A stretch of DNA of 53,235 bases from an uncultured Lachnospiraceae bacterium. Its GTDB lineage: Bacteria > Bacillota > Clostridia > Lachnospirales > Lachnospiraceae. Positions 1 to 53,235 of this stretch are shown piece after piece (the first letter of the stretch is position 1; every line of letters starts with the position of its first letter). The DNA lies in the NCBI GenBank assembly GCA_944380315.1, contig CALWHG010000011.1, positions 1 to 53,235 on the forward strand. The letters are read 5' to 3'. Under the pieces are notes generated by a model. It saw nothing but the letters and a program-made list of their open reading frames with translations. It had not been told where the DNA came from and did not search any database. A program made the translations under genes and the position numbers.

Positions 1-169
1 CGTTCTTTGCTGCGTCATCGTCCGCAGTTTCCGAAAGGTCTCCCTGTTCCCTAGCTACCTTTATCTTCTGAGCCACTTCCTGTCTTCTTACTACCTTCAG
101 TTCATGAAGCTCGTCCTCATATCTTCTGAGGCCCGCAAGAGTAAGCATCGTCTTTGCTGATGTTGCCAT
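1..169 (-). CDS. greA: Transcription elongation factor GreA, N-terminal part
   Basis: This is a partial gene: the start codon is at 169 and the rest lies beyond the left edge. The 56 visible residues begin MATSAKTMLTLAGLRRYEDE and contain REQGDLSETADDDAAKN, which matches the GreA N-terminal coiled coil (family form EAREQGDLSENAEYDAAK). GreA binds the RNA polymerase secondary channel and stimulates cleavage of backtracked transcripts. An AAAGGAG motif lies about 12 bases upstream of the ATG. The gene follows dusB on the same strand, a common dusB-greA order in Clostridia. The substitutions T/D in place of the usual N/Y are mild. Identification rests on the N-terminus only. Confidence 0.9.
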   Translation of the reverse strand, partial: MATSAKTMLTLAGLRRYEDELHELKVVRRQEVAQKIKVAREQGDLSETADDDAAKN

Positions 170-220
170 TTTATGCTTTCACTCCTTTAAATGCAGAATT
201 TGTGCCGATACATTATAAAC

Positions 221-1180
221 TTATGTTTCGATGCTGTCAACTACTGCCCTGAGATCATCCAGGGTACACATGTCATTCATGGCTCCCCTGAGCCTTGCCG
301 AGTTGGTCAGGCCCGCTGTATACCAGCTCAGATGCCTGCGCATCTCCAGTATGGCAGTGTGCTCTCCCTTGTGCTCACACATGAGCTCTGCATGCCTGAG
401 CATAATGGCCTTTTTCTCAGCTATATCGGGCTCGTGAAGCAGCTCCCCTGTATCTATATAGTGCACGGTCCTCCTCATGAGCCAGGGGTCTCCCTTCAGG
501 CCCCTGCCTATGGCGACTCCGTCACAGCCGGTCTCCTTCATCATGCGCACTGCGTCCTCGGGACTCTCGATGTCTCCATTGCCTATGACAGGTATGCCCA
601 CCGCAGCCTTGACCTGTCCTATGATGTCCCAGTCGGCCCTGCCGCTGTACATCTGGGCCCTGGTCCGTCCGTGGATCGTGACCGCAGCCACACCTGCGGA
701 CTCAGCCATGCGGGCAAACTCCACTGCATTTACATGAGTGTCATCGAAGCCCTTTCGGAATTTGGCCGTCACAGGCTTCTTCAGCACCCTGCACATGGTC
801 TCCAGTATCCTGTAGGCCAGGTCCGGATCCTTCATGAGGGCCGAGCCCTCATGGTTGCCCACTATCTTGGGCACCGGGCAGCCCATGTTCACATCCACTA
901 TGTCAAAGGGCCCATATACCCTTTCCGCCATGGAGGCCATGATGAGAGGGTCTGAGCCGAAGAGCTGTACAGCCTGAGGTCCCATGTCCTCATCGGTCCT
1001 GAGTATGGTATCATTTCCCTTGTTGCCGTAAAGTATGGCCTTGGCAGACACCATCTCAGTCACAGTAAGTCCGGCTCCCATGTCATGCAGTATGCGTCTG
1101 TAGGAGTAGTCCGTCACTCCCGCCATGGGAGCAGCCACCACCGGGCTTTTCAGCTCCACATCACCTATCCTCAGCTTCAA
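221..1180 (-). CDS. dusB: tRNA-dihydrouridine synthase (DusB type)
   Basis: This FMN enzyme reduces specific uridines in the tRNA D-loop to dihydrouridine. The sequence opens with KLRIGDVELKSPVVAAPMAG, typical of DusB, and contains DVNMGCPVPKIVGNHEGSAL with the catalytic cysteine, the TAKFRKGFD motif and the phosphate-binding GNGDIESPED and GVAIGRG segments. The frame is open to a TTG at 1198, but that TTG sits in the ribosome-binding site. A GGAGGAGAGG stretch lies six bases upstream of a TTG at 1180, giving a 319-residue protein with the normal family N-terminus, so I chose the TTG at 1180. It overlaps the upstream DUF6145-like gene by 20 bases, suggesting translational coupling, and is followed by greA. 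Confidence 0.93.
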   Translation of the reverse strand: MKLRIGDVELKSPVVAAPMAGVTDYSYRRILHDMGAGLTVTEMVSAKAILYGNKGNDTILRTDEDMGPQAVQLFGSDPLIMASMAERVYGPFDIVDVNMGCPVPKIVGNHEGSALMKDPDLAYRILETMCRVLKKPVTAKFRKGFDDTHVNAVEFARMAESAGVAAVTIHGRTRAQMYSGRADWDIIGQVKAAVGIPVIGNGDIESPEDAVRMMKETGCDGVAIGRGLKGDPWLMRRTVHYIDTGELLHEPDIAEKKAIMLRHAELMCEHKGEHTAILEMRRHLSWYTAGLTNSARLRGAMNDMCTLDDLRAVVDSIET

Positions 1181-1487
1181 TCTCGTCCTCTCCTCCAAAA
1201 AACTTCCTGGAAAACTCCTCCAGCATGGAAAAGAGCTCCTCGTTGTCCCTGCGTATCTGCTTGACCCGAAGCTCCGCCCCTATCTCATCTATGGGCTCTA
1301 TGGTGGAGATGAGCAGACGGTGCTCATCGGAGAAGCTCATGGTTATGATGCCGCCCACATCCGCGCAGTAGAGCACACATATGATCTTCAGCTCCTTCTT
1401 CACGTCCTCGGGCAGTATACCGTATTTTTCCTCATTGAAATAAAACAGCATGTTCGCGGAATTTGCCGCGCAAAGTATATTATCCAT
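1161..1487 (-). CDS. Small conserved protein, DUF6145-like
   Basis: A protein of about 108 residues whose end overlaps the start of dusB. It contains LYCADVGGIITMSFSDEHRLLIST and an acidic C-terminus rich in E and D. I recall this type as the DUF6145 family that accompanies dusB in Clostridia; its function is unknown. There is no signal peptide or membrane segment. The start is uncertain: a TTG at 1499 and an ATG at 1487 are both in frame, and neither has a well-spaced ribosome-binding site. I favour the ATG. A 10-bp inverted repeat (1502-1511 / 1527-1536) lies just upstream and may end the pfkA transcript or structure this leader. The likely operon is this gene, dusB, greA. Confidence 0.6.
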   Translation of the reverse strand: MDNILCAANSANMLFYFNEEKYGILPEDVKKELKIICVLYCADVGGIITMSFSDEHRLLISTIEPIDEIGAELRVKQIRRDNEELFSMLEEFSRKFFGGEDEIEAEDR

Positions 1488-1501
1488 CCTTACATACAAA
1501 C

Positions 1502-1536
1502 AGGAGTTATACAGCCTGTAAAGTCATATAACTCCT
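1502..1536. terminator. Inverted repeat between pfkA and the DUF6145-like gene
   Basis: AGGAGTTATA (1502-1511) pairs perfectly with TATAACTCCT (1527-1536) around a 15-base loop. It lies downstream of pfkA on the minus strand. The tract after the stem on that strand is only GTTTGTATG, so it is a weak intrinsic terminator at best and may instead act as a leader structure for the next gene. Confidence 0.4.
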
Positions 1537-1571
1537 TAAAAATCTGAAACTATATGAAAATGTCTCCCCGA

Positions 1572-2546
1572 TCAGTTGATCATCTTTGCGATGGTGTACT
1601 GATCCTCGAGTATGTCCTTCTTCATCTGCAGGGCCTCCTGGATGTCGAAGTCCACGAACTTACCATCCTTGTAGGCCACGAGCCTGTTGGAAGCGCCCTG
1701 TGCCAGGAGCTCAGCTGCCTTTGCACCCATGATCGAAGCATATACCCTGTCCTTGCAGGTAGGGGATCCGCCCCTCTGCATGTGACCCAGTATGGTAGCT
1801 CTGGTCTCTACTCCCGTAGCCGCCTCTATGCGCCTTGCCATGGAGGTGCTGTGTCCTATGCCCTCTGCATTGATGATGATGTAATGCTTCTTGCCGCGCT
1901 TACGAGCCTCAGTGATCCTGTTGACTATGGCCTGCTCGTCTCCGTCATATCTCTCGGGCAGGAGTATCTCCTCTGCGCCGTTTGCTATGCCGCACCAGAG
2001 AGCTATGTATCCCGCACGTCTGCCCATGACCTCTATGATGGAGCAGCGCTCGTGGGAGGTGGATGTATCCCTTATCTTATCTATGGCATCCATGGCCGTG
2101 TTGACTGCAGTGTCGAAGCCTATGGTATACTCGGTGCAGGCTATATCCAGGTCTATGGTACCGGGCACGCCTATGGTGTTGATACCAAGGGCAGCCAGCT
2201 TTCCGGCTCCCATGAAGGATCCGTCTCCGCCTATGACCACAAGTCCGTCTATGCCATGCTTGCGGCATATGTCAGCACCCTTCTTCTGGCCCTCAGCCGT
2301 GATGAACTCCTGACATCTGGCAGTATAGAGTATGGTGCCTCCGCGGTTGATGGTATCTGATACGGATGACCTGTTCATGTCCACGATCTCTTCCGCCAGG
2401 AGACCTGCATATCCTCTCATGATGCCCTTTACGTAAAGTCCGTGCGCGATGGCTGTCCTGACCACTGCCCTGATGGCAGCATTCATGCCGGGGGCATCGC
2501 CTCCGCTGGTAAGCACACCGATAGTCTTTATCTCTTTCTTAGCCAT
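1572..2546 (-). CDS. pfkA: ATP-dependent 6-phosphofructokinase
   Basis: This 324-residue enzyme phosphorylates fructose 6-phosphate to fructose 1,6-bisphosphate in glycolysis. The length and motifs fit bacterial PFK: TSGGDAPGMNAAIRAVVR at the N-terminus, GGDGSFMGA (ATP/Mg), PGTIDLDI around the catalytic aspartate, and EVMGRRAGYIAL (substrate binding). The usual TIDND is TIDLD here, so the base aspartate is kept but the neighbouring Asn is Leu. GGDGS carries Gly after the first GGD, the form usually linked to ATP rather than pyrophosphate use. The start is well supported by AAAGGAG eight bases upstream. The gene appears to be transcribed alone, downstream of dnaE in window orientation. Confidence 0.95.
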   Translation of the reverse strand: MAKKEIKTIGVLTSGGDAPGMNAAIRAVVRTAIAHGLYVKGIMRGYAGLLAEEIVDMNRSSVSDTINRGGTILYTARCQEFITAEGQKKGADICRKHGIDGLVVIGGDGSFMGAGKLAALGINTIGVPGTIDLDIACTEYTIGFDTAVNTAMDAIDKIRDTSTSHERCSIIEVMGRRAGYIALWCGIANGAEEILLPERYDGDEQAIVNRITEARKRGKKHYIIINAEGIGHSTSMARRIEAATGVETRATILGHMQRGGSPTCKDRVYASIMGAKAAELLAQGASNRLVAYKDGKFVDFDIQEALQMKKDILEDQYTIAKMIN

Positions 2547-2574
2547 AGCTGTACTCCTTTCTGATCAGTCATTA

Positions 2575-2603
2575 AGTTTACATCATAAAGGGCTTGCTTT
2601 CAA
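2575..2603 (-). promoter_or_regulatory. Possible pfkA promoter
   Basis: On the minus strand, TTGAAA (2598-2603) and TAAACT (2575-2580) are separated by 17 bases upstream of pfkA. The -35 is a good match and the -10 is weak (4 of 6). Confidence 0.35.
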
Positions 2604-2649
2604 TCCTTTTTAACAAAATTTGACATGAAAATAACGATAATTTTTCATA

Positions 2650-5600
2650 TCAGAGGCCTATCTCCTTCACGGCCACATTGTCCCTTCCGAACCTTTCAGA
2701 CAGAAGCTCCATAAGGCCCTTGTCATAGCTGACCGCAAGGCTCGAGCCCAGCCTCTTTATGGCCTTTTCCTTCCTCAGATACACGACTACCATGGATGAG
2801 CCCGCATGCTCAAAGCATATGTCTGAAAGCTCCATAGCCCTACCATCATAGGTCCCTTTATCCGGAAAGGCTATCCATATCTCCTTCTTCACCTGATCGA
2901 AGGGCACTATGTCCTCTGCCACCATGGAGGCATTGTCATCCCGTCCTATGTTGATATGGCCGGTGATGTATATCTTTGAGTCCAGGCCCAGATGCTGTCT
3001 GGACCTTTCAAATACCTTTGGAAATACCACTGCCTCAAACTGTCCGTAGGGATCCTCCACCGTTATGAATGCCATCTGGGTATTGGTCTTTGTGATCTTT
3101 GTCTTTGACTCAGTCACTATGCCTCCGCTGACCACCCTCTGCCCCTCCTTGAGAGGGCAGACCCCGGTCTCCTCGTCAGCCAGATACTTGTCCGAGGTGG
3201 CGGTGACTATGCGTCTGAAGCTGTCCATATAGTTCTCTATGGGATGGCCGCTGAGGTATATGCCCACGGCCTCCTTTTCATACTGAAGCAGCTCCTCCTT
3301 GGGGAACTCATCAACCTGTGGAAATGCAGTCTTGAAGCTCTTTTTGTCCTCGACGCTTGCCAGGTCGAAAAGGCTCATCTGCCCCTCCACCTCCTGGCGG
3401 CGTCTGTCCTGGGCAAAGCCCATGAGCTGGTCGCATACCAGCAGCTTCTGCCTCCGATTCCCGGGCAGGCAGTCAAGGGCTCCGGCCTTGATAAGGTTTT
3501 CCACAACCTTGCGGTTTATGCTCCTTGGCAGCCGGTTTATGAAGTCCTCAAAATCCGTGAAGGATCCTCTGCGCTCCCTTTCCTCAACTATCTCCTCCAC
3601 CGCGGTACGTCCCACGCTCTTTATGGCTGAAAGCCCGAAGAGTATGTTGCCGGCCCTGTCAGCGGTAAAGCCGTAGGAGCCCTCATTTATATCAGGGGCC
3701 CTGAGATCCAGACCCATGGCCCTGGAGGCCATGATGTACTCGGATATCTTTGATGGCATGTCTATGACCGAGGTCATGAGCGCAGCCATGAATTCCGCAG
3801 GATAATAATATTTCAGCCAGGCTGTCTGATATCCCACCACCGCATAGCAGGCGGCATGGGACTTGTTGAAGGCATAGGAGGCAAAGTCGGTCATCTCATC
3901 GAAGATATGGTTTGCCACTCCCTCGTCTATGCCGTTTGCCACACAGCCCTTTACCCCCTCCTGGGGATTGCCGTATACGAAGTTCTGACGCTCCTTGAGC
4001 ATGACCGCAGCCTTCTTCTTGGCCATGGCCCTGCGCACCAGGTCCGCCCTGCCAAGGGTGTAGCCCGCCAGGCTCTGAACTATCTGCATGACCTGCTCCT
4101 GGTAGACTATGCAGCCGTAGGTGCTCTCAAGTATGGGCTTCAGCTCCTCACATTCATATACTACCTCATCCCTGTTGTGCTTGCCCTTTATATACCTGGG
4201 TATGAAATCCATGGGACCGGGCCTGTACAGGGATATGCCCGCTATGATGTCGTCCATGGACTCGGGCTTCAGCTCCTTCATGAAGGCGGTCATTCCTCCG
4301 GACTCGAGCTGGAACACTCCCACCGTATCTCCTCTGGAGATCATGTCGTATATATGCCTGTCCGTCTCGTCTATGTGATCTATGTCTATCCTTACCCCAT
4401 GGTTCTTTTCTATCTGGTCGACAGCATTTTTTATGACCGTCAGGGTACGGAGCCCCAGGAAATCCATCTTGAGCAGCCCCAGCTCCTCCAGGGTGACCAT
4501 GCCGAACTGGGTCACTATGGTACCATCCGGGTTCCTTGACAGGGGCACATATTCGTCTACGTTCCTGGCGGCTATGAGCACTCCTGCCGCATGGGTACTT
4601 GAATGTCTCGGAAGTCCCTCCAGCCTGAGAGACATGTCTATGAGATATCTGACCCGCTCATCCGACTCATATGCCTGCCTGAGATCAGGTCCTTCCAGAG
4701 CCTTCTTAAGGGTTATGCCCAGCTCCTGAGGGATCATCTTGGCTATCCTGTCACATTCCGCATAAGGGATGTCCAGCACACGGCCCACATCCCTTACCAC
4801 GCCCCTGGCAGCCAGGGTACCGAAGGTTATGATCTGGGCCACGTTGTCCTTGCCGTATTTGTTTATGACATAGTCTATGACCTCCTCACGCCTCTCATAG
4901 CAGAAATCCACGTCTATATCGGGCATGGACACACGCTCCGGGTTGAGGAAGCGCTCAAAGAGCAGGTCATATTTTATGGGGTCTATGTTCGTGATGCCAA
5001 GGGAGTAGGCCACCACCGAGCCAGCGGCAGAGCCTCTGCCCGGGCCCACCGGTATGCCCTTCTTCCTGGCATAGTGTATGAAATCCGAGACTATGAGGAA
5101 ATAGTCCACATAGCCCATCCTCTCTATGACCGAAAGCTCATATTCAAGCCTGTCATGAAGCTCAGGGGCCCTGTCTCCATAGCGATCCCTAAGGCCCTTC
5201 TCACACAGGCTCCTAAGGAAGCTGTCTGCCGTATGTCCCTTGGGCACATCGAACTTTGGCAGCTTGGTCACTCCGAATTCTATGTCCACATTGCAGCGCT
5301 CGGCTATCTTATGTGTATTGTCTATGGCCTCAGGAGCATAACGAAAGAGCTCTCTCATCTCCTCCTCGCTCTTGAGGTAGAACTGCCCTCCGCTGTAACG
5401 CAGCCTGTCAGTATCGCTGACCTTTTTACCGGTCTGTATGCAGAGCAGGATATCGTGAGCCTCTGCATCCTCCTTATAGGTATAATGGACATCGTTGGTG
5501 GCTATCATGGGTATGCCAAGCTCCCTTGAAAGCCTTATGATGCCGGGATCCACCAGCTTCTGGTCCTCATAGCCGTGATCCTGAAGCTCCAGGAAAAAGC

Positions 5601-6108
5601 TGTCCTCTCCAAAGATGCCCCTGTACCTCAGAGCTGCCTTTTTGGCCTCGTCATACATGCCTCTCAGCAGGAACTTGGGTATCTCTCCTGCAAGACAGGC
5701 TGAGGAGGCTATGAGCCCCTTATGATATCGCCTGAGCAGCTCCATGTCCACCCTGGGCCTGTAATAATAGCCCTCCGTAAAGCCTCTGGACACTAGCTTC
5801 ATGAGATTGTGATAGCCCTCGTCATTTTCACAGAGCAGCACCAGGTGGTCGTACAGATCCTCGCCCACATTTTTCTCCCTGTCAAAGCGGGATCCGGAGG
5901 TGACATAGACCTCACAGCCAAGTATGGGCTTTATGCCCTGCTTCTTTGCTTCCTTATAAAACTCCACCACACCATACATGGCCCCATGGTCGGTTATGGC
6001 CAGGGAATCCTGTCCCAGCTCCTTTGCATGGGCAATAAGCTCAGGTATCCTTCCTGAGCCATCCAGCAGTGAATACTGTGTATGTACGTGCAGATGGGTA
6101 AATGCCAT
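2650..6108 (-). CDS. dnaE: DNA polymerase III subunit alpha
   Basis: This 1152-residue replicative polymerase catalytic subunit is of the DnaE type. It starts with an intact-looking PHP domain (HLHVHTQYSLLDG, ITDHG, GCEVYV), followed by the polymerase core with GPGRGSAAGS, the catalytic PDIDVDF near residue 400 and KMDFLGLR near residue 560, then the helix-hairpin-helix region and a C-terminal OB domain (TVEDPYGQFEAVVFP near residue 1040). The PHP metal residues look conserved, so residual exonuclease activity is possible. The ATG has GGAGGAAAAGG just upstream. It is about 30 bases downstream of tadA, so uvrA, tadA and dnaE may share a transcript. Confidence 0.97.
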   Translation of the reverse strand: MAFTHLHVHTQYSLLDGSGRIPELIAHAKELGQDSLAITDHGAMYGVVEFYKEAKKQGIKPILGCEVYVTSGSRFDREKNVGEDLYDHLVLLCENDEGYHNLMKLVSRGFTEGYYYRPRVDMELLRRYHKGLIASSACLAGEIPKFLLRGMYDEAKKAALRYRGIFGEDSFFLELQDHGYEDQKLVDPGIIRLSRELGIPMIATNDVHYTYKEDAEAHDILLCIQTGKKVSDTDRLRYSGGQFYLKSEEEMRELFRYAPEAIDNTHKIAERCNVDIEFGVTKLPKFDVPKGHTADSFLRSLCEKGLRDRYGDRAPELHDRLEYELSVIERMGYVDYFLIVSDFIHYARKKGIPVGPGRGSAAGSVVAYSLGITNIDPIKYDLLFERFLNPERVSMPDIDVDFCYERREEVIDYVINKYGKDNVAQIITFGTLAARGVVRDVGRVLDIPYAECDRIAKMIPQELGITLKKALEGPDLRQAYESDERVRYLIDMSLRLEGLPRHSSTHAAGVLIAARNVDEYVPLSRNPDGTIVTQFGMVTLEELGLLKMDFLGLRTLTVIKNAVDQIEKNHGVRIDIDHIDETDRHIYDMISRGDTVGVFQLESGGMTAFMKELKPESMDDIIAGISLYRPGPMDFIPRYIKGKHNRDEVVYECEELKPILESTYGCIVYQEQVMQIVQSLAGYTLGRADLVRRAMAKKKAAVMLKERQNFVYGNPQEGVKGCVANGIDEGVANHIFDEMTDFASYAFNKSHAACYAVVGYQTAWLKYYYPAEFMAALMTSVIDMPSKISEYIMASRAMGLDLRAPDINEGSYGFTADRAGNILFGLSAIKSVGRTAVEEIVEERERRGSFTDFEDFINRLPRSINRKVVENLIKAGALDCLPGNRRQKLLVCDQLMGFAQDRRRQEVEGQMSLFDLASVEDKKSFKTAFPQVDEFPKEELLQYEKEAVGIYLSGHPIENYMDSFRRIVTATSDKYLADEETGVCPLKEGQRVVSGGIVTESKTKITKTNTQMAFITVEDPYGQFEAVVFPKVFERSRQHLGLDSKIYITGHINIGRDDNASMVAEDIVPFDQVKKEIWIAFPDKGTYDGRAMELSDICFEHAGSSMVVVYLRKEKAIKRLGSSLAVSYDKGLMELLSERFGRDNVAVKEIGL

Positions 6109-6138
6109 TTGTCCTTTTCCTCCGGTCGGCAGGCCCGA

Positions 6139-6663
6139 TCAGTCCGCTGATTCAAGCCTCTTTTCCTCCGCAAGCGGTATCATGCGTCTTTCCCTGGGGA
6201 AGCGGCCGTCCCTCACATCCCTGAAAAAGCTCTTCATCAGGGTCGAGCACTCCTCCCCGTATACTCCGATCTCCTTTTCCACCCTGTGATTGAGCCCCTC
6301 CATGGAAAACATGTCCATCACTGAGCCTGCACAGCCTGCCTTGGGATTCATGCAGCCTATGACCACCCGTGGTATGCGGGCCTGTACTATGGCACCGGCA
6401 CACATGGGACAGGGCTCAAGGGTCACATACATGGTACAGCCCTCCAGCCTCCAGTCTCCCATATATCTGCAGGCCTTGTTGATGGCTATGATCTCAGCAT
6501 GACAGAGCACATTGCCCTTCTGGGTCCTTTTGTTGTAGCCCCTGCCTATGATCTTGCCCTCATAGACTATGACGCAGCCTATGGGCACCTCCCTGATGCC
6601 ATAGGCCTTCCTCGCCAGCCTCAGGGCCTCTCTCATATATCTTTCGTCATCACTGAGCTTCAT
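6139..6663 (-). CDS. tadA: tRNA-specific adenosine deaminase
   Basis: A zinc-dependent enzyme that converts adenosine 34 to inosine in tRNA-Arg(ACG). The 174-residue sequence has the deaminase signatures [10 protein letters not shown] (zinc His and catalytic Glu) and PCPMCAGAI (two zinc cysteines), plus [19 protein letters not shown] at the N-terminus. Its ATG overlaps the uvrA stop in an ATGA arrangement, indicating coupled translation. The length is slightly above the usual 150-165 because of a charged C-terminal tail ending KRLESAD. Confidence 0.94.
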
Positions 6664-9500
6664 GGCTTCTTTTTCTCCAGATAGGGCTTAAGGTACTGTC
6701 CCGTATAGCTCTCCTTTACCTGACATATCTCCTCAGGAGTGCCTGTGGCTATGACCGTGCCACCGCCGTCTCCTCCCTCGGGTCCCATGTCTATGATATA
6801 ATCCGCCGTCTTTATGACATCCAGATTGTGCTCTATGACCACCACTGTATTGCCTCCCTCCGCAAGCCTGTGGAGGATATTTATGAGCTTATGCACGTCC
6901 GCAAAATGCAGTCCCGTCGTAGGCTCATCCAGCACATATATGGTACGTCCCGTGCTCCTCCTGGAAAGCTCCGTGGCCAGCTTTATACGCTGGGCCTCAC
7001 CGCCTGACAGCTCGGTGCTGGGCTGTCCCAGGCGTATGTAGGAAAGTCCCACGTCATAGAGGGTCTGTATCTTCCTTGCTATGGAGGGCACGTTTTCAAA
7101 GAACCTGAGAGCCTCCTCCACAGTCATGTTCAGCACGTCGTAGATGGACTTTCCCTTGTATTTCACCTCCAGGGTCTCCCTGTTGTAGCGTTTTCCTCCG
7201 CAGACCTCGCAGGGCACATATACATCAGGAAGGAAATGCATCTCTATCTTTATGATACCGTCTCCGGAGCAGGCCTCACAGCGGCCTCCCTTTACATTGA
7301 ATGAGAACCTGCCCTTGGTATAGCCCCTCATCTTGGCATCAGGTGTGGCCGCAAAGAGCTCCCTGATCATGTCAAAGACCCCCGTATACGTGGCGGGATT
7401 CGACCTGGGAGTACGTCCTATGGGGCTCTGGTCTATGGCTATGATCTTGTCCAGCTGCTCCACTCCCTCTATGGAGCCGTGCTTCCCGGCTATGACCTTG
7501 GCCCTGTTGAGCTTCCTGGCCAGGGACTTGTACAGTATCTCATTTATGAGGGAGGATTTTCCTGATCCCGACACTCCCGTCACACAGGTAAATATGCCCA
7601 CAGGTATGTCCACGTCTATATGCCTGAGATTATTTTCATAGGCATCTCTTATGTGGAGCCAGCCCTTGGGCTCCCTGCGGACTCCGGGCACGGGTATGGA
7701 CAGCTTGCCGGAAAGATACTGTCCAGTTATGGACTCAGGGCAGCTCATGATCTCCTCGGCGGTGCCGGCGGCCACCACATAGCCTCCATGCTCGCCAGCC
7801 CCGGGGCCTATGTCCACCACATAGTCCGCCGCTCTCATGGTATCCTCATCATGCTCCACCACTATGACCGTGTTGCCCAGGTCCCTGAGCCGCTTGAGTG
7901 TGGCAAGGAGCTTGTCATTGTCGCGCTGGTGGAGTCCTATGGAGGGCTCGTCCAGTATATATGCCACGCCCACAAGGCCTGAGCCTATCTGTGTGGCCAG
8001 CCTTATACGCTGGGCCTCTCCTCCCGACAGAGTGGCCGTGGCCCTGGAAAGGGACAGATAATCCAGTCCCACATCTATAAGGAAGTTTATCCTGGCATTT
8101 ATCTCCTTCAGTATGAGCGCGCCCACCTGCAGCTGGAAGTCGCTGAGCCGGAGGGCCGACAGCTTGTCACGGAATATGCGTATGGAGACATTTGTCATGT
8201 CATATATGTTTTCGTCTCCCACCGTCACCGCCAGGGACGAGGCCTTCAGTCTCCTGCCCTTACAGAGCGGACAGGTGTCCTTGCGCATGTACTCCTCATA
8301 GGCGACCTTCATGTCCGCCGAATAGGCCTCACGATAGCGGCGCTTTATATTTTCCAGCAGTCCCTCAAAGGCCACGTCGTGTACGTTGCCTCTGCCGAAC
8401 TGGCTCTCATAGTATACCCTGACCTTATGTCCTCCGGTACCGTTTATGATCACGTCCCTTATATGCTCCGGAAGCTCGCAGAAGGGAGTATCCAGGCTGA
8501 AGTCATATTCCTTTGCCAGGGCCTCCAGCATGGCATGGGTATATGAGCCCTTCTGTCCGCTGGACTGCCAGCCCATGACCGATATGGCCCCCTGATTCAG
8601 GCTCAGGCTGGTATCCGGGATCATGAGCTCCACGTCAAACTCCATCTTGTAGCCGAGGCCGTAGCACTCCGGACAGGCCCCGTAGGGATTGTTGAAGGAG
8701 AAGGATCTGGGCTCTATCTCCTCTATGCTTATGCCGCAGTCCGGACAGGCGAAGTTCTGGGAAAATGTCAAAGGCTCTCCGTCTATGATATCCACGGTCA
8801 TGAGCCCTCCTGAAAGGCTGAGTACATTTTCTATGGAATCCGTAAGCCTCTGGACTATGCCCGGTCTTACCACCAGTCTGTCCACGACTATGTCTATGTT
8901 GTGCTTAATGTTCTTGTCGAGCTTTATCTCCTCCCCGAGGTCATAGAGGCTCCCATCTATGCGTACTCTTACGTAGCCTGAGCGTCTGGCCTGATCGAGG
9001 AGCTTCACATGCTCACCCTTGCGTCCTCTTACCACCGGGGACAAAAGCTGTATCCTGGTACCCTCCGGCAGTTTCATGATGGCATCGGCCATCTCATCCA
9101 CGGTCTGACGCTTGATCTCCCTGCCGCACTTCGGACAGTGGGGTATGCCTATGCGGGCATAAAGCAGCCTGAGATAATCATATATCTCCGTCACCGTGCC
9201 CACTGTGGATCGGGGGTTATGGTTCGTGGACTTCTGGTCTATGCTTATGGCAGGACTGAGTCCCTCTATGCTCTCCACCTTCGGCTTTTCCATCTGTCCG
9301 AGGAACTGCCTCGCATAGGAGGAAAGGGACTCCATATACCTTCTCTGGCCCTCGGCATAGATGGTGTCAAAGGCCAGGGAGGATTTTCCCGAGCCTGAAA
9401 GTCCAGTGAGCACCACCAGCTCATCCCTGGGTATGTCCAGATCTATGTTTTTCAGGTTATGCTCAGAGGCTCCCCTGATCTTTATAAACTGCTTAGCCAT
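6660..9500 (-). CDS. uvrA: Excinuclease ABC subunit A
   Basis: The damage-recognition ATPase of nucleotide excision repair, 946 residues. Two ABC modules are visible: Walker [15 protein letters not shown] near residue 33 and [13 protein letters not shown] near 640, with two LSGGEAQRI signatures. Zinc-binding cysteine sets occur in each half (CPDC...CPEC and CEAC...CEVC). An in-frame ATG at 9506 is rejected because the AGGAG ribosome-binding site directly abuts it; the ATG at 9500 sits six bases after AGGAG. It overlaps the PAP2 gene by 19 bases upstream and tadA by 4 bases downstream. Confidence 0.97.
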
Positions 9501-10129
9501 GTACATCTCCTGTATACAAAAGGATAAATATAATAAAGCACTGCCGAAAGGGCGGCTCCTGCAGCCACATCCACTATGCTGTGCTGCTTCGTGGCCATGG
9601 TGGCATAGGCTATCATGAGCGCTATGACTATACAGTAGGCCTTTGACGTATCCGTAAATATCTCAAGTCTTGAATCCTGTATGACCAGGGCTATGGCTGC
9701 TATCGTGGATATATGTATGGAGGGACATACGCCGTAGGGCGTGTCCACGCTCCTTATCCACTCCAGGGCCCTGGAGCATACGTCCGTGCCTGTTATGGGC
9801 TCCCTCAGGTCTATGCCATTTGGCCATATGACATATATGGCCAGTGATATGGTCATGCCTGAAAACATGACCACCGCAAGCCTCTTGAATTCCTCAGGAG
9901 ACCTGAGCAGGAAAAATATGAGCCAGCCCGGGAACCAGGCATACCATATGGCATAGGGGATGATCATATACTGATTGAAGGGTATGTAGTCATCCAGCGG
10001 GCAGCTTATGATATGGTGCTCCAGGGGAAGCCTGTCTATGATAAAAAATGCCACAAGGTATATGGGCAGATACAGAAGCAGAAGGCAGTATCTGTGGTCT
10101 CTGATATATGCTTCCAAGTCTTTCAGCAT
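9482..10129 (-). CDS. PAP2-family integral membrane phosphatase/transferase
   Basis: A 215-residue membrane protein with about six hydrophobic segments. The C-terminal half carries CPSIHIS and KQHSIVDV, matching the second and third PAP2 motifs (PSxH and HxxxD) that form the phosphoryl-transfer site. The first classical motif (Kx6RP) is not evident, as in Aur1-like members. Family members hydrolyse or transfer lipid-linked phosphates at the membrane; the substrate cannot be read from the sequence. It overlaps uvrA by 19 bases, so it is probably the first gene of that transcript. Confidence 0.8.
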
Positions 10130-10266
10130 CCTGTGATAAATCCTCCGATGATCCGATCATTTGCTCAGACAATTCTATCTTAATATAAATCCCTTTTCAA
10201 GACCGGGGACTCAAATTACATCAGCCGCTTGCTAAAGCCCCTCCCTGATGCTAAAATCATAGCCAA

Positions 10267-11121
10267 ATGAAGCTGTTGTTACTTATAAGATATATGGCCC
10301 GCAGATTCAGCCGTGATGATATGACCACCCTTGCCAGCTCAGTTTCCTTCTGGCTGATCATATCCGCGGTCCCTTTCCTCATGCTCATCATAAGCATCAT
10401 CTCTCACGTACCTGGCCTGGGACGTGAGGACGTGACCGACATGCTCTATTCTGCCCTGCCTGACATGATGCTCCTGCACGAGCTGGTGGATTCGATCCTT
10501 TCAAATATATATGTCAGCAACCCGGGCACCGTCATCTCCCTCAGTGCCGTACTTACTCTCTGGTCAGCCTCAAGCGGCATCTTCCGTCTTGAGAAGGCCA
10601 TAAAGCAGATGAACGGCACTGGAATACGGCAGGGCTATGTGAAGCTCCGTATGGAGGCGCTCCTCTATACCGTACTTTTCATGCTCGCCATAGTGATCAG
10701 CCTTCTGCTGCTGGTGCTTGGCTCCTGGATCGGTGACATACTGATCCGTGAATTTCCTGTCATATCCGGGACCGTCATGATGTTCCTCAATTTCAGGACC
10801 CTCATGACCATGGCCCTGATCTTTGTATTTATGGTGCTCATGTACCGATTCATACCAGGACGTCAGGAGGAGGCCCGTCCCGTGCTTCCGGGTGCGGCAT
10901 TTTCATCTGCAGCCTGGATACTCACATCCTTTGCATTTTCCATATATTTTACCTATTTCAAAAATATCTCATATATGTATGGGTCCCTTGGAGCCATCAT
11001 ACTGCTCATGTTCTGGCTCTTTGCCATCATATGCATCATCCTTGCGGGAGCTGAGATCAACATCACCCTCTACGAGCTCAACATAAGGTCTCCGAAGGCC
11101 CTCCTCGAACTGCTGAAATAA
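10267..11121 (+). CDS. YihY/BrkB-family membrane protein
   Basis: A 284-residue protein with six hydrophobic segments and family features: MARRFSRDDMTTLASSVSFW at the N-terminus, TLWSASSGIFRLEKAI (the WSAS signature), and YMYGSLGAIILLMFWLFAI near the C-terminus. Some members were once called ribonuclease BN, but that activity belongs to another protein; the true role is unknown, possibly in envelope biology. No clear ribosome-binding site precedes the ATG. It ends 13 bases before the promoter of the copper module and is not obviously part of it. Confidence 0.88.
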   Translation: MKLLLLIRYMARRFSRDDMTTLASSVSFWLIISAVPFLMLIISIISHVPGLGREDVTDMLYSALPDMMLLHELVDSILSNIYVSNPGTVISLSAVLTLWSASSGIFRLEKAIKQMNGTGIRQGYVKLRMEALLYTVLFMLAIVISLLLLVLGSWIGDILIREFPVISGTVMMFLNFRTLMTMALIFVFMVLMYRFIPGRQEEARPVLPGAAFSSAAWILTSFAFSIYFTYFKNISYMYGSLGAIILLMFWLFAIICIILAGAEINITLYELNIRSPKALLELLK

Positions 11122-11126
11122 ACCTC

Positions 11127-11155
11127 TTGCTTTTTATACCCTTAGGGGGTATAAT
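11127..11155 (+). promoter_or_regulatory. Promoter of the csoR-copA operon
   Basis: TTGCTT (11127-11132) and TATAAT (11150-11155) are separated by exactly 17 bases. The CsoR operator at 11135-11153 fills the spacer and overlaps the -10, so repressor binding would block polymerase. Confidence 0.75.
11135..11153. promoter_or_regulatory. CsoR operator 1
   Basis: TATACCCTTAGGGGGTATA is a near-palindrome of the type bound by CsoR copper repressors (A/T-rich ends around C-run and G-run arms). It lies between the -35 and -10 of the csoR-copA promoter. Confidence 0.8.
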
Positions 11156-11171
11156 CTCTTCTGGCGGATGA

Positions 11172-11190
11172 TATACCCCGTATGGGTATA
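11172..11190. promoter_or_regulatory. CsoR operator 2
   Basis: TATACCCCGTATGGGTATA is a second near-palindrome of the same form, with its centre 37 bases downstream of operator 1, within the predicted transcript leader. Two sites may allow cooperative or graded repression. Confidence 0.7.
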
Positions 11191-11241
11191 TCGCATGCAT
11201 CTGCACATATACATTCACATCACATCATAAGAGGTTCGTTT

Positions 11242-11571
11242 ATGGATAATACAGATAAATGTCAGGACAGCATCTGCTGCCCCAGATGCAGCGGCAAGCA
11301 CAAGCAGCGGTCAGACAAGGAGTACCGCAGCCTCATGAACAGGCTCAGCCGTATCGAAGGACAGGTACGCGGCATCAAAAACATGCTTGAGAGCGATGCC
11401 TACTGTACCGATATCATGATACAGGTCTCTGCGGTCAACGCAGCCCTCAACTGCTTCAACCGGGAGCTTTTGTCGGAGCATCTTCGCACCTGTGTGGCAG
11501 ACGACATAAGGGCCGGCCATGAGGACACGCTGGACGATCTTCTGAAGCTTCTTCCGAAGCTTATGAAGTAA
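11242..11571 (+). CDS. csoR: CsoR-type copper-sensing repressor
   Basis: A 109-residue all-helical metalloregulator that releases DNA when it binds Cu(I). The ligand set is visible: Cys in SDAYCTDIM, then His and Cys in SEHLRTC. NRLSRIEGQVRGI is the family's DNA-contact helix. The N-terminal tail is rich in Cys, His and Lys (CQDSICCPRCSGKHK), common in Firmicute members and possibly an extra metal trap. The chosen ATG has AGAGG a few bases upstream; an earlier in-frame ATG at 11182 lies inside operator 2 and is rejected. It forms an operon with copA 53 bases downstream and is autoregulated by the two operators upstream. Confidence 0.93.
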   Translation: MDNTDKCQDSICCPRCSGKHKQRSDKEYRSLMNRLSRIEGQVRGIKNMLESDAYCTDIMIQVSAVNAALNCFNRELLSEHLRTCVADDIRAGHEDTLDDLLKLLPKLMK

Positions 11572-11624
11572 ACCAGGCTTCAGCAGACCGTTTCTGTCCG
11601 GACAGATAAGGACCAGGAGGAAAT

Positions 11625-14144
11625 ATGCAGAATTATAATGTCACCGGCATGAGCTGCGCTGCCTGCAGCGCCCGTGTCGAAAAGGTAGTATCCAAGGTGC
11701 CCGGAGTCACCTCATGTGCAGTTAGCCTGCTGACCAATTCCATGAGCGTGGACGGCAGCGCCTCTGAAAATGATATCATAGCCGCCGTTGAATCCGCGGG
11801 CTACGGAGCCTCCCTGAGGGGCGCCGAAAAGTCCGCAGGCACATCCTCCGTATCGCAGTACGAGGACATGCTCACGGACAAGGAGACCCCCAGGCTCAAA
11901 AGGAGGCTCATCATCTCCCTCTGTCTGCTGATACCTCTCATGTATGTATCCATGGGCGGCGTCATGTGGGGATGGCCCCTGCCGGCATTTTTGCAGGACA
12001 ACCCCATAGGCATAGGAGTATATCAGATGCTCCTTTCAGGACTGGTCATGGTCATAAACCAGAAGTTCTTCATAAACGGGTTCAGCTCTCTCTGGCACAA
12101 GGCCCCCAACATGGATACACTGGTGGCCATGGGCTCAGCCGCTTCCTTCATCTACAGCAGCTATGCCCTCTTTGCCATGACCTATCTGAGCTCCATAGGC
12201 CAGTATGATCAGGTCATGCACTACATGCATGAGTTTTATTTTGAATCCGCCGCCATGATCCTGACCCTCATCACCGTGGGCAAGATGCTGGAGGCCAGAT
12301 CCAAGGGCAGGACCACCGATGCCATAAAGTCCCTCATGAAGCTTGCTCCCAAGACTGCCACAGTCATACGCGATGGTCAGGAGCTTACGGTGGGCATAGA
12401 GGAGGTGCTCAAGGGAGATCACTTTGCAGTCAGGCCCGGAGAAAACATACCCGTGGACGGTATCGTGGTCGAAGGGCTCAGTGCGGTAAATGAATCCGCC
12501 CTTACGGGAGAAAGCATACCCGTGGACAAGGCACCGGGAGACAAGGTATCCGCAGCCACCCTCAATCAGTCAGGCTATATGGTATGTGAGGCCACGAGAG
12601 TAGGTGAAGATACCACATTTTCCCAGATCATAAAGATGGTCAGCGATGCAGCTGCCACCAAGGCCCCCATAGCCAAGATAGCTGACCGGGTATCAGGCAT
12701 ATTCGTGCCCACCGTCATAAGCATAGCCATAGTGACCACCATCATCTGGCTGCTTGCAGGGCAGGAGTTCGGCTTTGCCCTGGCCAGAGGCATATCGGTC
12801 CTGGTTATCAGCTGTCCCTGTGCCCTCGGACTTGCCACACCAGTGGCGATCATGGTGGGCAACGGTATGGGAGCCAAGCATGGAATCATGTTCAAGACCG
12901 CCGTATCCCTTGAGGAGACCGGCAAGATAGACATCGTAGCCCTGGACAAGACAGGCACCATCACCATGGGTGAGCCCCGTGTCACGGATATATGGACTGA
13001 TGACGGCATAGATGAGCAGGAGCTCCTGTCCCTGGCCTACGGACTTGAGCAGAAAAGTGAGCATCCTCTGGCCAGGGCCATAGTGGAAAAGGCTGCTGAG
13101 CTCAAGCTCTCCGCTCCCTCTGCAGAGGATTTCCAGGCAGTTGCAGGAAATGGTCTTTCAGGGACCATAGGCGGCAGGTCCGCATACGGCGGAAACAGGA
13201 ATTTCATATCGGAAAAGGCAGAGGTGTCAGGGGACGCGCTAAGAGCTGCGGAGGCCTTTGCGGATGCAGGCAAGACTCCCCTCTTCTTTGCCGAGGAGGG
13301 CAGGCTGCTCGGCATCATAGCCGTAGCCGATGTCATAAAGGAGGACAGCCCTGAAGCCGTAAAGGAGCTTCAGAACATGGGCATACGTGTGGTCATGCTC
13401 ACGGGGGACAACGAAAAGACTGCCCAGGCCATAGGCCGGGAGGCAGGTGTGGATGAGGTCATAGCCGGTGTCCTTCCTGAAGGCAAGGAATCAGTCATAA
13501 AGAGGCTCATGTCAGAGGGAAAGACAGCCATGGTAGGAGACGGCATAAATGATGCTCCCGCCCTTACCAGGGCTGACATAGGCATAGCCATAGGCGCCGG
13601 CACTGACATAGCCATAGATGCAGCGGACGTGGTGCTCATGAAGAGCAGGCTTTCAGACGTGCCTGCGGCCATCAGACTCAGCAGGGCCACTCTGAGGAAC
13701 ATACATGAAAACCTGTTCTGGGCATTTTTCTATAACAGCATAGGCATACCTCTGGCGGCGGGACTGTTCATACCACTGTTTGGCTGGCAGCTGAACCCCA
13801 TGTTTGGAGCCGCAGCCATGAGCCTTTCCAGCTTCTGCGTCGTGACGAACGCCCTGAGGCTCAACTATTTCAAGATGTATGATCCATCTCATGATCATAA
13901 GCATAAAAAAAGAAAGACCAAGGAGGATACAACGATGGAAAAGACACTCAATATCACAGGCATGATGTGCGGACACTGCGAGGCAAGAGTCAAGAAGGCC
14001 CTGGAGGCAGTTGACGGAGTAGCAGAGGCCGTAGTAAGCCATGAAAGCGGTACTGCAGTAGTAAAGCTTTCTAAAGAGGTACCTGATGAGGTGCTCAAAA
14101 AAGCCGTTACAGATCAGGATTATGAGGTGACTGCCATAGCCTGA
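11625..14144 (+). CDS. copA: Copper-exporting P-type ATPase with a C-terminal CopZ-like domain
   Basis: An 839-residue P1B-ATPase expected to pump Cu(I) out across the membrane. An N-terminal metal-binding domain has CAAC at residues 11-14. Then come eight predicted membrane segments, TGESIPV in the actuator domain, the channel motif C397-P-C399, the phosphorylated D441 in [22 protein letters not shown] and MSLSSF in the last helix. After a basic linker ([12 protein letters not shown]) comes a second metal-binding domain from residue 771 with CGHC at 782-785. A tail domain of this kind is unusual, since most CopAs carry such domains only at the N-terminus. An AAGGAGG motif precedes an in-frame ATG at 13935, so the tail may also be made as free CopZ. 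The main start has AGGAGG four bases upstream. Confidence 0.95.
13935..14144 (+). CDS. copZ: Possible independently translated CopZ chaperone inside copA
   Basis: This is an in-frame internal start. AAGGAGG at 13920-13926 is followed by eight bases and then ATG at 13935, an ideal initiation site. It would give a 69-residue protein beginning [19 protein letters not shown], the size and fold of the copper chaperone CopZ. The upstream copA frame reads through the same site without a stop, so either the fusion or both products could be made. The alternative is that a once separate copZ was fused by loss of the copA stop codon and the ribosome-binding site is a relic. What is seen is the site; production of free CopZ is inference. 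Confidence 0.6.
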
Positions 14145-14211
14145 TATGGCAGGCCGTCCATATCATAAGCGGATATCAAGCGTGCATCCCCATGCGCGCG
14201 TCGCACAAAGC

Positions 14212-14246
14212 AAGGCCTCCGGAGCTCATGCCCCGGAGGCCTTTTT
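14212..14246 (+). terminator. Terminator after copA
   Basis: AAGGCCTCCGG (14212-14222) and CCGGAGGCCTT (14233-14243) form a perfect 11-bp stem with a 10-base loop and run into TTTTT. It ends the copper operon. The minus-strand side has only a weak T-tract for the NUDIX transcript. Confidence 0.85.
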
Positions 14247-14294
14247 CCATGGCTCACTTGATACTGTGGCCGTCTCATATGTATGGATATGTCA

Positions 14295-14729
14295 TCACCA
14301 TGATCTGCTTTTTGACATCCTCCTGTACTCATCATAGGCCTTTTCGAGCATGACCTTCTCGTTTTGGAATTTGAGCAGATGTATGGCCTCATGGTATTTG
14401 TAGTAGCCGCTGTCCCTGAAATACTCAGAGCTCTGGGGCCTGGAGTAATAGGACCTGCCCTTCATGAGGAACCAGTGGACATCCTTCTCCACCTTGTCCT
14501 CAGGCACCAGAAAGGAATAGGAGCTCTTGCCCACATATTTGACTATGGAGGCATCAGCGCCCGTCTCCTCCTTTACCTCCCTGAGCGCCGTCTCCTCGTA
14601 GGTCTCCCCCGGCTCCACGGTGCCCTTTGGCAGGACCCATCCCTCGTATCGGTTCCTTATATTTTTATACAGCAGAAGGATCTTTGCCCGGAAAATGACT
14701 ATGCCACCACAGCTGACTGCCTCTATCAT
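14295..14729 (-). CDS. NUDIX hydrolase
   Basis: A 144-residue protein with a complete NUDIX box, GTVEPGETYEETALREVKEETG (Gx5Ex7REUxEExGU), near residues 38-60. The preceding GWVLPKG resembles diadenosine polyphosphate or nucleotide-cleaning members. It hydrolyses nucleoside diphosphate-linked compounds; the exact substrate is not evident. It starts one base after the stop of the U32 C-terminal frame, so it is translationally coupled and is the last gene of the ruvA-to-U32 string. Confidence 0.88.
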   Translation of the reverse strand: MIEAVSCGGIVIFRAKILLLYKNIRNRYEGWVLPKGTVEPGETYEETALREVKEETGADASIVKYVGKSSYSFLVPEDKVEKDVHWFLMKGRSYYSRPQSSEYFRDSGYYKYHEAIHLLKFQNEKVMLEKAYDEYRRMSKSRSW

Positions 14730-14730
14730 C

Positions 14731-15594
14731 CTACATCACTCCCTTCCTGGACCATCCCCTTGTAAATCCATTGGCCTCAAATCGTTTCCTGTCTGAAAGT
14801 ATAGCCCTTACCTCATCCCCTGATTCCAGGGTGAATTCATACCGCCTGCTCCCATGGTCTATGGAGGCAAGCTCCTTTTCCATGTCATAGAGCTTTGTGG
14901 GCACCGAATTATATATGGTATTGCTGCAGGACCGACAGCAGTTTCTGACAGGCAGCCTCCTGCCCGTGCGGTCCGTTATGAAGCGGGTGCCTGAGACCCC
15001 GTCGCAGCCCTGCTCCGTGGCCCTTATGCACTGAGCGCTGACCATCATGGGAGCATATCCGTATACCACCAGCTCCCTAAGCCTCTCATGTCCCTGGCTC
15101 TCCTGCTTCCTTCCTGCTCTGCAGAGCTCACGAAGCTCCGCAAAGGACAGCTCCAGAGGCAGGCATATGTCAAAGTCCTCCGTACCGCAGAGCTCTGCCA
15201 GCACCTGCTCCGTATATCCGTTCATGTCATAGACCTGATGATCCAGCATAAATGGGATCTCAAGGCCCCTGTCCCTCATATATCCGAGGCTCTCAAGGCT
15301 CCTATGGAGCATGAGATCAAGGCCTGCGTCCCTTATCTCTGAAAGGTGCTCGTCCATATACCTTTCATCCCTGCTTCTGAATATGGCAGGGAGCCTCAGG
15401 CCTATGCCCTTTCCCGCTTCATGGACCCTGTCTGAAAGCCTGACGAGATCCCCGGGATCGAACCAGCCCGCATCTATATATATGATGTCTATCCTTTCCG
15501 ACTCCAGCAAAGCCTCAAGCTGCTCCTCTGTCTCTGCAGAAGCCCGAAAGGATAAGCTTCCTGAGCTCATCCTGTGCCTTCCTCCTGAGGGCAT
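14731..15594 (-). CDS. U32 family peptidase, C-terminal part (frameshifted from the upstream frame)
   Basis: A 287-codon frame whose content, from ASAETEEQLEALLES onward, is the C-terminal region of the long U32 peptidases found in Lachnospiraceae. It includes ELVVYGYAPMMVSAQCIRAT, LPVRNCCRSCSNTIYNS and a C-terminal RRYEFTLESGDE. Those relatives are one polypeptide of roughly 700 or more residues. Here the frame overlaps the end of the N-terminal frame by 80 bases in the +1 register. Two ATGs are possible, at 15594 and about 24 bases further in, the latter 10 bases after AGGAGG, so separate translation is conceivable. I consider a single-base indel near 15537-15560 more likely than two natural genes. 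Confidence 0.7.
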   Translation of the reverse strand: MPSGGRHRMSSGSLSFRASAETEEQLEALLESERIDIIYIDAGWFDPGDLVRLSDRVHEAGKGIGLRLPAIFRSRDERYMDEHLSEIRDAGLDLMLHRSLESLGYMRDRGLEIPFMLDHQVYDMNGYTEQVLAELCGTEDFDICLPLELSFAELRELCRAGRKQESQGHERLRELVVYGYAPMMVSAQCIRATEQGCDGVSGTRFITDRTGRRLPVRNCCRSCSNTIYNSVPTKLYDMEKELASIDHGSRRYEFTLESGDEVRAILSDRKRFEANGFTRGWSRKGVM

Positions 15595-16948
15595 TGAGCT
15601 GCCCTACGCTTACAAATATGTCTCCCTCTGTCTCTATGTCCAGATGCTCAATAAAAAAGCCGCTGTCTCCCGTCCGGGACAGCCTGTCCATAAGCTCCTC
15701 CCGGGTCATGGGTCTGTTTTTTGCCAGAGCCACCTCCTGATCTCCAAAGACCGTCACTGAGGGCTCTGTCCCATCGCCCCTTTCAGGAAGCTGTCCCCTG
15801 ACTGCCGTAAGGCTGAGGCTGGGCCTTTCCCCCGGGATCAGCCTGGCCCGGCCATCCAGCCGAAGCCTCCTGTCTGTCCTGAGGTATCTCTCCTTAAGGG
15901 AGTCCATGATGTCCTCGTCCCTGATCCTGAGCTCCGGCCTTTCACGAAGCTGAAGCATATCGGCTCCGTTCCTCCGGTAAAGATATCCATCCGTGCTTCC
16001 ACCCCTGTCAAATATCTCAGAGAGTATGCGCAGATCCTCCTTTTCAGGCTCAAGCCTCTCCCTTACTGCCGGATCCTCAAGGCAGTCCACTCCGCCCGCG
16101 TCCAGCTCCTTATAGAGCCTGTCCAGATACTTCCGGTACACTGAGGTCACGCCCGCCACATATAGGGGAGATTTCATCCTTCCCTCTATCTTAAGCGAAT
16201 CCACTCCTGCAAGATAAAGCTCCGGGAGGCTTTGCAGGGTGTTCAGATCCTTCATGCTGAGCAGATATCTGTCTCCATCATAGGGGAGCCTGCAGGGTCC
16301 TGCACAGCGTCCCCTGTTTCCGGAGCGACCTCCTATACAGGAGCTCATGAGGCACTGTCCGCTGTAGCAGTAGCACAGGGCTCCATGGGCAAACACCTCT
16401 ACGGAAAGTCCCGGTATGTCTGCTATGGCCCTTATCTCCTTAAGGTCAAGCTCCCTTGCGGGCACCACTCTCTCCACCCCGTAATCCCTGAGCATGCGGG
16501 CCATATACGGTCCCGTCACTGTCATCTGAGTACTGGCATGGAGAGGGAGCCCCGGAAAATGCTTCCTTACATAGCCCAAAAGCCCCATGTCCTGGATTAT
16601 GACCCCGTCAAGTCCTGCCTCATAATATGGAGTCAGATAGTCTCCCACCATCTCCATCTCTCTGTCCTTCATGAGGGTATTGAGAGTCATGTATACCCTT
16701 ACTCCCCTCAGGTGGCAGAACCCCAGGGCCTCCATGAGCATGTCCTCAGCCCTCTCTGGATCCACTCCGGCTCCCGCAGCCATGGCCCGCCCTGAGGCAG
16801 CTCCGTCCCTGGAGCTTTCCGCATAGGCCCGGGCAGAAAAAAGGGGCCCGCCCATATAGACGGCGTCCGCCCCCGCATTGACTGCGGCTCTGGCGGCATC
16901 AAAGGATCCTGCCGGAGCCAGTAATTCCATTGTCCTGTGACTTTTCAT
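15515..16948 (-). CDS. U32 family peptidase, N-terminal and middle part
   Basis: This frame of 477 codons opens MELLAPAGSFDAARAAVNAG after a short lead, with the U32 signature CIGGRSGNRGRCAGPCRLPY near residues 199-218 and LNTLQSLPELYLAGVDSLKIEGR. A DUF3656-like middle region follows (residues about 330-440). U32 proteins are collagenase-like peptidases or tRNA/ubiquinone hydroxylation factors; the role here is unknown. The frame ends in ILSGFCRDRGAA, where homologues continue with sequence present in the next frame, indicating a frameshift. Its start overlaps the zapA stop (TGATG). An alternative start is the Met directly before ELLAPAG. Confidence 0.85.
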   Translation of the reverse strand: MKSHRTMELLAPAGSFDAARAAVNAGADAVYMGGPLFSARAYAESSRDGAASGRAMAAGAGVDPERAEDMLMEALGFCHLRGVRVYMTLNTLMKDREMEMVGDYLTPYYEAGLDGVIIQDMGLLGYVRKHFPGLPLHASTQMTVTGPYMARMLRDYGVERVVPARELDLKEIRAIADIPGLSVEVFAHGALCYCYSGQCLMSSCIGGRSGNRGRCAGPCRLPYDGDRYLLSMKDLNTLQSLPELYLAGVDSLKIEGRMKSPLYVAGVTSVYRKYLDRLYKELDAGGVDCLEDPAVRERLEPEKEDLRILSEIFDRGGSTDGYLYRRNGADMLQLRERPELRIRDEDIMDSLKERYLRTDRRLRLDGRARLIPGERPSLSLTAVRGQLPERGDGTEPSVTVFGDQEVALAKNRPMTREELMDRLSRTGDSGFFIEHLDIETEGDIFVSVGQLNALRRKAQDELRKLILSGFCRDRGAA

Positions 16949-17418
16949 CAGGCCTTGTTCTTAAGAGGGATGATCCCTCCCCCGTCTCTGTCATGGGCTC
17001 CCTCAGCCTCGTCGGTGCTGCTCCTGAGCTCCTCATACCTCTGCTTCCACTCCTCGCAACGGCCCTCCAGCACCTCCTGCTGCTTCAGTGAGGCCTCAAG
17101 CTTGAGTCTGGTGCCCACTATGTCATGCTTGACGGAATAAAGCTCCCTCTGCATCTCCTCCATGGAGGCTCTGAGCTTTTCCATCTCCTCCTCTGCCCTG
17201 AAGTATTCATCACAGAGATTGAGCTCCAGAAGGAGTGTTCTGTACTCATCAGACATATGGTTATAGCCCTGTACATTCTTGACCTCCGCGAGTTTCCTGT
17301 TCATGAAGGCAGCCACCTTCTGTATGTATGCTCCGTCGGCCCCGCTAAGACTGTATACCCTGCCGTTTATAAGGACCTCTGTGGTATCCTTTTCATTTGA
17401 AGATCTGTATTCCGCCAT
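16948..17418 (-). CDS. zapA: Cell division protein ZapA
   Basis: A 156-residue protein. The N-terminal 100 residues fit ZapA: EVLINGRVYSLSGADGAYIQKVAAFMNRKL followed by a long amphipathic helix (EYFRAEEEMEKLRASMEEMQREL). ZapA bundles FtsZ filaments at the division ring. The C-terminal part is longer than in Bacillus ZapA, extending the coiled coil and ending in a charged tail. It lies 11 bases after ruvB and overlaps the U32 gene by one base. A ruvB-side zapA-U32 order is familiar from Clostridia. Confidence 0.85.
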   Translation of the reverse strand: MAEYRSSNEKDTTEVLINGRVYSLSGADGAYIQKVAAFMNRKLAEVKNVQGYNHMSDEYRTLLLELNLCDEYFRAEEEMEKLRASMEEMQRELYSVKHDIVGTRLKLEASLKQQEVLEGRCEEWKQRYEELRSSTDEAEGAHDRDGGGIIPLKNKA

Positions 17419-17429
17419 GTTTCACCGCC

Positions 17430-18443
17430 TTAAAATCTGAGACTCTGCTGTCCCATCCTTTCATGTCCGAGATGCGCATAGGCATGCTCCGTGACTATCC
17501 TTCCTCTGGGCGTCCTCTGTATGAGCCCATTCATGAGCAGATAGGGCTCTATCACGTCCTCCAGAGTGCCTGCATCCTCACTGAGGGCAGCCGCCAGTGT
17601 GTCTATGCCCACCGGGCCGCCTCCAAATTTATCCATGATGCAGATGAGATATTCCCTGTCGTTCTGATCCAGGCCTATCTTATCCACATCCAGTATGTCA
17701 AGGGCATAGTCTGCCACATCCGCAGTTATATGCCCGTCATATCTGACCTCTGCAAAATCCCTTACCCTGCGCAGCAGCCTGTTGGCAAGCCTGGGTGTGC
17801 CCCGGCTCCTCCTGGCTATACGCAAGGCTCCTTCATCGTCTATGCCCACCTTCAGCACCCTTGCGGATCTCTTGACTATGGTGCACAGCTCCGAGGGAGT
17901 ATAAAATTCCATCTTCTGGACCACACCGAAGCGGTCCCTCAGAGGGGCTGTCAGCATGCCCACCCTGGTGGTGGCTCCCACCAGCGTAAAATGAGGCAGG
18001 TCGAGCCTCACGCTCCTGGCCCCGGCCTCCTTGCCAAGAAGTATATCTATGGCAAAATCCTCCATGGCCGGGTAGAGCACCTCCTCCACCTGACGGTTGA
18101 GCCTGTGTATCTCATCTATGAAGAGCACGTCTCCCTCGGCCAGGTTGTTGAGTATGGCAGCCATCTCTCCGGGCTTCTCTATGGCAGGCCCAGAGGTGAT
18201 TTTGATGTTCACACCCATCTCATTGGCTATGATGCCCGAGAGGGTAGTCTTTCCAAGGCCCGGAGGCCCGTAAAACAGCACATGATCCAGAGGCTCTCCT
18301 CTCTTTTTGGCAGCCTCGATATATACGGTCATCATCTCCTTGATCTTTTCCTGGCCTATATATTCCGACAGCCGCTGAGGCCTGAGCTTATCCTCCGTGA
18401 GCTTATCCTCTTCTGTTATATCAGTATTTATCAAACGTCCCAT
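17430..18443 (-). CDS. ruvB: Holliday junction branch migration helicase RuvB
   Basis: The 337-residue AAA+ motor that drives branch migration together with RuvA. Motifs are complete: [12 protein letters not shown] at the start, Walker [12 protein letters not shown], Walker B FIDEIHRL, sensor 1 [10 protein letters not shown], the LRDRFG arginine finger region, and a C-terminal winged helix ending [18 protein letters not shown]. Unlike most genomes it is not next to ruvA; a LysR gene, an exonuclease gene and an apbE gene lie between them, all on the same strand. Confidence 0.97.
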
Positions 18444-18454
18444 CTGTATCCCTG

Positions 18455-19336
18455 TCAGCCGGCGCTATCCAGGAAGGTCCTGAGCGCCTCGTTTTTGTTC
18501 GATTCAAGATAGGCAAAGCCTGCGTACCTTTTCTTTACCGGCATCTTGAGAGGCACCTGTATCAGGGTCCCTTCCTTAAGCTCTGAGAGTACGAACTCCT
18601 TTATGACTGCGGAGACTCCCAGTCCTATCTTTGCAAAATCTATGAGCAGATCCATGGTGGATATCTCCAGCATGCTCCTGGGCACTATGCCCTGCTCCCT
18701 GAAATACTCATCCACATGCTTCCTGGTTATGTTTTCCCGATCGAGGAGCATGAGGTTAGCCTTCTCAAGCACGCTGCAGTCCTCGCCCTCCCGGAGCTTC
18801 AGATTTTTCAGATACTCCGGAGTGCATACAAATACGTCTTCAACATCCATGATCCTGAGGAACCTGATGCCATTTTTGATGCTTGGCAGCACCACGGCCC
18901 CCACATCCAGCTTATGGTCCTCCAGCTCCTTCATGGTCCTCATGGAATCCTGGTTGTGTATGCTTATCTTCATGTGGGGGTACTCCTTCAGGTACTCCCT
19001 AAGATAAGGTATGAGCAGGAATTTGCAGAGGGTCGTAGAGGAGCCTATGCGGAGATGCCCCATGTTGAACTCACGGAACATCCTGATCTCATCCTCACCT
19101 CTGCCTATGGTCTCAAAGGCCTCCTTTACATGCTCAAACAGCAGCTCTCCCTCTGCAGTCAGGCTGACTCCCCTGGAATTACGCACAAAAAGCCTTACGC
19201 CAAGCTGTTCCTCAAGCTTGACTATGGACTTGGAGATGGCTGGCTGGCTGATGAACAGGACCTTTGCAGCCCTCGATATGTTTCCGGCCTTGGCGACCTC
19301 ATAAAATACCTTGTAAAAAGAAAGTGATTGTTCCAT
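18455..19336 (-). CDS. LysR-family transcriptional regulator
   Basis: A 293-residue LysR protein with an N-terminal winged helix ([26 protein letters not shown], residues about 20-45) and an effector domain with the usual two-lobed pattern ([29 protein letters not shown]). It has diverged from the two sugar-acid LysR proteins at 32.6 and 48.5 kb and shows no obvious target. It sits inside the ruvA-ruvB string, 11 bases before ruvB. A TATAAT (minus strand, 19357-19362) directly upstream suggests its own promoter with a short leader. Confidence 0.9.
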
Positions 19337-19362
19337 AAACGCCCCGCTTTCAGACCATTATA

Positions 19363-20529
19363 CTACATCTTGCCCTTCCGTTGGGCATTAATTTTCGACT
19401 GCAGATACCGAAGCACTGAGGCACCATAGCCAAGGAGCCTCTCTCCATCCTCAAGCATGTCCTCCCGAAGCTCCGCATACATGGTGTCTCCCTTATACTC
19501 CCTGTAAAGCACCGGTGCAAATATGATCTCCGGCTCCGGAAGGAAAATCCCCTGCCTGCGCTCGTAGCAGTTCTGCCTGGTGGCAGGCTTCCGCTTCGAT
19601 CTCTCCACAAACTCTCCCACGGACCTGTGTATGGCCCTGTCCTCCATGGGCAGATAATAATAATTTTTATAATCAGCGAAGAAGTACCTGAGTTCCCCCT
19701 CATACAGCCTCACGGCTATGTTAAGGAGATCCTTTTCCTCCCCGGATGCACTCAGTGTAAATGTCTCATCCTCCAGATAGAGCTCCCTTGGCAGGGGCCT
19801 TGAAAGCCTGTACCTGAGATCCAGTGACCTGGTCCCACCTATATCCACTGTCTGAGCTGAGCTCAGACTGAAGCCTCCCTCCAGCAGGGACTCATAGGCC
19901 AGCATGTCACATATGCCCGGAAGGTCCGTGATATCCTCGGCGTTGTGCAGCAGCAGAAGCGCCAGAAGCTCCCGCTGACGTTCCTCGTCCTTCTTCGCCA
20001 GATACAGTCTCCGATATTCATCATAGACCGGTATCAGCTCTCCTCCTCCGTATCTGTCCTCCCTTTCCAAGCCAAGGAAGCGTTCCACGGTCTTGAGCTT
20101 AAGATCCCGGATGCCAAGCAGCGGCTTTATGCCTCTGAGCCTTTTATATATGTCGAAGCTGAGTACATTTTTAGTGATATCAGTAAGATCATAGGCCCTC
20201 TGACAGGATGAGATGAAGGGAAGGTCAAAGCCGTCTCCGTTGTAGCTCACCAGTATGGGCCTCTGAGGGCTGTGCCTCCTGCCCCTCTCCCTGATAAGCT
20301 CAGAGAACTCCAGCAGCATGGCCTCCTCATCCTCCATGGACTGGGAAAACCACTGGCGCAGGTGCCAGCCATCCTCCTCCATAAGGAGCAGGCCTATAAG
20401 ATAAAGCTCGGCCCTTCCTGCCCTGAGTCCCGTAGTCTCTATGTCGAAAAACATGAGCCTCTCAGACGGACCTATGTATGACAGATCGAGCTCTTTATCT
20501 ATATCAGTAAGATCATCTCTCCTTATCAT
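19363..20529 (-). CDS. RNase H-fold (DEDD) exonuclease-like protein, YprB type
   Basis: A 388-residue protein. The DEDD exonuclease motif FFDIETTGL is at residues about 28-36, with SYNGDGFDLPFI and NAEDITDL as the second and third acidic motifs. This is the YprB-like ribonuclease H-fold family of Firmicutes, whose biological role is not settled. The C-terminal 170 residues carry no motif I recognise. It overlaps the apbE-like gene by 17 bases, so the two are coupled. Confidence 0.83.
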   Translation of the reverse strand: MIRRDDLTDIDKELDLSYIGPSERLMFFDIETTGLRAGRAELYLIGLLLMEEDGWHLRQWFSQSMEDEEAMLLEFSELIRERGRRHSPQRPILVSYNGDGFDLPFISSCQRAYDLTDITKNVLSFDIYKRLRGIKPLLGIRDLKLKTVERFLGLEREDRYGGGELIPVYDEYRRLYLAKKDEERQRELLALLLLHNAEDITDLPGICDMLAYESLLEGGFSLSSAQTVDIGGTRSLDLRYRLSRPLPRELYLEDETFTLSASGEEKDLLNIAVRLYEGELRYFFADYKNYYYLPMEDRAIHRSVGEFVERSKRKPATRQNCYERRQGIFLPEPEIIFAPVLYREYKGDTMYAELREDMLEDGERLLGYGASVLRYLQSKINAQRKGKM

Positions 20530-21550
20530 CTTCCGAGCCTATAACCTCTCTGTCCCTGTTTATGAAATATGCAGCATAGCTGCTGCCCTGTTCCTCATTG
20601 AACTCCTGCAGGAAGGCCATGCCCTCCTCTGTGCCCTTTATGAGCAGGGTGGTCGCCAGAGCATCGCAAAGCACTGAGCTCTCCCCGGTCACAGTGACGC
20701 TCAGGAGCTCGTTTTGCACCGGATAGCCCGTGGCAGGATCTATGATGTGATGATATCTTACGCCCTCATATTCAAAATAACGCTCATATATGCCTGCAGT
20801 GACCACGGATATGTCCCTGGCCGGTATCTCCATGATATAGGACGAGCTGTCCTCAGGATCCCTTATGCCTACATGCATGTCTCCGCCATCCATGTTGCTT
20901 CCGAAGCAGAGCACATTGCCCCCAAGGTTTATGACCCCGGAGCTGACACCGCCCTCCATGAGGCAGTCCTTCAGTCTGTCTGCTATGTATCCCTTGGCAA
21001 AGGCACCCACATCTACCCTAAGCTCAGGATCCTCTGCCACAAAATAGCTATGGCCGTCAGAGTCAGTCTCTATATGCCAGCCTCCGTAGCAGATCCTTGA
21101 AAGGGCCGAGCCTATCTCCTGCTCATCGGGAGGCACGGTCCTCTCCTTTACATCCCAGAGCTCCGTAAGAGGCTCTATGGTCACCTCAAGGTCTCCCCCT
21201 GCAGCCTCATATACGGGCAGTATGCTTTCAAAAAGTCCGGCAGTATCCGGATCTATGGCCACACGATCCGTGCTGCGCTCATTTATGCGTCTTATGACAG
21301 AGCTTTCACCCTCCGGCCCGAAGAGCAGATCATAGTGCCCCAGCAGCTCCTTTGTAGCCTGAAGGGCCTCCTGGCCTCCGCCCTCATATATGGTGATGGT
21401 ACAGAAGGTATCCAGAAGGAAAAGATCAGCACTTAAGGGGTATCCCTCATCCTCCCGGGATCCTGACCTCCTGTCTCCCTCCATGCTCATGATGGACAGC
21501 AGGACTCCTATCAGTATAAATACAGGCAGGGCCCTAAGCAGCCTCCTCAT
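20513..21550 (-). CDS. apbE: FAD:protein FMN transferase (ApbE-like)
   Basis: ApbE attaches FMN covalently to Thr or Ser of target flavoproteins such as RnfG and NqrC. The 345-residue protein has an N-terminal membrane or signal segment (RRLLRALPVFILIGVLLSIM) but no lipobox cysteine, so it is probably membrane-anchored outside the cytoplasm. Family motifs are FAKGYIAD (conserved Lys), INLGGN, HHIIDPATGYP and the metal-site region CDALATTLL. The usual VDLGGIAKG is VDVGAFAKG, a slight change. It overlaps ruvA by 4 bases. No target flavoprotein is encoded nearby. Confidence 0.9.
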   Translation of the reverse strand: MRRLLRALPVFILIGVLLSIMSMEGDRRSGSREDEGYPLSADLFLLDTFCTITIYEGGGQEALQATKELLGHYDLLFGPEGESSVIRRINERSTDRVAIDPDTAGLFESILPVYEAAGGDLEVTIEPLTELWDVKERTVPPDEQEIGSALSRICYGGWHIETDSDGHSYFVAEDPELRVDVGAFAKGYIADRLKDCLMEGGVSSGVINLGGNVLCFGSNMDGGDMHVGIRDPEDSSSYIMEIPARDISVVTAGIYERYFEYEGVRYHHIIDPATGYPVQNELLSVTVTGESSVLCDALATTLLIKGTEEGMAFLQEFNEEQGSSYAAYFINRDREVIGSEDDKER

Positions 21551-22167
21551 TTGTTTATGATCCTCAGGGCGGCCTTCAGTATGTCCTCCGTGCCCGCATC
21601 CTCAGGTATATCCAGTCTTCTGACTGCCCTTCCTGCCTCTATGCGGGTATAGCCAAGCACTGTCAGTGCGTCTATGGCCTCAGATACGGCAGTACCGCCT
21701 GCCTGAGCCCTCAAAAGCTCATCGCCGCCTGCTGCCTCTTGCCTGCCGCCGCCGGTCATGAATTCATTTCCTATCTTGTCCTTCAGATCAAGTATGACCC
21801 TCTGGGCAGTCTTCTGGCCTATGCCCTGAGCCCTGCTTATGGACTTCACATCTCCTGTGACTATGGCAAGGCGCAGGTCATCCGGCTCCAGAGCACTCAG
21901 TATGGCAAGGGCACCCTTTGGCCCTACTCCATTTACGGATATGAGCCTGCGGAACATCTCCCGATCCTCCCGAAACAGGAATCCGTACAGAGACTGTCCA
22001 TCCTCCTTGACCGCATAATGGGTATATACCTTTATCTCCTCACCTACAGTGGGGAGCTGGGCAAGCACCGAGAGCGGGACATTTATGCCATAGCCCACGC
22101 CTCCGGCCTCCACTACTATATATCCGTCCTCTTTCTCTGCGAGTATGCCATGTATAAAGCTTATCAT
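21547..22167 (-). CDS. ruvA: Holliday junction DNA-binding protein RuvA
   Basis: The 206-residue tetrameric junction-binding partner of RuvB. It starts MISFIHGILAEKEDGYIVVE, has the OB fold and the two helix-hairpin-helix motifs (LISVNGVGPKGALAIL and SRAQGIGQKTAQRVILDL), then a linker and the C-terminal RuvB-binding domain (ALTVLGYTRIEAGRAVRR). An in-frame ATG further upstream (22239) would add 24 unrelated residues overlapping the deacetylase gene; the chosen ATG follows GAAGGAAG and gives the family length. Confidence 0.96.
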   Translation of the reverse strand: MISFIHGILAEKEDGYIVVEAGGVGYGINVPLSVLAQLPTVGEEIKVYTHYAVKEDGQSLYGFLFREDREMFRRLISVNGVGPKGALAILSALEPDDLRLAIVTGDVKSISRAQGIGQKTAQRVILDLKDKIGNEFMTGGGRQEAAGGDELLRAQAGGTAVSEAIDALTVLGYTRIEAGRAVRRLDIPEDAGTEDILKAALRIINK

Positions 22168-22183
22168 AAAAATGCTTCCTTCA

Positions 22184-23770
22184 TCACTGTGTAACAGGCG
22201 TAGGCCTTGCGGGATCGAATATGGCTCCCACATCATCAAAAAGATCCGACAGCTTGTCTCTCTGACCGGAGAGATCCATCCACATCATGTAGCCATCCAG
22301 GTTCCTGCGGCCCTGTCTCAGATAGTCGGTACCCACCTGTACCCAGTACTGGCTGGAATCCACTCCGCAGAAGTACCTGAAGCCCAGATCCCAGAGATAA
22401 TCAAATTTCTGATTTTCATGGGTGTAAGGGTGCCAGTCTCCCACATCAGAGCCAAAAGGATACAATATTATGTCACAGGTGCCTCCAAGAAGCTCCTGAT
22501 TTACATTTTTCTCCCACCTGTCAGCATCTCTCTTGACATCCTCCAGGCTGCGCTGGCTCATGTCCCTGTGTCCCCAGCTGTGAGAGGCCAGCTCATAGCC
22601 ATCCTCCTTGAGCGCTGCAGCCACCTGTCTGGCAGTCTCCCTGTCTTCCTCTATATTATAGTTTGGCTCCTTCTCCTCATCGAACATGTCGGAGTTGGGG
22701 TCATAGGTCTCATCTGTCCTGTAGCCAAGTATGCCGTTGTAGCCGGTAAATGCCAGGCAGGCCTTGGCTCCCTTGTATGAAAAATCGGGGTGCTCGTCAA
22801 CGAAGCGGTCAAGTATGGGCACCAGGTCATATTCGCCCAGATGCTCATTGCCCTCCTCATCCACATAGTGGCAGGTAGGCCTTCCATCCTCGCCTATGAC
22901 TATACGGTCGGCAAAGCCTGCTCCCTCCATATACTCATAGTAGCATACATCATCCTGGGACATGACCATGGCCTTCTTTCCCTCGGGGAGCATGATGTCT
23001 CCCTCCACCATGATCTCCTGCCCGTCGGCAGTCTTTTCTATATGGGCCATGTCATGGAGGCCTACCAGTACGAAGCCGTCCTCATAGAACTCATCCAGCA
23101 TCTTCTCAAACTCGGATATGGTGGTCATGACGGAATTGTAGCCGTCGGCCTGAGTGCCCCAGCGTTCCTTGTCCAGTGCATTTTCCGGATCCACTATGAG
23201 GCTGTGGAAGAACACATGGGTGATGGTGCTTATGTCCTGACGCACCAGCCCTGCCTTTGTCTCCTCATATCCTGCCACCAGGGCCTGTATCTCCTGATCC
23301 GTGGAGGCCTCCGGCAGTGTGCCAAGGAGCTCTATGGCACCGTCATAATCATACATGGCGGCAAGCCTCTCTGCCTCTGCCATGGTCTCCAGGCGTGCAT
23401 CCTCCGTCTCTGGCTCAGTGCTCTCCTCAGGAAGCTCTGTCATGCCGTCCTGAGATCCGGCTCCTCCATCCTGGACCAGCTCCTGCTGGACCTCGGCATC
23501 CTTATCCTTTCCCCCTGAAAGCAGTCCCCTTACCAGGAAAATGATCCCACACAGAAGGGCTATGCCCACTATCACAGCCACTATGGCCATGATCCTCTGC
23601 CTTCTCTGCCTGCGGCGCCTCCTTTCGGCTCTCAGCCTTCTCTGGGCCCTCTGCCTCTCCTCATTATAATAGCTGTCCTGAGGATGATGCTCATCCTCAT
23701 GCTCCATGTGTCTTCTCTTTTCTGAGGCTGCCCTGAGCTTCCTCCTTCTCTCCTCCGGTGACAGTGCCAT
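22184..23770 (-). CDS. Membrane-anchored polysaccharide deacetylase family protein
   Basis: A 528-residue protein with a strongly basic cytoplasmic N-terminus (runs of Arg, residues 30-60), one membrane segment (IMAIVAVIVGIALLCGIIFLV), an acidic Glu/Thr-rich linker and an extracellular NodB-like domain. Within it SHSWGHRDMS fits the metal-binding HxxxH element and LYPFGSDVGDW the catalytic pocket loop. NodB-type enzymes remove acetyl groups from peptidoglycan or other glycans. The first Asp motif is not obvious, so activity is uncertain. It ends 16 bases before ruvA. Confidence 0.8.
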   Translation of the reverse strand: MALSPEERRRKLRAASEKRRHMEHEDEHHPQDSYYNEERQRAQRRLRAERRRRRQRRQRIMAIVAVIVGIALLCGIIFLVRGLLSGGKDKDAEVQQELVQDGGAGSQDGMTELPEESTEPETEDARLETMAEAERLAAMYDYDGAIELLGTLPEASTDQEIQALVAGYEETKAGLVRQDISTITHVFFHSLIVDPENALDKERWGTQADGYNSVMTTISEFEKMLDEFYEDGFVLVGLHDMAHIEKTADGQEIMVEGDIMLPEGKKAMVMSQDDVCYYEYMEGAGFADRIVIGEDGRPTCHYVDEEGNEHLGEYDLVPILDRFVDEHPDFSYKGAKACLAFTGYNGILGYRTDETYDPNSDMFDEEKEPNYNIEEDRETARQVAAALKEDGYELASHSWGHRDMSQRSLEDVKRDADRWEKNVNQELLGGTCDIILYPFGSDVGDWHPYTHENQKFDYLWDLGFRYFCGVDSSQYWVQVGTDYLRQGRRNLDGYMMWMDLSGQRDKLSDLFDDVGAIFDPARPTPVTQ

Positions 23771-23898
23771 GATGCTCTGACTCTCCCCTTCGTAATACTT
23801 ACCTTATTTATATCCAGATCATATATCTCAGTCCTGCGAAAGGACATGGTATCCCGTTAAAAGGCTTTATGAGTGTAACACATTTGGGGGATTTATGC

Positions 23899-23904
23899 TA
23901 TACT
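23899..23904 (+). promoter_or_regulatory. Extended -10 promoter element of rmuC
   Basis: TGC precedes TATACT (23899-23904), an extended -10, 37 bases before the rmuC ATG. GTAACA lies 18 bases upstream as a weak -35. Confidence 0.45.
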
Positions 23905-23941
23905 TATTCAATATGCTAATCACAGTAAAGGCAGGGACACC

Positions 23942-25288
23942 ATGACAGTTTCCATTTCAGATATGATCATGCTCATCATGCTCACGACCACCACCGTGCT
24001 GCTCATAGTTCTGCTCGTGCGTCAGAGCGCCATGCAGAAGAAGCTTTCCCAGGAGGAGCTCTCGGACCTTCTCCAGAGGCTTGAGTCCGATATGGAGGAG
24101 CTCAGACACGACATAAATGAGACCATCCCCTCCAGGGTAGGCGACATACGCATAGAGATAGACCGCAGGCTCAGACAGGATGCTGACGAAAACAGGCAGA
24201 ACCGCATAGAGATCAACTCCTCTCTTGAGCGGAGCTCCATGCGTCAGGATGAGGCCCTGGACAGATTCAGGGAAAAGCTGAACGACACCCTCAAGGAATC
24301 CCTGTCAGAGCTTTCAAGCTCAAACAGGGAGGCTCTCTCCGAGCTGTCACGCTCCAACAAGGAAAAGCTGTCAGAGATACAGACCGAGATCAATCAGAAG
24401 CTGGACAGCTCTCTCAACGAGCGTCTGGACGCCTCCTTCAAGACCGTAGGCGAGCAGCTCAACCGGCTCTATACCTCTCTCGGAGAGCTGAGCCGTCTGG
24501 AGGATGGGGTGACGAACCTCAACCGTACCCTTTCAAATGTCAAGACCAGGGGCATATATGGAGAGACCCAGCTGGAAAATATACTGGCTGACATCCTGCC
24601 CCCGAACCTCTATGACAAAAATGTGGTCACGAAGCAGACCTCGGGCAACAGGGACGCAGTGGAGTTTGCGATCAGGATACCTGACAAGGAGGTGGCAGGC
24701 GACTTCCTTTACCTGCCCATAGATTCAAAATTCCCCGCCAGCATATATGACCGTATAAGGGATGCGGCGGAAAAGGGAGATGCGGCAGAGCTTTCCAGGT
24801 CCACCAAGGAGCTTGAGCAGTTCATAAAGGGCGAGGCCCGCAGCATAGAGGAGAAATACATAGACCCTCCTCATACCACGGATTTTGCCATCATGTTCCT
24901 GCCCACGGAGTCCCTCTATGCAGAGGTGCTCCGCATACCCGGGCTCTCTGAGGACTGTCAGAAGCGTCATCACATAGTCATAACCGGCCCCTCCACGGTG
25001 ACCGCCCTGCTGAATTCACTGAGCATAGGCTTCAGGTATATGGCAGTGAACCGTGACTCCAAGAACATCCTCAAGCTGCTGTCTGCCATCAAGACACAGT
25101 ACGCCAAGCTTTCCGAGCTCATAAGCAAGGCCGACAGCCGTATAGAATCAGCCAAGAATGCCACCTCTGAGCTTCAGAGGCGTGCTGACCTCATAAATAA
25201 AAAGCTCTCCCAGGTGGAAGAGCTTGATCCTATGGAAGCAAAGAAACTGCTTGGGCTTACGGAGGATGGGCAGTCCGACCAGGACTGA
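23942..25288 (+). CDS. rmuC: DNA recombination protein RmuC
   Basis: A 448-residue protein with one N-terminal membrane segment (about residues 5-25), a long coiled coil (about 30-200, rich in RxxLxxxL heptads) and the RmuC nuclease-like domain (GIYGETQLENILADILP, LPIDSKFP, DFAIMFLPTESLYAEVL). RmuC limits inversions at short repeats, and its fold relates to restriction-type nucleases. The lysine in IDSKFP and the Glu in GETQLE are present. It converges with yerC four bases away. Confidence 0.93.
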   Translation: MTVSISDMIMLIMLTTTTVLLIVLLVRQSAMQKKLSQEELSDLLQRLESDMEELRHDINETIPSRVGDIRIEIDRRLRQDADENRQNRIEINSSLERSSMRQDEALDRFREKLNDTLKESLSELSSSNREALSELSRSNKEKLSEIQTEINQKLDSSLNERLDASFKTVGEQLNRLYTSLGELSRLEDGVTNLNRTLSNVKTRGIYGETQLENILADILPPNLYDKNVVTKQTSGNRDAVEFAIRIPDKEVAGDFLYLPIDSKFPASIYDRIRDAAEKGDAAELSRSTKELEQFIKGEARSIEEKYIDPPHTTDFAIMFLPTESLYAEVLRIPGLSEDCQKRHHIVITGPSTVTALLNSLSIGFRYMAVNRDSKNILKLLSAIKTQYAKLSELISKADSRIESAKNATSELQRRADLINKKLSQVEELDPMEAKKLLGLTEDGQSDQD

Positions 25289-25292
25289 GGGA

Positions 25293-25598
25293 TCACTCCT
25301 TCTTCCCTCCCTTTATGCCCAGCTTGTCAAAGACCAGCTTATAGCCGTCCTCACCATAGGTAAGGGATCTGTTGACCCTGCTTATGGTTGCTGTGGAGGC
25401 CCCGGTCTTTTCGGCTATGTCGAGATAGGTCATCCTGCTGTCCAGCATGAGTGCCACCTCATAGCGCTGGGCCATGGCAAGCAGCTCCTTGATGGTGCAT
25501 ACATCCGAAAAGAACTTGTAGCATTCCTCAGGAGTCTCAAGGCTCAGAATGGCTTCAAAAAGATGGTCGACCTCTTGCGTATGTGCTTTAGGATTCAT
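25293..25598 (-). CDS. YerC/YecD-family TrpR-like regulator
   Basis: A 101-residue helical protein related to the Trp repressor. It contains LLAMAQRYEVALMLDSRMTYLDIAEKTG and ASTATISRVNRSL, a TrpR-type helix-turn-helix, and ends YKLVFDKLGIKGGKKE. Bacillota members of this family are poorly characterised DNA-binding proteins. The ATG has GAGG ten bases upstream. The gene is divergent from the ABC transporter genes, with 145 bases between them. Confidence 0.88.
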   Translation of the reverse strand: MNPKAHTQEVDHLFEAILSLETPEECYKFFSDVCTIKELLAMAQRYEVALMLDSRMTYLDIAEKTGASTATISRVNRSLTYGEDGYKLVFDKLGIKGGKKE

Positions 25599-25699
25599 AT
25601 CTCATACCTCGAAACGATTTACTTGATGATGCAGACGGTGCCTCTTATGACATGGGCATATCTGCACTTTATAGCGTTAAATATTTAAAGCTTTAGTTT

Positions 25700-25715
25700 G
25701 TTAAATCACTTTAAC
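25700..25715. promoter_or_regulatory. Inverted repeat upstream of the ABC genes
   Basis: GTTAAA (25700-25705) and TTTAAC (25710-25715) flank four bases in an A+T-rich stretch between yerC and the permease gene. It has the look of a small operator; the cognate protein is unknown. Confidence 0.35.
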
Positions 25716-25743
25716 ATTTTGGAGGACATAAGTCAATACTGAC

Positions 25744-26499
25744 ATGGACCGACAGAGAAACGTAAAAAAGCTGAGACAGCTGCTCATCATACTCTTGTGG
25801 CTCCTCATATGGGAGCTTGCCGCAAGGGCTGCGGACAACTCCATCATCCTGGTGGGACCCACAGAGAGCCTTGGGAGGCTCGTGTCCATGCTGCCTGATC
25901 CCCAGTTCTGGAGCTCGGTAGGCTCCACACTCCTGAGGATCATGGCAGGCTTCCTTATGTCCGTCATCCTGACTTCGCTCCTTGGGGCACTGGCACATTT
26001 TCATCCCTGGCTTCGGGAGCTGCTCTCTCCTGTCATAGCTCTTATGAAGGCCATACCCGTGGCCTCCTTCGTCATACTCGTGCTCATATGGCTGAGAGGC
26101 AGCCGCGACCTGAGCATAGTGGTGACCTTCATAGTTGTGACTCCCATGATATGGGATGCGGTCCTTGGAGGCCTCAGCGCCGCAGACACTCAGCTTCTGG
26201 AGCTTGCAGAGGTCTACAGGCTCAGCCTCGGAAGGAGGCTTCGGTATATATATCTGCCTGCCCTCCTGCCCTACATCCTCAGCTCCATATCCTCAGTCAT
26301 AGGCATGGCCTGGAAATCAGGAGTGGCAGCGGAGCTCATAGGCCAGCCCACAGGCAGCATAGGCTTCTATCTTTATCAGTCCAAGGTATTCCTCGATACC
26401 TCCGGGCTCTTTGCCTGGACCTTCATGATCATACTGCTGTCCTGGATAAGTGAAAGGCTCATAAAGGCCCTCATAGGCTTTGCAGAAAGGAGGCTGTGA
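25744..26499 (+). CDS. ABC transporter permease, SsuC/TauC/ThiX-like
   Basis: A 251-residue permease with about six membrane segments. The ATPase-contact loop is LLELAEVYRLSLGRRLRYIYLPALLPYI, the EAA motif of the nitrate/sulfonate/taurine family. Such systems import small organic anions or thiamin precursors. Only permease and ATPase genes are present; no substrate-binding protein is encoded nearby. A GGAGG lies about 20 bases before the ATG, too far for normal spacing, so initiation here is unclear. It overlaps the ATPase gene by one base. Confidence 0.88.
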   Translation: MDRQRNVKKLRQLLIILLWLLIWELAARAADNSIILVGPTESLGRLVSMLPDPQFWSSVGSTLLRIMAGFLMSVILTSLLGALAHFHPWLRELLSPVIALMKAIPVASFVILVLIWLRGSRDLSIVVTFIVVTPMIWDAVLGGLSAADTQLLELAEVYRLSLGRRLRYIYLPALLPYILSSISSVIGMAWKSGVAAELIGQPTGSIGFYLYQSKVFLDTSGLFAWTFMIILLSWISERLIKALIGFAERRL

Positions 26500-27074
26500 T
26501 GCAGGACCTGATACTGGACCACATATCCAAGTCCTATGGTGAGCTGAAGGTCCTTGAGGATCTCTCCCTGAAGCTCAGGGCTGGCGGGCGTTATGCCCTC
26601 ATGGGCAAAAGCGGCATAGGAAAGACCACCCTCCTTCGCCTTATCCTCGGACTGGAGCTGCCTGACAGCGGAGTCTTGGAGCCTGCGCCGGGAAGCCTCA
26701 GGATGTCCGTGGTATTTCAGGAGGACAGGCTCTTTCCTTCGGCAGATGCGGTGCGCAATATATGTGCAGCCACCCGTGGTCTGTCTGCAGATGCAGCCAT
26801 CGATGCTCTTTCCGCCATAGCCCCGGACATAGATATCCGTACTCCGGCCTCTGATCTGAGCGGAGGTCAGCGGAGGCGGGTTGCAGTACTAAGGGCACTG
26901 CTCCATCCCTCCGATCTCCTGATCATGGATGAGCCCTTTACAGGACTGGATACGGCCTCCCGTCAAAAGGTCCTTGGATATATCGACAGTCATATAGACG
27001 GCCGGCTCTTCATCATGTCTACTCATGACAGGGACGACGCCCTGAAGCTTGGCTGTGAGATCATAGAGCTGTGA
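26499..27074 (+). CDS. ABC transporter ATP-binding protein
   Basis: A 191-residue nucleotide-binding subunit. Walker A is GKSGIGKTT, the Q-loop VFQEDRLFP, the signature LSGGQRRR, Walker B LLIMDEP and the switch STHD. It is short for the family (about 240), as often seen for ThiZ/SsuB-like ATPases of Clostridia. Of the two possible starts, the ATG at 26499 (TGATG overlap with the permease stop) lies five bases after AAGGAGG and is preferred over a GTG at 26496. It forms an importer with the preceding permease. Confidence 0.9.
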   Translation: MQDLILDHISKSYGELKVLEDLSLKLRAGGRYALMGKSGIGKTTLLRLILGLELPDSGVLEPAPGSLRMSVVFQEDRLFPSADAVRNICAATRGLSADAAIDALSAIAPDIDIRTPASDLSGGQRRRVAVLRALLHPSDLLIMDEPFTGLDTASRQKVLGYIDSHIDGRLFIMSTHDRDDALKLGCEIIEL

Positions 27075-27142
27075 TATGGAAAATGATACTGGGAAATGAT
27101 ATATGACATCAGATAACAAAACAGATAAACGAGGTGAAAAGC

Positions 27143-27754
27143 ATGAACGAACAAAAGACAAATCCTTCAGATAACAGTTCTTCCGCACATAAGAAGCAGG
27201 TCTGGAAGCCCGGCACCCTGCTGAATCCGGTACCTGCAGTCATGGTCAGCTGTCAGGACAAGGCAGGCAATGCCAACATCATAACTATCGCATGGACGGG
27301 CATAGCCTGCTCTGACCCCGCCACGGTGTATATATCCGTCATGCCCAGACGCTTCAGCCATCATATGATAGAGGAGACCGGGGAGTTCGTCATCAATCTG
27401 ACGACCAGAGAGCTCTGCCGTGCCACGGACTACTGCGGAGTAGCTACCGGAGCAAAGACCGATAAGTGGAAGGACTGCGGACTTACCAAGGCTCCTGCCT
27501 CAGCCGTATCAGTACCACTCATAGCAGAATCTCCCGTCAATATAGAATGTCGTGTCATACAGAAGCTGGAGCTCGGTTCCCACGACATGTTCATAGCCAG
27601 GGTAGAGGCTGTGGATGTGGACGAAGCCCTCATAGACGAAAATGGACGTCTGGAGCTGGATAAGGCTGGCCTCATAGCCTACGATCATGGAGAGTATTTT
27701 GAGCTTGGAATTAAGCTTGGGAAATTCGGATATTCAGTAAGGAAGAAAAAATAA
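27143..27754 (+). CDS. Flavin reductase-like (FMN-binding split barrel) protein
   Basis: A 203-residue protein. After a 20-residue polar tail comes the flavin reductase domain: LLNPVPAVMVSCQD, IITIAWTGIACSDPATVYISV, FSHHMIEETGEFVINL and GSHDMFIARVEAVDVDE. Members bind FMN and either reduce flavin or act as small redox proteins of unknown partner. An in-frame GTG at 27134 lies in the ribosome-binding site; the ATG at 27143 follows GAGGTG. A strong terminator follows directly. Confidence 0.87.
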   Translation: MNEQKTNPSDNSSSAHKKQVWKPGTLLNPVPAVMVSCQDKAGNANIITIAWTGIACSDPATVYISVMPRRFSHHMIEETGEFVINLTTRELCRATDYCGVATGAKTDKWKDCGLTKAPASAVSVPLIAESPVNIECRVIQKLELGSHDMFIARVEAVDVDEALIDENGRLELDKAGLIAYDHGEYFELGIKLGKFGYSVRKKK

Positions 27755-27768
27755 GATAAGACAGATCA

Positions 27769-27813
27769 GGCCCTGACACTCTTTCGAGAGATATATGTCA
27801 GGGCCCTTTAATT
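27769..27813 (+). terminator. Terminator after the flavin reductase-like gene
   Basis: GGCCCTGACA (27769-27778) pairs with TGTCAGGGCC (27796-27805). The loop itself contains CTCT-TTCG-AGAG, and a TTTAATTT tract follows. It overlaps the end of the convergent DUF5131 gene by six bases. Confidence 0.75.
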
Positions 27814-28686
27814 TCCACATTTTCCGCAGTCAGAGCATCCGTTGCAGGTAAGTCTGCTTCCGCATTCCCTGCAGGTCACCGGATGATAGTGGGGCACATA
27901 CAGCTCCTCCTTCGTAAGCTCTCTGCCCCATCTGTCACGGAGCTCCCATACCATCTCCCTGCCCCTGAAGCTCAGTCCCGAGCGAAAAGCCTGTCTTGCC
28001 TGCTCCTTTTTATCGGGTATATGGTACCGCTTTCCATCCTTTATAAATATGGTGCCGGTCTCTATGAAGCTGAAGGTCACATCATGGCTCCGGCACTGGT
28101 CACTGAGGCTCTTCACCCATTCATAGCGGCAGGGCCTGCAGCCATCATAATTTTCCCCTCCGCAGAGCACCTGCTCTATCTGCCCCTCCTTAAGGTAGTC
28201 ATTGATATCGAGGGGGCCTATCATAGGCGCCACCATGATGCCCTTATGCCTGAAGGGCAGCTCAAAGAGCAGAGGGATGCGTTCATCTGCCCTGCGCTGG
28301 TTTTCACAGGTCACATTGAAAAACACGTTTGGCAGTCCCTCTCCCCAGTCCTTCGGCAAACACTCACTGACCCTCTGGGGCCTCTTTGTCAGCAGGAAAA
28401 ACTTCACATCCGGCCTCTCCTCCATCATGGCCCAGGCCTCAGGGCGCCACTCATCCGCCTCTGGGAGGAAGAAATCCGAGGTCATGCATACCCTCAGCAT
28501 CTCCCCGCTCCTTACCTTGTAGGCTCCGTGCCTGTCCCTCTGCAGAGGATAATTGAAGCCGTTTTTCGTACGGTATATATGGCTCCCATCCTGATCCCTC
28601 ATGCGGTCAAGGAAATACATATAGCAGTTTTCACAGCCCTCTGAGCATTTTCTGCAGCCATGCCAGGGGTTCCAGATGTCATGCAT
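27808..28686 (-). CDS. DUF5131 (phage Gp37/Gp68-type) protein
   Basis: A 292-residue protein of the DUF5131 family, with WNPWHGC at the N-terminus and the spacing of a TIM-barrel enzyme. CSEGCENCY fits the CxxxCxxC radical-SAM iron-sulfur motif, with another Cys three residues before. Later conserved segments are FFLLTKRPQRV, NVFFNVTCENQRRAD, MVAPMIGPLD and CGGENYDGCRPC. The C-terminus is a cysteine cluster (CRECGSRLTCNGCSDCGKCG) that could bind zinc or iron-sulfur. Function is unknown; relatives occur in phages and scattered bacteria. It overlaps the upstream glycosyltransferase gene by eight bases. Confidence 0.8.
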   Translation of the reverse strand: MHDIWNPWHGCRKCSEGCENCYMYFLDRMRDQDGSHIYRTKNGFNYPLQRDRHGAYKVRSGEMLRVCMTSDFFLPEADEWRPEAWAMMEERPDVKFFLLTKRPQRVSECLPKDWGEGLPNVFFNVTCENQRRADERIPLLFELPFRHKGIMVAPMIGPLDINDYLKEGQIEQVLCGGENYDGCRPCRYEWVKSLSDQCRSHDVTFSFIETGTIFIKDGKRYHIPDKKEQARQAFRSGLSFRGREMVWELRDRWGRELTKEELYVPHYHPVTCRECGSRLTCNGCSDCGKCGN

Positions 28687-30049
28687 TGATACTTTTCCTT
28701 GTATTTTCCAGCCATCCCGCTGAAGCCTTATCCACCTTTTCCATCAATGCAGCCAGGCTTTGCTTTTCATCCTCTGACATGTCCAGGCGACATATAGCCC
28801 TCAGCTTTGCCTCGGCGGCGTGAAGCTCCTCCATCAGAGGCTCAGATGCAGGCAGCCAGTCAAAGCGCAGCGCCCGGGGTCCGAACATGCTGTAGTCCCT
28901 GTCCGAAGGCAGGACATCCTTTGACCTCAGAAGCTTCTTAAGGGATAAGGTCGTGAGACAACGGGTGAGTCCGGCAAGTCCAAGGCCCGTCATGTCAGAA
29001 AGCTCCGCTCTGGTATATGTGTCCTTCAGACTGTCCAGACAAAGTAGCAGCTTGAGCTCATCCATGTCCACGTCATAGCGGATGCGTGCGGTCTCCGTCA
29101 GCTTCTCAAACAGCTTGCCATAGCGGTAGCAGGCCGCATAGATACTGCTGCCATGAAGCAGCTCTCCACAGAGCACCTCCTTATCGTCTCCGAGCTTCCT
29201 GGAGCTGCCTATGGGACTGAAGCCGTCACCGGCGCTGTCTATCAGGAAGCCATAGACCCTGAGCCTTGCCTTCTGATACTCCTCCTCTGAAAATACATCC
29301 TTATAAAAGCGATTGTAGTACTCAAAGACCTCCGTCTTCATCCTCACTACCCTGGCCAGGCTCATGCCCTGGGACACGAGGGAGCCCTTTGTCTTTACAT
29401 AGTAATAGAGCGGCTTCTGCACGGCAAGAAAGGTCTCCGCATGCACCAGATAATCCAGCACGAACATGAAATCCTCGCACCAGCTTACCTCCTCATTCAT
29501 GCGTAATCCATAGCGATCTATGATGTCCCGGCGAAACAGCTTGTTCCACAGCACTCCGTAGTAAAAATCGGCCGGGTTCTCCATCATATACTCCGCATAT
29601 ACCTGTCGGGAAAATGCAGTCTCCTCATCGATGCTGCCCTTCTGCTGGACCCGCTTTCCCACTACCCGGTAAAAATCGCAGATGACCATATCGCAGTCCT
29701 GACTTTCAGCAGCAGAAAAAAGCTCGGCGGTGGCATCGTGCGCGATCCAGTCATCGCTGTCCACGAACTGTATGTACCTGCCCCCGGCCTCGGAAAGCCC
29801 CAGATTCCTGGCTCTTGACACTCCTCCATTTTCCTTATGGAAGACCCTTACACGGCTGTCCCTTTCCGCATATCTGTCGCATATGTCCGGCGATCCGTCT
29901 CTGCTCCCATCATCTATGAGCAGAAGCTCCAGATCCTTGAAATCCTGGGACAGTATGCTGTCCACGCAGCGCTCCAGAGTCTTTTCCGCATTGTACACGG
30001 GTATTATGATGCTGACCCCGGGGCCAGTCCTTATGTCTTTATCCTTCAT
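28679..30049 (-). CDS. Family 2 glycosyltransferase fused to a MarR-like winged helix
   Basis: A 456-residue protein. Residues 10-230 are a GT-A fold family 2 glycosyltransferase: VSIIIPVYNAEKTLERCVDS, LLIDDGSRDGS, KENGGVSRARNLGL and the metal-binding VDSDD at 96-100. There is no membrane anchor. Residues about 325-455 resemble a MarR repressor: a helix-turn-helix (TRAELSDMTGLGLAGLTRCL, about 346-365), a wing and long dimerisation helices (MEELHAAEAKLRAI, DMSEDEKQSLAALMEKV). A regulator domain on a glycosyltransferase is odd. The start follows AAAGGAG, and a TATAAT (minus strand, 30070-30075) lies upstream. Confidence 0.8.
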   Translation of the reverse strand: MKDKDIRTGPGVSIIIPVYNAEKTLERCVDSILSQDFKDLELLLIDDGSRDGSPDICDRYAERDSRVRVFHKENGGVSRARNLGLSEAGGRYIQFVDSDDWIAHDATAELFSAAESQDCDMVICDFYRVVGKRVQQKGSIDEETAFSRQVYAEYMMENPADFYYGVLWNKLFRRDIIDRYGLRMNEEVSWCEDFMFVLDYLVHAETFLAVQKPLYYYVKTKGSLVSQGMSLARVVRMKTEVFEYYNRFYKDVFSEEEYQKARLRVYGFLIDSAGDGFSPIGSSRKLGDDKEVLCGELLHGSSIYAACYRYGKLFEKLTETARIRYDVDMDELKLLLCLDSLKDTYTRAELSDMTGLGLAGLTRCLTTLSLKKLLRSKDVLPSDRDYSMFGPRALRFDWLPASEPLMEELHAAEAKLRAICRLDMSEDEKQSLAALMEKVDKASAGWLENTRKSINA

Positions 30050-30077
30050 GGCAAAACTCCTTTGATCCCATTATACC

Positions 30078-30115
30078 AAAAAACTGCCACAAGTCATTGA
30101 CCTGCGACAGTTTTT
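30078..30115. terminator. Bidirectional terminator between MBL hydrolase and glycosyltransferase genes
   Basis: AAAAACTG (30079-30086) pairs with CAGTTTTT (30108-30115), with T-tracts on both strands. It ends the minus-strand MBL transcript just before the glycosyltransferase promoter. Confidence 0.75.
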
Positions 30116-30177
30116 ATATCTTATGAAAATGTCATCATGCCGGAGATATGCCCCAGCCGGGCAGCTGTCCCGAAGGA

Positions 30178-31038
30178 TCAGCAGTCCTCTTCCTCCTCGA
30201 ACTTCTTGAGGATCTTTTCAGCTCTCTCAAGACGCTCCTGCATGAGCTCATGCCATATGGAGGGATCGTAATAGGGGTTGAAGTCCTCAGTCACCTGATC
30301 CTTGAGGAGCAGGATGCCTACCTGATTGGTATGTGAAGGCAGGGTTATGTCCACATCGAACTTGTCCAGCTTCTTGAGTCCATCCACGAACTCGTACATG
30401 AGAGATGAGGGGAGCCCGATCTCCTTGAAGGCCTTCTTGGAGTTCCAGAGCAGTCCCAGTCCGCCGTGCATGCCGCACTTGTAGGTCTTGCCGTCCTTGT
30501 CAGTCACCTCAAAGAAGAAGGAGGTGCAGCCAGGTGTGTGTCCGGGCGTTGATACTGTATGTATGGTCACATTGCCCTGAGTGATGGGCTTGTCATCGGC
30601 ATAGAACTCATCGGGCTCGAACTCTCCGCAGGTATAGCCATCGCAGAATATCAGGTCACGTCTCTCAGTGAGGAAGAAGTGATCCCTCTCACCGAGGTAA
30701 AGCTTTGCGCCGGTGAGCTCCTTCATGGTCCTGGCAGCGCCTATATGATCGCCATGAGCATGGCTCAGGAGTATCTTCTTTATGTCAGTGAGCTCGTAGC
30801 CCAGCTTCCTGATGTTCTCTATCATCAGGTAGCAGGTCTCATGCATGGCGGTGTCGATAAGTATGAGTCCGTCACCTGTGTCGATCAGGTAGCAGGCTAC
30901 CCAGTCGTTTCCGGAGATGTACCATACTCCGGGAGCCATCTTTATGGGCTCCATGTAGGTCTCCCAGGGCTGTCTGCAGCAGTGCTCCATAAGCACGGGA
31001 GCGGGAGGGCTGGTAAGTGAAGTACTGTTTAAAGGCAT
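30178..31038 (-). CDS. Metallo-beta-lactamase-fold hydrolase (B3-like metal site)
   Basis: A 286-residue MBL-fold enzyme with SHAHGDH (zinc motif HxHxDH), PGHTPG (third His) and LPSHTN (last His). The position where many members have a bridging Asp or Cys reads CGMHGGLG, so the ligand set resembles subclass B3. No signal peptide is evident, so it probably acts in the cytoplasm. Family members hydrolyse beta-lactams, lactones, thioesters or phosphoesters. It is the second gene after an SLC13 carboxylate transporter, so a lactonase or esterase step on an imported acid is a reasonable guess, not shown. It has an AAAGGAGA ribosome-binding site. Confidence 0.88.
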   Translation of the reverse strand: MPLNSTSLTSPPAPVLMEHCCRQPWETYMEPIKMAPGVWYISGNDWVACYLIDTGDGLILIDTAMHETCYLMIENIRKLGYELTDIKKILLSHAHGDHIGAARTMKELTGAKLYLGERDHFFLTERRDLIFCDGYTCGEFEPDEFYADDKPITQGNVTIHTVSTPGHTPGCTSFFFEVTDKDGKTYKCGMHGGLGLLWNSKKAFKEIGLPSSLMYEFVDGLKKLDKFDVDITLPSHTNQVGILLLKDQVTEDFNPYYDPSIWHELMQERLERAEKILKKFEEEEDC

Positions 31039-31111
31039 GTCATTCTCCTTTCCTTTAAAGCTATGGCCGGAGAATGTCTCCGGCCAGTGAACTTGATCTT
31101 AAAAATGTCTA

Positions 31112-32392
31112 TTAGTGCAGCGGGTACAGGATGTATGCCGAGATGGCATATCCAAGTATACTTACCGCCATATACGGTATGGTGAACTTGAGCACCTTGG
31201 CGGGGTTGTATCCGCCGGCTGCAAATGCTACTGCTGCCTCGCCTGATCCTGAAGGAAGAGCTACGTCAGCCATGTTTGCTATACCAGGGATAAGCACCAG
31301 TCCTCTGGGATCCCAGCCAGCTGCCAGTGCAACTGAAGCTACCAGGGGAACGAGCACTGTCTGGCAGGCTGCATTTGACAGGAAGTTGGTCATGATGACG
31401 GTAACTGCAGATATGAGCAGGTACAGAACGAAAGGATTGGGATCTGAACCTATAGCTGTAAGCAGCCAGTCACCTATGAGCTCGGAAGCTCCTGAGGTTC
31501 CAAGGGCATCCGCTACTACCAGTACTCCGGCCATCATCCAGATCATGTCAGTGGTAAGAAGCTGTGAAGCCTCTCTTGCGCTGAGCACTCCGGTCCAGAT
31601 GAGCACCAGGGTAGCTATGGCGGGAGCCAGATACAGGAATCCTCCGATGTTGAAGATCATGACGATCATGGCAAGTATGAATACCACATAGATGATCTTC
31701 TCCTGAGCGGGAGTATAATGTCTTACGTCAAATCTTGAGGTATCTACTGCGTCAGCATTTACCGTGCCGCCATCCTTGGGCATGAGCTTCCATCCAAAGA
31801 GACAGAAGGCGCCTACCATGAGCATGGGGATGATGCAGAAGATGAAGGGCTCAAGCATGGTCAGCTGATACTGGGGATCAGAGATGATGCCCTCATAAAG
31901 TGCATTGATGGTCGCGAAGTTTCCTGCACCGGCACTTACAGGTGTACGGAACTTGAAGCAGGATGCAACTCCCAGCATGGGAAGTATGAGTCTGTAGGGC
32001 GTTACGTTGCCTGTGTTTCCAATCTGCATGGCAAATACTACCATGATGGCCATAACAGCCGTTGAAGGTATGAACTGTGCCAGCAGTGCAGTGAAGAAGA
32101 ACATCATGAGCACGAGCAGTGTGCCGCTCTTGCCCTTTACCTTCTCCATGACTCCTCTGATGCCTGCTATCATGCTGGTCTTGCCGAGCACGTTTCCAAG
32201 CAGTACCATGGGAGCAACCAGGATAACGGTGTTACGTCCAAAGCCGCTGAATGCAGTCTCGATGTCGATGACGCCGGTAAGTGCAAGAACTGCACAGCAG
32301 GTCATGGTTATGACACCGAAGGGCATCTTCTGCCATACGAACATCACCATCATAAAGACTGTGACCGCAAGTACGATATACATATCTTGCAT
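31112..32392 (-). CDS. SLC13/DASS-type carboxylate transporter, copy 1
   Basis: A 426-residue transporter with about 11 hydrophobic segments. It has the two helical-hairpin regions with LPSTAVMAIMV-like and MTNFLSNAACQTVLVPL segments (SNT-like motif in the second half) and LPSGSGEAAVAFAAGGYNP. Such proteins import di- or tricarboxylates or sugar acids. An in-frame ATG at 32413 contains the AAAGGAGG ribosome-binding site, so I place the start at 32392. It heads an operon with the MBL hydrolase, is divergent from a LysR gene, and resembles copy 2 at 47-48 kb. Confidence 0.87.
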   Translation of the reverse strand: MQDMYIVLAVTVFMMVMFVWQKMPFGVITMTCCAVLALTGVIDIETAFSGFGRNTVILVAPMVLLGNVLGKTSMIAGIRGVMEKVKGKSGTLLVLMMFFFTALLAQFIPSTAVMAIMVVFAMQIGNTGNVTPYRLILPMLGVASCFKFRTPVSAGAGNFATINALYEGIISDPQYQLTMLEPFIFCIIPMLMVGAFCLFGWKLMPKDGGTVNADAVDTSRFDVRHYTPAQEKIIYVVFILAMIVMIFNIGGFLYLAPAIATLVLIWTGVLSAREASQLLTTDMIWMMAGVLVVADALGTSGASELIGDWLLTAIGSDPNPFVLYLLISAVTVIMTNFLSNAACQTVLVPLVASVALAAGWDPRGLVLIPGIANMADVALPSGSGEAAVAFAAGGYNPAKVLKFTIPYMAVSILGYAISAYILYPLH

Positions 32393-32414
32393 TAGTGTTT
32401 CCTCCTTTTTCATA

Positions 32415-32433
32415 CCTGTCCCCTACGGACAGG
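32415..32433. other. Hairpin in the leader of SLC13 copy 1
   Basis: CCTGTCC (32415-32421) and GGACAGG (32427-32433) form a 7-bp stem with a 5-base loop, about 20 bases upstream of the SLC13 start in its transcript. Its role is unknown; it may affect translation or RNA stability. Confidence 0.45.
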
Positions 32434-32520
32434 AAAGCCTATTTAGGATACAGCAGGTACTTTTTTCCATACATCTCTCCATAAACTGCATGAAAATCTT
32501 ACGATTTATGGACAAATTTA

Positions 32521-32548
32521 TTGCTTCCTGCCAGTTAGACATTATAAT
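32521..32548 (+). promoter_or_regulatory. Promoter of the LysR gene at 32.6 kb
   Basis: TTGCTT (32521-32526), a 16-base spacer, then TATAAT (32543-32548). The phased ACTTAGT repeats start about ten bases downstream, as expected for an autorepression site. Confidence 0.6.
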
Positions 32549-32569
32549 GGAGGAAAGGACTTAGTACAA
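32541..32569 (-). promoter_or_regulatory. Promoter of SLC13 copy 1
   Basis: On the minus strand TTGTAC (32564-32569), a 17-base spacer, then TATAAT (32541-32546). The -10 shares the same ATTATAAT octamer as the opposite LysR promoter, so the two promoters face each other and overlap. Confidence 0.6.
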
Positions 32570-32597
32570 CTTAGTGGTTTTCTTTATTTAACTTAGT
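32559..32597. repeat. Three phased ACTTAGT repeats, probable LysR binding site
   Basis: ACTTAGT occurs at 32559-32565, 32569-32575 and 32591-32597, with start spacings of 10 and 22 bases, that is one and two helical turns. They surround the -35 of the SLC13 promoter and lie just downstream of the LysR transcription start. Confidence 0.65.
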
Positions 32598-32632
32598 ATT
32601 TTTAAGTCTTTAGAATTTTGTGAGGTGTTTTT

Positions 32633-33577
32633 GTGGAACTTAGACAACTGGAGTATATCATAGCCATAGCTGACGAGCAGAGCATAGCCAAAGCGGCTCA
32701 GAAGCTCTTCATAACCCAGTCCGCCCTCAATCAGCAGCTGCTCAAGCTGGAGCGGGAGCTGGGAGTCCCTCTCTTCAATCGTATAAAGGAGGGCATGGTC
32801 CCTACCCATGCGGGAGAGATCTATCTTGAGACCGCCAGGAAGATGCTGCTCATGAAGGCCGATACCTACCGCTACATCCAGGACATAGCCGACATGAAGA
32901 AGGGCGTCATATCCATAGCCTATACCCCGGAGCAGGGCTCGCTCATGTTTTCCCGCATATACCCCACCTTCCACCGCATGTACCCTGACATCACCTTCAA
33001 GATACATGAGGCCAGGGTCAAGCAGGGGGAGCAGCTGCTTATGTCAGGAAAGGTGAACCTGGCCCTTACCTCTCACAGTCCGGGAGAGGAAAAGCCTCAA
33101 TTTGATTACCATCCTGTCGGAGCAGAGCTCATGGTCCTGGGAGTACCAAAGAGCGACCCTCTCTCCAGGCTTGCGGGAGAGCGGAGCTATGAGACATTTC
33201 TCCATATGGATCTGGAGCTGCTTCGGGACAAGCCCCTGATCCTGCTGACCAGGGACACCCGCTTCCGCAACATGATAGATGAGCTGTTCCTTGAGGCTGG
33301 CATAAAGCCCCGGATCCTCTTTGAATCCATAAATACAAACACCGTATTCAACATGGTAAAGAGTCAGGTGGCCCCCTCCTTCTTCCCTCAGTCCTATGTG
33401 GATCCCAAGGCCCCGGTGGCTTATTTTTCCGTAGGCGACCGGCTATCCTGGATGAGGTCTATCATCACCCGCAAGGGAGCCTATGTGAGCAAGGCCGAGG
33501 AGGACTTCATAGAGCTCGTCAGAAAGCATATACAAAGCCTCCCCGGAGGGTCTGATTACCACCTCGAGGAGGCCTGA
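32633..33577 (+). CDS. LysR-family regulator next to SLC13 copy 1
   Basis: A 314-residue LysR protein starting at GTG with GAGGTG five bases upstream. The winged helix is ELRQLEYIIAIADEQSIAKAAQKL and FITQSALNQQLLKLERELG; the ligand-binding domain runs from about residue 90 to 300. It is clearly paralogous to the LysR at 48.5 kb (shared QSALNQQLLKLE and a very similar layout). It is divergent from the SLC13-MBL operon and presumably controls it in response to the imported acid; the effector is not known. It converges with the RlmI-like gene. Confidence 0.92.
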   Translation: MELRQLEYIIAIADEQSIAKAAQKLFITQSALNQQLLKLERELGVPLFNRIKEGMVPTHAGEIYLETARKMLLMKADTYRYIQDIADMKKGVISIAYTPEQGSLMFSRIYPTFHRMYPDITFKIHEARVKQGEQLLMSGKVNLALTSHSPGEEKPQFDYHPVGAELMVLGVPKSDPLSRLAGERSYETFLHMDLELLRDKPLILLTRDTRFRNMIDELFLEAGIKPRILFESINTNTVFNMVKSQVAPSFFPQSYVDPKAPVAYFSVGDRLSWMRSIITRKGAYVSKAEEDFIELVRKHIQSLPGGSDYHLEEA

Positions 33578-33615
33578 GCTCATCGCAGCTCTGCTCCGAC
33601 AAGATAGCTGTATAT

Positions 33616-33634
33616 ACACAGCCATCAGCTGTGT
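33616..33634. other. Hairpin between convergent genes
   Basis: ACACAGC (33616-33622) and GCTGTGT (33628-33634) form a 7-bp stem between the LysR and RlmI-like genes. It lacks a T-tract, so termination here is uncertain. Confidence 0.4.
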
Positions 33635-33635
33635 G

Positions 33636-34850
33636 TTACAGTTCGTCGCAGATCTGGAATATATAGAATTTAAGATAATAGGACTCGTCCGCCGCCCAGA
33701 GTATGGGATGATCCGGGGCCTGCTGCCTAAACTCCGCCTGACGGAGCCTGCGGTGGCCGGCCCCGTTTGCTGCCTCCCGAAGAGTCTTTTCCATGAGCTC
33801 AGGAGTCAGGAAATGTGAGCAGGAGCAGGTGCACAGGAAGCCCCTGTCCTTCACGAGCCTCATGCCACGCATGTTTATGTCCCTGTAGCCCTTTATGGCC
33901 TGCTTAAGCGTGTCCTTCGACTTGGTAAATGCAGGAGGGTCCAGTATGACCACGTCATAGCGCTCCCCTCTCCTCTCAAGCTCAGGAAGCAGATCGAACA
34001 CGTCCGTACATATAAAGTCCATCCTGTCAGAGAGTCCGTTCAGCTCTGCATTTTCCCGGGCCCGCTCTATGGCAGTCTCGGATATGTCCACTGCGGCCAC
34101 ATGCTCAGCTCCTGCAGCTGCGGCATTGAGGGCAAAGGTACCCGTATGGGTGAAGCAGTCCAGTACCCGCTTTCCACGACAGAGCTTCCTTATGGCAGCC
34201 CGATTTTCCTTCTGATCAAGGAAATATCCGGTCTTCTGGCCATCCGCCACATCCACCAGGAAGCGCAGGCCATTTTCCACTATCTCCACATTGGTATCGA
34301 AGGGCTCGCCTATGAAGCCCTTTACAGGCTCCATGCCCTCCTTGCGGCGCACCGGAGCCTCGCTCCTTTCGTATATGCCGCGTATCTCCACGCCATCCTC
34401 AGAAAGCACCTTCCTTATGGCCTCCATGAGCTCCGGCTTCATGCGGTCCATGCCCAGAGCCAGGGATTCCACCACCAGCACATCTGAAAACTTATCGACC
34501 ACAAGTCCTGGCAGGAAATCCGCCTCTCCAAATATGAGCCTGCAGCAGGAGGTGTCTATGACGCTCTTTCGGTACTCCCAGGCATCCCTTACTCTCCGCT
34601 CTATGAGCTCCTGGGAGGGCACGTCTTCCCTCCATCTGGAAAGCAGTCTGACCCTGATCTTTGAATGACTGTTTATGAAGCCATAGCCCATGAAATAATC
34701 GTCAAAATCATGGATCTCAACTATGTCTCCGTCCTCAAAGCTGCCATCCACCCGGTCTATCTCATTGTCATAGACCCAGGCTCCGCCTGCCTTGAGGCTG
34801 CGTCCCCTGCCCTTTATGAGCCTTACCTTAGCATCGCTTATGTTTATCAT
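33636..34850 (-). CDS. RlmI-like class I rRNA cytosine methyltransferase
   Basis: A 404-residue enzyme. An N-terminal PUA-like domain (ISDAKVRLIKGRGRSLKAGGAWVYDNEID) is followed by a Rossmann methyltransferase with VLDCFTHTGTFALNAAAAGA (SAM motif), VILDPPAF and CTCSCSHF. RlmI methylates carbon 5 of a cytosine in 23S rRNA; the exact target in this lineage is inferred only by similarity. Its ATG overlaps the trxB stop (ATGA), so the two are translated together. Confidence 0.9.
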   Translation of the reverse strand: MINISDAKVRLIKGRGRSLKAGGAWVYDNEIDRVDGSFEDGDIVEIHDFDDYFMGYGFINSHSKIRVRLLSRWREDVPSQELIERRVRDAWEYRKSVIDTSCCRLIFGEADFLPGLVVDKFSDVLVVESLALGMDRMKPELMEAIRKVLSEDGVEIRGIYERSEAPVRRKEGMEPVKGFIGEPFDTNVEIVENGLRFLVDVADGQKTGYFLDQKENRAAIRKLCRGKRVLDCFTHTGTFALNAAAAGAEHVAAVDISETAIERARENAELNGLSDRMDFICTDVFDLLPELERRGERYDVVILDPPAFTKSKDTLKQAIKGYRDINMRGMRLVKDRGFLCTCSCSHFLTPELMEKTLREAANGAGHRRLRQAEFRQQAPDHPILWAADESYYLKFYIFQICDEL

Positions 34851-35797
34851 GCCTTGTCTGCCAGATACCTTTCCGCCTGAAATGCTGCCACGGCTCCGTC
34901 TGCACAGGCAGTGACCACCTGTCTGAGCTCCTTGGTCCTTATGTCACCTGCCGCAAAGACGCCCCCAAGGTTCGTCCTGGTGGACTCATCGGCCTTTATG
35001 TATCCGTTTTCAAGCTCAAGTCCTGTGCCCTCAAGCTTCTCCGTATTAGGTATCATGCCCAGGAAGCCGAAGAGACCCATCATGCCGTCTGCCTTGTCTG
35101 CCTCAAGCCTCGTCAGCTCTCCGGTCTTTACATTTTTGATGACTATGGCATTCAGCACGTCCTCTCCGCAGGCCTCATCCACCACACTGTCCCAGATGAA
35201 ATGAAGCTTGTCATTTGCAAAGGCCTTTTCCTGGATGGATCTGGCTGCTCTCAGCTCATCCCTCCTGTGTATGACCGTCACCTTCCTCGCAAACTTCGTA
35301 AGGTACATGGCTTCCTCAAGGGCGGAATCTCCTCCGCCTACGACATATACCTCAAGTCCCCTGAAGAAGTTGGCATCGCAGGTGGCGCAGAAGGATATGC
35401 CCATGCCCCTGAACCTGTCCTCATTTTTACAGCCTATGCTGCGATAATGGGCACCCATGGCCAGGATGACAGCCCTGGCCTCATAGACCTTTCCGGAAAG
35501 CCCCGTGAGGCGCTTGATGTCTCCATCGAGCTCATAGCTGACTATCTCATCCAGTGCTCTCTCCGCTCCGAAGCGCTTTACCTGCTCGGTCATACGCTCC
35601 GTCAGGGTAAGCCCGCTCTCCTCCATGTCCGTGCGAAGGCCCGGATAGTTCTCTATCTCCGCTGTCTGGGATATCTGCCCGCCGTCCTGGGCCTTTTCTA
35701 TGATAAGTGTCTTAAGCATGTATCTGCCTGCATATATGCCTGCGGAAAGGCCTGCAGGCCCTGCTCCGGCTATGATAAGATCGTAGATCATGTCCAT
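34847..35797 (-). CDS. trxB: Thioredoxin-disulfide reductase
   Basis: A 316-residue flavoprotein that reduces thioredoxin using NADPH. It has the FAD-binding IAGAGPAGLSAGIYAGR, the redox-active CATC within SFCATCDANFF, the second nucleotide site VYVVGGGDSALEEA and the C-terminal GVFAAGDIRTKELRQVVTA. The motif after CATCD is A-N rather than the usual G-F/A, a minor change. A TATAAT (minus strand, 35832-35837) lies upstream, after the tRNA terminator. Confidence 0.95.
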   Translation of the reverse strand: MDMIYDLIIAGAGPAGLSAGIYAGRYMLKTLIIEKAQDGGQISQTAEIENYPGLRTDMEESGLTLTERMTEQVKRFGAERALDEIVSYELDGDIKRLTGLSGKVYEARAVILAMGAHYRSIGCKNEDRFRGMGISFCATCDANFFRGLEVYVVGGGDSALEEAMYLTKFARKVTVIHRRDELRAARSIQEKAFANDKLHFIWDSVVDEACGEDVLNAIVIKNVKTGELTRLEADKADGMMGLFGFLGMIPNTEKLEGTGLELENGYIKADESTRTNLGGVFAAGDIRTKELRQVVTACADGAVAAFQAERYLADKA

Positions 35798-35854
35798 CCT
35801 CCTTGTGCTTTTCTCTGATATCGATGCTTAGATTATATCAGATATCAGAGCAGT

Positions 35855-35883
35855 AAAAAAGCCTGTCAGCTGAACTGACAGGC
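35855..35883 (-). terminator. Terminator of the tRNA pair
   Basis: GCCTGTCAG (35861-35869) pairs perfectly with CTGACAGGC (35875-35883) around five bases. On the minus strand it runs into TTTTTT (35855-35860). It separates the tRNAs from trxB. Confidence 0.85.
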
Positions 35884-35888
35884 TCCTA

Positions 35889-35960
35889 TGACCTTGCCGG
35901 GAATCGAACCCGGGCCTTCGCCGTGAGAGGGCGACGTCTTGACCGCTTGACTACAAGGCC
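35889..35960 (-). tRNA. tRNA-Glu (anticodon CTC)
   Basis: A 72-base cloverleaf. The acceptor stem GGCCTTG pairs with CAAGGTC, the anticodon stem TCGCC/GGCGA encloses CTCTCAC (anticodon CTC, reads GAG), and the T-arm is CCGGG-TTCGATT-CCCGG. CCA is not encoded. Confidence 0.93.
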
Positions 35961-35969
35961 GTAAACTTA

Positions 35970-36043
35970 TCGAGGCGACGTGATTCGAACACGCGACCTC
36001 TGCGTCCCGAACGCAGCGCTCTACCAAACTGAGCCACGCCTCG
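35970..36043 (-). tRNA. tRNA-Pro (anticodon CGG)
   Basis: A 74-base cloverleaf. The acceptor stem CGAGGCG pairs with CGCCTCG, the anticodon stem CTGCG/CGCAG encloses TTCGGGA (anticodon CGG, reads CCG), and the T-arm carries TTCGAAT. CCA is not encoded. It is the first gene of the two-tRNA transcript, nine bases from tRNA-Glu. Confidence 0.93.
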
Positions 36044-36081
36044 AGTGTGATGTCGGTTACCGATCCGTCGACACGAACGAT

Positions 36082-36110
36082 AGTATAACTGATAAATCCC
36101 GGTATGTCAA
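36082..36110 (-). promoter_or_regulatory. Promoter of the tRNA-Pro/tRNA-Glu transcript
   Basis: On the minus strand a consensus TTGACA (36105-36110), a 17-base spacer and TATACT (36082-36087) lie 38 bases upstream of tRNA-Pro. It is the strongest promoter I see in the window. The remainder of 36111-36234 is A+T-rich, with a TATAAT at 36195-36200 that may serve the AEC gene. Confidence 0.85.
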
Positions 36111-36234
36111 TCGCTTTTTAAGATTTTTTATGACTATCTGAAAAACCGCATATATCATAAGTATTTTTAAGTACCACACCGGGCTCATAAGCAATATAAT
36201 AAATTAAGACATTTTCCGGAAAGGCTTTGATATC

Positions 36235-37143
36235 ATGGACAATTTCTTAAAGATGCTGGACACTCAGATGGTGCTCATGGTCTATATGGCCGTGGGCTTC
36301 ATATGTGCAAAAAAGGATATCATCGATCAGCATGCCAAGCAGAAGATCACGGATCTCATACTCAATGTGGCCCTGCCCTGCATGATATTTGCATCCTTCA
36401 ATGAGCCCCTGACCGCAGAGGTCATACACGATGCCGAGATGGTGCTCATAGTGGCAGCCTGCATAACCTTCCTTTCATATTTTGGAGGACAGGTGCTTTA
36501 TAGCAGGTTCCCGGATGCAAAGAAGCGCATACTCCGCTATTCTACCCTGGTCAACAACTCAGGCTTCATAGGCATGGCCATGGTGGATTCCATATATGGT
36601 GCAGAGGGACTCTTCTACGCCTCCATATTCATCATACCCAACCGCATAGCCATGTGGACCGCAGGCATATCCATATTTACCACGGCTTCCCTTAAGGAGG
36701 GCCTCAAAAAGGTCCTGCTCAACCCCTGCATCATAGCAGTGGCCCTGGGACTTGTGCGGGAGTTCACCGGCTTTCCCCTTCCGGATTTCATAGACAGTGC
36801 CATAGCAGGCATAGGTGATATCACCTCTCCCCTGTCCATGTTCATCATAGGTACCATGCTTGTGGGCATATCCCTGGGGTCCATGATTGAGCCCTCCATC
36901 CTTTATCTGTCATTTATAAGGCTCATAGCCCTGCCCATCATAGCTCTGGCAGTCCTTAACCTTATAGGCCTGCCTCCCATGCTGGCCGGCATATCCATGA
37001 TACTTACGGGTATGCCCGCAGGCAGCACTACAGTGCTTCTGGCAGTCAAGTACGGAGCAGATCCGGACTTTGCCTCCCGCTGCGTGGTCACCACCACCAT
37101 CATATCCCTGGTGACGGTGCCCCTGCTCATGTTCCTGATCTGA
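36235..37143 (+). CDS. AEC (auxin efflux carrier) family transporter
   Basis: A 302-residue protein with ten hydrophobic segments in two repeats. Family traits are YMAVGFICAKKDIIDQHAKQKITDLILNVALPC in the first repeat, NNSGFIGMAM, and GMPAGSTTVLLAVKYGADPDFASRCVVTTTI in the last. Bacterial AEC members include malate/malonate carriers and amino-acid-linked transporters; the substrate here is unknown. It converges with the MATE gene only two bases away, with no terminator visible between them. Confidence 0.9.
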   Translation: MDNFLKMLDTQMVLMVYMAVGFICAKKDIIDQHAKQKITDLILNVALPCMIFASFNEPLTAEVIHDAEMVLIVAACITFLSYFGGQVLYSRFPDAKKRILRYSTLVNNSGFIGMAMVDSIYGAEGLFYASIFIIPNRIAMWTAGISIFTTASLKEGLKKVLLNPCIIAVALGLVREFTGFPLPDFIDSAIAGIGDITSPLSMFIIGTMLVGISLGSMIEPSILYLSFIRLIALPIIALAVLNLIGLPPMLAGISMILTGMPAGSTTVLLAVKYGADPDFASRCVVTTTIISLVTVPLLMFLI

Positions 37144-37145
37144 TA

Positions 37146-38513
37146 TCAGAGAGTAAGCTTATCCTTGTGAAGCAGGTAATAGCCTATGCCCACCGCATCG
37201 GCCAGGAACCAGCCTATGGGCACTGACCACCATATGCCCACCACTCCTATGGCCGGTATGGCGGAAAGCAGATAGGCCAGAGCCACCCTGGTGCCCAGGG
37301 ATATGACCGTCAGTACCACGGACATGGAGGGCTTTCCAAGAGCCCTGTAGAGTCCATAAAGCAGGAACAAACAGCCTATGCCGCAGTAAAAGGCCCCCTC
37401 GGTCCTGAGGTATCTGACACCCTCTGCTATGATCTCAGCCTCTCCTGCATCCACGAAGATGAGCATGAGCTGAGGTGAAAATACAAATACCAGCGCAGAT
37501 ACGGTCACGCTGAATATGACTGCTGTGATGATGGCCCCCTTAAGGCCCGCTCTTATTCTGTCTGTCTTCCTGGCCCCGTAGTTCTGTGCTATGAAGGTGG
37601 AAAAGGCATTGCCGAAGTCCTGTACAGGCATGTAGGCAAAGGAATCGATCTTGACCGCCGCCGCAAAGGCAGCCATGACCGCAGGCCCGAAGCTGTTGAC
37701 CAGTCCCTGGACCATGAGTATGCCCAGGTTCATGACCGACTGCTGTACGCAGGTCAGCAGGGAAAAGCTGCTTATCTCTGAAAGGCATCTCCTAGTCACC
37801 CTAAGATGCCGTTTTTCCGGACGCAGCTCCTTCTTCCTGAACCAGGTAAATGCCATGAGGCCCACTCCTGACACATACTGGGATATGACAGTAGCCTCCG
37901 CGGCTCCTGCCACTCCTCTCTCAAGCCCAACCACAAACCAGAGGTCCAATACTATGTTTAGCACTGCAGATATGGCCAGGAATATGAGCGGCGTCCTGGA
38001 ATCTCCTATGGCACGAAGCAGGGACGCAAAATAATTATAAAGGAAGGTGGCTATGATCCCGTAAAATATGACCACCAGGTACTTTCTCATCAGATCCCAT
38101 ACCTCATCGGGAACTCTCAGGAACCACAGTATCTGATCTATCAGCAAAAATACCAGTACATTGAGCACTATACATATGCCCGCTATGAGCACGAAGGAGG
38201 CCGTCATGGACTCCTTCATCCGGTCATAGTCCCTTTCTCCAAAGCGTATGGAAAACAGGGCTCCGCTGCCCATGCTGAGTCCCAGCATGATTGAGGTGAT
38301 GAAGGTCATGAGGGTGTAGGCCGATCCCACGGCCGCCAGAGCATTGGCTCCCAGGAACTGTCCCACTATCAGGGTATCCGCCACATTGTAGCACTGCTGA
38401 AGCAGATTTCCCAGTATCATGGGCACTGCAAACCTGAGCATGGAGCTCATGACCGGCCCCGAGGTCAGGTCTCCCTTCTTGAGCACGCCTTCATTTTCTT
38501 TATCCTTTTCCAT
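37146..38513 (-). CDS. MATE-family multidrug/metabolite exporter
   Basis: A 455-residue protein with 12 predicted membrane segments. MATE features are GPVMSSMLRFAVPMILGNLLQQCYNVADTLIVGQFLG at the N-terminus, AAVGSAYTLM and FGNAFSTFIAQNYGARKTDRI in the second half. These Na+ or H+ antiporters export cationic drugs or metabolites. An in-frame ATG at 38540 lacks a ribosome-binding site; the ATG at 38513 follows AAAGGGGG and is chosen. It is divergent from the Lrp gene, which may regulate it. Confidence 0.92.
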   Translation of the reverse strand: MEKDKENEGVLKKGDLTSGPVMSSMLRFAVPMILGNLLQQCYNVADTLIVGQFLGANALAAVGSAYTLMTFITSIMLGLSMGSGALFSIRFGERDYDRMKESMTASFVLIAGICIVLNVLVFLLIDQILWFLRVPDEVWDLMRKYLVVIFYGIIATFLYNYFASLLRAIGDSRTPLIFLAISAVLNIVLDLWFVVGLERGVAGAAEATVISQYVSGVGLMAFTWFRKKELRPEKRHLRVTRRCLSEISSFSLLTCVQQSVMNLGILMVQGLVNSFGPAVMAAFAAAVKIDSFAYMPVQDFGNAFSTFIAQNYGARKTDRIRAGLKGAIITAVIFSVTVSALVFVFSPQLMLIFVDAGEAEIIAEGVRYLRTEGAFYCGIGCLFLLYGLYRALGKPSMSVVLTVISLGTRVALAYLLSAIPAIGVVGIWWSVPIGWFLADAVGIGYYLLHKDKLTL

Positions 38514-38706
38514 ATGTCCCCCTTTATCCGCCCCGGTCATGCATTGTTTGGCGGAAATGTTACATAACGTAATTTAAAACTTTCGTTTCGCAATAAAATA
38601 TAATAGCATACTGACTGATTGTCAATATTTTCCTTGCGCTCAGATAAATGAAAGCTTATGATATGGATGACGATGTCGTGATGATCAGATCCAAGGAGGG
38701 CGCGTT

Positions 38707-39165
38707 ATGTTTTTAGACGGACTTGATGAAGCCGACAGGCAGATAGCAGAGCTGCTTATCAGAAATGCCCGCATGTCATATTCAGATATAGGGAAGGCCG
38801 TAGGGCTTTCGAGAGTCGCCGTAAAGGCCAGGATAAAGGCCATGGAGGAAAGGGGCATCATAGAGGAATATACCACGGTCATCAATCCTCAGAAGATCAG
38901 CGGGGCCGTATCCTGCTATTTTGAGCTGGAGACCCAGCCTGACAGCTTTGAGGAGGTCATCTCCCGGCTGAATGCCAATGACGACGTGACCCAGATCTAC
39001 CGTGTCACCGGCAGGAACCGTCTGCATGTCCATGCTGTTACTCCCTCCAGCGAGGCCATGGACCGTTTTATAAATGAAGTCATAGACAAGCTCCCGGGGC
39101 TCACCTACCAGAGCTGCAATATCATACTATCCCGCATAAAGGACATAAAAGGCCTCCGGCTGTGA
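38707..39165 (+). CDS. Lrp/AsnC-family regulator
   Basis: A 152-residue regulator. The N-terminal winged helix is DEADRQIAELLIRNARMSYSDIGKAVGLSRVAVKARI; a RAM effector domain follows (VTQIYRVTGRNRLHVHAVT). Lrp/AsnC proteins sense amino acids or related metabolites. A good AAGGAGG lies seven bases before the ATG. It is divergent from the MATE exporter across 193 bases, the most likely target. A terminator overlaps its stop codon. Confidence 0.92.
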   Translation: MFLDGLDEADRQIAELLIRNARMSYSDIGKAVGLSRVAVKARIKAMEERGIIEEYTTVINPQKISGAVSCYFELETQPDSFEEVISRLNANDDVTQIYRVTGRNRLHVHAVTPSSEAMDRFINEVIDKLPGLTYQSCNIILSRIKDIKGLRL

Positions 39166-39202
39166 CAGAGCTACTGTCCCTGTCTCCCGCCGAAGGCCTT
39201 TT
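39147..39202 (+). terminator. Terminator overlapping the lrp stop
   Basis: AAAAGGCCT plus GGC (39147-39160) pairs with GCC plus AAGGCCTTTT (39189-39202), with a large loop of about 28 bases that contains the stop codon. The T-run and A-run on both sides suggest two-way function for lrp and garR copy 1. Confidence 0.65.
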
Positions 39203-39221
39203 ATCATTTTCCCGTCATGTC

Positions 39222-39250
39222 CGGGAGGATCCGGCTTTCCGGATCACCCG
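39222..39250. terminator. Hairpin after garR copy 1
   Basis: GATCCGG (39228-39234) and CCGGATC (39239-39245) form a tight stem with a 4-base loop, extended by CGGG/CCCG. It is two bases past the garR copy 1 stop on the minus strand. There is no T-run directly after it, so it may mainly protect the transcript end. Confidence 0.5.
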
Positions 39251-39252
39251 TC

Positions 39253-40140
39253 TTATTTCTTTACTATGGATACTCCCGTCATCCTCTCATAGTACTTGAC
39301 CATGGAATCGTGGTCACACATGCCCTCGTCGTGGCACATGAGCTCCTGCATGATCTCCATCATCTGTGCTGCTATGGGCACGGGCATGTTGATGGCATGA
39401 GCCGCATTGAGCACGTTCGTCATGTCCTTGATATGCAGATTGATACGGAAACCGGGCTCATAATTGCCCTCCAGCATCATGGGCACCTTGGCATCCATGA
39501 CCGTAGAGCCTGCAAGTCCGCCCCTGATGGCCTGATATACCAGCTCAGGATCTGCTCCCGCCTTCTTTGCAAAGGTAAATGCCTCTGCCACGGCGCCTAT
39601 GTTGGCAGCCACGATCATCTGGTTGGCCAGCTTAGCTACATTTCCTGAGCCGAGAGGTCCCACATATACGACTGAGCTTGCCATGGCTCCTATGAGATCC
39701 TTATACTTCTCCCAGGTCTCCTTCCTGCCACCGCACATGACTGACAGGGTACCGTCTATGGCCTTGGGCTCTCCACCTGATACGGGGCAGTCCAGGAGCT
39801 CGATGCCCTTCTTTGCAAGCTCTGCTCCTATGGCCTTTGATTCCACCGGATCTATGGAGGACATGTCTATGACTACCGTACCCTCCTTTGCTCCCTCTAT
39901 GACTCCGCCTGCTCCCAGACATACGCTGCGTACGTTAGGAGAGTTGGGAAGCATGGTCACTATGACCTCACACTGCTGAGCGATCTCCGCCGCATTTTTT
40001 GCGCCCTCTGCTCCGAGAGCCACAAACTCATCTATGACCGCCTGCTTATGAGTGGTGACTACCAGCTCATAGCCTGCCTTTATCAGGTTCCTTGCCATGG
40101 GCTGTCCCATGATGCCAAGTCCTACAAATCCGACCTTCAT
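39253..40140 (-). CDS. garR: 2-hydroxy-3-oxopropionate (tartronate semialdehyde) reductase, copy 1
   Basis: A 295-residue beta-hydroxyacid dehydrogenase very like E. coli GarR. It has the nucleotide-binding GFVGLGIMGQPMARNLIKAGY, DCPVSGGEPKAIDGTLSVM (substrate loop), the catalytic Lys in NVAKLANQ and RGGLAGSTVMDAKVPMM. It should reduce tartronate semialdehyde to D-glycerate. The loop after the second strand reads VVTTHKQ where copy 2 has IVNDFVQ; that region sets coenzyme choice, so copy 1 may prefer NADPH. It has its own leader downstream of a terminator, so it may be controlled separately from the operon. Confidence 0.93.
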   Translation of the reverse strand: MKVGFVGLGIMGQPMARNLIKAGYELVVTTHKQAVIDEFVALGAEGAKNAAEIAQQCEVIVTMLPNSPNVRSVCLGAGGVIEGAKEGTVVIDMSSIDPVESKAIGAELAKKGIELLDCPVSGGEPKAIDGTLSVMCGGRKETWEKYKDLIGAMASSVVYVGPLGSGNVAKLANQMIVAANIGAVAEAFTFAKKAGADPELVYQAIRGGLAGSTVMDAKVPMMLEGNYEPGFRINLHIKDMTNVLNAAHAINMPVPIAAQMMEIMQELMCHDEGMCDHDSMVKYYERMTGVSIVKK

Positions 40141-40295
40141 GTCTTATACCTCCTTTTTCCTTCATCATTTACACAGCTATATTATAATATGTTTTATGAC
40201 TCCCGCGTGTTCTTTTTGGTGAAATTCCTGACAATAGATTCACATTCCTGACGAATAAATAACAGACCCTGCGTTCAGTCGAGCTTAAGCAGGTT

Positions 40296-40335
40296 AAAAA
40301 AACAAGCTGCCGCACCTATGACAGTACGGCAGCTT
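40296..40335 (-). terminator. Terminator after garR copy 2
   Basis: AAGCTGCCG (40304-40312) and CGGCAGCTT (40327-40335) form a 9-bp stem; on the minus strand it is followed by G and TTTTTTT (40296-40302). It ends the sugar-acid operon between the two garR copies. Confidence 0.85.
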
Positions 40336-40402
40336 CAGAGGGCTATGCCCTCATGTCAATGTTCATCTGGTCAAGATCGCAGCATTGAGCTATGTCAGGA
40401 TA

Positions 40403-41290
40403 TCACTCCTTAACGATCGATACTCCTGTCATCCTCTCGTAGTACTTGACCATAGCATCGTGATCACAGGATCCCTCGTCATGGCACTTGAGCTCCTGCA
40501 TGATCTCCATCATCTGTGCTGACATGGGTACAGGCATGTTGATGGCATGAGCAGCATTGAGCACGTTGTTGAGGTCCTTGATGTGAAGGTCGATACGGAA
40601 GCCGGGCTTGTAGTTGCCAGCCAGCATCATGGGAACCTTTGCATCCATAACTGTGGAGCCTGCAAGTCCGCCTCTGATAGCCTGATATACGAGCTCAGGA
40701 TCAGCGCCGGCCTTCTTTGCGAAGGTAAATGCCTCTGCACATGCGCCGATGTTTGCAGCAACTACCATCTGGTTAGCAAGCTTTGCTACATTACCGGATC
40801 CAAGAGGTCCTACATAAACTACTGAACCAGCCATAGCCTTGATGAGATCATAGTACTTGTCCCAGATCTCCTTCTTGCCGCCGCACATAACTGACATGGT
40901 TCCGTCGATAGCCTTGGGCTCTCCGCCTGATACGGGGCAGTCAAGGAGCTCGATGCCCTTCTTCTCAAGCTCAGCACCGATCTTCTTTGACTCAACGGGG
41001 TCGATGGAAGACATATCGATGACTACAGTGCCGGGCTTTGCAGTCTCGATAACTCCACCCTCTCCGAGGCATACTGATCTTACATGGGGAGAGTTGGGAA
41101 GCATGGTGATGATAACGTCTACCTTGGTAGCGATATCAGCGCCGTTCTTGCCAGCCTCTGCGCCGAGAGCTACGAGCTCGTCAACTGCGGGCTGAACGAA
41201 GTCGTTTACGATAAGCTCGTAACCGGCCTTGATAAGGTTCTTAGCCATGGGCTTGCCCATGATTCCAAGTCCAATAAATCCTACTTTCAT
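40403..41290 (-). CDS. garR: 2-hydroxy-3-oxopropionate (tartronate semialdehyde) reductase, copy 2
   Basis: A 295-residue paralogue of copy 1, aligned end to end without gaps and close in sequence. It has GFIGLGIMGKPMAKNLIKAGY, GGEPKAIDGTMSVM and KLANQ. An Asp after the second strand (IVNDF) suggests NADH use. Codon choice differs from copy 1: the final Ser-Ile-Val-Lys is TCG ATC GTT AAG here but TCC ATA GTA AAG in copy 1, and this gene broadly prefers ATC, GTT and GCT. That pattern is typical of high expression. It has an AAAAGGAG ribosome-binding site. It follows gudD copy 1 by 153 bases and ends at a strong terminator. Confidence 0.94.
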   Translation of the reverse strand: MKVGFIGLGIMGKPMAKNLIKAGYELIVNDFVQPAVDELVALGAEAGKNGADIATKVDVIITMLPNSPHVRSVCLGEGGVIETAKPGTVVIDMSSIDPVESKKIGAELEKKGIELLDCPVSGGEPKAIDGTMSVMCGGKKEIWDKYYDLIKAMAGSVVYVGPLGSGNVAKLANQMVVAANIGACAEAFTFAKKAGADPELVYQAIRGGLAGSTVMDAKVPMMLAGNYKPGFRIDLHIKDLNNVLNAAHAINMPVPMSAQMMEIMQELKCHDEGSCDHDAMVKYYERMTGVSIVKE

Positions 41291-41443
41291 GTTTGTTCTC
41301 CTTTTCTTAAGAAAATGATATACGACGCAAAGCGTCTCTCAAACCCTCCGGCCGTACGAGTCCGGGGGATGTTGATACAGTTTCATCCCGTCCAGTCGAT
41401 TTTGAAAAGCTCAGACTGGATCCAGTTTCAGCATACTCCAGGA

Positions 41444-42775
41444 TCAGCGTACCAGGCAAGGCTTCTTGGGATCGAACTTCCAGCCGGGTATGAGATACTG
41501 CATGACCTTGGCGTCATCTCTTCCGCCGAGGCAGTTCTTCTCATAGATCTCATGAGCCTTGTAGATCTGGTCCATATCCACCTCGATGCCGAGACCAGGC
41601 TTCTTGGGCACCTCTATGCAGCCATCCTTGATCTGAAGGGGCTCCTTGGTAAGCCTCTCTATACCCTCCTGCCAGATCCAGTGGGTATCCAGTGCATTGT
41701 AGAAGCCGGGCACTGCAGCACCTACATGGGTCATCATGGCAAGTGATATGTCAAAGTGGTTGTTGGAGTGGCTGCCCCAGGTATATCCGAAGTCATGGCA
41801 CATCTGGGCTACTCTTACTGAGCCCTCCATGGTCCAGAAATGAGGATCTGCAAGGATGATGTCAACTGCCTGTGACTCAAGGCTGTGTCCTACCTCTCTC
41901 CAGTCGGTGGCGATCATGTTTGTGGCGGTAGGGAAGCCTGTGCGTCTCCTGAACTCGCTCATGATCTCACGTCCGCTGTATACTCCCTCTGCTCCGCAGG
42001 GGTCCTCACAGTATGTAAGTATACCATGCATGTCCTTGACATACTCAACAGCCTGCTCAAGCAGCCATCCACCGTTGGGATCCAGGTCTATACGAGCCTC
42101 GGGCATGGCCCTCTTGAGAGCCTTTATGACCTCCATCTCCTCGTTTCCGGGAAGGACGCCGCCCTTGAGCTTGAAGTCAACGAAGCCATACTTCTCCTTG
42201 GTAGCCTTTGCAAATGCCACTATGGAATCAGCATCCAGAGCCTCGTGGTGACGAAGCCTGTACCACTCGCAGTCGCTGTCGTCCTCTTCATCGTAGGGAA
42301 GATCAGTCTTTGCCTTGTCTCCTACAAAGAACAGATATCCGAGCACTCTTACCTTGTCTCTCTGCTGTCCGTCTCCCAGGAGAGCCGCTACGGGCACGTT
42401 GAGGAACTGTCCCAGCAGATCCAGGCAGGGGGTCTCTATACCGGTCAGCACATGTACGCCTGTACGAAGGTCAAAGGTCTGATTTCCTCTTACGTCCACC
42501 TCGCCCTTGGCATCCATGAACTGCTTTACCTTGAGCATGGTGTTCTTGTACTCAGCTATGCTGGTGCCCTCTACCAGAGGCTTTACCTCGTTGAGGGTGT
42601 TTGTGATCTTAGTGCCTCCGGGGATCTCTCCCACACCTGTGTGGCCGCTGTCATCATGAAGTATGATGATGTTCCTTGTGAAGTAAGGAGCATGAGCGCC
42701 GCTCAGGTTGAGCTCCATACAGTCCTTGCCCGCTACGGGAAAGACTTCCATCTTGGTTATAACAGGTACTCCCAT
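41444..42775 (-). CDS. gudD: Glucarate dehydratase, copy 1
   Basis: A 443-residue enolase-superfamily enzyme that dehydrates D-glucarate (or L-idarate) to 5-keto-4-deoxyglucarate. It is close to E. coli GudD along its length, including [33 protein letters not shown] and WYRLRH. Catalytic and metal motifs are intact: FKLKGG (KxK), [30 protein letters not shown] and [16 protein letters not shown] lies seven bases before the ATG. It lies 37 bases after gudD copy 2 and is presumably cotranscribed with it. Confidence 0.95.
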
Positions 42776-42812
42776 GTCATATCCTCCTTATATGAAAATG
42801 TCTCCTGCCGGA

Positions 42813-44159
42813 TCAGCGGACCAGACAGGGCTTTTTGGAATCGTACTTCCAGTTTGGTATCAGGTACTGCATGGCCATGGCATCGTCACGGTCGTGGGAG
42901 GAAAGGCTGTTGTAGAGCCTGTTGGCCTCCATGACCCTGTCCATGTCTATGGTCACTCCAAGTCCCGGCTTGTCAGACAGCTCCAGATAGCCGTCCACTA
43001 TCTGAGGAGCATCCTTCAGCAGGTTCTGGCCATCCTGCCAGATCCAGTGGGTATCCAGAGCCGTAGGATGTCCGGGAGCCGCAGCTCCTACCTGGGCAAA
43101 TGCTGCCAGGGTGATGTCAAAGTGATTGTTTGAATGGCTGCCCCAGGTGAGTCCCCAGTCATTCAACAGCTGTGCCATCCTGATGGTGCCGTCAAAGCCC
43201 CAGAAATGAGGGTCCGCAAGGACTATGTCCACGGACTTAAGGGCTGCCGCATGATAGAACTGACGCCAGTCAGTGGCTATCATGTTTGTGGCTACGGGGA
43301 GCTTAACTGCATTTTTGAACTCCGCCATGACCTCACGGCTGGAATAGCCCGCCTCGGGTCCCGTGGGATCCTCTATATAGGTCAGCACATCCTCCATGGG
43401 CTTGCAGAGCTCTATGGCCTCCTGAAGAGACCAGGCACCGTTGGGGTCGATGTTTATGCGACCATTGGGGAAGGCCTTCTTGAGTGCCCTTACAGCCTCC
43501 ATCTCCTCTTCGCCTCTCAGGACTCCGCCCTTGAGCTTGAAGTTGCGGAAGCCGTACTTCTCATGAAGGCACTGGGCCTGCTCGACTATCTGCTCAGGAG
43601 TGAGCATCTCCCTGCGGCGCATACGGAACCAGGGATCTGAGCTCTGGGACTCATCGATATAGGGAAGGTCCTGAGCCTTTTCCTTGTCGCTGACATAGAA
43701 AAGATATCCCAGGGTCTCCACCTTATCCCTCTGCTTGCCGTTTCCAAGGAGCTCGCACATCTGAAGTCCCAGGTACTGGCCAAGCAGGTCAAGGAGGGCA
43801 CATTCTATGGCCCATTCTGCCTTTACCACGAACTTGAGCTTCGATATATCCAGGGTCTGTATGCCCTCACCATCGTCCTCATCGGACTTCCTGCTGGCCC
43901 TGTGTATGCTGTCCAGTATGGCCCTGTACTTTCCTATGGGCTGTCCTACCACCAGAGGGATGACAGAGGTCAGGGCATCACAGGTATAATCTCCTCCGTG
44001 GATCTCTCCTATGCCCGTGTGGCCCGCATTGTCCTTTATGATGACGATGTTTCTGGTGAACCAGGGAGCATGGGCTCCGCTGAGAGTCATAAGCATGCTG
44101 TCATAGCCCGCTACGGGGATGACCTGCATCTCGGTAACTATGGGTGTAGTACTCATCAT
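42813..44159 (-). CDS. Glucarate dehydratase-type enzyme, copy 2
   Basis: A 448-residue paralogue of the preceding enzyme. The active-site set is kept ([38 protein letters not shown]), but the EDPCGAE motif reads EDPTGPEA and WYRLRH reads WFRMRR, so substrate fit may differ. The N-terminal 20s loop (HAPWFTRNIV) is conserved. It may act on glucarate, idarate or another diacid, by analogy with the GudD/GudX pair of E. coli, where GudX is the divergent copy. Its ATG overlaps the lyase stop (ATGA), with AAGGAGG ten bases before. Confidence 0.87.
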   Translation of the reverse strand: MMSTTPIVTEMQVIPVAGYDSMLMTLSGAHAPWFTRNIVIIKDNAGHTGIGEIHGGDYTCDALTSVIPLVVGQPIGKYRAILDSIHRASRKSDEDDGEGIQTLDISKLKFVVKAEWAIECALLDLLGQYLGLQMCELLGNGKQRDKVETLGYLFYVSDKEKAQDLPYIDESQSSDPWFRMRRREMLTPEQIVEQAQCLHEKYGFRNFKLKGGVLRGEEEMEAVRALKKAFPNGRINIDPNGAWSLQEAIELCKPMEDVLTYIEDPTGPEAGYSSREVMAEFKNAVKLPVATNMIATDWRQFYHAAALKSVDIVLADPHFWGFDGTIRMAQLLNDWGLTWGSHSNNHFDITLAAFAQVGAAAPGHPTALDTHWIWQDGQNLLKDAPQIVDGYLELSDKPGLGVTIDMDRVMEANRLYNSLSSHDRDDAMAMQYLIPNWKYDSKKPCLVR

Positions 44160-45055
44160 ATGAGTCCCGCCTCCTTCATGGCCTTCTTCATGGCATCCAT
44201 GGCTGCTCCTTCAGGAGTGGGAAGGCTGGGACGATAGGGCTTGCCCACCTTGAGTCCTCTGTAGCCTGCCATATCCTTTGCGGATACAGGGAAGCTTGCC
44301 TTGTCCATGGAGAGCCTTACGGGGTTGAGCTTGAACTGAGCCTCAAGAGAGCCCTTAATGTCTCCTGCCATGAACTTGTTGTATATGTCCATGATGAGCT
44401 CAGGCATGAAGTTGCCTGCGGTACATACTCCTCCTACCGCTCCTACACAGAGGCTGGAGTAAAGGAGGGTGTCCTTGCCGCCAAATACCTTAAAGCCGAT
44501 GTCCCTGTTCCTCCTGATGAACTCGCTGGTCAGGGTCATGTCTCCTGAGGTATCCTTCATACCTACTATATTTTCCACATCATGAGCTATGCGCTCAACA
44601 AAGTCTGCAGTCATGCCATAGCCCACACGTCCGGGATTGTTGTAAAGGAGCACCGGAGTATTGGGTATGGCCTCTGCTATGGTCTTGAAGTGCTCATAAA
44701 GCTCTGCATCTGTAGGCTTCAGGAACATGGGCTGAAGTATGGATACTCCCGATGCTCCCAGTGACTCAGCCATCTTTGCAAGGCGTACGCACTTCTTTGT
44801 ATTGATGGCACCTATGCCGAAGTATACAGGCACTCTGCCTGCTGCCTGGTCCTTGATGATCCTGAAGCAGCGCTCCATCTCATCCTCTTCCATCTGATAG
44901 AACTCACTGTTGGATCCGAAGGCAAGTATGCCGCTCAGGCCGCCCTCGATGACATAATCCACCTGCTTCCTCATGCCTGCCTCATCGACCTTTTCATCCT
45001 CGTCGATGACGGTCACTATAGGCACGATCACACCCTTGATATAATCCGTGTTCAT
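44156..45055 (-). CDS. DapA-family lyase, candidate 5-keto-4-deoxyglucarate aldolase or dehydratase
   Basis: A 299-residue class I TIM-barrel lyase of the DHDPS/N-acetylneuraminate lyase family. Y138 (LLYNNPGR) and Schiff-base K167 (GMKDTSGD) are present; the substrate loop reads FGSNSEFYQM instead of the GTTGE of true DapA, so it is unlikely to serve lysine synthesis. It lies between two sugar-acid dehydratases and an esterase. The downstream reductases need tartronate semialdehyde, so the simplest role is cleavage of 5-keto-4-deoxyglucarate to pyruvate plus that aldehyde, replacing GarL. The alternative is the decarboxylating dehydratase of Pseudomonas-type pathways, but no dehydrogenase for its product is present. 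Confidence 0.8.
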   Translation of the reverse strand: MNTDYIKGVIVPIVTVIDEDEKVDEAGMRKQVDYVIEGGLSGILAFGSNSEFYQMEEDEMERCFRIIKDQAAGRVPVYFGIGAINTKKCVRLAKMAESLGASGVSILQPMFLKPTDAELYEHFKTIAEAIPNTPVLLYNNPGRVGYGMTADFVERIAHDVENIVGMKDTSGDMTLTSEFIRRNRDIGFKVFGGKDTLLYSSLCVGAVGGVCTAGNFMPELIMDIYNKFMAGDIKGSLEAQFKLNPVRLSMDKASFPVSAKDMAGYRGLKVGKPYRPSLPTPEGAAMDAMKKAMKEAGLI

Positions 45056-45136
45056 CTCTTCTCTGCTCCTTTTTTTGGATAACTGCTGGTTACATTATTT
45101 ACTTAAGCTTTCGCTTCAGCTGCATGCCTTCAGATC

Positions 45137-46915
45137 TCAGATCTCCACCTTATTGCCTTCGTAATAGAGCTCCTTCGTGTCCGGATCCTTGCTGAACTTC
45201 GTAAACCACTCGGTCCAGGCCATCTCACACTCTGTGGGCATGATGGCGTGGGTCTTAAGATCATTTTCCACCAGGCGAAGCAGGGGTACTCCGGCCTTCG
45301 TACTGAAGATAAAGTTGGCGAACTCGCCCTTCTTGAAGCTGCAGTTCTTGCCGCCGTCATTGTAGGTATAGCCGTCCCAGGCGGGAGCAAGCTTGTAGGT
45401 CTCTATCCAGTGATCCGCGAGAGCCTTGCCCTTTTCATCGCCGAAGCCGCCCTTGAAGCCATTGTCCATGAGTCCCAGATTGGCCATGACAGGTATGATG
45501 GAGCTCTCCACATAGGGTCTGGGCTTGCCGGTCTCTATGTCTATGTCCTTGGCTGATACAGGAGCCGTGGCCGCAAAATAATCGGGCCTCAGGGCTGCAC
45601 ATGCCCAGGACATCATGCCGCCTGAGGACTGTCCGCTGGCATATACCCTGCTCAGGTCCACATTGTAATGCTCAGGGAGCCATTTATACAGATAATCTAT
45701 GAAGAGCAGATCATCGGGGCGCTTCTCCTGAGCAGCTCCCGTATTCCACATGGCACGGAACATCTCGTTGGTCACCATGTCGCTGACCTCTCTCTTCCTG
45801 TTGGGAACTGAGGCCTGAGGACAGATGATCATGAAGCCGTACTTCTCAGCCACATAGGCCCAGCCGGAGCGGTCTGCGATCTCATCGGCGCTTCCGCCTG
45901 CTCCGTGAAATACAAATACTGCGGACATGGGCTTGGTCTGGTCTGCAGTCTCAGGCACATATACCCACCAGAGACGTCTGTAGGTATCGCTGCCGTCCTC
46001 CCTGTAGCCTCCTGCCACATCTGCGGTATAGAGCTTGAAGCCCCTCTCCCTTATGTCGGCATTTTTCCTGAGGGCACCGTTTGCATAGCCGGGATACCTG
46101 TATACTCCTGCACAGATCTCATTATAGACCTTCTCACAGTAGTCATATCCGAGGCAGTCTCTCCAGCCTCTGCGGTCAAAGGCCACCCTTGCACAGTAAT
46201 GCTCATCTATGGTGCCTCCCTCTGTGGGATCCCACACCTGAGCGCCGTCCACCTGCCTTGCAGCAGCACTGCTGTGGTCAGCATTTTTATAATAGTCAAG
46301 CTCTCTAAGGAGAGCGTCATCTTCATCCTCTGATACTATCCATACAGGCATCTGGACCTGGGAGGCCATGACTCCGGGCACCTTCGTCTCGGTGGACTCG
46401 AGTCCCTTCTTTTCCTCCTCGGTCATGCCCTTTGAGCCTATGAGGCCCAGAGCAGCCCAGCACCTTACAAAGCATCTTGCCTGCTTTGCCAGTACGTCTG
46501 CCGCATCTCCGTATCCAAAGCCATAGAAGTTTCCGGGAAATGCACAGAAGAAGGGTCTGAAGCTGACATCGGTGTTGAGTGCACTGATATACTCTGCCTC
46601 CTCCTCAGCATCGCCCCAGGCTCCGTCCTTGGGCTCCATCATGACTATATGGAGCTTCTTTTCATCAGCCATCTGCTTCCATCCGCTCTTTACGAGGAAA
46701 TCGTAGGTGTCCTCTCCGCCGGGGATGGTTATGAATATGGTAGGCTGGTTATATACAGTGCCCTCGGGTATGTAGAACTTTGCAGTCCTTATGACCCCCT
46801 CCTTTACGAAGCAGTCAAAGTTATAATATCCGTGAAGCACCTGTCTGTAATAATCCTTGGGATCCACGACGAGGCTGTCGGAATCCGGAAGCTGCTTTGC
46901 CATCATCTTTTCCAT
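45137..46915 (-). CDS. Two-domain alpha/beta hydrolase (PHB depolymerase/feruloyl esterase-like)
   Basis: A 592-residue protein without a signal peptide. The C-terminal half (about 320-592) is an alpha/beta hydrolase of the PHB depolymerase/esterase type: VFVFHGAGGSADE (oxyanion region), then VYASGQSSGGMMSW with nucleophile Ser about 430. The N-terminal half (about 35-200) repeats the pattern, with IFITIPGGEDTYDFL and a nucleophile elbow GFGYGD in which Gly replaces Ser, so that half looks inactive. The ATG at 46915 follows AGGAGA; an earlier in-frame ATG at 46972 lacks one. It lies inside the aldarate operon and may free sugar acids from esters or lactones; this is inference. Confidence 0.75.
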   Translation of the reverse strand: MEKMMAKQLPDSDSLVVDPKDYYRQVLHGYYNFDCFVKEGVIRTAKFYIPEGTVYNQPTIFITIPGGEDTYDFLVKSGWKQMADEKKLHIVMMEPKDGAWGDAEEEAEYISALNTDVSFRPFFCAFPGNFYGFGYGDAADVLAKQARCFVRCWAALGLIGSKGMTEEEKKGLESTETKVPGVMASQVQMPVWIVSEDEDDALLRELDYYKNADHSSAAARQVDGAQVWDPTEGGTIDEHYCARVAFDRRGWRDCLGYDYCEKVYNEICAGVYRYPGYANGALRKNADIRERGFKLYTADVAGGYREDGSDTYRRLWWVYVPETADQTKPMSAVFVFHGAGGSADEIADRSGWAYVAEKYGFMIICPQASVPNRKREVSDMVTNEMFRAMWNTGAAQEKRPDDLLFIDYLYKWLPEHYNVDLSRVYASGQSSGGMMSWACAALRPDYFAATAPVSAKDIDIETGKPRPYVESSIIPVMANLGLMDNGFKGGFGDEKGKALADHWIETYKLAPAWDGYTYNDGGKNCSFKKGEFANFIFSTKAGVPLLRLVENDLKTHAIMPTECEMAWTEWFTKFSKDPDTKELYYEGNKVEI

Positions 46916-46954
46916 ATATCTTCTCCTGAACGATAAATGCTGTTTATTCAATAT

Positions 46955-46980
46955 GGCCCCGTCAAGCTGCATCCGGGGCC
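46955..46980. other. Hairpin between SLC13 copy 2 and the hydrolase gene
   Basis: GGCCCCG (46955-46961) and CGGGGCC (46974-46980) pair perfectly with a 12-base loop. There is no T-tract on the minus strand, so it is more likely a stability or processing element within the operon than a full terminator. Confidence 0.5.
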
Positions 46981-47007
46981 TCTGTATCCCTTATACTTCC
47001 CCGGGCC

Positions 47008-48291
47008 TCAGCCGTATACGGGGAAGAAAAGATTTATGCTGAAGGTAAGTGTGATCAGCGCCAGTATAAGGAACGGTATCGTGAACTTGAGCAGTCCCAC
47101 GGGATTGTGTCTGCCTGCTGCAAACATCAGTGCGCACTCAGCAGATCCGCTGGGGAATGCTATGGCCATGACCGCACCTATCTGTACCATGAGGACGATG
47201 CCTCTGGGATCCATACCTCCTGCGAGAGCCATGCTGGCTGCGATGGGAGTAAGTATGGCCTGAGTACCTGTGTTTGACATGAAGGTAGTCATGACTATGC
47301 TGGTAAGTCCAAATACGAAGAGCACCAGTATACCGTTGGGTGTGGAACCAAGGATAGAAAGTATACCGTTTCCTATGAGCTCTCCGACACCGGACTGTCC
47401 CATGGCATCTGACATAACGAGCACACCGGCGATCATCCAGGTCATGTCTCCAGTGAGCTTATCGATGACCTCTTTTGTAGTAAGAGACTTCGTGATAAGG
47501 AGCACGAGAGCACCGATGGCAGGAGCCACATGCATCAGGTTTCCGATCTTAGTGCCAAGGAAGAAGGCTATCATGACTCCGATAAATACTACTGAGATGC
47601 AGATCTCATCCTTCTTTGATATCTTGGCTGCAGCCACATCCTTTACATCCGAGGTATCTACGGGATGGCTGGGTATCAGCTTCCAGAAGAGCAGGGTGTA
47701 GATGGTCAGGGCTATGCCGGGGATGACGGACACCTTGAAGAAATCCCAGGTCCCAAGCATAAGGCTGGGATCAGAGATAATACCCTCATACATGGCATTG
47801 GCTGTGGGAGCCATGGTCGCGCCCATGGCGATGGGGAACTTGAAGTTCCAGATCGCTATCATGGCGAAGCAGGCGGTTATCATCCTGGAGGGTGACATCT
47901 CATCCGCCTCATCCAGTGAGGATATGAAAAGGATCATGATGGAAAGGACTGCGGTCCTGCCCATGAGCTGACAGAGTACGATGGTTATGCCGAACAGGAA
48001 CAGCATGAGCGCCAGTCCGTTCTTGCCCTTTATCTTCTCCATCTGCTTTCTGATCCGGGTTATAAGGCTCGTCTTTCCGAAAGCGTAAGCTACTACGAAC
48101 ATACCTGCTATAAGTATGGTAGTCTTGTTTGCAACGCCTCCGAAAGCTGCTACTGGATCCATGACACCTGTAAGTCCCAGCAGGGCACAGCAGGTCATGG
48201 TGGTGAGTCCGTACGGCCACTTTCCTATAAGGAAGGATGCTATCATGAAGATAGTAATGGCCAGCACGATATACATCTGCATGTTTTCCAT
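47008..48291 (-). CDS. SLC13/DASS-type carboxylate transporter, copy 2
   Basis: A 427-residue transporter with about 11 hydrophobic segments, sharing architecture and many segments with copy 1 (MTTFMSNTGTQAILTPIAAS; FPSGSAECALMFAAGRHNP). It is the first gene of the sugar-acid operon, so it probably imports glucarate, galactarate or a derivative. E. coli uses an MFS protein (GudP/GarP) for this, so an SLC13-type importer would be a different solution. An AAAGGGGG-type ribosome-binding site precedes the ATG. A promoter lies at 48385-48413. Confidence 0.88.
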   Translation of the reverse strand: MENMQMYIVLAITIFMIASFLIGKWPYGLTTMTCCALLGLTGVMDPVAAFGGVANKTTILIAGMFVVAYAFGKTSLITRIRKQMEKIKGKNGLALMLFLFGITIVLCQLMGRTAVLSIMILFISSLDEADEMSPSRMITACFAMIAIWNFKFPIAMGATMAPTANAMYEGIISDPSLMLGTWDFFKVSVIPGIALTIYTLLFWKLIPSHPVDTSDVKDVAAAKISKKDEICISVVFIGVMIAFFLGTKIGNLMHVAPAIGALVLLITKSLTTKEVIDKLTGDMTWMIAGVLVMSDAMGQSGVGELIGNGILSILGSTPNGILVLFVFGLTSIVMTTFMSNTGTQAILTPIAASMALAGGMDPRGIVLMVQIGAVMAIAFPSGSAECALMFAAGRHNPVGLLKFTIPFLILALITLTFSINLFFPVYG

Positions 48292-48384
48292 ATTAAATTG
48301 GTCCCCCTTTATAAAACCAGATAAAACCGATGTCTCCCATCAACGAATGCAGCTCTTCTTGGAAGACATACTCATTTCAGTAAC

Positions 48385-48413
48385 ATTATAAAACAGGTAC
48401 TTCAATAAGTTAA
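48385..48413 (-). promoter_or_regulatory. Promoter of the sugar-acid operon
   Basis: On the minus strand TTAACT (48408-48413), a 17-base spacer, then TATAAT (48385-48390). The weak -35 overlaps an AATAAGTT element, which suggests activator control. Confidence 0.55.
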
Positions 48414-48450
48414 GCTCATAGAAATAATAATACTCTAAGAAAAACTTATT
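48404..48450. promoter_or_regulatory. Probable LysR binding region between SLC13 copy 2 and its LysR
   Basis: AATAAGTT (48404-48411) and AACTTATT (48443-48450) form an inverted pair 39 bases apart. Within the right arm, TAAG-AAAAA-CTTA (48436-48448) is a second small palindrome. CTTA/TAAG cores also make up the repeats at 32559-32597, fitting two related LysR proteins. Confidence 0.5.
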
Positions 48451-48524
48451 TTGGTATTGATAATTCTTTGCCATGGATTTAAACTCATGATCAGAACGAT
48501 ATATATAGATAAGGAAGGATCAGT

Positions 48525-49451
48525 ATGGATCTCAAGCAGTTAGAATACATAGTGGAGATATCCAGGACGAACAACATCTCCCAGGCGGCTAAAAACCTCT
48601 TCGTATCCCAGTCAGCCCTCAACCAGCAGCTGCTGAAGCTGGAAAAGGAGCTGGGCTGTCAGCTCTTTTACCGGTCCCGCACCAACTGGCACCCCACTCC
48701 CGTAGGCGAGGTATATATAGAAGGTGCAAAAAAGATCCTTCTTATAAAGAAGGACACCTACAGCCGCATAAACGACCTGATGCATGATAGGGAGGCTGAG
48801 CTCAGGCTTGGTCTCGTGCCCCGCCGCGGCATACAGATGTTCACCTCCATCTATCCCAGGCTTCACAAGGCATTTCCAAATGTCAGACTGACTCCCCTGG
48901 AGATGCCTGCCCGGGAACAGCAGGAGGCCATAAAAAACGGAGACATCGATCTCGGCTTCATGACCCTGAGCCGTGAGCAGATGAATGACGACATCTATGA
49001 GTTCGTGGGCAAGGAGGAGATGATACTCTTCTGCCCTGCCATACACCCTGTATGCGACCGCATAAAGGAGGACTATGAGCTGCCTGTCATAGACATAAGG
49101 GAGTTCCGCTATGAGCCCTTTGCCATCATGTACCAGGGCTCCACCATCAGGCCCATATGCGACAGGATATTTGCAGAGGCAGGCTTCGATCCGGACATAC
49201 TCATAGAGACCTCCACCACCTCCAGCATCCCGGCCCTGGTGGCCTCTAACCTCTGTCTGGGCATAGCCCCCAGATACTATCTGGACCCCAAGGATACCCG
49301 AATAAGGGCATTTGCCTTAAAGGGCCACCCCACCTGGGATCTGTGCATCAGCTACAGGAGGAAGAGCTACCTGTCAGACGCTGCCGCGGAGTACATACGG
49401 CTGGCCGGTGAATACTGGAAGCAGGTGCTTCCGCCGGTGCAGAAAAACTGA
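48525..49451 (+). CDS. LysR-family regulator of the sugar-acid locus
   Basis: A 308-residue LysR protein with winged helix DLKQLEYIVEISRTNNISQAAKNL and FVSQSALNQQLLKLEKELG, then the ligand domain (LGLVPRRGIQMFTSIYPRLH; GSTIRPICDRIFAEAGF). It is paralogous to the LysR at 32.6 kb. It lies between the divergent SLC13-led operon and garD, so it likely controls both sides, with a sugar diacid as inducer by analogy. AAGGAAGG precedes the ATG. The gap to garD is 154 bases. Confidence 0.93.
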   Translation: MDLKQLEYIVEISRTNNISQAAKNLFVSQSALNQQLLKLEKELGCQLFYRSRTNWHPTPVGEVYIEGAKKILLIKKDTYSRINDLMHDREAELRLGLVPRRGIQMFTSIYPRLHKAFPNVRLTPLEMPAREQQEAIKNGDIDLGFMTLSREQMNDDIYEFVGKEEMILFCPAIHPVCDRIKEDYELPVIDIREFRYEPFAIMYQGSTIRPICDRIFAEAGFDPDILIETSTTSSIPALVASNLCLGIAPRYYLDPKDTRIRAFALKGHPTWDLCISYRRKSYLSDAAAEYIRLAGEYWKQVLPPVQKN

Positions 49452-49498
49452 GCCTTATATCTATAACTTTTAGCATTAGACCCATTGATATTTTTAAG

Positions 49499-49528
49499 TT
49501 TACTTGCGCCCCTTTACTTGTATATACT
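49499..49528 (+). promoter_or_regulatory. Repeats and -10 element upstream of garD
   Basis: TTTACTTG occurs twice (49499-49506 and 49513-49520), followed by TATACT (49523-49528). There is no good -35, so garD expression probably needs an activator such as the adjacent LysR. Confidence 0.45.
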
Positions 49529-49605
49529 TTTATCATACGATGCAGAGCCGCCAGGACTCCGCAGATCATCGTCATATCCTGCACAGGCGGCGAAAGGAGA
49601 TATAT

Positions 49606-51120
49606 ATGGCAAGACTTTTTGTTAAGATCAAGGATCAGGACAATGTGGCCATAGCCGTAAAGGACATAAAGGCCGGCACAGTCATATCTGAGGACCTGAC
49701 TGCCCTTGAGGACATACCTCAGGCCCATAAGATAGCCCTCTGCGACATACCCAGGGGCGGCGAGATCATACGCTACGGAGTAGTGCTCGGCTATGCCATA
49801 GATCCCATAAAGAAGGGACAGTGGATCAACGAGCATATGCTGGAGCTCCCCACTCCTCCGGATGTGGACAACATGGAGTTCGCCACCAACATAGTCACTG
49901 ACCTTCCGGAGCCCCCGGTGAGGACCTGGGAGGGCTACCGTAACCCCTGGGGAGGCCCCGCAGGCACCCGAAACATCCTGGGCATCAGCACTACGGTACA
50001 GTGCGTGACCGGTGTGCTCAACGTGGCCGTGGAGCGCATGAAAAAGGAGCTGCTCCCCAAGTATCCCAATGTAGATGATATCGTGCCCATCAACCATGCC
50101 TATGGCTGTGGCGTGGCCATAAACGCTCCCGAGGCCAAGGTGCCCATCAGGCTCCTCAAGAACCTGTCAAAGCACCCCAACTTTGGCGGACAACTCATGG
50201 TAGTGAGCCTGGGCTGTGAAAAGATGACCGTGGACATGCTCTGTGACGAGGCAGACATCACTCCCGACAATGTCATAGTCCTTCAGGAAAAGCATGGCTT
50301 TGACGAGATGATCTCCGCTCTCATGGAGATGGCAGATAAAAAGCTTAAGATATTAAACGAAAGAAGACGTGAGACTCTGTCCCTTTCAGAGCTTGTGGTA
50401 GGCATGCAGTGCGGAGGCAGCGATGCATTTTCAGGTGTCAGCGCCAATCCTTCCGCAGGCTATGCTGCAGACATGCTGGTCAAGGGCGGCGCCACAGTCA
50501 TGTTTTCCGAGGTCACCGAGGTCAGGGACGGAGTATACCTCCTGGCAAACCGCTGCGTGGATGAGCAGGTCGGCAAGAAGCTTGCCGCTGAGATGAAGTG
50601 GTACGACAACTATCTCAAGGAGGGCGAGGTAGACCGCAGCGCCAACCCCACCCCCGGCAACAAGAAGGGCGGCCTTGCAAATATCGTGGAGAAGGCCATG
50701 GGCTCCATAGCAAAGTCCGGCACCTCTCCCATAGTTGAGGTACTCTCTCCTGCAGAGAAGCCTACGAAGCACGGCCTCATATATGCGGCCACTCCTGCCA
50801 GTGACATAGTCTGCGGCCCCTGCCAGCTGGCTTCCGGCATAGGACTCCAGGTATTTATGACCGGCCGCGGCACACCCTACGGCCTTGCCATAGCTCCCGT
50901 CATAAAGGTGTGCTCCAGAAATGAGATGAAGGAGCTCTGGCCTGATCTGATAGATGTAAATGCAGGCCCCGTGGCCACAGGCGACGCCACCATAGCCGAC
51001 ATCGGCACTGAGCTCTTCAATGAGATCATAGATGTGGCCAGCGGAAGGAAGCAGAGCTTTGCCGAGAAGTACAAGCTCCACAACGACCTCTGCATCTTCA
51101 ATCCTGCCCCCATAACCTGA
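49606..51120 (+). CDS. garD: Galactarate dehydratase
   Basis: A 504-residue UxaA/GarD-family dehydratase converting galactarate (mucate) to 5-keto-4-deoxyglucarate. It matches E. coli GarD throughout: an N-terminal SAF-like domain (VKIKDQDNVAIAVKDI, IPQAHKIALCDIP), then GTRNILGISTTVQCV, YGCGVAINAPEA, SLGCEKM, ELVVGMQCGGSDAFSGV, EVTEVRD, NPTPGNKKGGLANIVEKA and LIYAATPASDIVCGP. Conserved cysteines probably bind the metal. The ATG has AAAGGAG upstream; longer in-frame starts lack one. It is separately transcribed from the glucarate operon and feeds the same intermediate. A terminator follows. Confidence 0.96.
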   Translation: MARLFVKIKDQDNVAIAVKDIKAGTVISEDLTALEDIPQAHKIALCDIPRGGEIIRYGVVLGYAIDPIKKGQWINEHMLELPTPPDVDNMEFATNIVTDLPEPPVRTWEGYRNPWGGPAGTRNILGISTTVQCVTGVLNVAVERMKKELLPKYPNVDDIVPINHAYGCGVAINAPEAKVPIRLLKNLSKHPNFGGQLMVVSLGCEKMTVDMLCDEADITPDNVIVLQEKHGFDEMISALMEMADKKLKILNERRRETLSLSELVVGMQCGGSDAFSGVSANPSAGYAADMLVKGGATVMFSEVTEVRDGVYLLANRCVDEQVGKKLAAEMKWYDNYLKEGEVDRSANPTPGNKKGGLANIVEKAMGSIAKSGTSPIVEVLSPAEKPTKHGLIYAATPASDIVCGPCQLASGIGLQVFMTGRGTPYGLAIAPVIKVCSRNEMKELWPDLIDVNAGPVATGDATIADIGTELFNEIIDVASGRKQSFAEKYKLHNDLCIFNPAPIT

Positions 51121-51194
51121 TACGGAAAGGCAGGCCAATATAGCAACGTAAGCTCCTATACATACTGATAGAGCCCCTTGCGGGCGCAGATAAA

Positions 51195-51229
51195 AAGGAC
51201 CCGGCTTCCCCTTGCCGAGTCCTTATTTT
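51195..51229. terminator. Terminator between garD and the CofE-like gene
   Basis: AAGGAC (51195-51200) pairs with GTCCTT (51219-51224), with an inner CGGC/GCCG stem and one mismatch. T-tracts occur on both strands, so it can serve both convergent genes. Confidence 0.8.
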
Positions 51230-51264
51230 ATGTATCTGCTATGTAAAATGTATCAGTATGGAGA

Positions 51265-52455
51265 TCAGTCTACCGCGAAGGTATCGAAGTAGCCCTGTAT
51301 GAAGACTATGGGCGTACCCTTGTCTCCCGAGCCTGAGGTCAGATCACAGAGAGAGCCGATGAGATCTGTCAGTCTGCGGGGCGTGGTGCCCTCTGACTTC
51401 ATGACGCCCACAAGGTCAGCCTCCTTCTTTGTGATGGCCTCCTTCATGGCCTCGTTGAGCTCCTCTCCCTTGAGATCCTTGAACTCAGTATCAGCCAGGT
51501 ACTTGAGCTTGAGCTCATTGGGACGGCCTGAAAGTCCCTCTGTATATGCAGGGCTTACTACAGGATCAGCCAGCTCCCAGATCTTGCCCATGGGATCCTT
51601 GAACGCTCCGTCGCCGTAGATCATGCAGTTCATCTTTACTCCGGTAGCCTTTTCAAGGCTTGCCTGAAGCCTGTCCACGAAGCTCTGGCAGTCTCTGGGG
51701 AAGAGCTTGACGCTGTCCTCAGTAGCCTTGTTTGAGCCATAGAGTCCATAGGACTCGTTGTAGCCGCTGTCTCCCACAGGCTCAGCCATGATGTCAGCCA
51801 GGGTGAGCACCCTCCTTGCTCCCGCTGCCGTCAGGCGGCGTCTGGAGCGCTCCCTGGTATGTATGTCACAGCAAAGCACCTGATCCGTATATGACAGTAT
51901 GGCCCTGACATCATTTGCAAAAATGAACTCAGTCTCGCAGCCCTCTGCCTTGAAGAGCTCCTTGTAGAACTCCACATAGTCAACACCTGTGAAGGGATGT
52001 ACGGTATAGCCGAACAGCTCCCTGTAGCGCTCCTCAGTGAGCACATCCCTGTAGGGATCCACTCCCTTCTCGTCCAGCAGATCATCATCGAAGAGTTGGT
52101 TGCCTACCTCATCGGAGGGATAGCTCATAAGGATATATGCCTTCTTGAATGCCTTTGCTATGCCCTTGAGGCAAACCGATATCCTGTTGCGGCTGAGTAT
52201 GGGAAAGGTGATGCCTATCTCCTGGCCATCAAACTTGCTCCTGCAGCATGCTGCTATGTCATCGGTAGTAGCATAGTTTCCCTGGGTCCTGGCCACGACC
52301 GCCTCTGTAACTGCGACTATATCCTTCTCATGAAAAGTCACATGCTCCTCACGGCCCATGTTTACGATAGCCTCTGTAGCTATCTGTACCATATCATCGC
52401 CCTGCTTTACCACGGGGCATCTGACACCTCTTGAAACGACTCCGACTGTCCTCAT
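51265..52455 (-). CDS. CofE-like F420-0:L-glutamate ligase family protein
   Basis: A 396-residue protein of the family annotated as coenzyme F420-0:gamma-glutamyl ligase. It has VVSRGVRCPVVKQGDD near the start, DIVAVTEAVVARTQGN, IVFIQGYFDTF at the end, and middle motifs NRISVCLKG and GDGAFKDPMG. True CofE enzymes add glutamates to F420, a cofactor not expected in this organism, and are about 250 residues, so this longer clostridial form probably ligates an amino acid to another molecule. GGAGG lies six bases before the ATG. It is monocistronic, with its own promoter and a terminator downstream. Confidence 0.75.
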   Translation of the reverse strand: MRTVGVVSRGVRCPVVKQGDDMVQIATEAIVNMGREEHVTFHEKDIVAVTEAVVARTQGNYATTDDIAACCRSKFDGQEIGITFPILSRNRISVCLKGIAKAFKKAYILMSYPSDEVGNQLFDDDLLDEKGVDPYRDVLTEERYRELFGYTVHPFTGVDYVEFYKELFKAEGCETEFIFANDVRAILSYTDQVLCCDIHTRERSRRRLTAAGARRVLTLADIMAEPVGDSGYNESYGLYGSNKATEDSVKLFPRDCQSFVDRLQASLEKATGVKMNCMIYGDGAFKDPMGKIWELADPVVSPAYTEGLSGRPNELKLKYLADTEFKDLKGEELNEAMKEAITKKEADLVGVMKSEGTTPRRLTDLIGSLCDLTSGSGDKGTPIVFIQGYFDTFAVD

Positions 52456-52501
52456 GTGAGACCTCCTCTACTGAACGCGGGTTTACAACAAAAACAGAGT
52501 T

Positions 52502-52530
52502 ATTATACAGGCAAATCCAGATCAAGTAAA
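52502..52530 (-). promoter_or_regulatory. Promoter of the CofE-like gene
   Basis: On the minus strand TTTACT (52525-52530), a 17-base spacer, then TATAAT (52502-52507), about 47 bases before the start codon. Confidence 0.55.
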
Positions 52531-52576
52531 TGAAAAAATCGGTGTTTTCATGTATTTTTGCGGATGCTTTATGCAT

Positions 52577-52612
52577 AAAAATAAGCTGATGCCGTATGTT
52601 TATGCATCAGCT
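52577..52612 (-). terminator. Terminator of the toxin-antitoxin operon
   Basis: AGCTGATGC (52584-52592) and GCATCAGCT (52604-52612) form a 9-bp stem with an 11-base loop. On the minus strand a TATTTTT tract follows, ending the antitoxin transcript before the CofE-like promoter. Confidence 0.75.
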
Positions 52613-52660
52613 CATTTAAATTGATCATCTTTTCTTAAAATCCCTAAAATAAATAAATTT

Positions 52661-53032
52661 TTATAAAGCCATCCTCTTTTTCTCAGGCTTAAGCGGAACT
52701 ACTGCTAAGGTTTTTCCTAAAGGAATAAGTACCTTTAATAAAGTATCTATCTGGGGGCTAGTTGCTCCGCTTTCCATCCGAGCTATGACAGGCTGTTTTA
52801 CACCGCTTAGCTCTTCAAGCTTTTTCTGGCTTATACCCTTCTCCTGTCTCGCCTTTACTAATTCTCCTATAAGAGCCACCCTCAAATCACTTTCAGCTCT
52901 TTCCTCTACAGTCATAAGAGAATTGATAAAGTCTATCGCATTATCACCTACGGCATCCTTCCCACGCTTCTGGATATCCTTCAATAAATCTTTTGATTTT
53001 TCTATTGCTTCTATATACTGCTTATCTTTCAT
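52661..53032 (-). CDS. HigA-like XRE-family antitoxin
   Basis: A 123-residue protein with a C-terminal helix-turn-helix of the XRE family (ARQEKGISQKKLEELSGVKQPVIARMESG, about residues 67-95) and a helical N-terminus that could bind the toxin. It ends with a basic tail KPEKKRMAL. The ATG at 53032 follows AGAGGTGATCA; an in-frame GTG at 53041 overlaps the toxin gene and is less likely. It is five bases downstream of the toxin stop. In HigBA-type pairs the toxin comes first, as here. A+T-rich codons set it apart from its neighbours. It should repress its own operon. Confidence 0.85.
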   Translation of the reverse strand: MKDKQYIEAIEKSKDLLKDIQKRGKDAVGDNAIDFINSLMTVEERAESDLRVALIGELVKARQEKGISQKKLEELSGVKQPVIARMESGATSPQIDTLLKVLIPLGKTLAVVPLKPEKKRMAL

Positions 53033-53037
53033 ATTGA

Positions 53038-53235
53038 TCACCTCTTATTTGCTTTGTAATTCTCATAATTTCTTTTTGCAGCGTCTATTTCTTTTGTCGG
53101 AGTTTTTTGTGTCTTTTTTATAAAATGATGTAAAAGGATAAATTTATCTCCATTCCACGCAGCAAAAAGAATCCTGTTTCTTATCGGCCTTAATTCCCAG
53201 ATATCTCCATCTATATGTTTTACATATGGTTCACC
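53038..53235 (-). CDS. RelE/HigB-type toxin, C-terminal part
   Basis: This is a partial gene: the 5' end lies beyond the right edge. The 65 visible codons read [20 protein letters not shown] and [21 protein letters not shown] and end [12 protein letters not shown]. This matches the Gp49-like/HigB branch of RelE toxins, ribosome-dependent mRNA interferases. The basic and aromatic pattern IWELR...R.LF.....LLH.F.KK is the family core. It lies directly upstream of the antitoxin gene and is equally A+T-rich. Confidence 0.8.

Follow-up and report, generated by a model that had tools for sequence, protein, structure and literature searches.

A GudL-type glucarate and galactarate cluster with a putative DapA-family aldolase in an uncultured Lachnospiraceae bacterium

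The window, a stretch of 53,235 nucleotides from an uncultured Lachnospiraceae bacterium, carries on its minus strand an aldarate operon encoding an SLC13-type carrier, a hydrolase, a DapA-family lyase, two GudD-type dehydratases and two copies of GarR. Genes for a LysR-type regulator and for GarD run divergently from this operon on the plus strand. Family profiles matched every gene that a sequence-only reading of the locus had named, each at the place where that reading had put it (Table 1). For GarD we chose the start codon at 49594; the list of open reading frames gives a TTG start at 49504. Both GudD-type proteins fall below the strict cut-off of TIGR03247 (828.7 bits), yet among proteins of known structure it is glucarate dehydratases that match them best. 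The start of gudD2 and the end of the lyase gene share 4 bases, and tandem gudD genes are also present in 4 of 48 loci of the GudL clade described below.

Table 1 Genes of the aldarate locus, with positions in the window and supporting matches
Feature	Position	Strand	Evidence
SLC13/DASS (CitMHS-like) carrier	47008..48291	-	PF03600 117.5 bits; TIGR00785 88 bits, below cut-off of 198.6
Hydrolase, 611 aa	45137..46972	-	NF050058 109 bits, below cut-off of 150
Putative GudL, DapA-family class I aldolase	44156..45055	-	PF00701 201.5 bits; M110, Y138, R143, K167, K194
GudD-type dehydratase 2	42813..44159	-	TIGR03247 650 bits; top PDB hit glucarate dehydratase 4g8t (588 bits)
GudD-type dehydratase 1	41444..42775	-	TIGR03247 732 bits; top PDB hit glucarate dehydratase 4hyr (798 bits)
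GarR copy 2, tartronate semialdehyde reductase	40403..41290	-	NF008592 462 bits, above cut-off of 397
GarR copy 1, tartronate semialdehyde reductase	39253..40140	-	NF008592 449 bits, above cut-off of 397
LysR-type regulator	48525..49451	+	PF00126 and PF03466; divergent from operon
GarD, galactarate dehydratase	about 49594..51120	+	TIGR03248 767 bits, above cut-off of 730.85

We examined the lyase by profile, fold and residue. PF00701 is its only domain match, and no HpcH/HpaI domain was found in it. Its predicted structure (pLDDT 94.8) has the TIM-barrel fold of DHDPS and YagE and matches structures of these proteins with TM scores of about 0.92-0.95, YagE ranking second. The best NCBIfam model is TIGR00674 (DapA), at 183 bits against a cut-off of 206, while TIGR02313 (HpaI-NOT-DapA) gives 171 bits (cut-off 397) and the KdgD models TIGR03249 and NF002958 lie far below their cut-offs (104 versus 374 and 110 versus 278 bits). 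A search of plasmids with the lyase returned 32 records, all below 60% identity and at 32-36% among the 15 matches listed. Y138, K167 and the loop GSNSE (G47-S-N-S-E51) are positioned as the earlier reading gave them. It had called this loop unusual; the motif is real but a local quirk, as residue 50 is Gly in 46 of 49 GudL-clade sequences, gapped in one, and Ser only in the window protein and in the lyase of locus L044, which is 91% identical to it. We therefore dropped the loop as a functional clue.

Levy et al. (2025) described GudL as a DapA-like putative 5-keto-4-deoxyglucarate aldolase (PMC11775122). According to the available text of that paper, gudL from Enterocloster clostridioformis makes good the deletion of garL in E. 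coli, complementation is lost with K167A, the K194A protein retains part of its function, and gudL of Fusobacterium nucleatum complements partially. M110 and K194 serve there as clade markers, K194 being called universal; the support given for GudL in that text is complementation, not product identification. The window protein has the catalytic K167 and both markers numbered exactly as in GudL, and M110, Y138, R143, K167 and K194 are present in all 49 aligned sequences of the clade. In a tree built without E. clostridioformis GudL, the window protein groups with proteins of Enterocloster (L047 and L060), Hungatella and Flavonifractor with support of 100/100, so that we equate it with GudL by way of these other Enterocloster proteins and the numbering of its residues.

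We next consider the genes that accompany this clade, counting neighbouring homologues by blastp (E up to 1e-30). Across the 48 clade loci, the DNA examined contained GarR in 38, GudD in 24 and GarD in 17; 10 had no GarR in the DNA examined and 3 had none of the three. Of the 22 loci for which more than 20 kb was examined, 20 have GarR and 18 have GudD or GarD. Glycerate kinase homologues flank the clade loci as type I in 18 of 48 and as the MOFRL type in 6 of 48, sets that may overlap. Among the genomes of the order, 12 of the 14 with GarD above cut-off have GudL or a GudL-like lyase. Some of the counted homologues are distant, the GarD of L092 being 33% identical and the GudD of L085 35%.

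The sequence-only reading had found no GarL. GarL is not among the ten proteins scanned at the locus (39253-52455), and none was found elsewhere in the genome, which is 95% complete, so that a GarL gene may have been missed. Two HpcH-family matches occur in this genome, and neither is a hidden GarL: the match on contig C49 is the citrate lyase subunit CitE, adjoining CitD, and a weak match on C25 lies inside a protein read as pyruvate kinase. The co-occurrence of such lyases with garR in genomes without garL, for which the same reading had proposed a search, is borne out by the garR counts above and by the GarL model, which exceeded its cut-off (406.75 bits) in none of the 47 genomes with clade members and in none of 196 genomes of the order. 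Among 14 control genomes the model exceeded its cut-off in one, and the three that gave a signal were E. coli, L. lactis and H. volcanii. Below the cut-off, HpcH-family matches (E up to 0.001) were seen in 44 of the 196 genomes of the order (best 231 bits) and in 24 of the 47 with clade members (best 151 bits).

From these sequence comparisons we read the window locus as a GudL-type gud/gar cluster in which the lyase has the putative activity of cleaving 5-keto-4-deoxyglucarate, with a probability of about 0.92. The SLC13 carrier would probably import the aldarate, a substrate that we infer. GudD1 and GudD2 would dehydrate glucarate, and GarD galactarate, to 5-keto-4-deoxyglucarate. This would be bound as a Schiff base to K167 of GudL, where Y138 presumably shuttles protons, and be split into pyruvate and tartronate semialdehyde; GarR would convert the latter to glycerate, and a glycerate kinase on another contig (C34; TIGR00045, 458 bits) could finish the route. 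Any regulation of the window copy of gudL and any role of the hydrolase are likewise things that we infer.

If the lyase were instead a KdgD-type 5-keto-4-deoxyglucarate dehydratase/decarboxylase, its product would be 2-oxoglutarate semialdehyde and GarR would serve another substrate. KdgD shares with the lyase its superfamily, its substrate and, in the available text of PMC13398020, the catalytic Lys/Tyr pair, and a KdgD profile does match the lyase. That match and its companion are the far sub-cut-off scores given above, however, and no aldehyde dehydrogenase, for 2-oxoglutarate semialdehyde or otherwise, is among the ten proteins scanned at the locus. The operon carries GarR in duplicate, glycerate kinase homologues flank the clade loci, and garL complementation by clade members is in print (PMC11775122, available text). 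On score and context we set the KdgD identity aside as very improbable.

An ordinary DapA of lysine synthesis, or a DapA and aldolase in one, is suggested by the lyase being the sole PF00701 match of the genome and by the rank of TIGR00674 among its NCBIfam models. Its score is nonetheless below the DapA cut-off, which alone is weak evidence because 3 of 6 scanned gar-locus lyases of two further lineages, B1 and B2, exceed it; the gene also lies inside the aldarate operon, and the C-terminal domain of DapB (PF05173) is without a match in the genome. With a single DapA-family match and no DapB found, lysine synthesis is unlikely, and we rejected this role as scarcely credible. DapA-family aldolases are often promiscuous, and this, with the high structural rank of YagE, would favour YagE-like cleavage of another 2-keto-3-deoxy acid arising in the locus. 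The neighbouring genes, by contrast, fit production of the GudL substrate and use of its product, and all GudL marker residues are present; we give this reading next to no weight.

The reading of the lyase as GudL leaves a carrier and a hydrolase that are rare beside it. The genome encodes at least nine SLC13-type carriers and one paralogue of the hydrolase. The C-terminal half of the hydrolase resembles feruloyl and other esterases and has the serine motif GQSSGG; its 11 PDB matches (E 2e-10 to 5e-3) include LC-Est1C, three feruloyl esterases, an acetylxylan esterase and S-formylglutathione hydrolases. A structure model from three aligned sequences was too poor to build on (mean pLDDT 57.5). 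Across the 48 clade loci, only that of the close relative L044 has the hydrolase and carrier besides the window. Searches of 195 other genomes of the order (at 1e-40) and of 397 other genomes of the phylum (at 1e-30) gave no match to the hydrolase, and the carrier had none at 1e-50 in 195 genomes of the order. No paper linking glucarate to an SLC13 transporter was found in the openly licensed literature. The carrier and esterase-like hydrolase hint at another way to reach aldarates, possibly from plant phenolic esters, of which the dicaffeoylglucaric acids of Eupatorium (PMC6253889, available text) would be an example.

Lyases in gar clusters are also found outside the clade. In lineage B1, the sister group of GudL, residue 194 is Thr or Ser and residue 143 is Lys, and the neighbouring lineage B2 has Arg at 194 and an altered loop, GTTGE; both retain M110, Y138 and K167. 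A separate origin of B2 was not upheld, as a single clade of A, B1 and B2 was not rejected (p-AU 0.442), nor was one that also includes L164 (p-AU 0.382). We lean slightly towards the view that DapA-family 5-keto-4-deoxyglucarate aldolases extend beyond the published GudL clade, with at least two further lineages filling this slot. If so, K194 would be dispensable and binding of the distal carboxylate solved in several ways. These lyases without K194 put the published marker rule in question, and the count of aldarate users may grow.

The proposal that a DapA-family lyase replaces GarL is supported as to function, which matches published GudL, and fails in its implied novelty: because the replacement was reported in 2025 (PMC11775122, available text), the finding looks correct and is no longer new. 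The openly licensed literature on GudL and glucarate yielded nothing besides that paper. What looks correct is a gut bacterium with a gene set for eating glucarate and galactarate through an aldolase unrelated to that of E. coli. The window extends the known users of GudL by one lineage, and across genomes GudL-clade members accompany GarR, not GarL above cut-off. The lyase itself is ordinary; the lineages without K194 and the SLC13 carrier with its esterase-like hydrolase are modestly interesting and weigh more than the added lineage.

E. coli GarL, of the HpcH/HpaI family, uses metal-dependent class II chemistry; the window lyase is predicted to perform the same reaction from a different protein family, DapA. 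By its NCBIfam name, HpaI-NOT-DapA (TIGR02313) is likewise a DapA-family protein in a role held elsewhere by an HpcH-family aldolase, in a pathway that differs from that of the window lyase. KdgD, of the DHDPS superfamily, couples dehydration to decarboxylation, as opposed to the aldol cleavage proposed here. The closest counterpart is the E. clostridioformis GudL cluster, which, as far as the available text of PMC11775122 describes it, shares with the window homologues of GudD, GarD and GarR, the absence of garL, and an operon that joins garR to the gene of a DapA-like aldolase. The published cluster has the ABC transporter GarABC where the window has an SLC13 carrier, and GudL has Gly at residue 50 where the window protein has Ser; unlike that cluster, the window's contains a hydrolase gene, tandem gudD and tandem garR.

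The window holds every gene that the sequence-only reading had named for an aldarate catabolic locus. The minus-strand series from the SLC13 carrier to GarR1 fits an operon in its gaps (carrier/hydrolase 35 bases, hydrolase/lyase 81, GudD2/GudD1 37, GudD1/GarR2 153, GarR2/GarR1 262) and in the 4-base overlap between the lyase gene and gudD2. The best solved relatives of both GudD proteins are glucarate dehydratases. Adjoining garD is a gene for a CofE-like protein, also present in locus L044 (Candidatus Avilachnospira avicola), that scores far below true CofE cut-offs.

Features of the aldarate cluster, its surroundings and its paralogues
Feature	Position	Strand	Remark
SLC13 carrier	48291-47008	minus	first in transcription order
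Hydrolase	46972-45137	minus	second
DapA-family lyase	45055-44156	minus	third
GudD2	44159-42813	minus	under strict TIGR03247 cut-off; best solved relative 4g8t, 588 bits
GudD1	42775-41444	minus	under strict TIGR03247 cut-off; best solved relative 4hyr, 798 bits
GarR2	41290-40403	minus	sixth
GarR1	40140-39253	minus	last
LysR	48525-49451	opposite to series	
GarD	about 49594-51120	opposite to series	
CofE-like F420-0:gamma-glutamyl ligase family protein	51265-52455		PF01996, 174 bits
Metallo-beta-lactamase-fold protein	30178-31038		scores highest on the subclass B3 model (160 bits, short of the 240 cut-off)
Second SLC13/CitMHS carrier	31112-32413		
Further SLC13/CitMHS carriers	contigs C16, C6, C2, C34, C3		loci L128-L135
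Hydrolase paralogue, 47%	L136:7240-9024 (G000:C2:17236-19020)		directly behind another CitMHS carrier

The lyase resembles GudL, described as the DapA-like putative 5-keto-4-deoxyglucarate aldolase of E. clostridioformis (Levy et al., Nat Commun 2025;16:1121, PMC11775122). In a tree of 67 proteins it falls in a clade with support of 100/100 that includes two Enterocloster proteins, and M110, K167, K194, Y138 and R143 are present in 49/49 sequences of this clade. The AlphaFold model, which is confident (pLDDT 94.8), matches DHDPS and YagE structures. No match to the GarL model was found in the window's genome (95% complete) at E up to 0.001. Two HpcH-family matches were considered as GarL and rejected. 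One is a citrate lyase beta subunit, which adjoins the citrate lyase acyl carrier protein and scores 374 bits against the citE cut-off of 443, yet far above the next-best model; the other is a 26-bit match inside a 484-residue protein read as pyruvate kinase. A role for the lyase as DapA in lysine synthesis was at first a serious candidate because it is the sole PF00701 match in the genome, but it misses the DapA cut-off (183 vs 206 bits), and a search of the genome for the C-terminal domain of DapB found none. Having one match to the DapA family and none to DapB, this genome seems to lack the classical lysine/DAP route or to have it only in part. The proposal that the DapA-family lyase performs the cleavage in place of GarL is very probably right. 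A glycerate kinase gene on contig C34 means that the route could be completed; its product would carry it on to phosphoglycerate.

Co-occurrence across relatives, suggested with the sequence-only reading, favours this. Among 48 clade loci located by the lyase alone (L028, L044-L089, L092; one scan covered the best 80 of 96 loci), blastp at E up to 1e-30 in the DNA examined around the lyase found homologues of GarR in 38, GudD in 24 and GarD in 17, counts that include a few distant homologues (GarD of L092, 33%; GudD of L085, 35%). All three were missing near the lyase in 3/48: L028 (lyase at a contig end), L086 (3.3 kb) and L059 (17 kb). Where more than 20 kb was available (22 loci), GarR was present in 20 and GudD or GarD in 18. 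GarL exceeded its cut-off (406.75) in 0/47 clade-carrying genomes and 0/196 genomes of the order, with weaker matches in 24/47 (up to 151 bits) and 44/196 (up to 231 bits). Among 14 control genomes, three including E. coli had any match and one, presumably E. coli, exceeded the cut-off.

Related lyases extend beyond the GudL clade. Across the order sample, 22/196 genomes had a lyase match at 1e-50. GarD exceeded its cut-off in 14: one with a GudL-clade lyase (the window's own), six with lineage B1 (L029-L034), five with lineage B2 (L037-L041) and two with none of these, G111 (79% complete) having no lyase match and G167 (86% complete) only a more distant one. B1 is sister to GudL (support 99/98); its residue 194 is Thr or Ser and its residue 143 Lys. 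B2, a separate clade (100/100) of uncertain placement in the tree, has Arg at 194. In the GudL-like lyases of gar clusters L029-L034 and L035-L041, Thr/Ser or Arg replaces the published marker K194. The B1 clusters L030-L032 combine a CdaR-like regulator, GarR, GudD, a tripartite carrier, GarD, the lyase and a MOFRL-type glycerate kinase (names assigned from L030). Such surroundings speak for an unchanged cleavage reaction in the absence of K194, on the evidence of three nearly alike genomes of one genus that are hardly independent. The more distant cluster L164 has homologues of GarR, lyase, glycerate kinase, GarD, tripartite carrier, GudD and CdaR; its lyase, with Met110 and Lys194, represents a third lineage. 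At L156, L158-L161 and L166, further DapA-family lyases with Phe or Tyr at 110 and Arg at 194 share 20 kb with genes for GarR-like reductases and for homologues of TctA (29-35%). Neither GudD nor GarD gave a match there, and these lyases possibly serve a related pathway for another acid.

The carrier and hydrolase join the cluster in only one of the 48 clade loci (scans including the best 80 of 96), L044. Its proteins share 86-98% identity with those of the window (87% for the hydrolase); the window appears to come from the same genus. The 2.19 Mb genome encodes no fewer than nine carriers of the SLC13/CitMHS type (nine were scored out of 24 candidates picked up at first look). Eight of them are 39-50% identical to the cluster's own carrier, for which 195 other genomes of the order gave no match at 1e-50. 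Several paralogues adjoin sugar-acid or ester-cleaving genes (three UxuA-like genes, one enolase-superfamily gene, two alpha/beta hydrolases), which supports a sugar-acid role for the carriers solely by association. The C-terminal part of the hydrolase is similar to feruloyl and other esterases, and one idea is that it might free aldarate from plant phenolic esters; its family had no match at 1e-30 in 397 other genomes of the phylum. The metallo-beta-lactamase-fold gene adjoins the second SLC13 carrier. L141 too has an MBL-fold gene next to a carrier, which makes involvement with the carriers as likely as anything else.

According to the GudL study (PMC11775122), the E. clostridioformis enzyme complements E. 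coli without garL, K167A abolishes complementation, K194A lowers function without abolishing it, and M110 and K194 are universal within the GudL clade. M110, K167 and K194 all recur in the window protein at identical numbers. Replacement of GarL by this enzyme clade is already in print there, and the window lyase is a new member whose cluster has an altered partner set.
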